Assembly: GCA_035764505.1 (NCBI GenBank)
Contig: DASTZC010000137.1
Location: 1-36,550, forward strand
DNA: 36,550 nucleotides
Direction: 5' to 3'
Source of the DNA: Candidatus Polarisedimenticolia bacterium
GTDB taxonomy: Bacteria > Acidobacteriota > Polarisedimenticolia > Gp22-AA2 > AA152
In this document: positions 1 to 36,550 of the stretch, piece by piece
How positions within the stretch are numbered: the stretch's first letter is position 1
How the letters are laid out: every line of letters begins with the position of its first letter
Translations under genes and position numbers: made by a program
The notes under the pieces: generated by a model
What the model saw: only the letters and a program-made list of their open reading frames with translations
What the model was told of the DNA's origin: nothing
Databases searched by the model: none

Positions 1-953
1 AGACCAATCTCCTGCGTGACGAAGGTGCGGCCCGTCACCCGATCGGTGAATAGGATGGGATCGCCCGCGACGCGCGGAGCCGTCGCCACCGTCAGCGGTG
101 GCGTCTCCCAGGTCGCCTTGGCGGGCCACACGCCGTCGTTGAAGGTGACGCGCAGCATGTAGGGAAGGAAGCCGCCGAAGTAGTTCACCGTACCGCCGTT
201 GGGCACGCCGCTGAAGGTCTTCTCACTGCGACCGTTGACGCCGATCGAAGGCTCGCCGGAATCGTCCCCGAGGCCGGGAGGAGCGATGTAGTTGTAGAAG
301 CGCGCCGTCCCGGCGGGCTCGGCGCCCGGAGGAGGGGGCGGCGGCGGGGGCGGCGGGGTGACCGGAGCGTCCACGACCCGGGCCGTGGCCCGGTATTGAT
401 CGGCCAGCGTCGCGGTGTAATAGACGACATGCACCGCGAAAGTGCCCGTGCCGACCGCCGGCCGCTTCGGATCCAGATCGGTGTCCTCGCTGGTGAGAAT
501 GCCGTTGGTCGCGCCGTTGCCGGAGCTGGCGACGACGGGACCGTTCAAATCCCCCTTGTGGATGTAGAGGTCGAAATCCTGGACCGGCACGGTCCATTCG
601 AGGTGAACGTGCACCATCTTGCCGGCATTGATCCAATCGGCGGGACTTCCGCCAATCGTCAAGGTGAAGTTGTCGCAGCTGACGCCCTCCACGCACAGGT
701 CTTCGCCGCCGACGAAGCCGATCCCCACGTCGTTCACCCCGCCACCGCCGAGAGCCGTCCCCTGCCAGCCGATCGGCGTGGATGACAGCGTGATCGTCGC
801 CGAGGTCGGGTCCGCCGCGCGCAGCGGCGATCGCGTGAACACGAACGCGATTGAGATCAAAGCCAGGAGGGCGGTTCTGAGCCATCTCCCCGGACGCCCT
901 CGCACGGCCCAGCTGAAGGTCGCTGCCCCCTTTCGATGCCCTGCATTACTCAT
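1..953 (-). CDS. Secreted sialidase/BNR-like protein, 3' end beyond window
   Basis: Reading the minus strand from the ATG at 953 gives one open frame of about 317 codons that leaves the window without a stop, so the C-terminus is missing. An AAGGAG ribosome site lies about 7 nt upstream of this ATG. Residues about 23-45 form a hydrophobic export signal. Residues about 46-195 look like a beta-sandwich resembling bacterial pre-peptidase C-terminal domains (DFDLYIHKGD, then VHVVYYTATLADQYRA). A linker of nine prolines follows at about 199-207. The next part (GEPSIGVNGRSEKTF, DPILFTDRVTGRTFVTQ) matches the opening of sialidase/BNR-type beta-propellers, in which a protein of several hundred more residues would be expected. 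The role is inferred as an extracellular glycan-binding or hydrolytic protein. No catalytic residue can be checked because the domain is cut off. Confidence 0.8.
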   Translation of the reverse strand, partial: MSNAGHRKGAATFSWAVRGRPGRWLRTALLALISIAFVFTRSPLRAADPTSATITLSSTPIGWQGTALGGGGVNDVGIGFVGGEDLCVEGVSCDNFTLTIGGSPADWINAGKMVHVHLEWTVPVQDFDLYIHKGDLNGPVVASSGNGATNGILTSEDTDLDPKRPAVGTGTFAVHVVYYTATLADQYRATARVVDAPVTPPPPPPPPPPGAEPAGTARFYNYIAPPGLGDDSGEPSIGVNGRSEKTFSGVPNGGTVNYFGGFLPYMLRVTFNDGVWPAKATWETPPLTVATAPRVAGDPILFTDRVTGRTFVTQEIG

Positions 954-1245
954 TGCGCCTCTCCTTGTTCCGGCAAGCGTCCTCGAGACGCAGCCGCGCC
1001 GGCCGGCCGCGCCAAGAAAAACTCGGAATCAACGGATGAACGGTACGGGGCAGGACTTGAACAAAGCTTGAATGTGGCGGGCAGAAAGACCGACCGGATG
1101 GCCATTAGCTCATACAGGTCAGCAGGTTAGAGATTCTAGAGGATTTTTTTCGGCTGATGATTCTCGTGAAGCTTCCAATCCTTCCTGGTCCTGGAAACGT
1201 GACACGGAGCCTTCCGGTGCCTAAGTTTCCGCGGGGAGGTTCGAC
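954..1245. other. Intergenic region between divergent genes
   Basis: This 292-bp stretch separates two divergently transcribed secreted-protein genes and should hold both promoters. It contains an AT-rich patch with a run of seven T at about 1143-1149. I found no convincing -35/-10 pair, RNA gene or conserved small open frame. A GTGACA-N17-TAAGTT match at 1199-1227 would put the transcript start inside the ribosome site of the 1246 gene, so I do not call it a promoter. Confidence 0.5.
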
Positions 1246-3276
1246 ATGACACACAAGATTGCCGGTCGCGTGCTCCTGCCACTGTCGTTGGTCGCCGCCC
1301 TCTGCGCGGCCGGCCAGGCCCGTCCCGTGCCGCCCGCTCCATCGGGAGCGGCTCCTGCCTGGACAATAAAGATGAAGGGAGATATCCGCTGGCAGCAGGT
1401 CACGCCCGCGGGGGCACTTCTCGTGTCGACCGACTCGGCGCTCGCCTCCGTCGACACCGAGCACGGCCAGATTGTCTGGGAGAGCCCCGACCTGGGAGGA
1501 GTTTCGACCGACGACGTCCGGATGGTCGAAGGCTCGCTTCTCATGGAGGCACAGCGACCGGGGCTGCTCGTCGTCTTCGACCCGGTGACCGGCGGGATCG
1601 TTTTCGACTCCCGGCGCCTGAACCTGACCACGATCGTCACCCGCCGGGTGCTGCCGGAAAGCGGCTCCATGCTGGTCCACGGGCAGCGGGCAGACGGACC
1701 TCCGGTGGTGGCGCTCTACGATCTTTCGACCGGCGCGCAGCGCTGGGTGAACGAGTCACTGTTCGAGTCGAGCGAGCCGAAGAAGAAGGGGTTTGCGGCG
1801 CTCATGCAGGGTATGACGCGTGCCGCGTCGGAACGGACCACGCTCGAGGTGATGCAGGCCGGACCGGATCTCCTCGTCGTGAACACGCTGACCGGCCTGC
1901 GCGGGCTCGACGCTCGCACCGGCTTGGTGCGCTGGTCCGCCCAGCTTCCCACCGCCCGGGCCGGCAGCCCCGCGCGCCACGTGCGCCTCTATCCGTCGCG
2001 CAAGCAGTCCGATCGCTTCTACGTCAGCTTCGACGACCGCCTCATGGCCTTGGCGCTCACGGACGGCCGCGCCCTCTGGCCCAAACCCGCCACGATCGAA
2101 GGGTTCGTGCACGACATCGTCCAGCACCCCAACGGTATCGTCATCCTTCCCGAATCGCCCCCGGCGAACGAGGCGACCGGCAAGGTGCGGATCGTGAACG
2201 GCGTGGTGCAAACGGGACTGAACGTGGCGCGCTACGAGGATGGATCCACGGTCGCCCCCAAACCCTTGCGCATGCGCGGCACCGTGACGGACGCCTTCAT
2301 CACCGGCGGCGCCGCCGTGCTCGCGGTGGACGCCGAGTCACGCACCTTCGTGAACGTGCTGGACGTGGCAACGGCCACCCTGCGCCTCGAGAAGGACGTG
2401 AAGATCAAGGGCCGGCTCGACTATGCCGAGCTCACTCCGGCGGGCCTCCTCTACATCTCGAGTCCGGACGCGGCGACCAACGGCGAGGTGAACTTCATCG
2501 ATCTCGCGAGCGGCGCGCCGCGGTTCAAGGACGCGATCGAAAGCGGCAGGCAGCTGATGTCGGGCGAGTACGACGCCGCACGCTTCCTCCTGAACCATGC
2601 CGTGGAGGGTCGGACGCTCTACGTGTTCGCCAATCGCGATCACCGGCTGTACGCCGTCGATCGTGACGCGGGCACCTTCAAAGCCCTGGGCAACGAGGTC
2701 ACGCTGCAAGGAGGCGAGGACCCGACCGACATCGAGATCCGGCCCGCGGGGATCGTCCTGATCTCCTCCCAGAACCTGGTCGTCCTGGGACGGGATGGGC
2801 AGATCAAGCAGCAGGCTTACTATCCGGCGCCGCGGCTTCCCGGACTTCTGCGCGCCCTCTACGGGATCGAAGCGGTGCGCGCCGGTCTGTACGGCGCCGC
2901 CGCCTCGGCGTACGGAGAAGCTTTCGCGGAGGCGTCCAGAAAGGCGATCGATCCGGGGACCCAGCAGCTCACGGGAGAGGTGGCGGCGGCGTACAAGAGG
3001 GGCGGCGCCCAGCTGACCGGCTACTCACGCCAGGCCGCTGCCCTCGCCTCGAAGCGTTTCCGGGCCTCGCTCACCATCCCGGAATCGGTTTTCATGCTGA
3101 CTCCTGCGCCGGAAGGGAAAGGCAACATCCTCCTCCAGATCGACAAGGACAGCGCGCAGCCACGCTCCCGCGTCGACCTCGGCAAGGAGCGCGAGCCGGT
3201 CTACGCCGTCGACGACATCGCCGGCATGCTGTTCCTGCAGACCGCACCGGGAACCCTGACCGGCTACCGGCTCTGA
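1246..3276 (+). CDS. Secreted PQQ/BamB-like beta-propeller protein
   Basis: This 676-residue protein starts at an ATG preceded by GGGGAGG. Residues 1-26 are a signal peptide ending near AAGQA. The body shows repeated blades of the PQQ-binding-like or BamB-like type: a beta strand, then 'D...G...W' (SVDTEHGQIVWESPDLGG at about 67-84, ALYDLSTGAQRWVNES at about 157-172, LDARTGLVRWSAQLP at about 220-234, LALTDGRALWPKP at about 268-280). The C-terminal 150 residues are less regular and contain an Ala-rich helical stretch (LYGAAASAYGEAFAEAS). Proteins of this fold act as periplasmic scaffolds or quinone-dependent dehydrogenases. I see no dehydrogenase active-site signature, so a scaffold or binding role is more likely. 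It is convergent with the kinase gene, 54 bp away, and no partner is encoded on the same strand. Confidence 0.75.
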   Translation: MTHKIAGRVLLPLSLVAALCAAGQARPVPPAPSGAAPAWTIKMKGDIRWQQVTPAGALLVSTDSALASVDTEHGQIVWESPDLGGVSTDDVRMVEGSLLMEAQRPGLLVVFDPVTGGIVFDSRRLNLTTIVTRRVLPESGSMLVHGQRADGPPVVALYDLSTGAQRWVNESLFESSEPKKKGFAALMQGMTRAASERTTLEVMQAGPDLLVVNTLTGLRGLDARTGLVRWSAQLPTARAGSPARHVRLYPSRKQSDRFYVSFDDRLMALALTDGRALWPKPATIEGFVHDIVQHPNGIVILPESPPANEATGKVRIVNGVVQTGLNVARYEDGSTVAPKPLRMRGTVTDAFITGGAAVLAVDAESRTFVNVLDVATATLRLEKDVKIKGRLDYAELTPAGLLYISSPDAATNGEVNFIDLASGAPRFKDAIESGRQLMSGEYDAARFLLNHAVEGRTLYVFANRDHRLYAVDRDAGTFKALGNEVTLQGGEDPTDIEIRPAGIVLISSQNLVVLGRDGQIKQQAYYPAPRLPGLLRALYGIEAVRAGLYGAAASAYGEAFAEASRKAIDPGTQQLTGEVAAAYKRGGAQLTGYSRQAAALASKRFRASLTIPESVFMLTPAPEGKGNILLQIDKDSAQPRSRVDLGKEREPVYAVDDIAGMLFLQTAPGTLTGYRL

Positions 3277-3330
3277 CACCTGTTCGTCTGGTTCTGACCG
3301 GCCGCCGGAGCTCTACGGAGTCCTGCGCCG

Positions 3331-5148
3331 CTAGCTCTTTGCCGCGCGCAGCTCTTCGACCATGGCAGCGAGATGCGCGGCGATTCGCTCGGGCTGGATG
3401 AGCTCGAAATGGCTCGGAGTCGGCTCGATGAGGAGTGAGCCGTCACGATGATGCTCACCGAGAATCTGCCGGTCCATGTGATCCGTGAGGACAGTCCGCA
3501 AAAGCCCCTTGCAGGTGTCGGTATCCTCGAAGACGCAGCGGACGAGCCGCGCCCGGGCGGCGGCCTCCCGGTACATCTGAGCGAATGCTTCCGGTCCGTC
3601 CCGCTCGAAAGGCTGGACCAGGTCGCGGCCCAGACGGCATAGCGGCGACAGGTCGTCCCGGAACCGGGCCATGATTCGACCCAGATAACCGTTGAGCAGC
3701 ATCCATTCGTCGACACTCGACGCTGTTTCGCTGATGGTCCGCAGGGCCGCCAGCAGCTTCACGGGATCGTTGCTTTCCAGCTTCGCAAGCACGCGGCTGA
3801 TGAAGCAGGTCTCGACCCCCTGATTGGGCCCCAGGGCGAGGACCCCGTCAGGCGCCCGAACGCCGGCGGGCGTGCTGGAAGCGAGCTGCAGCACGAAGTC
3901 TCCCGAGGCGGAAAACCCCACGACAATCACCAGTGAAGGGTTGCTTTCCTTCACCGTCACGCTCAGGAGCTCAGAGAGGAAAAGGATGTGGTCGCGCAGC
4001 GGCAGAGCCATGCGGTATCGCGGCCGGGGCTCGAATCCGTACAAGGTAGGCGCGATGCAGTGGTAAGGCAGCGTGCGCAGGTGCGTCTCGAAGTCGGATC
4101 CGTCCAGCCAGACCGCATTGAGCATCATGACCAGCACGTCGCTTTCCGCCTGATTGTCCAGATACTCGAGCGAATCGCCGATCATTCTGGGATCGAAGCT
4201 GCGCCGATCCAGCTTGCGGGCGAGGGTCTCGGTGACCGGCATTCGTGCCGTGATTGTCCCTCCCCGTCGCGAGCCGCTTATGGATGTACCGTCCGGACGG
4301 ACGGCCCGGTCCAGTGCGGCCAGAAGCTCCTCGGCGGACTGCCATCGATCGGCAGGCCGCACCTGGAGACAGCGTCTCACCGCCTCCTCGAGCGCCGCGG
4401 GCACGGAAGAGCGCTGCCTCGACAGCGGCGCCGGCTCCTGGGTCAGCCGCAGCATGGAGAGCTGCGCCGCGCTGCCCGCGACGAAAGGCGGAGCGCCGGA
4501 AAGCGACTCATACGCCAGCACGCCCAGAGCGTACAGGTCGGCCCGGTGATCCGTATTGGGATCGCCGGCGGCCTGCTCGGGCGCCATGTATTGCGGCGTC
4601 CCCATCGTCAGTCCCACGGCCGTCAGCGTCGTGGCCAGCTCATGGTCCGGGTTGTCCCCGGAGATCATCCGCGCGATGCCGAAGTCCGACACCTGCACGT
4701 GACCGGCGTTGAAGAGGATGTTCTCCGGCTTGATGTCGCGATGCACGATACCGTTCGAATGGGCGTGCGCGAGCGCGCCGGCAGCCTCACGCAGAATCTG
4801 GATAGCGTCGGCAATGGGAAGCTCTCGCTCATGGTTCAATCGATCACGCAGCGAGCCGCCGGCAAGGTAGGGCATGACGTAGTAGACCAGGCCCCCGGCT
4901 TCTCCGGAGTCGACGAGGCTGAGGATATTGGGGTGCTGCAAATGCGCCAGGAGACGGATCTCTCGCAGGAATCGCTGGACTCCCAGGGTCTCCGCCAGCT
5001 CAGGACGCATCACCTTGATCGCGGTGTCGCGATCGTACCGGAGGTCGCGGGCCAGATAGACGTTCGCCATGCCTCCCGCGCCAAGCTTCCGCTCGATGCG
5101 GTAACGGTCGGCAATGGACTCGGCGATTCTCAGCGCTATCTCGTCCAC
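3331..5148 (-). CDS. Ser/Thr protein kinase fused to alpha/beta-hydrolase-like domain
   Basis: This 605-residue cytosolic protein begins at a GTG codon (complement of 5146-5148) with GGAGAG a few nt upstream. Residues 16-283 are a complete Hanks-type kinase: glycine loop GAGGMANVY (23-31), Lys45 in AIK, HRD at 136-138, DFG at 155-157 and PE at 190-191. There is no transmembrane segment. After a short Ser/Gly-rich linker, residues about 325-600 look like an alpha/beta-hydrolase fold: strand DVLVMMLNAVWLDG (337-350), nucleophile-elbow-like VVGFSASGD (409-417), strand ARLVRCVFEDTD (533-544), and a C-terminal TPSHFEL with His580 where the catalytic His would lie. The elbow is GxSxSG rather than the usual GxSxG, so activity is uncertain. 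The kinase is certain. The hydrolase fold is inferred from motif order and predicted strands. The substrate is unknown. Confidence 0.85.
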   Translation of the reverse strand: MDEIALRIAESIADRYRIERKLGAGGMANVYLARDLRYDRDTAIKVMRPELAETLGVQRFLREIRLLAHLQHPNILSLVDSGEAGGLVYYVMPYLAGGSLRDRLNHERELPIADAIQILREAAGALAHAHSNGIVHRDIKPENILFNAGHVQVSDFGIARMISGDNPDHELATTLTAVGLTMGTPQYMAPEQAAGDPNTDHRADLYALGVLAYESLSGAPPFVAGSAAQLSMLRLTQEPAPLSRQRSSVPAALEEAVRRCLQVRPADRWQSAEELLAALDRAVRPDGTSISGSRRGGTITARMPVTETLARKLDRRSFDPRMIGDSLEYLDNQAESDVLVMMLNAVWLDGSDFETHLRTLPYHCIAPTLYGFEPRPRYRMALPLRDHILFLSELLSVTVKESNPSLVIVVGFSASGDFVLQLASSTPAGVRAPDGVLALGPNQGVETCFISRVLAKLESNDPVKLLAALRTISETASSVDEWMLLNGYLGRIMARFRDDLSPLCRLGRDLVQPFERDGPEAFAQMYREAAARARLVRCVFEDTDTCKGLLRTVLTDHMDRQILGEHHRDGSLLIEPTPSHFELIQPERIAAHLAAMVEELRAAKS

Positions 5149-5386
5149 AAGGCTCTCCGGCCCTCTTCCGACAGGCCTAACTCTAGCATTTGCAGGGCCG
5201 GACCCGCAGTTTTCACCAGCCGAAGCGGTTCACCCAGGTCTCCGGCGGCGAGGCCGAGACCCGGTTTCTCACAAAAGCATTTGAACATCACGGCAACGAG
5301 TGCAAGTATGCATAGGGGAGCCTGGTGGCCGGAATCAGGCCCCGGGAAAGGCTTTCCGGCTATCCGGTCGGTCATAGGAGGTAAAA

Positions 5387-5728
5387 GTGAAGATACTTGC
5401 CGGCATGATTCTAGGATTCCTTCTTCTGGCGGGCTCATCCAGCAAACCCGTTCAGGAAACTCGCAGCAAGGAAGGCGAGGCCTGCGCAGGCGTCGAGGGC
5501 CATCAATGCGAGGAGGGGCTGTGGTGCGATCTGCAGGGACGGTGTGACGATCAGGAGGCTGGTGGCGTTTGCGTCAAGATATCCCAGACGTGCACCGACG
5601 AAGCCAAACCTGTGTGCGGCTGCGACAATCACACTTATCCCAACGATTGCGAGCGCCAGCGGGTTCGGGTCCAGAAGAACCACGAAGGCGCCTGCGAGAA
5701 GGAACAGCCCCCGACGCCCGGCAGCTGA
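5387..5728 (+). CDS. Small secreted Kazal-type protease inhibitor-like protein
   Basis: This 113-residue protein starts at GTG with an ideal TAGGAGGT site four bases upstream. Residues 1-17 are a signal peptide with no lipobox cysteine. The mature part has ten cysteines. The C-terminal half (C62, C69, C77, C79, C88, C103) has the bacterial Kazal pattern VCGCDNHTYPNDC, expected to form a disulfide-bonded inhibitory loop against serine proteases. The N-terminal half (C33, C41, C47, C53; EACAGVEGHQCEEGLWC) resembles the small Cys-rich segments that precede Kazal domains in follistatin or IGFBP-like proteins. The tail is Pro-rich. It probably acts outside the cytoplasm to block host, predator or self proteases. 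The Kazal assignment is firm; the target is not known. It is divergent from the kinase gene across a 238-bp gap. Confidence 0.85.
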   Translation: MKILAGMILGFLLLAGSSSKPVQETRSKEGEACAGVEGHQCEEGLWCDLQGRCDDQEAGGVCVKISQTCTDEAKPVCGCDNHTYPNDCERQRVRVQKNHEGACEKEQPPTPGS

Positions 5729-5744
5729 GGAGCGGGCTGCTCAG
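5725..5744. terminator. Hairpin spanning both stop codons of convergent genes
   Basis: CTGAGGAGC and GCTGCTCAG pair as a nine-base stem with one G-G mismatch. The TGA of the Kazal gene (5726-5728) and the TGA of the opposing flavoenzyme gene (complement of 5741-5743) both lie within it. The genes end 12 bp apart. No T-run follows on either side, so termination is inferred from position only. Confidence 0.4.
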
Positions 5745-7549
5745 GAGACCTTCGTGAAGCCGTCGGGGCTCCACTCCTCGCTGCCCACGCCGTGATGGAC
5801 GATGAACAATCCATCCGGATCGTATTGCTTTTTCACCGCCTGCAGCCGCGCGTAGTTCGTGCCCCAGTACTCCTTCTGCCACGCGGCGTTGAAGAAATTG
5901 CTCTCCGAGACGTAGGAGCCGGAACCCGGCGCGATCTTGCGAAGCTCGGCGGCAGCCAGGTCGATCTCGCGAGCGTTCCTGCGCGCGGCATCCACTTCAA
6001 TCGCGGGGCGCTCCAACCCCGGATACGCCGGGCGCTCGCCATCGGCGATGATGACCAGCACAAACGCCTTCGTGACCTCCGGGTTGGTCGCCGTGGCCCT
6101 GGTTGCCGCCACCGCTTCCGGCGGCGCCCCGGCGATTCCCTTGTTGAAGTGCATCTCGACTTTCTTGTGACGGCTGGCAGCGAACAGCGCCTCGACAAGT
6201 TGTTCTCGCCTGCCGTCTTCCAGGAGCGAGGCCGGAAGCCACATCGAATCGTACCCATGGATGAAGGCGCCCACCTGGTCCTGGTCGCCGCTCCACCAGG
6301 CATGGGTCTCGGACGCCCCGGGCCTCGGGTCGCTGATCATCGCCTTGCTTCCCCGTTTCTTTCTGGCGACCACGTCCCACCAGGGCCGGGCCGGCCGCGC
6401 TCCCGTGTTGAGGTCCGATGCCTTGAGGTCCTTCTCGCTATTCACCCATTCGAAAAACGGCCTCCACACCTGAGTGATCTGATCATCGCTGAGCCCCTGG
6501 CACACCATCGAGAGCTCCAGGGTATTGTCCGGTCCCAGCTTCATCTGCTCGCCCCAGTGCGGATTGAAAAGCTTGTCGCGGTAGAGGTCCATGGCGCGGC
6601 CGATGAGCTGCCGGAAGGCGGCATCCGATTGCGCCTGGATGGAGCCGGCGGCGAAGCCAAAGCTCTCCGGAAGCCGGTGCGTGCGCAGCGTCACCCGTGT
6701 GACGACGCCCCAGCTGCCGCCCCCGCCTCCCTTGAGGGCCCAGAAGAGATCCGGATTCGTGCACGCATTCGCAATCCGCACCCGGCCGTCGGCGGTGACC
6801 ACCTCTGCTTCGAGCAGTCCCGCGGCCGCGCTGCCGAATCCCTTGGAAAAGGAGCCGAATCCACCGCTTTGTACCAGACCGGCGACTCCGACGGTCGTAC
6901 AGCCGCCGCCCTGCACGTAGCGCCCGGCCTGGGTCGTCACCGCGTTGTAGAGATCGATCCACATGCATCCCGCCCCTGCGCTGACTGCCGGGCTGGGCGC
7001 TGCGTTCTTCCCGCATCTCTGGCCGACAAAACCATCGTGCAGCATCACCTTGTTCATCGCTCGCGTCCAGATCAGGAGGGAATCGGGAGCGTTCGAGGTC
7101 CCCAGGTAACTGTGCCCCGTGCCTTTCACCACCAGACGCAGATTGTGCCGGCGGGCGAAATCCACCCCGGCGACCACGTCGGCTGTGGTGCGGGCCGCGA
7201 TGCCGTAGGCGCTCGGTGCCGGGGTCCACGCATCCAGCCAACCCGACACCTCCGTCCCTCCGGGCTGATCGCCGAGGTAGAACGGATTGCGCATCTTCTC
7301 CATTACCTCCGCACACGCCGCCCCCTTGCGATCGGACTCACACGACGCGAAAAGGGACTTCGGCCGAATGAGACTCCCGCCGACCTTGCGGTTCAGGGCT
7401 TCCCACTTCTCCGCGCTCGGCCACTCAGGATCCGTTGGCCGGACCCGCCCGCGCGCGAGGCTCCGCGCTTGCGCCGGCATCGGAAATTGCCGGAAAAGAT
7501 CCAGCGCCACAATCGCAGCCACGCCCTGAAGAAAATCCCGTCGACGCAT
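5741..7549 (-). CDS. Tat-exported berberine-bridge-type FAD oxidoreductase
   Basis: I start this protein at the ATG at 7549, giving 602 residues that open with a twin-arginine signal (MRRRDFLQGVAAIVALDLF). The frame is open 35 codons further upstream, but that part crosses the end of the adjacent insertion sequence. It is a VAO/PCMH-family flavoprotein: an FAD-binding domain with GTGHSYLGTS (His146, the usual 8-alpha-histidyl site), QGGGCTTVGVAGL (Cys217, the position of the 6-S-cysteinyl link), then GGGGGSWGVVTRVTL. The C-terminal BBE segment reads EYWGTNYARLQAVKKQYDP. Both covalent-attachment residues are present, so bicovalently bound FAD is predicted. Relatives oxidise sugars, alkaloids or phenolics and make hydrogen peroxide. 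The substrate cannot be read from the sequence. An IS sits 55 bp upstream of the start and has displaced the original upstream region. Confidence 0.88.
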   Translation of the reverse strand: MRRRDFLQGVAAIVALDLFRQFPMPAQARSLARGRVRPTDPEWPSAEKWEALNRKVGGSLIRPKSLFASCESDRKGAACAEVMEKMRNPFYLGDQPGGTEVSGWLDAWTPAPSAYGIAARTTADVVAGVDFARRHNLRLVVKGTGHSYLGTSNAPDSLLIWTRAMNKVMLHDGFVGQRCGKNAAPSPAVSAGAGCMWIDLYNAVTTQAGRYVQGGGCTTVGVAGLVQSGGFGSFSKGFGSAAAGLLEAEVVTADGRVRIANACTNPDLFWALKGGGGGSWGVVTRVTLRTHRLPESFGFAAGSIQAQSDAAFRQLIGRAMDLYRDKLFNPHWGEQMKLGPDNTLELSMVCQGLSDDQITQVWRPFFEWVNSEKDLKASDLNTGARPARPWWDVVARKKRGSKAMISDPRPGASETHAWWSGDQDQVGAFIHGYDSMWLPASLLEDGRREQLVEALFAASRHKKVEMHFNKGIAGAPPEAVAATRATATNPEVTKAFVLVIIADGERPAYPGLERPAIEVDAARRNAREIDLAAAELRKIAPGSGSYVSESNFFNAAWQKEYWGTNYARLQAVKKQYDPDGLFIVHHGVGSEEWSPDGFTKVS

Positions 7550-7595
7550 CTCGAGCCACCCCCGAATCCCGCCGCCTGGGCATCGGATAGTACGC

Positions 7596-7604
7596 CATTC
7601 CGTC
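7596..7604. repeat. 9-bp target-site duplication, left copy
   Basis: CATTCCGTC directly precedes the left inverted repeat and is repeated exactly at 8992-9000 after the right one, as expected for target duplication on insertion. Confidence 0.85.
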
Positions 7605-7628
7605 CATGGTGGTGCGGACCTTGTTGTG
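7605..7628. repeat. Left terminal inverted repeat of the IS
   Basis: This sequence starts CATGGTGGTGCGGACC and matches the complement of 8968-8991 at about 20 of 24 positions. A further shared TGGCG block lies just inside both ends. Confidence 0.85.
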
Positions 7629-7760
7629 TTCACTGGCGGACAGTCGCCAAGCAAGGTGAATGCGCACGGACGTCGATTCGGCCATCTCCTTCCATAACTG
7701 CATTATTTCCAACAGATTTCTCTTGGAGTTGCTGGCACGCTACTTGAGGTATCAGCGCCC

Positions 7761-8915
7761 ATGCGCTGGCCCAAGGTCCCGATTGAGCGCCTGCGATTTT
7801 TCCGGCCTCGTTTCTGCCCCTGGCCCGACTGTCCGCAGCACACGCGTCGGTTACGCGGCTATTCCTTTATCCATCATGGGGCGTACGACACTCACCGGCG
7901 CAGCTCCGTTCCACGCTTCCGTTGTTCGGAGTGCAAGCGCACGTTTTCTCGCCAGAGCTTCGCGGTGTCGTATTACCTCAAGCGGCCGGAGTTGCTCGTT
8001 CCCATCGCTGCGGGGTTGCAGGCAGGCTGTGCGCACCGTCAGCTGGCGCGCACGCTGGGTTGCGCACCTTCCACGGTCACCCGGCTTAGCGCCCGGCTCG
8101 GTCGGCATGCATTGTTGCTGAGCGCTCATGCCTTGCAGCATCTCGAGGGCAGCCTGTCAGAAACTGTGGTCCTCGATCACTTCGAGACATTCGAGTTCAG
8201 CCAGGATTTCCCGTTCGGGGTCGCCACTCCCGTGGGTCGGGACTCATGGTACCTCTATGGCGCCGATCCCGCGCCGCATCTTCGCTCAGGAAGGAAGTCG
8301 GCAGTCCAACAGGAGCGATTGTTGCAGCGACCTCGTCGCAAATTGCAGGGGGGATATGAGGCGTCGAGTCGGCGCATCCTTCAATTACTGGTGCGGCTGA
8401 TACCCGAAGCAGGCCATCTGAATCTGGTGGGTGACGGCCATCCTTCATATGAGCGAGCCGCAGCCGGGTTCGCGGATCGAGTACGGCTGCAGCGTTTCCC
8501 GAACCCGCGACGCGGCCCGAAAGGAGCCCCGCGCACGCCGGAGATGCTCGAGCGGGACCGCGCCATGTTTCCGGTAGACCAGCTGCACGCACTCATGCGG
8601 CACAGCCTGGCCCATCACCGTCGCGAAACGATCGCCTTTGGCCGGCGCATCAATGCGCTGGCCGAGCGATTGTTCTTGGCGATGGTATGGAGGAACTTCG
8701 TGAAGTGGCGCTCAGAGCGCCGGCCCGACCGCAGCACACCAGCGATGCGGCTCGGCCTCACGGAGAGCCGGTGGAGCTGGCGAAGAGTGCTCGCCCGCCG
8801 GTTGTTTCCGGGTCGCGAACGACTACCGGAAAGCTGGGGAGAGCTCTATCGCAGGGAATGGATAACGCCTGTCTTGCGCTTCAACAACCGCCACTGCCTG
8901 GTCCACGCCTACTGA
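7761..8915 (+). CDS. IS transposase, zinc ribbon plus DDE-type
   Basis: This 384-residue protein is the only gene in the IS. It starts at ATG with a weak GAGGT about 10 nt upstream. A zinc ribbon is visible at the N-terminus (C19/C24 in FCPWPDCPQH and C55/C58 in RCSECKRTF), as in IS1 and IS1595-like transposases. A helix-turn-helix follows at about 92-113 (HRQLARTLGCAPSTVTRLS). Candidate catalytic acids are D139 in VVLDHFE, D225 in LVGDGHPSY and E302 in RRINALAERL, which give a plausible DDE order. The C-terminus is very Arg-rich and Trp-rich, suited to DNA binding. There is no internal stop or frameshift, so it is likely functional. The transposase role is well supported by the flanking repeats and duplication. 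The exact IS family is not settled. Confidence 0.88.
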   Translation: MRWPKVPIERLRFFRPRFCPWPDCPQHTRRLRGYSFIHHGAYDTHRRSSVPRFRCSECKRTFSRQSFAVSYYLKRPELLVPIAAGLQAGCAHRQLARTLGCAPSTVTRLSARLGRHALLLSAHALQHLEGSLSETVVLDHFETFEFSQDFPFGVATPVGRDSWYLYGADPAPHLRSGRKSAVQQERLLQRPRRKLQGGYEASSRRILQLLVRLIPEAGHLNLVGDGHPSYERAAAGFADRVRLQRFPNPRRGPKGAPRTPEMLERDRAMFPVDQLHALMRHSLAHHRRETIAFGRRINALAERLFLAMVWRNFVKWRSERRPDRSTPAMRLGLTESRWSWRRVLARRLFPGRERLPESWGELYRREWITPVLRFNNRHCLVHAY

Positions 8916-8940
8916 ACTCGCTCTAGGGAGCTTCGAGTTC
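8914..8940 (+). terminator. Hairpin just after the transposase stop
   Basis: GAACTCG and CGAGTTC pair perfectly, with an inner CTC/GAG stem and a three-base bulge. The structure overlaps the last base of the stop codon. No T-run follows. It may end the transposase transcript or shield the IS gene. Confidence 0.4.
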
Positions 8941-8967
8941 CACAACACGCGGATTAGAACGCCAGGA

Positions 8968-8991
8968 AACAACAGGCTCCGCACCACTATG
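8968..8991. repeat. Right terminal inverted repeat of the IS
   Basis: The complement of this end starts CATAGTGGTGCGGAGC and pairs with the left end at 7605-7628. Confidence 0.85.
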
Positions 8992-9000
8992 CATTCCGTC
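8992..9000. repeat. 9-bp target-site duplication, right copy
   Basis: CATTCCGTC is identical to 7596-7604 and directly abuts the right inverted repeat. Confidence 0.85.
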
Positions 9001-9104
9001 CATTACCGTCGTGATCGCCTCATCATCGCGGCGACCCTGCCAGAGCCCATTTACCCTCATGCCTGAGCTCGCGCATCTTTCCCGGGACGGTTCGTTTTTC
9101 GCTC

Positions 9105-9133
9105 TTGACAAATCTTTTTGTCAATGATTGAAT
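9105..9133 (+). promoter_or_regulatory. Promoter with overlapping palindromic operator
   Basis: TTGACA (9105-9110) is followed after 17 bp by TTGAAT (9128-9133), a full -35 and a weaker -10 just before the ArsR-like gene. The -35 lies inside a perfect palindrome TTGACAAA-TCTT-TTTGTCAA (9105-9124). That size and position suit a winged-helix dimer blocking RNA polymerase, so autoregulation by the product of 9141-9740 is inferred. The predicted transcript start is at or next to the ATG, implying a leaderless message. Confidence 0.75.
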
Positions 9134-9140
9134 ACGCGCC

Positions 9141-9740
9141 ATGCTTGGCGTACAGGTCATCGACGACCCTGCTTCCGCGGCCGTGGCGCTGGACCCGGTC
9201 CGCAGCCGCTTGCTGGCGGAGCTGGCGGAACCGGCTTCGGCGGCTGCGCTGGCCGCGCGTCTGGGAATTCCCCGCCAGAAGGTCAACTATCACCTGCGGA
9301 CCCTCGAGGCGCACAAGCTCGTTCGCGTCGCTAAGAAGCGCAAGTGGGGCGGGCTCACCGAGCGGCTGCTCGTCGCATCGGCGATCTCTTATGTGGTCTC
9401 CCCCGCCGCGATGGGAGAAGCGGCCGCCGATCCCGGGCGCACCGCGGATCGTCTCTCGGCGAGCTACCTGATCGCGCTGGCGGCGCGCATGGTGCAAGAG
9501 GTGGGCGGCCTGCTCCGTCGTGCCCAGGAGCAGGAAAAGCGTCTCGCGACCCTGGCCATCGACACCGAAGTCCGGTTCCGTTCGCCCGAGGACCGCGCCG
9601 TGTTCACCCGCGAGCTCACCGGGGCCGTCACGCAGCTGGTCGCCCGTTATCACGATGCCTCCGCGGCCGGCGGACGCTCTCATCGCCTCGTGCTCGTTGC
9701 CCATCCACTACCCCAGAAGAAATCGGAAGCCCCAAATTGA
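9141..9740 (+). CDS. ArsR-like winged-helix transcriptional regulator
   Basis: The protein has 199 residues. Residues about 12-75 form a winged-helix DNA-binding domain (VRSRLLAELAEPASAAALAARLG, recognition helix near PRQKVNYHLRTLEAHKLV), typical of ArsR-type regulators. The rest is helical (LIALAARMVQEVGGLLRRA) with no visible metal-binding cysteines, so it is not a classical metal sensor. It is followed 22 bp downstream by an AHSA1/SRPBCC gene. Such regulator/AHSA1 pairs are common in soil bacteria, usually with the regulator controlling the pair. No ribosome site precedes the ATG, and the promoter predicts a leaderless transcript. The signal sensed is unknown. Confidence 0.85.
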   Translation: MLGVQVIDDPASAAVALDPVRSRLLAELAEPASAAALAARLGIPRQKVNYHLRTLEAHKLVRVAKKRKWGGLTERLLVASAISYVVSPAAMGEAAADPGRTADRLSASYLIALAARMVQEVGGLLRRAQEQEKRLATLAIDTEVRFRSPEDRAVFTRELTGAVTQLVARYHDASAAGGRSHRLVLVAHPLPQKKSEAPN

Positions 9741-9762
9741 AGGTTCAAGACTAGGAGCCATC

Positions 9763-10596
9763 ATGCCTGTCAAGAAAGAAGCCAACGGACGTCGTTCCAT
9801 CCAGGTCGAGGTCGAGGTGCCGGGCACTCCGGAGCAGGTCTGGCAGGCCATCGCCACCGGTCCGGGCATCAGCGCCTGGTTCGTGCCGACGGAAATGATC
9901 GAGCCCGGTCCCGACGGCAAGCCCACGAAGATGAAGATGGAGTTCGCTCCCGGCATGGAATCCGCCGCGAGCATTACAGCCTACGATGCGCCGCGCCGCC
10001 TGGCCGCGGAGGACAGCTGGGGACCGGACTCGCCGGTCATCGCCACCGAGTGGACGGTCGAAGCGCGTAGTGGCGGAACATGCCTCGTGCGCGTCGTCCA
10101 TTCTCTCTTCGCGGAAACCGACGATTGGGACAATCAGCTCGAGGGCGTCGAGAACGGGTGGCCCGGCTTCTTCCGCATCCTCAAGAACTACCTGGCGAAT
10201 TTCCGCGGACAGCGCAGCGCCTCGATCCAGGCGATGGGCATGGGCGGAAGCTCCGTCGCCGAGGTCTGGAGCAAGCTCCTCAGCGGGCTCAATCTCAGTG
10301 ACGCGCGCGAAGGGCAGCGGGTGAGAGCGACGGTGAACGGCGCGTCGATCAGCGGAGTTGTCGGCACGGTCGTACCGATCCACAAGGCTCTCAAGCACGA
10401 AGAGGCGACTCTGCAGGTGCATCTGGATGAGCCGGTGCCGGGAGTGCTCGCCCTGGGTGCGAACAACTGCATGGGTGGGCCGATGGCGACGATCTACTTC
10501 TACCTCTACGGCAACAACGCGGATTCGGTCGTCAAGCGCGACGCCGAGAAGTGGCAGGGGTGGATGGCCGAGAAGTTCCCGATGCCGCAGATGTAG
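9763..10596 (+). CDS. AHSA1/SRPBCC-domain protein with C-terminal extension
   Basis: I start this 277-residue protein at the ATG at 9763, which has TAGGAG just upstream. The frame is open further upstream, but that overlaps the regulator gene. Residues about 12-150 are an AHSA1-type SRPBCC (START-like) domain: VEVPGTPEQVWQAIATGPG, then ISAWFVPTEM, with the closing long helix near WPGFFRILKNYLANF. These domains make a deep hydrophobic pocket for lipids or small aromatics, and some act as Hsp90 co-chaperone-like proteins. AHSA1 proteins of this type usually end soon after that helix. Here about 115 more residues follow, with beta-rich character (VRATVNGASISGVVGTVV, ATLQVHLDEPVPG), which I do not recognise. 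The gene is co-transcribed with the ArsR-like regulator. Confidence 0.82.
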   Translation: MPVKKEANGRRSIQVEVEVPGTPEQVWQAIATGPGISAWFVPTEMIEPGPDGKPTKMKMEFAPGMESAASITAYDAPRRLAAEDSWGPDSPVIATEWTVEARSGGTCLVRVVHSLFAETDDWDNQLEGVENGWPGFFRILKNYLANFRGQRSASIQAMGMGGSSVAEVWSKLLSGLNLSDAREGQRVRATVNGASISGVVGTVVPIHKALKHEEATLQVHLDEPVPGVLALGANNCMGGPMATIYFYLYGNNADSVVKRDAEKWQGWMAEKFPMPQM

Positions 10597-10973
10597 AAGT
10601 CGTCTCCGACTGAAACCTGCAGGGGAACAGACCCTCCCCAACCTCCCGCGACGGTGCGCGAGGTCACCATCCGTGAGCCGCTTCGCGACGGTGCGTGAAG
10701 TCACCGTCCGGAGCGGCTTTGCGTCGAACCGCGCGCGCAGCGGTTGCCATTCCTTCGTCATTCTCCCAATAGGCCGTCAATTGTCTGCTGCGCGCTCGAC
10801 GCGCGCCGGCCCCCTCCCCAACCGTTGAACCGCGTGCAGGGCAGGCGTTTGCGCCGAATCCTCACGACGCTCGCGTCGCTGGCACGTCCCGTGCGTTATG
10901 GGGACGCCAGCAGGCGTCCAGGCAATCCCGCAGGGTCGCCCTTCTGGATAAGGTCGGAGAAAGGGAGGTCCGC
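10597..10973. other. Intergenic region with tandem repeat
   Basis: This 377-bp stretch follows the SRPBCC gene and precedes an exported protein gene. It holds a two-copy 37-bp tandem repeat (10647-10720). I saw no credible gene in it, no RNA gene and no strong -35/-10 pair. Confidence 0.5.
10647..10720. repeat. Two-copy 37-bp imperfect tandem repeat
   Basis: Copies at 10647-10683 and 10684-10720 both begin CGCGACGGTGCG and share a GTCACC(A/G)TCCG core. Each copy contains CGGTG...CACC, able to form a short hairpin. It lies downstream of the SRPBCC gene, so it may be a transcript-end structure or an intergenic repeat. Confidence 0.7.
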
Positions 10974-12470
10974 ATGAGACCCACCGAAACGAGCCGATTC
11001 AAGAATTCGCTGCTGCTGTCCATTGCGATCGCCGGCGCCCTGCTGCTCGGCGGCGCCCGTGCCGCCGCCGAATCCCAGGTGGATGGAAAGGGGATCAGAC
11101 CGGCGGTGGCGCGATCGGTAACCCTCGAGACCGACACCGTCTCCCCGCCCTGTCATCCGAACACCCACTCGCGGAGCGACATGGCGACTCTGGCGAACCG
11201 GGGTGACATCCGGCTCCTTCCGCAGGCTCTCCGGGAGCGGCTCATCCGGCTCGCCGGCCGGCCGCACACCGTGGCGCCGGTGCAGGCATTCGCGGAGGCG
11301 GACCATGCGAGCCAGCTGTTCCAGTACTACCTCCTCGACACTCACAACTTCGAGCGCAACGTCTTTACGACGATTTTCCCTGGCATCAACGACCAGGTGG
11401 ATTTGACGGCGACGGGTGCCGACTGCGGCCTGCCGACCATCGGCGCGGTCCGCATGGTCGTCGAGCCGAAGCCCGACCTGCCGACGGATCCCAGCGACGT
11501 GCGCGCCTTCATCGACGTGTTCACCGACCTGCATCCGCTGTTCGTCATCAACAACGAGAGCGGCTGGTACGAGGGCTGGATGATCCACGACCTGCGGGTC
11601 GCGCCGGTCGCCCCGCCGCGCCCGGACGGCAAGGCGCAGTTCGGGACGATCCTCCAGATCGACGCCGACGCCCTGCGGGCGATGGGCACCGGCAACAACA
11701 CGCTCGATCACCTGTTCACCACCGACGGCAACGCGGTCCGCTTCCCGTCCGAATCCGATCACTTCCCCGCCATCCACGCCAACCTCGTGCCGATCTACCT
11801 GAGCATGGGAGCCTACAACGCGCTGCAGCAGAGCGACGTGCACTCTTACTGGGAGTTCAACTACACGACGAACTGGACGTTTCCGCTCTACGAGCTGCCG
11901 TTTACCGGCGGGTTTGCGGGGACCTTCGAAGCCGGGAACATCGGCGCGCAGACCAGCCTCATCCCCGGCTCCGGGCCCTCGGGGTTCCAGAACGATCCCG
12001 TGCAGTACGGCGACAGCCCGTTCCTTCCCCGTGACCCGGACAAATTCGACGGCGAGGACGACGCTCAGCGCGAGTTCCGCATGCGCTTCATCCCGAGCGG
12101 CCTGACGCACGAGATCTACCTCGACGTGTTCGAGCGGCCGAGGTCGTTCGAGCCGGGCCTGACCGACGTGCTGCAGCGCATCAACGATGCCTACGCCAAA
12201 GAAGTCGCGCGAGTCGATCAAGACCGCGACGGCGTCATCTCCGCGGTCGAAGGAGACGTCGACAGCGCCTCCGACGGCTTCCAGGACAATGCGCGGCTGT
12301 TCCTGCCCGCAACGTCCTACGACCGATTCGCCGTGACGCGTGAGATCAACGACGGGATGCTTGCGCCGCGATTCGCCAACAGCCAGCGAGCCTGGATCCT
12401 GACGGGGTTCGCCACCGCGGTCTCCCCGGCCGTGCCGGCTTCGGAAGGCAGGGACTCGGACGACCGGTAG
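10974..12470 (+). CDS. Secreted protein of unknown function with EF-hand-like loop
   Basis: The protein has 498 residues, starting at an ATG preceded by GGGAGG. Residues about 1-32 form a signal peptide (SLLLSIAIAGALLLGGARAAA). I do not recognise the main body. It is rich in aromatic and acidic residues (QLFQYYLLDTHNFERNVFT; DVHSYWEFNYTTNWTFPLYE). Near residue 414 is DQDRDGVISAVEGD, a single EF-hand-type or dockerin-like calcium loop. The last 20 residues are low-complexity and charged. It is probably an extracytoplasmic calcium-binding protein. No catalytic motif is evident. It appears monocistronic: 377 bp lie upstream and a strong terminator-like hairpin lies 22 bp downstream. Confidence 0.75.
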   Translation: MRPTETSRFKNSLLLSIAIAGALLLGGARAAAESQVDGKGIRPAVARSVTLETDTVSPPCHPNTHSRSDMATLANRGDIRLLPQALRERLIRLAGRPHTVAPVQAFAEADHASQLFQYYLLDTHNFERNVFTTIFPGINDQVDLTATGADCGLPTIGAVRMVVEPKPDLPTDPSDVRAFIDVFTDLHPLFVINNESGWYEGWMIHDLRVAPVAPPRPDGKAQFGTILQIDADALRAMGTGNNTLDHLFTTDGNAVRFPSESDHFPAIHANLVPIYLSMGAYNALQQSDVHSYWEFNYTTNWTFPLYELPFTGGFAGTFEAGNIGAQTSLIPGSGPSGFQNDPVQYGDSPFLPRDPDKFDGEDDAQREFRMRFIPSGLTHEIYLDVFERPRSFEPGLTDVLQRINDAYAKEVARVDQDRDGVISAVEGDVDSASDGFQDNARLFLPATSYDRFAVTREINDGMLAPRFANSQRAWILTGFATAVSPAVPASEGRDSDDR

Positions 12471-12492
12471 GCCTTCCGGTCAGTCCAGCGGG

Positions 12493-12529
12493 GGCCCGCC
12501 GCGCGGAGATCAACCGCGCGGCGGGCCTT
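12493..12529 (+). terminator. Perfect 14-bp GC hairpin
   Basis: GGCCCGCCGCGCGG (12493-12506) and its exact complement (12514-12527) flank a 7-nt loop AGATCAA, beginning 22 bp after the 10974-12470 gene. Only two T follow, so it is a strong stem without the classic U-tract. GC-rich bacteria often use such hairpins. Confidence 0.7.
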
Positions 12530-12729
12530 GCGTCGTCGCAATGCAGGACGGAGCTGGAAGGCTCTGGACATCCCGTGGCCAGAGCCCGGGCTCACCAAAG
12601 GCGTGGAGGAGGCTCTTGCCTGCCTCCCGGAATGAACCCTACAACTAGTTAGCTCACACCGTCATCCCTTCAAAGGCCCCCCTCGACCGGGCCCTCACAG
12701 CCCTCATTCTGCTGGCCAACCGGGGCTGA

Positions 12730-12791
12730 TTTATCGTTTGTCAATACCCATATTGACTTCATTCGATAAATGGCATATCGTTAATCGATAA
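12730..12791 (+). promoter_or_regulatory. AT-rich promoter/operator with nested palindromes
   Basis: This AT-rich segment lies in the last 80 bp before the DUF2975 operon. TTTATCG (12730-12736) faces CGATAAA (12764-12770). Inside that pair GTCAATA (12740-12746) faces TATTGAC (12751-12757). A third pair, TATCG-TTAAT-CGATA, fills 12776-12790. TTGACT at 12753 could serve as the -35. The repeated TATCG/CGATA half-sites suggest binding by the XRE regulator encoded second in the operon, as autoregulation. This is inferred from layout only. Confidence 0.6.
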
Positions 12792-12808
12792 TTTCAGGGG
12801 AGATGAAT

Positions 12809-13336
12809 ATGTCCAAGCCTGTCTCGTCCTCCGCCGCCCTGCCGATTACCTACGTCGTGCTGCGCATACTCATCGTTCTGAACTGGTTGATGGCAGCAGC
12901 AATCCTGGCGCTGTTGTTCATCATGCCCAACAGGCAATGGATTATGTCGTCTTTCGATCTTTCCCCTTCGCCGGACGCGGAGCGGCTCGTATGGGGCCTC
13001 CGCGCGGTCGCCATGCTCGGTCTCGTAGCAATCCCATTGAACTACTTGATCCTGAAGCGGCTTCTCGCGATTGTCGAGACAGTTCGCGCGGGAGATCCCT
13101 TCGTCGCCACGAATGCGCGGCACCTGCAAGTGATCGCCTGGACCCTGCTCGCGGTTCAGCTGCTCAGCATCGTCATCGGTGCCATCGGCAAGATCATTTC
13201 GACCCCGGCGCATCCCGTGAATCTCAACGCCGGCTTTTCGATCAACGGCTGGCTCGCCGTCCTCCTCACCTTCCTGCTGGCGCGGGTGTTCGCGGAAGGC
13301 ACGCTCATGCGTGACGACCTCGAAGGGACGATCTGA
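12809..13336 (+). CDS. DUF2975 membrane protein
   Basis: I choose the ATG at 12809 (175 residues), because AGGGGAG sits 6 nt before it. The in-frame ATG at 12803 would directly touch that site. Four transmembrane helices are visible, beginning with VVLRILIVLNWLMAAAILALLFI and ending with WLAVLLTFLLARVF. The loop GDPFVATNARHLQVIAWTLLAVQ and the tail VFAEGTLMRDDLEGTI are characteristic of DUF2975. In known arrangements this family is encoded next to a small XRE regulator, as here, where the stop TGA overlaps the next ATG by one base. Its biochemical role is unknown; a membrane sensor or regulator partner is the usual inference. Confidence 0.88.
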   Translation: MSKPVSSSAALPITYVVLRILIVLNWLMAAAILALLFIMPNRQWIMSSFDLSPSPDAERLVWGLRAVAMLGLVAIPLNYLILKRLLAIVETVRAGDPFVATNARHLQVIAWTLLAVQLLSIVIGAIGKIISTPAHPVNLNAGFSINGWLAVLLTFLLARVFAEGTLMRDDLEGTI

Positions 13337-13593
13337 TGGCGATCGCCGTCAAGCTCGACGACCTTCTCCACGACCGGCGAATGACGCTGACGGAGCTCGC
13401 GGACCGGGTTGGAATGACGCTTGCCAACCTCTCGATTCTCAAGACCGGCAAAGCACGCGCCATCCGCTTCACGACGCTCGATGCGATCTGCGAAGCGCTG
13501 TCGTGCCAGCCTGGCGACATTCTCCGCTTCGAGGCCAAGCGCGCGGAACCCGAGCCGCGGCCGGTAGCGAGCAAACGGAGCGCAAGCCGATGA
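13336..13593 (+). CDS. Small XRE/Cro-type HTH regulator, DUF2975 partner
   Basis: The protein has 85 residues. A helix-turn-helix of the YozG-like Cro/C1 type fills residues 5-66: MTLTELADRVGMTLANLSILKTGKARAIRFTTLDAICEALSCQPGDIL. The start overlaps the DUF2975 stop (TGATG) and the stop overlaps the next start (ATGA), indicating translational coupling of three genes. These tiny regulators almost always accompany DUF2975 proteins. The last 20 residues are basic and Pro-rich. It probably binds the CGATAA-type half-sites upstream of the operon, which is untested inference. Confidence 0.9.
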   Translation: MAIAVKLDDLLHDRRMTLTELADRVGMTLANLSILKTGKARAIRFTTLDAICEALSCQPGDILRFEAKRAEPEPRPVASKRSASR

Positions 13594-14483
13594 AACACCA
13601 AGACGGATCCATGATTTCGACGCAGAGTCAGGCCCGACGCTCCGGGCTGCTGTATGCACTGGCAAGCTCCCTCGCACCCTTCGCCTACCTTTACGTCCCC
13701 GGCGTCCTCCTGGTCGAGGGCAGCGCCCTCGCGACCGTCGATCGGGTACGCGCCTCGGAGAACCTGCTCCGCGCGGCTATCGTCGCAGAGCTCTATGGGG
13801 TGACCGTCCTCCTATTCGCGAGCCTCGCGCTGTACCACCTCTTCAAAAACGTCGACCAAAAGAGCTCCTTCCTCATGGCCGCAATGATGCTGGTATCGGT
13901 GCCGATCTCTTACGTCAATACCTTGTTCAACATCGCGCCTCTCGTCCTCCTCAAGAGTCCCGCGATTGGGGCGGTCCTCGGGCCGGGAGAGACAGCGGCC
14001 CAGGTGGTGCTCTTCCTGCGGCTGCACAACTACGGACTCGTCGTCAACCAGATCTTCTGGGGGCTGTGGCTGTTTCCGATGGGCGCCCTCGTAATACGCT
14101 CAGGGTTTATCCCGCGATGGCTGGCGTACCCGCTCTTCTTCGCGGGCGCCGGGTATGTGATCAATTCGTTCGGAGCGTTCTTGCCGCCTTGGATGCGGGC
14201 CGTCACTCAGTACGGCCAGATCCTGGGGGTGGGTGAGATGCCCTTCACCTTCTATCTCCTGATCTGGGGCGCGCGGGGATGTCCCTTGGATCGACTCGCC
14301 ACGTTTTTGGTGGTGCTGTCTTTCGTGATCGGTACCGGGGCGCTCGTGTTGCTGAACATCGGGCGTATCGACCCGACCCGGTACGCCATCCTTGTGCTGG
14401 CTTCTTTGGCCGTCATCTTCGGGCTCGTGATCCGCTGGCGTTGGTTGGAGTCTTCAACAGCCACGGCGGCGGCGCGGACATGA
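13590..14483 (+). CDS. DUF4386 membrane protein with extra C-terminal helices
   Basis: The ATG at 13590 overlaps the XRE gene's TGA, giving 297 residues. The frame is open further upstream, but that would overlap the whole regulator gene. The body matches DUF4386: a first helix after QARRSGLLYALASSLAPFAYLYVP, the cytosolic block LFKNVDQKSSFLMAAMMLVS, LRLHNYGLVVNQIFWGLWLFPMG, and GEMPFTFYLLIWGARG, where many family members end. Two more helices follow here (LATFLVVLSFVIGTGALVLL and AILVLASLAVIFGLVI). The function of the family is unknown. Operon position suggests it is controlled by the small XRE regulator and acts with the DUF2975 protein in the inner membrane. Confidence 0.85.
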   Translation: MKHQDGSMISTQSQARRSGLLYALASSLAPFAYLYVPGVLLVEGSALATVDRVRASENLLRAAIVAELYGVTVLLFASLALYHLFKNVDQKSSFLMAAMMLVSVPISYVNTLFNIAPLVLLKSPAIGAVLGPGETAAQVVLFLRLHNYGLVVNQIFWGLWLFPMGALVIRSGFIPRWLAYPLFFAGAGYVINSFGAFLPPWMRAVTQYGQILGVGEMPFTFYLLIWGARGCPLDRLATFLVVLSFVIGTGALVLLNIGRIDPTRYAILVLASLAVIFGLVIRWRWLESSTATAAART

Positions 14484-14613
14484 TTATCACGCCGGACAGC
14501 GCTTCGCACGGCAACCGCACAGCCGGGTGCTTGTCCAGAACCTATTCACAAGCGGCCGTGCCCTAGGTCCTCGCCGGCACGGCGGAAGCTCGTCCACCCA
14601 ACCGAGCGCGCAT

Positions 14614-14621
14614 GCTACATT
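14614..14621 (+). promoter_or_regulatory. Candidate extended -10 before the deacetylase
   Basis: GC-TACATT at 14614-14621, preceded by T at 14613, gives an extended -10 (TGnTACATT). The ATG is only 7 nt downstream, which predicts a leaderless transcript. No clear -35 is visible. Confidence 0.45.
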
Positions 14622-14628
14622 ACGCGCG

Positions 14629-15651
14629 ATGAGCCTTCGAAGCCTTGGCAAATCGTGGCCACTCTCTTTCCGGCATATTGGCGTCGCGCTCGGGTTTGTG
14701 GTGTCGATGGTGGCCTGTCACCCTGGCGCCGTTGATCCACCTCAGTCTCCCGAGACCAGGTCGAAAGACGCGACGCTCGCACAGAGCGTGCCCGAGGTCG
14801 CGGTCACCGTCGATGATCTTCCTGCCCACGGTCCGCCGACGCCCGGGTTCGATCGTATGGCCATCGCCGAGCGTTTGCTCTCGGCGTTCGATCGACACGG
14901 ACTCCGGGAAGTCTATGGCTTTGTCAACGGCAAGCGCGTCGCGGACGATCCGTCGCTGGAAGCGATCTTGCGTCGCTGGCGCCAAGCAGGGCATCCGCTG
15001 GGCAACCATACCTATTCTCACCCGAACCTGAACCATTTGAGTCTCGCGGATTACCTCGCCGATCTCGAGCATGGCGAGGAGATCTTGAAGACGCTCGAAC
15101 CCGATGCCGGGCTCTGGAAGGTATTTCGCTATCCCTTCCTGTTCGAGGGGGACACGAATGAGAAGCGCGACGGCGTTCGCGAGTACCTGCGAGGGCGCGG
15201 TTACGTCAAGGCGGAGGTGAGCATCGACGCCGACGACTGGGCGTTCAACGCTCCCTTCTCGCGATGCACTGAACAGCATGATGTGGCCGCGCTCGCGCAG
15301 CTGCGTCGAAAGTTCGTCGATGTGCACGTCGAAGAGCTGCGCCGGATGCGCGAGCTCGGCCACCGGCTCGTGCATCGCGAAGTTCGTCAGATCCTGCTGC
15401 TTCACATCGGTGCAGCCGATGCGGATGCCATCAAAGATCTGCTGACCGCCTATGAGCGCGAAGGGGTGAAGTGGATCGACCTTCAAAGGGCGCTCGCCGA
15501 CGACTACTATCACCTGGAAACGGGCGCTCCGGCTCGTTTTGGCGCCGCATTCCCTTATCGCGTCGCGAAGGCGCGCGGCGTCCCGATGGAGGCGCCTGTT
15601 TACGCACGCGACCTCGAGGACGATCTGGAACGCACCTGTCCCGCGAGGTGA
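14629..15651 (+). CDS. Lipoprotein polysaccharide deacetylase (NodB domain)
   Basis: I start this 340-residue protein at the ATG at 14629. The frame extends upstream, but the -10-like element lies there. Residues about 16-31 form a lipoprotein signal ending in VSMVAC. NodB motifs are visible: TVDDLPAHG (motif 1, metal Asp), HPLGNHTYSH (motif 2, metal His pair), FRYPF (motif 3, RxP), DADDWAF (motif 4) and ILLLHIGAADA (motif 5). It should be a metal-dependent de-N-acetylase or esterase acting on cell-wall or surface polysaccharide, anchored in the envelope. It belongs to the short, secreted acidobacterial/proteobacterial branch. The exact substrate is unknown. A 196-bp partial copy of its 5' region lies at 33154-33349. 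Confidence 0.87.
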   Translation: MSLRSLGKSWPLSFRHIGVALGFVVSMVACHPGAVDPPQSPETRSKDATLAQSVPEVAVTVDDLPAHGPPTPGFDRMAIAERLLSAFDRHGLREVYGFVNGKRVADDPSLEAILRRWRQAGHPLGNHTYSHPNLNHLSLADYLADLEHGEEILKTLEPDAGLWKVFRYPFLFEGDTNEKRDGVREYLRGRGYVKAEVSIDADDWAFNAPFSRCTEQHDVAALAQLRRKFVDVHVEELRRMRELGHRLVHREVRQILLLHIGAADADAIKDLLTAYEREGVKWIDLQRALADDYYHLETGAPARFGAAFPYRVAKARGVPMEAPVYARDLEDDLERTCPAR

Positions 15652-15877
15652 AGGGCGCATCCCATCGACGTGCGTCGGGCGTAGCGCCTCACGCGTCCCC
15701 GAGTCTCAGGGTACCCTGCGCGCCGCCCACCCAGGGACGTCCAGAAAACCCAGATCGCGGCGCCGTCGATCGGGGCAGCTTCGCGCGCGGTATCGTGTAG
15801 CGTCCCGAGCACGACCAGGACCACCCTTGAGGGACGGGCTCGGCGAAGATCTGGATTTACCGGGCACCCCCCTGTCA

Positions 15878-15913
15878 GGCGGCGGAGCGCGGCGTCGGGC
15901 GCGCCCCGCCGCC
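15878..15913 (-). terminator. GC hairpin after the P-domain gene
   Basis: On the minus strand GGCGGCGGGGCGCG pairs with CGCGCTCCGCCGCC around an 8-nt loop. All 14 positions pair if one G-U wobble is allowed. It begins 5 nt after the stop of the 15918-19136 gene. The wobble pairs only on that strand, which supports the orientation. Confidence 0.6.
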
Positions 15914-15917
15914 GGGT

Positions 15918-18900
15918 TCAGGGGCACGTCCCAGAGCTGCTCATGACGCGCGCACGAAGCTGGCCGTTCAGGCTCTGGAATCCCGCGGAGCCTTCGCCCT
16001 GCGCGTTGTCCCCTCGCACCAGGTACCAGAAAAAGCTGCCGACGGGCGGGACCTCCGTCAGACCGCCGAACTCCTGGCCCAATGGGTCTATCAGCAGGCA
16101 CGCATCCGCCGCCGCATCGTCGAGATTGGCCAGCTGGTCGGGGGTGCCGCGATAGAGCGCGTAGAACGTCGCGTTCGGTCCCGCGTCCCACCTCACGGTC
16201 GTGTTGTTGGTGAAGCGAAGGTTCTGAACCTCGTCGGCGTCGATCGATGGGATGAAGTTCAGACACCACTGCTCGAAGCTTCCCGTGTCGGCGTTCGAGT
16301 CGTCGAAGACGTAGAGCGCCCAGAGGCCGGACGGATTGGTACCCTTGAAGACCGACAGGCTGCTTCCGTACGGTCCGCCCGGGGCGGGCGGCGCCAGCAG
16401 GTCCGCCGAGTCGAAGTCGGTGGGCAGATAGGTGCCGGACGCGGGGTTGTCCGCCTCGGCAAGCCCCGAAGCCGCGTCGTCGTCGAAGCTCAAGCTCACG
16501 TTGCTGATTCCCGGAAAGCCACCACCGGCGTCGGACATCAGGAGGGCGCTCTGTCCTTCCGGACCCACGAGCAGGATGTCCAGGTCCCTGGGGAAGGTGT
16601 GGCTGAGCCCGATGAGATCGACCCGAAGCTTGTACTGGCTCAAGTCCACGGGTAACTGGGGCGTCACGATGCCCGACCCGTAGAAGTCCGAGGGGCCCTG
16701 TGTCGTTCCCGGTGCCCCGGCCGGGATGTTGGTGTGGGTCACGTTGCAGGCGCGAAACGTGGGGAGCCAGGTGCTCAGCTTCAGCGACCAGCCGGATGAG
16801 ATCCTCCCGACATCTCCCGCCCGGTCGTCGAAGACGTAGAGGCGCCAGGTCCCGTTGGGCGAGAATCCGGCGAGATCGACGAGCGCGGCTCCATACGGAG
16901 CAGGTGGGGCCGGAGCGGGGAGAATGTCCAGCCCTTCGGTATTGTCGTTCGAGGGCTTGAAGGTCCCGGAGCCGACGTTCGTGAGCGTGGGGAGGCTTGT
17001 TGCGGCGGCGTCGTCGAAGGTGTAGTCGACCCCCGCGACCCCGGGGCCCGACCCGCCAACGTCCGACATGAGGAGAACGTCTGCTCCCGAGGGGCTCTGC
17101 AGCAGCACGTCGAGGTCCCTGGGGAACGTGTGGGTCACGCCGTGCAGGGTGACGGTCGCCTTCACGAGCGTGCCGATCACCCCCGAGATGTCGATCGTCG
17201 ACGGATACGGTCCTGCCGGTCCGGCGGTCGTTCCCGGTGCGCCGGCGGGAATGGCGATCGCGGCCGGATTGCTCTCCGCGGCGGGCGGCATCGTCGTGAT
17301 CCGCAGGCAGACGCTGGCGATGCTCCCCGTATCCAATGGGACAACATCCCGCACCAGGACGTTCCACGTCCCGTTCGGATTGAATGACTGGAACACTCCC
17401 AGGTTGACCGGGTAGGGCGCGGGCGGAGCGGGAGCGGGAAACGCAGGCACCACACCGAAGGCGGCCGGACGGTAGGTGCCGCTCGCGGGGTTGAACTCAG
17501 GGTCGAGCGCAAGGGGGGCGTCGTCGTCCAGCACCAGCGTCACCCCCGACACTCCGGGAGTCCCACCGCCTGTCTCCGCCATCAGGAGGCTCGACGGTCC
17601 GGCAGGGCTCGCAAGAAGGATTTGCACGTCAAGGGGGGAGGGATGGCTGAACCCCTTGAGCGTCGCGGTCACCTTGCTCGCCGCACCGGTCAGGCCCGCT
17701 ACGACGATGGGCAACGGGTAGGGGGTGGCGAGGGCCTGGTCGTTGATCGTGAGCGGGCCCGTGCTGCAGAACTCGGTGGCCATCACGAACTCCAGAGACC
17801 AGCCGCCGGCGATCGACCCGGCGCTGCCGGCCCGGTCGTCCACCACGAAGAGGCTCCACGTCCCGTTGGGGCTGGTGCCGTCGAACGCCTGGAGCGAAAC
17901 AGCTCCGCTCGGCACCGGCGCCGGCGCGGTGAAGACGTCCGACCCGCCGATGTTGATCGGCCGGTACGTCCCCGACGTCATCGGGGTCAAGGGGTCCAGG
18001 TCGTGCGCCGCATCATCGTCGAACGTGAGGGTGGCGCTCGCCGCCCCCGCGCCTGAGCCCACGTCGGACATCAGCACCAGGCTTTGACCCGTGGGACCGA
18101 CGAGCAGGATGTCGATGTCGCTCGGGAAGGGATGACTCAGCTTTCTAAGGGTGACGCGCACCTTGGAGATCACCCCCGTCAGACCGGCCACCTGGATCGA
18201 GGACGGGTACGGGGAGGCCGCCGCCGCGTCCAGGATGTTGATGCCGGGGGCGCTCGAGAACTCGACGCTGGGGGCCCGGGGAGCGAGCGTCGCGTCGTCG
18301 CTGTCGAAGGTGAGCGTCGTCGTCGGGGCGAGCGAGACGTCGTCCCTGGCCGTGAGCAAACGGCCTTCGGGCGTCATGCCCGTCAGGACGACCTCCCGCG
18401 TTTCGGCGTCGACCTGTAGGAGCGCCTTCGCGACCTCCACGACGAGATCGTCGCGCCGGTCACCGTCCACGTCCCGCACGGAGGCGAGCGTGCCTCCCGG
18501 CCCGCGGGTAACCGGAGCTCCCGACAGGCGCAGGAGGAAAGGATCGACGCGCGTTGCGTCGAAGCCGGACGCGCTCAAGAGCGCGACCTCGACCGTGCCG
18601 CGGTTCCCCAGCTCCAGGACGTTGGCCGGATCTCCCGGGAGCAGGTCGATCCGGGCCTGGATGGGCGGGAGCGTCTGGAGCTCCTGGGCCGCGCGCGCGG
18701 CGCGCTCCATCCGCTCGTTGCGCAGCACCGCCAGGGACCCGGACCCCAGGAGGGCCCGCCCGTCCCGGGTCTCTCCGGACAGCCAGGCGCGCACGCCGTG
18801 CTGATCGAGCCGCATCGAGCGCGAGGGGAACCTCGCGAGCAGGTCCGTGATTCCGTCGCCATTCACGTCCCGGTACGACACCAGGGATCCGTCCTCGCCC

Positions 18901-19136
18901 TTGGTGGCCGCCGCGCCCGCGAGGACGAGCGAGGCGGGCTCGATGTCGCGTACGTCCACTTCCTTGCTGCCCAGGATGGCGACCGGGACCGGCTCCGCCA
19001 GGACCGGGTCCACCCACTTCTCCCGCTCTCCCGGCAGGATCTCGATCCGCAGCGCGACCGCCGATTCCCCGTTGCTCTTGGCCATGGCGCTCGAGGCCAG
19101 GCACAGGCCCAACGCTCCCGCGATCAGAATCCTCAT
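15918..19136 (-). CDS. Large secreted protein with four P-domain-like repeats
   Basis: The protein has 1072 residues. Its ATG has AAGGAG 8 nt upstream. A signal peptide covers residues 1-19. Residues about 25-270 contain two acidic YRDVNGDGITDLL / VRDVDGDRRDDLV calcium-loop-like motifs. Four repeats of about 160 residues follow (about 293-452, 453-615, 623-790, 796-963), each with 'sHpfPsDiDiLLvgP.G', 'LMSDvGgg', 'FDDdA', 'sGTYrP' and 'NGtW.LyV.Dd...d.GsI'. This pattern matches the proprotein-convertase P-domain-like jelly roll. The last 107 residues are an FnIII-like module ending in Cys-Pro, also found at the end of the 26249 gene. No protease domain is present, so an adhesive or surface-binding role is inferred. 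Confidence 0.85.
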   Translation of the reverse strand: MRILIAGALGLCLASSAMAKSNGESAVALRIEILPGEREKWVDPVLAEPVPVAILGSKEVDVRDIEPASLVLAGAAATKGEDGSLVSYRDVNGDGITDLLARFPSRSMRLDQHGVRAWLSGETRDGRALLGSGSLAVLRNERMERAARAAQELQTLPPIQARIDLLPGDPANVLELGNRGTVEVALLSASGFDATRVDPFLLRLSGAPVTRGPGGTLASVRDVDGDRRDDLVVEVAKALLQVDAETREVVLTGMTPEGRLLTARDDVSLAPTTTLTFDSDDATLAPRAPSVEFSSAPGINILDAAAASPYPSSIQVAGLTGVISKVRVTLRKLSHPFPSDIDILLVGPTGQSLVLMSDVGSGAGAASATLTFDDDAAHDLDPLTPMTSGTYRPINIGGSDVFTAPAPVPSGAVSLQAFDGTSPNGTWSLFVVDDRAGSAGSIAGGWSLEFVMATEFCSTGPLTINDQALATPYPLPIVVAGLTGAASKVTATLKGFSHPSPLDVQILLASPAGPSSLLMAETGGGTPGVSGVTLVLDDDAPLALDPEFNPASGTYRPAAFGVVPAFPAPAPPAPYPVNLGVFQSFNPNGTWNVLVRDVVPLDTGSIASVCLRITTMPPAAESNPAAIAIPAGAPGTTAGPAGPYPSTIDISGVIGTLVKATVTLHGVTHTFPRDLDVLLQSPSGADVLLMSDVGGSGPGVAGVDYTFDDAAATSLPTLTNVGSGTFKPSNDNTEGLDILPAPAPPAPYGAALVDLAGFSPNGTWRLYVFDDRAGDVGRISSGWSLKLSTWLPTFRACNVTHTNIPAGAPGTTQGPSDFYGSGIVTPQLPVDLSQYKLRVDLIGLSHTFPRDLDILLVGPEGQSALLMSDAGGGFPGISNVSLSFDDDAASGLAEADNPASGTYLPTDFDSADLLAPPAPGGPYGSSLSVFKGTNPSGLWALYVFDDSNADTGSFEQWCLNFIPSIDADEVQNLRFTNNTTVRWDAGPNATFYALYRGTPDQLANLDDAAADACLLIDPLGQEFGGLTEVPPVGSFFWYLVRGDNAQGEGSAGFQSLNGQLRARVMSSSGTCP

Positions 19137-19256
19137 TGTCGAGTCTCCTTTTCCCTTGAGGGCCCCGATCCCCGTGACCGGGACGCCAGTGCGGGAGGAG
19201 GCTATCGAAGTGATTCGATCCGGAAGTGACGGCCAGGTCGCCTTTGCGGTCCTGTT

Positions 19257-19277
19257 TCGGTGACGGGCCGTTACCGA
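19257..19277. promoter_or_regulatory. 21-bp inverted repeat between divergent genes
   Basis: TCGGTGACGG-g-CCGTTACCGA pairs at 9 of 10 positions. It lies in the 247-bp gap shared by the P-domain gene (minus) and the 19384 gene (plus), where a regulator could act on both. A second short inverted repeat, CCGGCC-ATGTC-GGCCGG, lies at 19346-19362 in the leader of the plus-strand gene. Confidence 0.5.
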
Positions 19278-19383
19278 ATCTGGACCAGGAACAGGACCGC
19301 AGCGTCACGTCGGCGCGGCCGGCTTCTCGTACATTCCGCCCGTCACCGGCCATGTCGGCCGGGACCACATCTAGGAGACTGGT

Positions 19384-19890
19384 ATGAGAAAGCTGGTGCT
19401 CGCGCTGCTGTTGGTCGGGTCGGTTTCCGCTGCAATCGCCGAAGTGAGTGATTCGGACGTCCGCTGGGGCCGGATCGCAGGCGTCATCACCGCCATCAAC
19501 GTGGACAACCCGGTCGGCAACGTCCACGCCGGAACGTTCCCCTGGACGGCGCGGGGTGGCCGTGCCCGGGTGAACCTCGAGACGGGCTACACGACCTTCG
19601 ATGTTTTTGGCCTGGTGATCAACGGGACGATCTTCGCCGGGACGCCCGGCCCGGTCACGGGGGTCATCGGCACGCTCGTCTGCAACCCGGGGGACAACAC
19701 GGAATCCACGGTCGACACACCCGAGGTGCCCTTGAGCCCCGTGGGTGATGCTCACTTCGTGGGCCACCTCGAGGACATTCCGGATTCCTGCACCAACCCG
19801 GCCTTCCTGATTCGGATCTCCACGCCGGAAGGCGCGCGCGGTTTCTGGATCGCCAACGCCACCGAGCGGGTCATCGGTCGCGGCCGCTAA
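19384..19890 (+). CDS. Small secreted protein of unknown function
   Basis: The protein has 168 residues, with CTAGGAG about 7 nt before the ATG. Residues 1-19 form a signal peptide. The mature part is beta-rich and contains two Cys (GTLVCNPGDNTESTV and DIPDSCTNPAFLIRIS), possibly a disulfide. I do not recognise the family, although the mature segment has a conserved-looking texture (VDTPEVPLSPVGDAHF). It is divergent from the large P-domain gene and shares its upstream region. That suggests, but does not show, a joint role at the cell surface. Confidence 0.7.
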   Translation: MRKLVLALLLVGSVSAAIAEVSDSDVRWGRIAGVITAINVDNPVGNVHAGTFPWTARGGRARVNLETGYTTFDVFGLVINGTIFAGTPGPVTGVIGTLVCNPGDNTESTVDTPEVPLSPVGDAHFVGHLEDIPDSCTNPAFLIRISTPEGARGFWIANATERVIGRGR

Positions 19891-19915
19891 GCAGGTCGAT
19901 GTGCGGAAAGCCACT

Positions 19916-19941
19916 CGGGCGGGGCGCCTCAGCCCCGCCCG
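19916..19941. terminator. Bidirectional hairpin between convergent genes
   Basis: CGGGCGGGGC and GCCCCGCCCG pair perfectly over 10 bp around GCCTCA, midway between the stop of the 19384 gene and the end of the convergent 19949-22987 gene. No strong T-run is present on either side. Confidence 0.6.
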
Positions 19942-19948
19942 GGTGGGC

Positions 19949-22900
19949 TCATTTCTGGCGAGCCCCTGGGACGGGTGGGCGGCGTTTCAGGATTCGCCGG
20001 ACGGGCGGGGCGGACAGGAAGCAAAGGCGCAGCGGCTCGTCGGCATCGAACGAATCGGCCAAGGCCAGAATAATCTTCTCCGCTCGAGCGCGTTCTGCCT
20101 CCGCCGCTTCATCGTTCTTCGCGCGTCGGTACAGCTCGGAGCGTGTCGCGTGGAGGCGCCAGGCCACCGTGGGAATGCGGAATCGCCGTGCCACCTCCAG
20201 GCCTCGCTCGATCGCCTCGACGGCGCCCTTCCGGCTCTTCTCGGCCTTCGAGACCCGAGCCTGCAAGTCCCATCCGAGGGCGTGCAGGTTCGGTTCGCTG
20301 GTCTGTAACGCGGAGGCGAGGAAGCGGTCGGCATCGCGGCGGGCCCGGCTTAGATCGCGGGCCGCCAGCCACACCTCGCTGAGTCCCATCTGCGCTCTCA
20401 TTCGCCAGTACCAGTGCAGGAAGAATTTCGCGGTGATGGCCGAGTCCAGAATTTCCGCGAAGCAGCGTGCCGCCTTCTCGTGATGCCCTCGCTCGAGCTC
20501 GGCGTACCCCATGGCGAATCTGGCGATGGTCTCGGGCTGGCGCCGCAGATAGGGGGTTGCGCGGCCCGCGACGGCCTCGCATAGCCTCAGGGCCCCCTCG
20601 AAGTCGAACACGATTGTCCGGAGCCAGGCCTCCCGGTAGTCGAAGAGCCACGGGTCGTTCCCGTTCTTTTCGGCCGCCGCCCGACCGGACCGCACCAGCC
20701 CCAGGAGAACGCCGAGACGACCCGACTGCAGCAACGCCACCGTCTTGCCACTCAGCGCGAAGAGATGGACCATCAAGGCGACCGGCTCGTTCGTCTTCGG
20801 GATACCGGACTCGAGATCCGCGAGCGCCTCGTCGTAGCACCCCTGCAGCAGCTTCACGTGGGAAAAGATCATCCGGTGGAATGCGGGCACCCCGGCGGGG
20901 TCGAGGCGCTGGAGGGACCGATGGGCCGATTCACAAATCTTCCAGTCCTCCTGGCGCCAGGCGTCATAGAGCAGCCGGCTTCCGGCGGCGAGCAGCTCGG
21001 TCCGGCCGCGCAGGAGCGGATCGGCCGACCCTGCGCACAGGGCCACCGCTTCCTCGATGGCGGCGATGCCGCGATCCGGATCGATGAGTCCGAAGGGACG
21101 GACGAGCGCGCTGAGGGCGTGGATCCGCGCTTCGGTGAGCCCGGCCCCAGCCGCCCGGACAGCGGCCGCTTCGTAGGCGCGCACGCTGTCCATCATCCCG
21201 CCGAGCCAATAGTGCGCATCTCCGATGCGTTCCAGGAGCCGGATCTCCGCATCGGCCCGGCTTCCGGCCTCGAGGCGTGGGACGAGCGCCATCGCATGCT
21301 CGAGGATCCGAATCGCCTCTAGGTAGGCGAAACGTGCTCCCGCATTCTCGGAGGCGAAGATCAGGTGCTCGACGGCCGGACCGTATTGCCTGCCCTCCTC
21401 GAAGTGCAGAGCGATCTCGCCCGCCAGCTCACGGCGGCCCGGGGAGGACAGGGCGCTCAGCCGCGCCCCCAGGAGCCGGTGCAGCCGGGATCGGCTTACA
21501 TCGGTCAGGCGGCGTGACACCGCGTGCCGGACCAGCCCGTGGCGAAACTCGTAGTGCGCAGACACGATCCCATTGCCGAGCTCCCTGAAGCCGGACGGTC
21601 GCAGGAAGTGCCGCTGCTCCGCCAGCCGCTCGCAGACGTCTTCTATCTCGTCCGACGTCAGGTCCGGCTCGGTCGCAAGCGCCCAGGCCGAGAAACGGTC
21701 CCCCGCGACGCTCGCCTGGTTCAGGACCCGTTGCTCGACCGCGTCGAGCATGGCGTACTGCACTTCGAGCACCTGCTGCAGTGTCGGAGGCACCGCCGTC
21801 TCCACCTCGGACAAGGGCCGGGCCAGGGACCAGGGTCCGCTCCCACCGACGATCATCCCCCGCTCCACCATGTCCCTCACGAGCGTGGCCATGAAGAGCG
21901 CATTGCCGCCCGAATGGCGCTGGATCACGCCGGCGAGATCGGCGGGGAAATCGGCCCCGGGAAATTCCGCCGCGAGATAGGCGGCGACCTCCGGAACTCC
22001 GAGGTCCCCCAGGCTTATCTCATCCCCGAGGCGATGGACCACGAGATCGCGAACCAGCACCCTCAGCGGGTTCTCCGCTGCCGCGCCATCAGCCGGGCGG
22101 AACGTGCCGAGGATCAGGAGCTTCGCCGGACCGCGCCTCCGGGACAGAGCCGACACGACGTCGAGGGTGGACAGGTCAGCCCAATGCAGGTCCTCCAGGA
22201 CGAGGACGAACCGTTCGTCGCGGGTCAGATGCTCCAGGGCTTCCCCTATCTCGCGCACCATGCGCTCCCGTGTCGACCCGAGCGTGTCCCGCTGCAGCGC
22301 CTCCCTCGCGTCGCTCTTGACGAGCGAGGGGAACTGCAGGAGCCAGGTCGGGGCGTATCGGAGAAACGCGTGCGCGACGTCGTTGCGGTCTGACTCGCGC
22401 AGGAGCGCGCCGAACGCCTCCAGCAACGGGTAGTACGGCTCCTTGCCACCGAAGCCCTCGACGCACTGGCCTCGCGCGACGCGAACTCCGGCCCGCATGG
22501 CGGCGCAGCGCAGGAACGCGTCGACGAGCGTCGTTTTCCCCGCCCCCGCCTCGCCGCTGACGAAGACGATTTGCCGCCGCCCTTGCAGCGCGTCGTCGAG
22601 GTAGCCTTCGAGGCGGGCCTGTTCCGCGTCGCGACCGACCATCGCCGCCGTCACCTGGGCAACGACCGACGCGAATTCCTCGGTCTCGCTGATGGGGGCC
22701 ACGAACTGATACCCGCGCCTCGGGAACGTCTCGATGAACGTCGGCTTCTCCGATCGATCCCCCAGGGCCTTCCGGATCTCGAGGATGTACTTCTTCACGA
22801 CCTCCGGATTGACGTGGACGTCGGACCAGAGGGCGTCGAGGATCTCGTCCTGGGTCACGAGCCGGTGGGCATGCTGGACCAGGTACCGCAGCAGGTCGAA

Positions 22901-22987
22901 CGCCTTGGGCGCGATCGAAACCCGCTCGTCTTCGCGATACAGACGATGATTGACCGTGTCGAGGCGAAACTCGAGGAATTGCTTCAT
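19949..22987 (-). CDS. Winged-helix / ATPase / TPR transcriptional regulator
   Basis: The protein has 1012 residues. Residues 1-98 form an OmpR/CadC-type winged helix (VSIAPKAFDLLRYLVQHAHRLVTQ, VKKYILEIRKALGD, FIETFPRRGYQF). Residues about 117-400 are an AAA_16-like STAND ATPase with Walker A GEAGAGKTT (145-153) and Walker B VLVLEDLHWAD (261-271). The remaining 600 residues are helical repeats of TPR type (for example YLEAIRILEHAMALVPRLEAGSRADAEI). There is no transmembrane segment, so it acts in the cytoplasm as an ATP-gated activator. The signal is probably bound by the TPR region. The start has only a distant AAGG. It is divergent from the kinase gene 228 bp away, a possible target. Confidence 0.88.
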   Translation of the reverse strand: MKQFLEFRLDTVNHRLYREDERVSIAPKAFDLLRYLVQHAHRLVTQDEILDALWSDVHVNPEVVKKYILEIRKALGDRSEKPTFIETFPRRGYQFVAPISETEEFASVVAQVTAAMVGRDAEQARLEGYLDDALQGRRQIVFVSGEAGAGKTTLVDAFLRCAAMRAGVRVARGQCVEGFGGKEPYYPLLEAFGALLRESDRNDVAHAFLRYAPTWLLQFPSLVKSDAREALQRDTLGSTRERMVREIGEALEHLTRDERFVLVLEDLHWADLSTLDVVSALSRRRGPAKLLILGTFRPADGAAAENPLRVLVRDLVVHRLGDEISLGDLGVPEVAAYLAAEFPGADFPADLAGVIQRHSGGNALFMATLVRDMVERGMIVGGSGPWSLARPLSEVETAVPPTLQQVLEVQYAMLDAVEQRVLNQASVAGDRFSAWALATEPDLTSDEIEDVCERLAEQRHFLRPSGFRELGNGIVSAHYEFRHGLVRHAVSRRLTDVSRSRLHRLLGARLSALSSPGRRELAGEIALHFEEGRQYGPAVEHLIFASENAGARFAYLEAIRILEHAMALVPRLEAGSRADAEIRLLERIGDAHYWLGGMMDSVRAYEAAAVRAAGAGLTEARIHALSALVRPFGLIDPDRGIAAIEEAVALCAGSADPLLRGRTELLAAGSRLLYDAWRQEDWKICESAHRSLQRLDPAGVPAFHRMIFSHVKLLQGCYDEALADLESGIPKTNEPVALMVHLFALSGKTVALLQSGRLGVLLGLVRSGRAAAEKNGNDPWLFDYREAWLRTIVFDFEGALRLCEAVAGRATPYLRRQPETIARFAMGYAELERGHHEKAARCFAEILDSAITAKFFLHWYWRMRAQMGLSEVWLAARDLSRARRDADRFLASALQTSEPNLHALGWDLQARVSKAEKSRKGAVEAIERGLEVARRFRIPTVAWRLHATRSELYRRAKNDEAAEAERARAEKIILALADSFDADEPLRLCFLSAPPVRRILKRRPPVPGARQK

Positions 22988-23197
22988 GGCATGCCGAGCC
23001 TTGCCGTGCAGCCGGATTGGTCCGAAGTTTGCGCGTTTTCCTCTTAACTATCTCATAACTCGTTGCCTTGTGGTCAACCTGCAGAGAACTCCAGTCTTTA
23101 CGACAGAATGAGCCACTCTTCAGCCTCGTAGGGCAGCGCGATACCCGTTGCAGGTGGAGAGGATGTTGAACGTCGTCGAGATGCTGCACGGGCGGCG

Positions 23198-23203
23198 TAT
23201 AAT
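23198..23203 (+). promoter_or_regulatory. Perfect TATAAT -10 close to a kinase start
   Basis: TATAAT ends 11 nt before the ATG of the kinase at 23215. Transcription would start about 5 nt before the ATG, giving an almost leaderless message with no ribosome site. No good -35 lies 16-18 bp upstream. Confidence 0.5.
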
Positions 23204-23214
23204 CCTCGGCCAGT

Positions 23215-26124
23215 ATGGCGCTCTCCCCTCGCACGAAGCTCGGACCCTACGAGATCCTGTCGGTCGCCGGCTCCGGTGGCATGGGAGTCGTCTACAAAGC
23301 CCGGGATACCCGGCTCGATCGCATCGTCGCGCTGAAGGTCCTGCCCGAAGCCCTCGTGCGGGATCCTGCCCGACGGCAGCGGCTGGAGCAGGAGGCGCGC
23401 GCCGTCTCCAGCCTGTCGCACCCGCACATCTGCACTCTCCACGATGTGGGCCACCAGGAAGGCATCGATTACCTGGTGATGGAGTACCTGGAAGGCGAGA
23501 CGCTGGCCGCGCGCCTTCACCAGGGGCCGCTGCCGCTGGACCAGGCGCTGCGTCACGCGATGGAAATCGCCGGGGCCCTGGACGCAGCACATCGCCGCGG
23601 ACTCGTGCACCGCGACCTCAAGCCGGGAAACATCATGCTGACGCCGGTCGGCGCCAAGCTGCTGGACTTCGGACTTGCGAAGGCGGTTCAGGACGTGCCC
23701 GCCGAGACCACCGAGCAGGATGCGACCGCGGCCCCGACGGCGACGCGCAAGCCCGCGACGCGCAGCGGCGTCATCATGGGCACACCGGCCTACATGTCGC
23801 CCGAGCAAGCCACGGGCAAACCGGTCGACGCGCGCTCCGACATCTTTTCCTTCGGCCTGATCCTCTACGAGATGCTCACGGGACAGCGGGCTTTCGGCGG
23901 CGATTCCGAGGCTCAGGCTCTGGCCGCGATGCTGCGCGATACTCCGCCGCCGGTTCGCAGGTTGAGGGCGGAGATTCCCGCGGACGTCGAGCGGGTCATC
24001 CAGCGCTGCCTGCCGAAGGACCCGGCCTCCCGCTACCCGGACGCGTCGGCTCTCCTCGCGGATCTCCGGGCCTGCGAAGCGCGCCGGCTGGCCGGGAGCG
24101 TTCCCCGAAGAGGGATGCTGCGTTGGGTGGTCATCCTGCCGGTGGCGGCCGTCGTCCTGGCGGCCGTCGCGTTCTCGATCTGGACCTGGCAGCGCGCCGC
24201 GCGCGAGCGCCAGGCGCGGCAGGCTCTCCCGGAAATCGCACGCCTCGTGGAATCGGAGCAGGCGGTCGGTGCCTTCCGCCTCGCCCTGCAGGTGGAGCCC
24301 TTGCTCAGAAACGACCCGGAGTTCGACAAGCTTTGGAGAAATGTGGCCGTGCCTCTATCCCTGAGCAGTGATCCGCCCGGGGTCGAAGTGCAGTTCAAGG
24401 CCTACGACCAGCCTGGCTCGGAATGGAACCGCCTCGGGATCACGCCCCTGGAAAACGTCCGCGTTCCCGTTGGACAGCTCCGCTGGAAGCTGGCGCGCGA
24501 TGGGTACGAGACCGTCGAGCTCGCCGCTAATCCCGGAAGGCTCCCGCCCTCAGTGAAGCTCGTCCCGCTAGGCCAGGCTCCTCCCGGGATGGTGCGCGTC
24601 CCGGGCGGAGTTTATGGGTACCGGGCCACGCGGCCCATCGAGCTTGCAGATTTCTGGCTGGATCGTTTCGAAGTCACGAACCGCGAGTTCAAGGTATTCG
24701 TGGACCGGGGGGGATACCGCGAGCGGGCCTACTGGAAGCAGCCGTTCTCGAAAGACGGGCGTACGCTGACCTTCGATGAAGCCATGAGCTTGTTCCGGGA
24801 CGCCACCGGCCGTCCCGGCCCCTCTACCTGGGAGCTGGGCACCTACCCGGAGGGGCAGGCCGACTTCCCCGTGAGCGGAGCCAGCTGGTACGAAGCCAGC
24901 GCCTACGCGGAATTCGCCGGCAAGACGCTTCCCACCTTCTATCATTGGTTCCGCGCGGCCGGCGCGGATGATCCCTTTTCCGGCATCCTTCCCTTGAGCA
25001 ACTTCGGCGGCCAGGGACCGGCGCAGGCGGGAAGCACCGAGGGACTTTCCCCCTGGGGCAACCGCGACATGGCCGGCAACGTGAAAGAGTGGGTGTGGAA
25101 CGCCGCGGGGTCCCGCCGTTATAGCCTGGGTGGAGCGTGGAGCGATCCGACCTACCTGTTCACGGGACCCGATGCGGTGGACCCGTTCGACCGCAGCCCG
25201 GTTCAGGGCTTCCGCTGCGCGCGCTACGATACTCCGCCTGCGGCGGAGACGTTCGGCTCGATCGAGAAGGTCTTCCGCGACTACTCGAAGCTGACGCCGG
25301 TAGGCGACGCGATCTTCGCGGCCTACCGCAGCCTGCACACCTACGACCCGCAGCCGCTCGAGACCCGCAGCGAATCGCCGACGGAAGAGTCCGAGTACTG
25401 GAGGGAGGAGCACATCAACTACGCCGCAGCGTACGGCGGGGAGCGGGTCCCCGCCACGCTATTCATTCCGAAAAACACCGCCCCCCCTTACCAGGCCGTC
25501 CTCTACTTTCCGCCGGGAAGCGCCCTTCGCCTGCATTCGATTCGCGATGCAGGCACGCGTCAGTTCGCCTTCCTGGTTCGCAGCGGGAGAGCCGTGCTGT
25601 TTCCCGGCTACAAAGGAACCTACGAGCGGCGGCTACCCCCGGGAACCGGCGGAGCGAACGCCGAGCGAGACCTCACGATCGAGTGGTCCAAGGATATCGG
25701 GCGCTCGCTCGACTACCTCGAGAGCCGGCCCGACATCGATAAGACTCGCCTCGCTTTCTACGGGCTCAGCATGGGTGCGGTGATGGGACCCATCGTCGGG
25801 GCCGTCGAGCCCCGCTTGCGCACGCTGGTGCTCGTCGGCGGGGGCCTCAGCTCCGGGGAAGAGCCTCCCGAAGTCGACCCCTTCAACTTCGCGCCGCACG
25901 TCCGCATCCCGGTCCTCATGATCAACGGAAGCCACGACTTTCTTTTCCCTCCTGAGACCTCGCAGGACCCGATGTTCCGCCTGTTCCAGTCGCCCGTGAA
26001 TGCTAAGCGCCATTACGTCTTCGACGGTGGACACGTCCCTCCACGCATGCAGGAAGTCGCCCGCGAGACGCTGGATTGGCTGGATCAGTACCTCGGCCCG
26101 GTCCGCCTTGGCGGGTCGCAGTAG
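23215..26124 (+). CDS. Ser/Thr kinase / TM / FGE-like / alpha-beta hydrolase fusion
   Basis: The protein has 969 residues. A complete kinase domain spans about 12-283 (GSGGMGVVY, Lys41, HRD 132-134, DFG 151-153, SPE 195-197). One transmembrane helix lies at 302-324. Residues about 384-450 resemble a PEGA-type beta domain. Residues 455-672 are an FGE-sulfatase/SUMF1-like domain ([43 protein letters not shown]). Its usual Cys pair in the segment before GFRCA is absent (only Cys668), so formylglycine synthesis is unlikely. Residues about 735-960 are an alpha/beta hydrolase with Ser852 in YGLSMGA, Asp908 in NGSHDF and His940 in DGGHVPP, an intact-looking triad. By topology the kinase is cytoplasmic and the FGE-like and hydrolase parts are periplasmic. 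It may be a receptor kinase with an enzymatic or ligand-binding ectodomain. Confidence 0.9.
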
Positions 26125-26248
26125 AATCTCCTCTACCGGACCGTCAGATTCGACAATTCTCAGCAAGATCTTCTCTCTCTTCGCTCGGATTGGGCGTATC
26201 GTGATCGGGTTCAGCCATAGGACATGCGTTACAGGCAGGAGAGCCGCC

Positions 26249-27514
26249 ATGCGGCGAGCCATCAAAAGTCTTTGCTTGTTTCTGACTCTCGCCGCTCTGG
26301 TGCCCGTGGGCCGGGCGGAAGCGGGATCGATTGTCAGGCTGGGCCCCTGCGCCAATCCCGATTGCAACGTCCCCCCGCCCAATTCGGGTTTTATCCAGGT
26401 GGCGACGGGCAACTATCACAGCATGGGCCTGAGGTCGGACGGTACTATCGCGGCCTGGGGGATGTGCGACGTCGGGCAGTGCAACGTGCCTCCCCCCAAC
26501 TCCGGGTTCACCGCCATCGCCGCCGGGGACAGCCACAGTCTGGGACTTCGGCAGGACACCTCGATCGCGGCCTGGGGGGACAACGAGCAGGGGCAGCTCA
26601 ACGTGCCGGCGCCGAACACGGGCTTCGTGGCCATCGCGGCCGGCCTGCTGCACAGCATCGCGCTGAAATCCGACGGCTCGATCGTCGGCTGGGGCCGCAA
26701 CAGCTCAGGCGAGACCGTCCCCCCCGCACCGAACAGCGGCTGGGTGGCGATCGCCGCGGGCGGTTACGTCAGCATGGGATTGAAGTCCGATGGCTCCGTC
26801 CGGAAATGGGGCTGCGGCGGAGCTTGCCCGGTACCTTCACCGAACACCGGCTTCGTCGCGATCGCGACCAGCTACGACCACAGCCTCGCGCTCCGGGCGG
26901 ACGGCTCGATCGTGGCCTGGGGCGGCAACGCTTACGGTCAGCTCGACGTGCCGGAGCCGAACTCGGGATTCGTGTCGATCGCGGCGGGAATATTCTTCAG
27001 CCTCGGCGTGAAGTCCGATGGCTCCCTCATGGCCTGGGGCAAGATCGATCAGAACTATGTGCCCCTCCCGAACGAGGGCTATCAGGCGGCGACCGCGAAC
27101 CAGGGGCTGGCCGATGCCTTGAAGTCCGTGCCCTCCGACGCCGACGGGGACGGAGTGCAGGACGACGTCGACTGCGCGCCGTCCGACCTGCTGGCGTTCG
27201 CGATCCCGGGCGAGGTCCGAGATCTCAGGTTCGAAACACCCACGGATTTGGCCTGGACGACGGAGACGGGACGGTCGGGCATGGGCACGACTTATGACAT
27301 CGTCCGCGGGTCGCTCTCCGGCTTCCCCGTGCAGCCCGGCTCGGGCGAGAGCTGCCGGACCGACGGCCTGTTCGTGACCTACTTCTCCGACACGGCCAAG
27401 CCCGCTTTGGGGACTGGCTTCTACTTCCTCGTGCGCGCCGCGAACCACTGCGCCAATGGCACCTACGGGTCCGCCAGCTCAGGCTTCGAACGGATCACTT
27501 CTGTTTGCCCGTAA
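26249..27514 (+). CDS. Secreted RCC1-repeat protein
   Basis: I choose the ATG at 26249 (421 residues), which has AGGAGAG about 7 nt upstream. The frame is open further back, into the end of the kinase gene. Residues 1-25 form a signal peptide. About seven RCC1/ATS1-type repeats of about 45 residues follow, each reading approximately 'GFvaIAaG..HSlaLksDGSIvaWG...GQ..VP.PN'. They should form a beta-propeller. A calcium-loop motif DADGDGVQDDVDC follows, as in thrombospondin type 3 repeats. The last 100 residues are the same FnIII-like module as in the 15918-19136 gene and also end in Cys-Pro. It is probably a surface or secreted binding protein. Its ligand is unknown. It begins 124 bp after the kinase-hydrolase gene on the same strand and may be co-transcribed with it. 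Confidence 0.85.
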   Translation: MRRAIKSLCLFLTLAALVPVGRAEAGSIVRLGPCANPDCNVPPPNSGFIQVATGNYHSMGLRSDGTIAAWGMCDVGQCNVPPPNSGFTAIAAGDSHSLGLRQDTSIAAWGDNEQGQLNVPAPNTGFVAIAAGLLHSIALKSDGSIVGWGRNSSGETVPPAPNSGWVAIAAGGYVSMGLKSDGSVRKWGCGGACPVPSPNTGFVAIATSYDHSLALRADGSIVAWGGNAYGQLDVPEPNSGFVSIAAGIFFSLGVKSDGSLMAWGKIDQNYVPLPNEGYQAATANQGLADALKSVPSDADGDGVQDDVDCAPSDLLAFAIPGEVRDLRFETPTDLAWTTETGRSGMGTTYDIVRGSLSGFPVQPGSGESCRTDGLFVTYFSDTAKPALGTGFYFLVRAANHCANGTYGSASSGFERITSVCP

Positions 27515-27545
27515 GGCCTCTTAGGATACCCAGCACTTCATCAAT

Positions 27546-27569
27546 CCACCGCGTTAATATTCTTTCGCG

Positions 27570-27573
<4 letters not shown>
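27546..27573 (+). terminator. Hairpin after the RCC1 gene
   Basis: CCACCGCG and CGCGGTGG pair perfectly around a 12-nt AT-rich loop, 32 bp after the RCC1 stop. The right arm contains the GTG at 27570 that opens the frame of the next kinase, which argues against that GTG being its start. Confidence 0.65.
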
Positions 27574-30224
<2,651 letters not shown>

Positions 30225-30273
30225 CCCATGCCAGGGCGGAGCTGATTCCGGCTGTCTGAGACGAGCCGGGGGC

Positions 30274-30405
30274 TCAGCCATACCGGTCGTCGGTATCGCC
30301 CGCTTGCCGCGGGCTGTACGCCGTAACGGCCCCTGCAGTATCAACCCCATCGTAGCCATCGCCGTTGACGTCGCCCGCCGTCGAAACGTAGAACCCGAAG
30401 AATCC
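30274..30405 (-). pseudogene. FG-GAP repeat gene remnant
   Basis: The minus strand encodes FGFYVSTAGDVNGDGYDG followed by VDTAGAVTAY and a stop at 30274. 'VSTAGDVNGDGYDD' is the hallmark of FG-GAP/integrin-alpha beta-propeller repeats. Only one blade is present, with no start codon, no signal peptide and no more repeats on either side. I take it as a fragment of a larger secreted protein gene. It abuts an unrelated porin fragment on the opposite strand. Confidence 0.65.
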
Positions 30406-30410
30406 GTCGG

Positions 30411-30842
30411 ATCGACCTGGGAGGGACGCCATGAGCTCCTGGGGGGCTACATCTTCGACAACTACCGGCTCGCCGGGATTAAATGGAACACGGGCTCGCG
30501 GTCAATGGGCAGTACTACACCCGCTGGCTGGATGATTTCGATGCCGACGGGCCGCTCCCGCTCGATTCGACCTACGACCGCGGCTTCGAGCTGTCCCTGA
30601 GCAATTTCGTCATTCCCAAGAAACTGAGCCTGTACGGCGGCGGCTCCAAGGTCTACGGTGAGTTCAACGACTCCTGGGAGTACGCGGTCGGCGCCAAGTG
30701 GCATCCCGTCAACACCGAGCGCTTCTGGTTGACCGCCGAAGCGATGAAGGTCCACAGGGTCCCCTACAGCGGAGCCTTTACGCCGTATACCGCCGGGCTG
30801 GACGGCTGGGTGGCGATGCTCCAGGGGGTCATCGCCTTCTGA
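30411..30842 (+). pseudogene. Porin C-terminal remnant, frameshifted
   Basis: One plus-strand frame encodes GRHELLGGYIFDNYRLAGI. Near 30481 it continues in a different frame as MEHGLAVNGQYYTRWLDDFD and runs to the stop at 30842. Joined, the two read like the last strands of a phosphate-selective (OprO/OprP-like) outer-membrane porin: alternating aromatic strands (KLSLYGGGSKVYGEF, WEYAVGAKWHP, RFWLTAEAMKVH) and a terminal Phe (MLQGVIAF) typical of beta-barrels. The N-terminal two thirds and any signal peptide are missing. I conclude that this is a broken gene. The alternative is an expressed 119-residue fragment from the ATG at 30483, which seems unlikely. Confidence 0.65.
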
Positions 30843-31039
30843 ACATTCGGGCCGACCTGAGCCGTCGACCGGCTATGGGCACACGTTGGAGATGGGCCGG
30901 GACTGGATCGATCCGATCACCGATGCTGTGCGCTATACTACGGGCGAACCAACGCCAACGTGAAAACCCCGTGCCGTGGAATGCTTTGGGCGAACGATCG
31001 CTGGCATGAGGGGACACGCACTGAACTGAGCGTTTCTGC

Positions 31040-33121
31040 ATGTCGGATGATTTCCCCGACGTCATCCAGAGCGAGGCGCGCCTCGAAGCGCTGAGGCGGA
31101 CGTCACTACTCGACTCCCCGCCCGAGGAGGCGTTCGACCGGCTGACGCGGACGGCCACGACCGCGCTCCGCGTGCCAATGTCGATCGTCTCCCTCGTCGA
31201 TCGTGACCGGCTGTTCTTCAAGAGCCAGAGCGGGCTGGGCGAGCCGTTCGCTTCGCTGCGGCACGGTCCGGTGCAGCATTCGTTCTGCCAGCATGCGGTC
31301 CGCACCCGCGAGACCCTCGTGGTGCCGGACTCCCGGAGGAATCCCGCCTTTGAGCGCTACCCCGCCATCTCCGGGCTGGGGGCGATCGCCTACGCCGGAG
31401 TCCCGCTCATCACATCCGAAGGATACGCCGTGGGGACGTTCTGCGTCGTCGACGAGCGGCCGCGTGACTGGACGGAGGAAGAGCTCAGCATCCTGCGCGT
31501 GCTGGCGAACTGCGCGATGTCGGAAATCGAAATGCGGCGTATCGTCCAGGAGCTGCGGAGCCTGACCACGAACCTGCAGGGACTGGTGGAGTCCCGGACC
31601 GCGGCGCTGAAGGCATCAGAGGAGCGCCAGCGGATGCTGCTCGACGTCAACAACGCCATCGTGACCTGTCGTGACCGCGATTCCCTGTTCAGTGCGGTCG
31701 CCGCCGCGCTGGCGCGTGTGGCTCCGTTCGACCGCGCCTCGCTCGCCCTTTACGATCCGATCAAGGACGTCTTCAAGGTGATGGTTGTGGCGGAGCCCGA
31801 GCCGTTACCTTCCATCATTCCAGCGGACTGGCCTCGACAGGGATCCCGCGCCGGCTGGGTCCTCGAACACGGCGTGCCGCTCCTGACGACAGACCATCGC
31901 GATCCGCCATGGTTCGCCGAGCATCCGGCGCTGCTCGAGAAGGGGCTCCTCTCCGCCGTTACCGCTCCCCTGACGATTAAGGGGAAGATCCTCGGCACGA
32001 TGAACGTGGCCAGCCTCAAGCCCGCCCGGTACTCGGCTGATGAAGCCTCGCTGATCGGCGGCGTGGCCGAGCAGGTGGCACTCGCCATCGAGAATCTCCT
32101 GGCATACGAGGAGATCGCCGCCCTCAAAGCGCGCCTCGAGGAGGAGAACCTGTACCTCCAGGAGGAGGTCCGATCGGAGGCCGCCTTCGGCGACGTCGTC
32201 GGCGAGTCGCCGGCCATGCTCGACATCCTCGCGAAGGTGCGCGTGGTGGCTAAAACCGACTCCACGGTGCTGGTCACCGGCGAGACGGGGACCGGCAAGG
32301 AGCTCATTGTCCGCGCCATCCACAGCCTCAGCCACCGCAAGGACAAGATCCTGGTGAAGGTGAACTGCGCCGCCCTGCCGGCCGGTGTCATCGAAAGCGA
32401 GCTGTTCGGCCACGAGAGGGGTGCCTTCACCGGAGCGCTCACGCGCAAGGCAGGCCGGTTCGAGCTCGCCAATCGAGGCACGCTCCTTCTCGACGAGGTG
32501 GGCGACCTTCCCTTGGACCTTCAAGCGAAGCTCCTACGCGTGCTGCAGGAAGGCGAATTCGAGCGCGTCGGTGGGACGCAATCGTTGAAAGTGGACGTGC
32601 GGATCGTCGCGGCCACCAACCGGGATCTCGAGCGCGCCGTCGCTGAGGAGCGGTTCCGAGCCGATCTCTATTACCGGCTCAACGTCATCCCGATCGCAAT
32701 TCCCCCCTTGAGGAAGCGCCCGGAGGACATCCCGCGACTCGCCCGGCATTTCGTCATGGTCTTCTCGTCGAAGATGGGCAAGCCCGTCGGCAAGCTGGAT
32801 GCGGAGGCGCTGGAGAAGCTGACTGCGTACTCCTGGCCCGGAAACGTCCGGGAGCTGCAGAACGTCATCGAGCGGGCGGTCATCCTGTCGTCGCCGGGAC
32901 GCCTCGTACTCGGCGACGTCCTGACCACGACGTCGGCCGCGGGGAGCCCGAAGCAGGCAACGCAGAGCCTCGAGGAGACCGAGCGACAGCACATCGTCTC
33001 GGTCCTCGAAAGGACCGGCTGGCGTGTCAGCGGCGAGCGCGGCGCCGCAGAGATCCTGGGCCTCAAGCGAACGACCCTGGAGGCCCGCATGAAGAGACTC
33101 GGAATCCACCGCCAAATCTGA
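31040..33121 (+). CDS. Sigma54-dependent activator with two GAF domains
   Basis: The protein has 693 residues. GAF 1 spans about 15-165 (LLDSPPEEAFDRLTR, SIVSLVDRDRLFFKSQSGL, HSFCQHAV). A coiled linker lies at about 165-200. GAF 2 spans about 200-355, FhlA-like. A second helical linker lies at 355-380. An AAA+ sigma54 domain covers about 383-625 with Walker A GETGTGKE (414-421), GAFTGA (461-466) and Walker B LLLDE (482-486). A Fis-type helix-turn-helix covers about 650-690. The intact GAFTGA loop means it can contact sigma54. GAF domains usually sense small molecules or redox/NO state. There is no transmembrane segment and no receiver domain. No Shine-Dalgarno is evident before the ATG. TATACT at 30934-30939 is a possible -10. 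Its targets are not visible in the window. Confidence 0.93.
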   Translation: MSDDFPDVIQSEARLEALRRTSLLDSPPEEAFDRLTRTATTALRVPMSIVSLVDRDRLFFKSQSGLGEPFASLRHGPVQHSFCQHAVRTRETLVVPDSRRNPAFERYPAISGLGAIAYAGVPLITSEGYAVGTFCVVDERPRDWTEEELSILRVLANCAMSEIEMRRIVQELRSLTTNLQGLVESRTAALKASEERQRMLLDVNNAIVTCRDRDSLFSAVAAALARVAPFDRASLALYDPIKDVFKVMVVAEPEPLPSIIPADWPRQGSRAGWVLEHGVPLLTTDHRDPPWFAEHPALLEKGLLSAVTAPLTIKGKILGTMNVASLKPARYSADEASLIGGVAEQVALAIENLLAYEEIAALKARLEEENLYLQEEVRSEAAFGDVVGESPAMLDILAKVRVVAKTDSTVLVTGETGTGKELIVRAIHSLSHRKDKILVKVNCAALPAGVIESELFGHERGAFTGALTRKAGRFELANRGTLLLDEVGDLPLDLQAKLLRVLQEGEFERVGGTQSLKVDVRIVAATNRDLERAVAEERFRADLYYRLNVIPIAIPPLRKRPEDIPRLARHFVMVFSSKMGKPVGKLDAEALEKLTAYSWPGNVRELQNVIERAVILSSPGRLVLGDVLTTTSAAGSPKQATQSLEETERQHIVSVLERTGWRVSGERGAAEILGLKRTTLEARMKRLGIHRQI

Positions 33122-33153
33122 TCGAGAACACTCGACGGCGCGCCTTGCGCACC

Positions 33154-33349
33154 CGATGGTGGCGTGTCGCTCCGGCACCGTTGATCCACCGCGGCCTCCC
33201 GAGACCACGGCGAAAGACAGGACGCTCGGGGAGACCGCGACTGAGGTCACGGTCACCGTCGATGACCTTCCGACCCACGGTCCGCCGACGCCTGGTTTCG
33301 ATCGCATGGCCATCGCCGAGCGTCTGCTCTCGGCCTTCGACCGACACGG
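33154..33349 (+). pseudogene. 196-bp copy of the deacetylase 5' region
   Basis: This stretch aligns without gaps to 14705-14900 inside the deacetylase gene, about 85% identical by hand count (29 differences). It encodes MVACRSGTVDPP and then VTVTVDDLPTHGPPTPGFDR in an intact frame: lipobox end, linker and the first NodB motif. Similarity stops abruptly at 33349, 10 bp before the end of the opposing winged-helix gene, so the catalytic domain is gone. No signal peptide precedes it. It is a truncated paralogue rather than a gene. Confidence 0.85.
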
Positions 33350-33358
33350 GCCGCGGCG

Positions 33359-35251
33359 TCACGGCGCCAGGTGGACACAGCGGAGCAACTCATGGAAGCG
33401 CGGGTCCTGGCGCAGCGGGTCGTAGATCGGATCCACCCTCAGCGACACGAGGAAACCCGAGTGATTCTCGCAGGCCTGCTCCAAGGCGGCGAGCGCCTCG
33501 TCGTTGAGGCCCATCCCGAGATAGGCCGTCGAGCGCAACTGAAATGGATTCAACTTCCACTGCCGGTTCGATTCCTCCATTCGTGAGAACGCGCGCCGCG
33601 CCTCCTCGACATTCCCGGAGCGCCCTTGCACATAGGCCGTCAGCGCATGGAGCCACGGCCCTTCCCCGATCTCTATCCACTTCTGGATTTGTCCCAGCGC
33701 TTCGGCGTACTGCCCCCGCTGCGCGTACACGTAGATGATCATGTGGGCCCGTCCAAAACTTGGCTCGAGGGCGAGCACCCCTTGAAACTGCGCGATCGCC
33801 TGGTCGTATTTTCGGGCGAAGTACAAGATGACGCCGTGATCTGCGGCGACTATGAGCGAACGCGGATCGAGCTGGCGGGCGCGCTCGCTCTCCACAAGCG
33901 CCTCGTCGAAGCGCCCCTGGAAGGAGAGGTACTCGGCGTACCAGTGATGTGCGGTGGCGTAGTTTGCGTCGAGCTCGATCGCCTTGCGGAATTGATCCTC
34001 GGCCGTCTGCCAGTCCCAATCGTAGACCTCGTTGATTAGCGCCAGGGAGGTGTGCGCGGCGGCCAGGCTTCCGTCAAGCTCCAGGGCCCTGAGCGCCGCC
34101 GCCCGCGCCTTCGGAATGACCTCTTCCTGAGGTGCGTAGCCATAAGTTCCCATGAGGGTGTAGGTATCGCTCAGGCCGGCATAGGCGCGGGCCTCTCGCG
34201 GGTTCCTGGCAAGCGCCTGCTGGAACGACTCGACCGCCCGCTGGAAACCATCCAGATTCCGCTTGTTCCAATCGTACCGGCCCCTCAGATAATGGTCGTA
34301 GGCCTCGTAGTCCTGTGGCGAGAGTGCGGCGGGGTGCGCGGGAGGCCCCGGACCGTTCAGCAGGGCTTCGATCTGATCCGCAATCTCCATTGCGATCTCA
34401 TCCTGCACCCGCAGCACATCCTTCTGCTCGCGGTCGTAGTTGCGCGCCCACAGGTGAGTCTGGTCTTTCACATGAATAAGCTGAGCGGTGATCCGTACCC
34501 TGTCCGACTCGCGCCGGACGCTTCCTTCCAGGACGTACTGCACGCCGAGTTCACTCCCCAGCTTGTCCAACGGCGTGGGGACATGCTTGTAGTACATGAC
34601 CGAGGTTCGCGCGATGACCCCGAGCCGCTGGGGATCGATGGCTCCCAACCGCGTGATCATCTCCTCCGTGAACCCATCGCTGAAATACTCCTGACCGGCA
34701 TCACCCGTCAGGTTCTCGAACGGCAGGACGGCGAGCATCACCCGTCCCTCCGGCCTCTCTGTCGCGGAGGGGGATTTCGACCAGATGAGGAAGGCGCCCG
34801 CCAACCCCGCCAGAGCCAGCGCTGCCGGGAGGATCCATCGCCTGCGTGAGGGAGCATCGGGGAGCGCAACCGGACTGGCACCGTCCACGATCGGTGACGG
34901 TGGTGCGGCGGGCGCAGGCTGCGCCGACCCGTCCTCGGCGAGTGGAGCGATGAAACGGTACCCCATGCCGGTGACGGTGCGGATGAAGCGCGGGTTCTCA
35001 GAGTCATCCTTCAACGCCAGCCGGAGCTTGCGGATGGCAACGTTGATGCTGTTGTCGGTTTCGAAGAAGACGCGCTGGCCCCAGACCCTCTCGACGATCT
35101 GCTCCCGCGTGACCAGGTCCGGCCTGCGCTCGATGAGCAGGAGAAGGATCTGCATCGGGATCCGCTCGAGCCTGACGGCCCGGCCCGCGCGCCGCAGCTC
35201 GTAGGCCTGCGGGTCCAGATCGAGCTCCTCTCCCAGCTTGAGTACGCTCAT
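33359..35251 (-). CDS. Winged-helix / TM / TolB-like / TPR regulator
   Basis: The protein has 630 residues. Its ATG at 35251 has GGAAGG about 8 nt upstream. Residues 1-103 form an OmpR/CadC-type winged helix (VRLERIPMQILLLLIERRPDLVTRE, NSINVAIRKLRLALKDD, FIRTVTGMGYRF). After a Pro/Ala linker a transmembrane helix lies at about 139-157 (WILPAALALAGLAGAFLIW). Residues about 172-300 are a COG5616-type TolB-like domain (MLAVLPFENLTGDAGQEYFS, VIARTSVMYYKH, VLEGSVRRESDRVRI). TPRs fill about 310-610. This is a ToxR/CadC-like topology: cytoplasmic DNA-binding head, periplasmic sensory tail. The tail is the same type as in the 27570-30224 kinase. It is divergent from the fibre-like protein gene at 35477, a possible target. 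Confidence 0.9.
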   Translation of the reverse strand: MSVLKLGEELDLDPQAYELRRAGRAVRLERIPMQILLLLIERRPDLVTREQIVERVWGQRVFFETDNSINVAIRKLRLALKDDSENPRFIRTVTGMGYRFIAPLAEDGSAQPAPAAPPSPIVDGASPVALPDAPSRRRWILPAALALAGLAGAFLIWSKSPSATERPEGRVMLAVLPFENLTGDAGQEYFSDGFTEEMITRLGAIDPQRLGVIARTSVMYYKHVPTPLDKLGSELGVQYVLEGSVRRESDRVRITAQLIHVKDQTHLWARNYDREQKDVLRVQDEIAMEIADQIEALLNGPGPPAHPAALSPQDYEAYDHYLRGRYDWNKRNLDGFQRAVESFQQALARNPREARAYAGLSDTYTLMGTYGYAPQEEVIPKARAAALRALELDGSLAAAHTSLALINEVYDWDWQTAEDQFRKAIELDANYATAHHWYAEYLSFQGRFDEALVESERARQLDPRSLIVAADHGVILYFARKYDQAIAQFQGVLALEPSFGRAHMIIYVYAQRGQYAEALGQIQKWIEIGEGPWLHALTAYVQGRSGNVEEARRAFSRMEESNRQWKLNPFQLRSTAYLGMGLNDEALAALEQACENHSGFLVSLRVDPIYDPLRQDPRFHELLRCVHLAP

Positions 35252-35476
35252 CGCGATGGCCTTCCGGCACGCGTGCGGTCATTGAGGGCGGCCGCAAGCT
35301 CTTTTTTTACTGCTGCTTGCTGAGTAAGAAAAGAATAACATGGACGACAGATCAGCGCTATGGCGAGCCGCTCCCGCTCGGCACATCCTCCCACTTCCTG
35401 CGGCCCCTCGCAGGAGGCCCACACCACAAGGGCACCTTAGCAGCGTACCTGACGGCCCATGGCCGGGGAGGCAATG

Positions 35477-36550
35477 ATGAGGATTCCGGTTCGATGTCCA
35501 CCGAGCAGGTTTGGCTCGAAGGCGGGGGCGATGGCTGTCTGCGTGCTCCTCCTGGAGCTCCTGGGATCCCTTTCGGCACGCGCCGCCGTGCCTCCGACGA
35601 CCATCAACTATCAGGGGGTGCTGCGCGACCAGAACGACAACCCGCTCAGCGGCTCGTACGATGTGGTCCTGAGATTCATGGATGCCGCCGCGGCCGGCAA
35701 CGAGATCCTCATCGACCAGCACACCGCGGCGACCGGCAACGCCGTGACGGTCTCCGGAGGGCTGTTCAACGTCGCCATCGGATCGGGGACGGTCGCCGAC
35801 GGAAGCGGTGCGGGTACCTACACCGCCCTCGATGCGGTCTTCCGTGACTATGGAAGTGTCTGGCTCGAGGTGAAGGTCGGGGCGGAAACGCTGAGCCCGC
35901 GCACGCCGATCCGGTCCTCCCCGTACGCGCTCAACTCGACCCAGCTCGCCGGTCATCCCGACAGCTACTTCATCAATACCTCATCATCCCAAATTCAGGT
36001 AGTCGACAACGTGGCTTTGCAAGGCAACCTTCACACCTTCGGCCTCCTTTCTGCTCAGTCCACCGGGACGGCCGTCTCGGCCTACAACTCCGGCCCCTCC
36101 GCGAACCCGGCGCTGATTGCGTCAAGCGATGTGGGACCTGCCGGAAGGTTCACCGGTGCTTCGGCTGGCGTTGAAGCCCAATGTGGCTTCGCAAACTGTA
36201 CGGGAGTGCAGGGCATTGGCACTTTGCGCGGGGGCTATTTCACGGATTGGGGATCGAGCACCGCGAGCCTGGGCGGCGGAGGATACGGAGTGCAGAGTTC
36301 CGGAACCACGGCGGGGGGGTACTTCACGGGCCCGAGCGGCGTCAACGCCACGCTGGCCGGCGGGGGCCTCGGGATCAGCGCCACCGGAACCAACGTCGGC
36401 GGCTATTTCAGTGACGGCGCGCCCTGGTTTGCATACACACAGATCCCGTACCACGACCTCGGCATCTACGCCTATGGCTCCACTGCCGGCGGGCAGTTCA
36501 ATGCTTTCTCCACGGGCAACTACGCCCTGCTGGCGTACTCGTCCTACAAG
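35477..36550 (+). CDS. Secreted fibre-like repeat protein, 3' end beyond window
   Basis: 358 codons are visible and the frame leaves the window open. I choose the ATG at 35477, with GGGGAGG 5 nt upstream; the ATG at 35474 is too close to that site. Residues about 1-37 form a signal peptide (AVCVLLLELLGSLSARAA). The next part, INYQGVLRDQNDNPLSGSYD then GNEILIDQH, VSGGLFNVAIGSG, VFRDYGSVWLEVKVG and SSPYALN, is a conserved N-terminal module that I recognise from acidobacterial and related secreted proteins without assigned function. Gly-rich repeats follow (RGGYFTDWGSS, AGGYFTGPSG, VGGYFSDGAP, AGGQFNAFST) at irregular spacing, recalling tail-fibre or adhesin stalks. The C-terminus, which may carry a self-cleaving chaperone in such proteins, is not visible. 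Confidence 0.75.
   Translation, partial: MRIPVRCPPSRFGSKAGAMAVCVLLLELLGSLSARAAVPPTTINYQGVLRDQNDNPLSGSYDVVLRFMDAAAAGNEILIDQHTAATGNAVTVSGGLFNVAIGSGTVADGSGAGTYTALDAVFRDYGSVWLEVKVGAETLSPRTPIRSSPYALNSTQLAGHPDSYFINTSSSQIQVVDNVALQGNLHTFGLLSAQSTGTAVSAYNSGPSANPALIASSDVGPAGRFTGASAGVEAQCGFANCTGVQGIGTLRGGYFTDWGSSTASLGGGGYGVQSSGTTAGGYFTGPSGVNATLAGGGLGISATGTNVGGYFSDGAPWFAYTQIPYHDLGIYAYGSTAGGQFNAFSTGNYALLAYSSYK

Follow-up and report, generated by a model that had tools for sequence, protein, structure and literature searches.

A receptor-like Ser/Thr kinase from Acidobacteriota with a predicted outer FGE-like and alpha/beta hydrolase cassette

Introduction

For most transmembrane Ser/Thr kinases of bacteria the input is, to our knowledge, not known. 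RsbQ of Bacillus subtilis is an alpha/beta hydrolase whose catalytic triad is required, and which together with the PAS domain of RsbP forms a sensing module that serves several, diverse outputs (PMC3183031). RsbQ is a separate protein, and the PAS domains it partners are linked to phosphatase, histidine kinase or diguanylate cyclase outputs. The chlamydial Pkn1-type kinases carry a C-terminal FGE domain in the same chain as the kinase (PMC3581485). In plants, D14 and KAI2 are sensors derived from hydrolases.

The protein described here is encoded in a window of 36,550 nucleotides from a Candidatus Polarisedimenticolia bacterium. It resembles RsbQ-RsbP in having an alpha/beta hydrolase with a triad within what appears to be a sensing module for diverse outputs; however, the hydrolase is covalently fused to an FGE-like domain, is predicted to lie on the outer side of the membrane, and is joined in this family to Ser/Thr kinase or winged-helix (wHTH) outputs. 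The protein is not an RsbQ-like module in the sense of a separate RsbQ beside an RsbP-type PAS domain, since the hydrolase is fused and Pfam finds no PAS domain in the protein. It shares with the chlamydial Pkn1-type kinases the presence of a kinase and an FGE-sulfatase domain in one chain, but the published description of those kinases names no hydrolase, and it is by this description only that they are set apart (PMC3581485). In its logic the protein is comparable to RsbQ-RsbP or to D14/KAI2, but it is differently built. We found no paper in the open-access literature that describes a kinase-FGE-hydrolase fusion. We think it probable that the protein is an enzyme-coupled receptor kinase that crosses the membrane once and whose predicted outer hydrolase is tied to signalling.

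Domain architecture

The open reading frame runs uninterrupted from an ATG at 23215 to a stop codon at 26122-26124 on the forward strand, and reading the DNA gave the same coordinates as the initial annotation. The five parts that had been placed in one chain (kinase, transmembrane helix, PEGA-like, FGE/SUMF1-like and hydrolase) were borne out by Pfam, by hydropathy, by homologues and by a structure model. The features are:

23215..26124, forward strand: whole gene, 969 amino acids, in the order kinase, transmembrane helix, helical neck, PEGA-like domain, FGE-like domain, alpha/beta hydrolase (open reading frame, Pfam, model)
23248..24036, forward strand: Hanks-type Ser/Thr protein kinase, residues 12-274 (Pfam PF00069, E 1.4e-44; motifs; PDB matches to PknB)
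24127..24189, forward strand: single transmembrane helix, about residues 305-325 (19-residue hydropathy 2.65)
24190..24345, forward strand: residues 326-377, juxtamembrane helical neck modelled as three helices (AlphaFold2 model, alignment)
24346..24558, forward strand: PEGA-like beta domain, residues 378-448 (beta strands in the model; PF08308 in homologues)
24583..25230, forward strand: residues 457-672, C-type-lectin-like domain of the FGE/SUMF1 fold that lacks the catalytic Cys pair (PF03781, E 1.3e-20; EgtB match; Cys columns)
25276..26100, forward strand: alpha/beta hydrolase with a CE7 acetyl-esterase-like fold, residues 688-962 (Z 26.0 to CE7; profile match to PET46 and MHETase)
25768..25770, forward strand: predicted catalytic Ser852, in GLSMG (59/59 homologues)
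25936..25938, forward strand: predicted catalytic Asp908 (59/59 homologues)
26032..26034, forward strand: predicted catalytic His940 (58/59 homologues)

The kinase part has the glycine loop, the VAIK lysine and the HRD, DFG and APE-type motifs of the Hanks type, all complete in the query (GSGGMG at 19, ALK at 39, HRDLKP at 132, DFG at 151 and YMSPE at 193), and by a simple motif test the kinase is also complete in 46 of 49 homologues. A PDB search returned PknB structures as the closest solved kinases. The window protein thus has a kinase domain closest to that of PknB and, like the PASTA kinases PknB and StkP, a single transmembrane helix, but it lacks PASTA repeats: there is no PASTA match in Pfam, and the PASTA kinase model NF033483 scores 298 bits, from the kinase part only, against an NCBIfam equivalog cut-off of 450.

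Each of the 54 homologues measured has a hydrophobic segment comparable to the transmembrane helix, with a mean hydropathy of 2.34. The charge difference across the helix is slight, with a net charge of +3.3 inside versus +2.3 outside. Three other observations place the tail from the PEGA-like domain to the hydrolase outside. The kinase has to be cytoplasmic. So does the Trans_reg_C output, which in some relatives precedes the same transmembrane helix and tail. Finally, the closest relatives of the hydrolase that stand alone (L044, L052, L057 and L102) begin with hydrophobic N-termini that by eye resemble signal peptides. The outer location claimed in the initial annotation for the FGE-like and hydrolase domains is therefore favoured over a cytoplasmic one. 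With intact kinase motifs, a single transmembrane helix (by hydropathy) and an outer tail (its side judged from the N-terminal outputs), the earlier reading of the protein as receptor-like and as a transmembrane Hanks-type kinase with an outer sensor holds.

Outer domains and catalytic residues

An alignment of 17 homologous tails (A1) formed the basis of a Pfam tally and of an AlphaFold2 model of residues 337-969, which reached a mean pLDDT of 88.5 and a pTM of 0.78; the model was compared to solved structures with Foldseek and VIA-align. The domain search proposed earlier for the outer half recovered the FGE-sulfatase domain in the query itself and the hydrolase through Pfam matches of homologues and through its fold. 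PEGA (PF08308) was matched in seven of the 17 homologues and not in the query.

FGE-sulfatase (PF03781) was found in all 17 homologues, and residues 457-672 of the model superimpose on EgtB in its FGE-like half, with Z 22.8 over 204 residues (rmsd 2.3, 30% identity). Pfam and structure agree on the FGE fold, but the catalytic Cys pair is absent, as had been noted before: the only Cys outside the membrane in the query is C668 of the GFRC motif, position 644 is Asp or Glu in 55 of 58 homologues, and the stretch LCHESYC of a true FGE (6s07) aligns where the family with the FGE-hydrolase tail has W-x-D/E-P. The pair is missing throughout the homologues, and FGE enzymatic activity was rejected on this ground. 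The domain thus shares the fold with SUMF1/FGE and with EgtB, its best match, but differs from the former in the Cys pair and from the latter in that the DinB/iron half is lacking. An EgtB sulfoxide synthase was likewise rejected, with no DinB match in Pfam and an NCBIfam EgtB score of 61 bits against a cut-off of 360.

Taken alone, the hydrolase of the query gives only weak, sub-threshold Pfam matches (FSH1, Peptidase_S9). Its homologues match PETase, DLH, Abhydrolase_1, Peptidase_S9 and AXE1, each model in 5 to 10 of the 17. In the model, the best structural counterparts of residues 688-962 are the acetyl xylan esterases and cephalosporin-C deacetylases of CE7, which align over about 260 residues with Z 26.0 and an rmsd of about 3 A. 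When a profile of 53 hydrolase domains is aligned with PET46, MHETase and polyester hydrolases, the Ser, Asp and His fall into register. The fold and the Ser-Asp-His triad, the latter by sequence register, are those of CE7 (AXE1, PF05448), but the Pfam AXE1 score of 16.5 bits lies below the gathering score of 21, identity to the CE7 enzymes is 16-20%, and the domain is part of a membrane-tethered fusion. The signature motifs of CE7 are RGQ, GxSQG and HE; the query has YKGT, GLSMG and HV in their place, and the substrate can therefore not be read from the fold.

The triad itself was correctly numbered in the initial annotation. Of 61 tails collected, 59 cover the three positions, and all but one of these keep the complete triad, so that its loss in close homologues, which would have spoken against that annotation, is not what we see. 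One might suppose that the hydrolase fold only binds a ligand, with the triad kept for structural reasons, because there are known cases of enzyme folds reused as receptors and the CE7 motifs are not kept. However, Ser, Asp and His are almost invariant among homologues that mostly share 32-50% identity with the query hydrolase. Ligand binding alone does not usually require such strict conservation, and we regard such a catalytically silent receptor as very improbable.

In a comparison of the query with its closest orthologue (G003), dN/dS was 0.137 in the FGE-like part and 0.134 in the hydrolase; the kinase reached 0.24, and the transmembrane/neck and PEGA parts about 0.45-0.49. The strongest constraint thus falls on the FGE-like and hydrolase parts, which argues against the enzyme being a decaying passenger. 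Two separate conserved outer domains with about equal dN/dS would also fit a hydrolase that terminates the signal, in which case the FGE-like domain would bind the ligand and the hydrolase would destroy it and so reset the receptor. This explanation is improbable in our view, as ligand binding by the FGE-like domain is a conjecture.

Distribution and exchange of output domains

The earlier proposal to survey kinase-hydrolase fusions in related genomes was followed in a sample of 396 genomes, all from Acidobacteriota. The cassette is found in 44 of them (E <= 1e-60), some of which have up to three copies. The named relatives are Acidobacteria MAGs and one genome labelled Bacteroidetes, whose sequence groups with an Acidobacteria sequence on the tree. 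A phage, viral or plasmid origin was rejected, as no full-length relative was found among phages, viral contigs and plasmids. From the source genome, 41 kinase open reading frames were collected region by region and 38 of their tails compared. One of the 38 is the cassette, about 17 match PD40 propellers and about nine match TPRs; the hydrolase profile found no further match among these tails.

Most cassette proteins with a readable N-terminus carry a kinase. In three proteins (L064, L065 and L122) a wHTH of the Trans_reg_C, ToxR/CadC type stands alone before the same transmembrane helix and tail, and in two others (L040 and L127) wHTH and kinase occur together. The former three have the arrangement of ToxR/CadC-type one-component regulators (wHTH, transmembrane helix, outer sensor), but with the FGE-hydrolase cassette as the outer sensor; in the window protein a kinase takes the place of the wHTH. 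On the tree of 56 tails four changes of output are required. The same outer half on different inner signalling parts suggests, at the level of sequence, a reusable enzyme-based sensing cassette. This swapping of outputs is our strongest evidence that the part from the transmembrane helix to the hydrolase is a sensing module and no accident of fusion. In one of the proteins with both outputs (L127, G333:C196), HHDIT replaces HRDLK; its kinase is possibly degenerate, with the output moved to the wHTH.

The output changes also bear on another explanation, namely that the hydrolase is a working periplasmic esterase merely tethered to the membrane. If this were the case, signalling would come from the FGE-like and PEGA domains, and the fusion would reflect co-localisation or co-expression. 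The triad is conserved as in true enzymes, the closest relatives that stand alone seem to be secreted enzymes, and genes for TonB-type outer membrane proteins adjoin the gene in one relative (L159). However, the fusion survives the output switches, as expected for a sensor module and not for a passenger, and we consider a mere tethered esterase unlikely.

Proposed mechanism

The reading of the window protein as an enzyme-coupled receptor draws together the intact kinase motifs, the single transmembrane helix, the invariant triad and the missing FGE Cys pair, the confident outer model with its CE7 and EgtB matches, and the presence of the cassette on a kinase, on Trans_reg_C or on both, with four switches being the mark of a sensor module. 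In such a receptor the FGE-like domain may act as a binding scaffold beside the hydrolase, which would bind or hydrolyse a ligand with an ester or acyl group, such as an acylated glycan or some other small ester. The change brought about in this way, or dimerisation, could be relayed through the PEGA domain and the helical neck across the membrane and switch the output domain. In the window protein the kinase would then phosphorylate its targets; in other relatives the same cassette would act on a DNA-binding winged helix.

A more specific hypothesis, which we offer only tentatively, is that the unit of transmembrane helix, helical neck, PEGA, Cys-less FGE and CE7-like hydrolase is a cassette undescribed before that perceives an external ester by hydrolysing it, in the manner of plant D14/KAI2, and that has been exchanged, throughout the phylum, between outputs of the Ser/Thr kinase kind and those of one-component transcription factors. 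If it is true that the hydrolase gates signalling, the cassette would be a fused bacterial counterpart of the hydrolase-derived sensors RsbQ and plant D14/KAI2. An enzyme-like sensor offers a catalytic serine that can be probed, so that activity-based probes and ester libraries could find the class of ligand. Where the cassette sits on a DNA-binding output, as in some relatives, signalling might be read directly on the promoter.

Genomic neighbourhood

No conserved gene neighbour of the cassette was found across 26 contexts, and a conserved operon partner was rejected for this reason. Two relatives (L164 and L167) have a gene for an ECF sigma factor immediately upstream, in the same orientation, and its end overlaps the beginning of the kinase gene. 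The window gene itself has no ECF sigma gene beside it; this, like the lack of a conserved neighbour, speaks against the receptor reading. ECF sigma factors encoded next to Ser/Thr kinases are activated by phosphorylation in the pairs EcfP-PknT and EcfK-PknS (PMC8999054), and by analogy the adjacent sigma factor is likely the kinase target in at least these two relatives. In L159 the gene is repeated in a cluster that also encodes TonB-type outer membrane proteins and more kinases. Together with L160 (G116:C16:325000-356000) it belongs to a tandem cluster in which numerous Ser/Thr kinases, three of them with the cassette, are interspersed with carboxypeptidase-regulatory/TonB-type outer membrane proteins.

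By the count of the initial annotation, hydrolase-like domains occur on two of three kinases here, the second being the one encoded at 3331-5148 on the reverse strand. This count found no support. The tail of that kinase, about 320 residues that contain GFSASG, has no Pfam domain, no similarity to the window hydrolase by profile and no informative PDB match. Hydropathy reveals no clear transmembrane segment in it, a single-sequence structure model is uninformative (pLDDT 36), and only one weak partial match was found among the 396 Acidobacteriota genomes.

Upstream of the cassette kinase gene, a promoter-like TCGAGA-16-TATAAT at 23176-23203 on the forward strand ends 11 bp short of the ATG; if used, it would make a near-leaderless transcript. 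Chance alone would give 0.4 such motifs in this region. A regulator with Trans_reg_C and an AAA_16 ATPase (19949-22987, reverse strand) is divergent from the kinase gene, with 228 bp between them. Directly downstream, the open reading frame of an RCC1-repeat protein (26000-27514, forward strand) overlaps the kinase end by 121 bp, and its true start therefore probably lies later than 26000. Farther upstream, 15918-19136 on the reverse strand encodes a protein of 1072 amino acids that has two stretches of proprotein-convertase P-domain and matches FG-GAP weakly.
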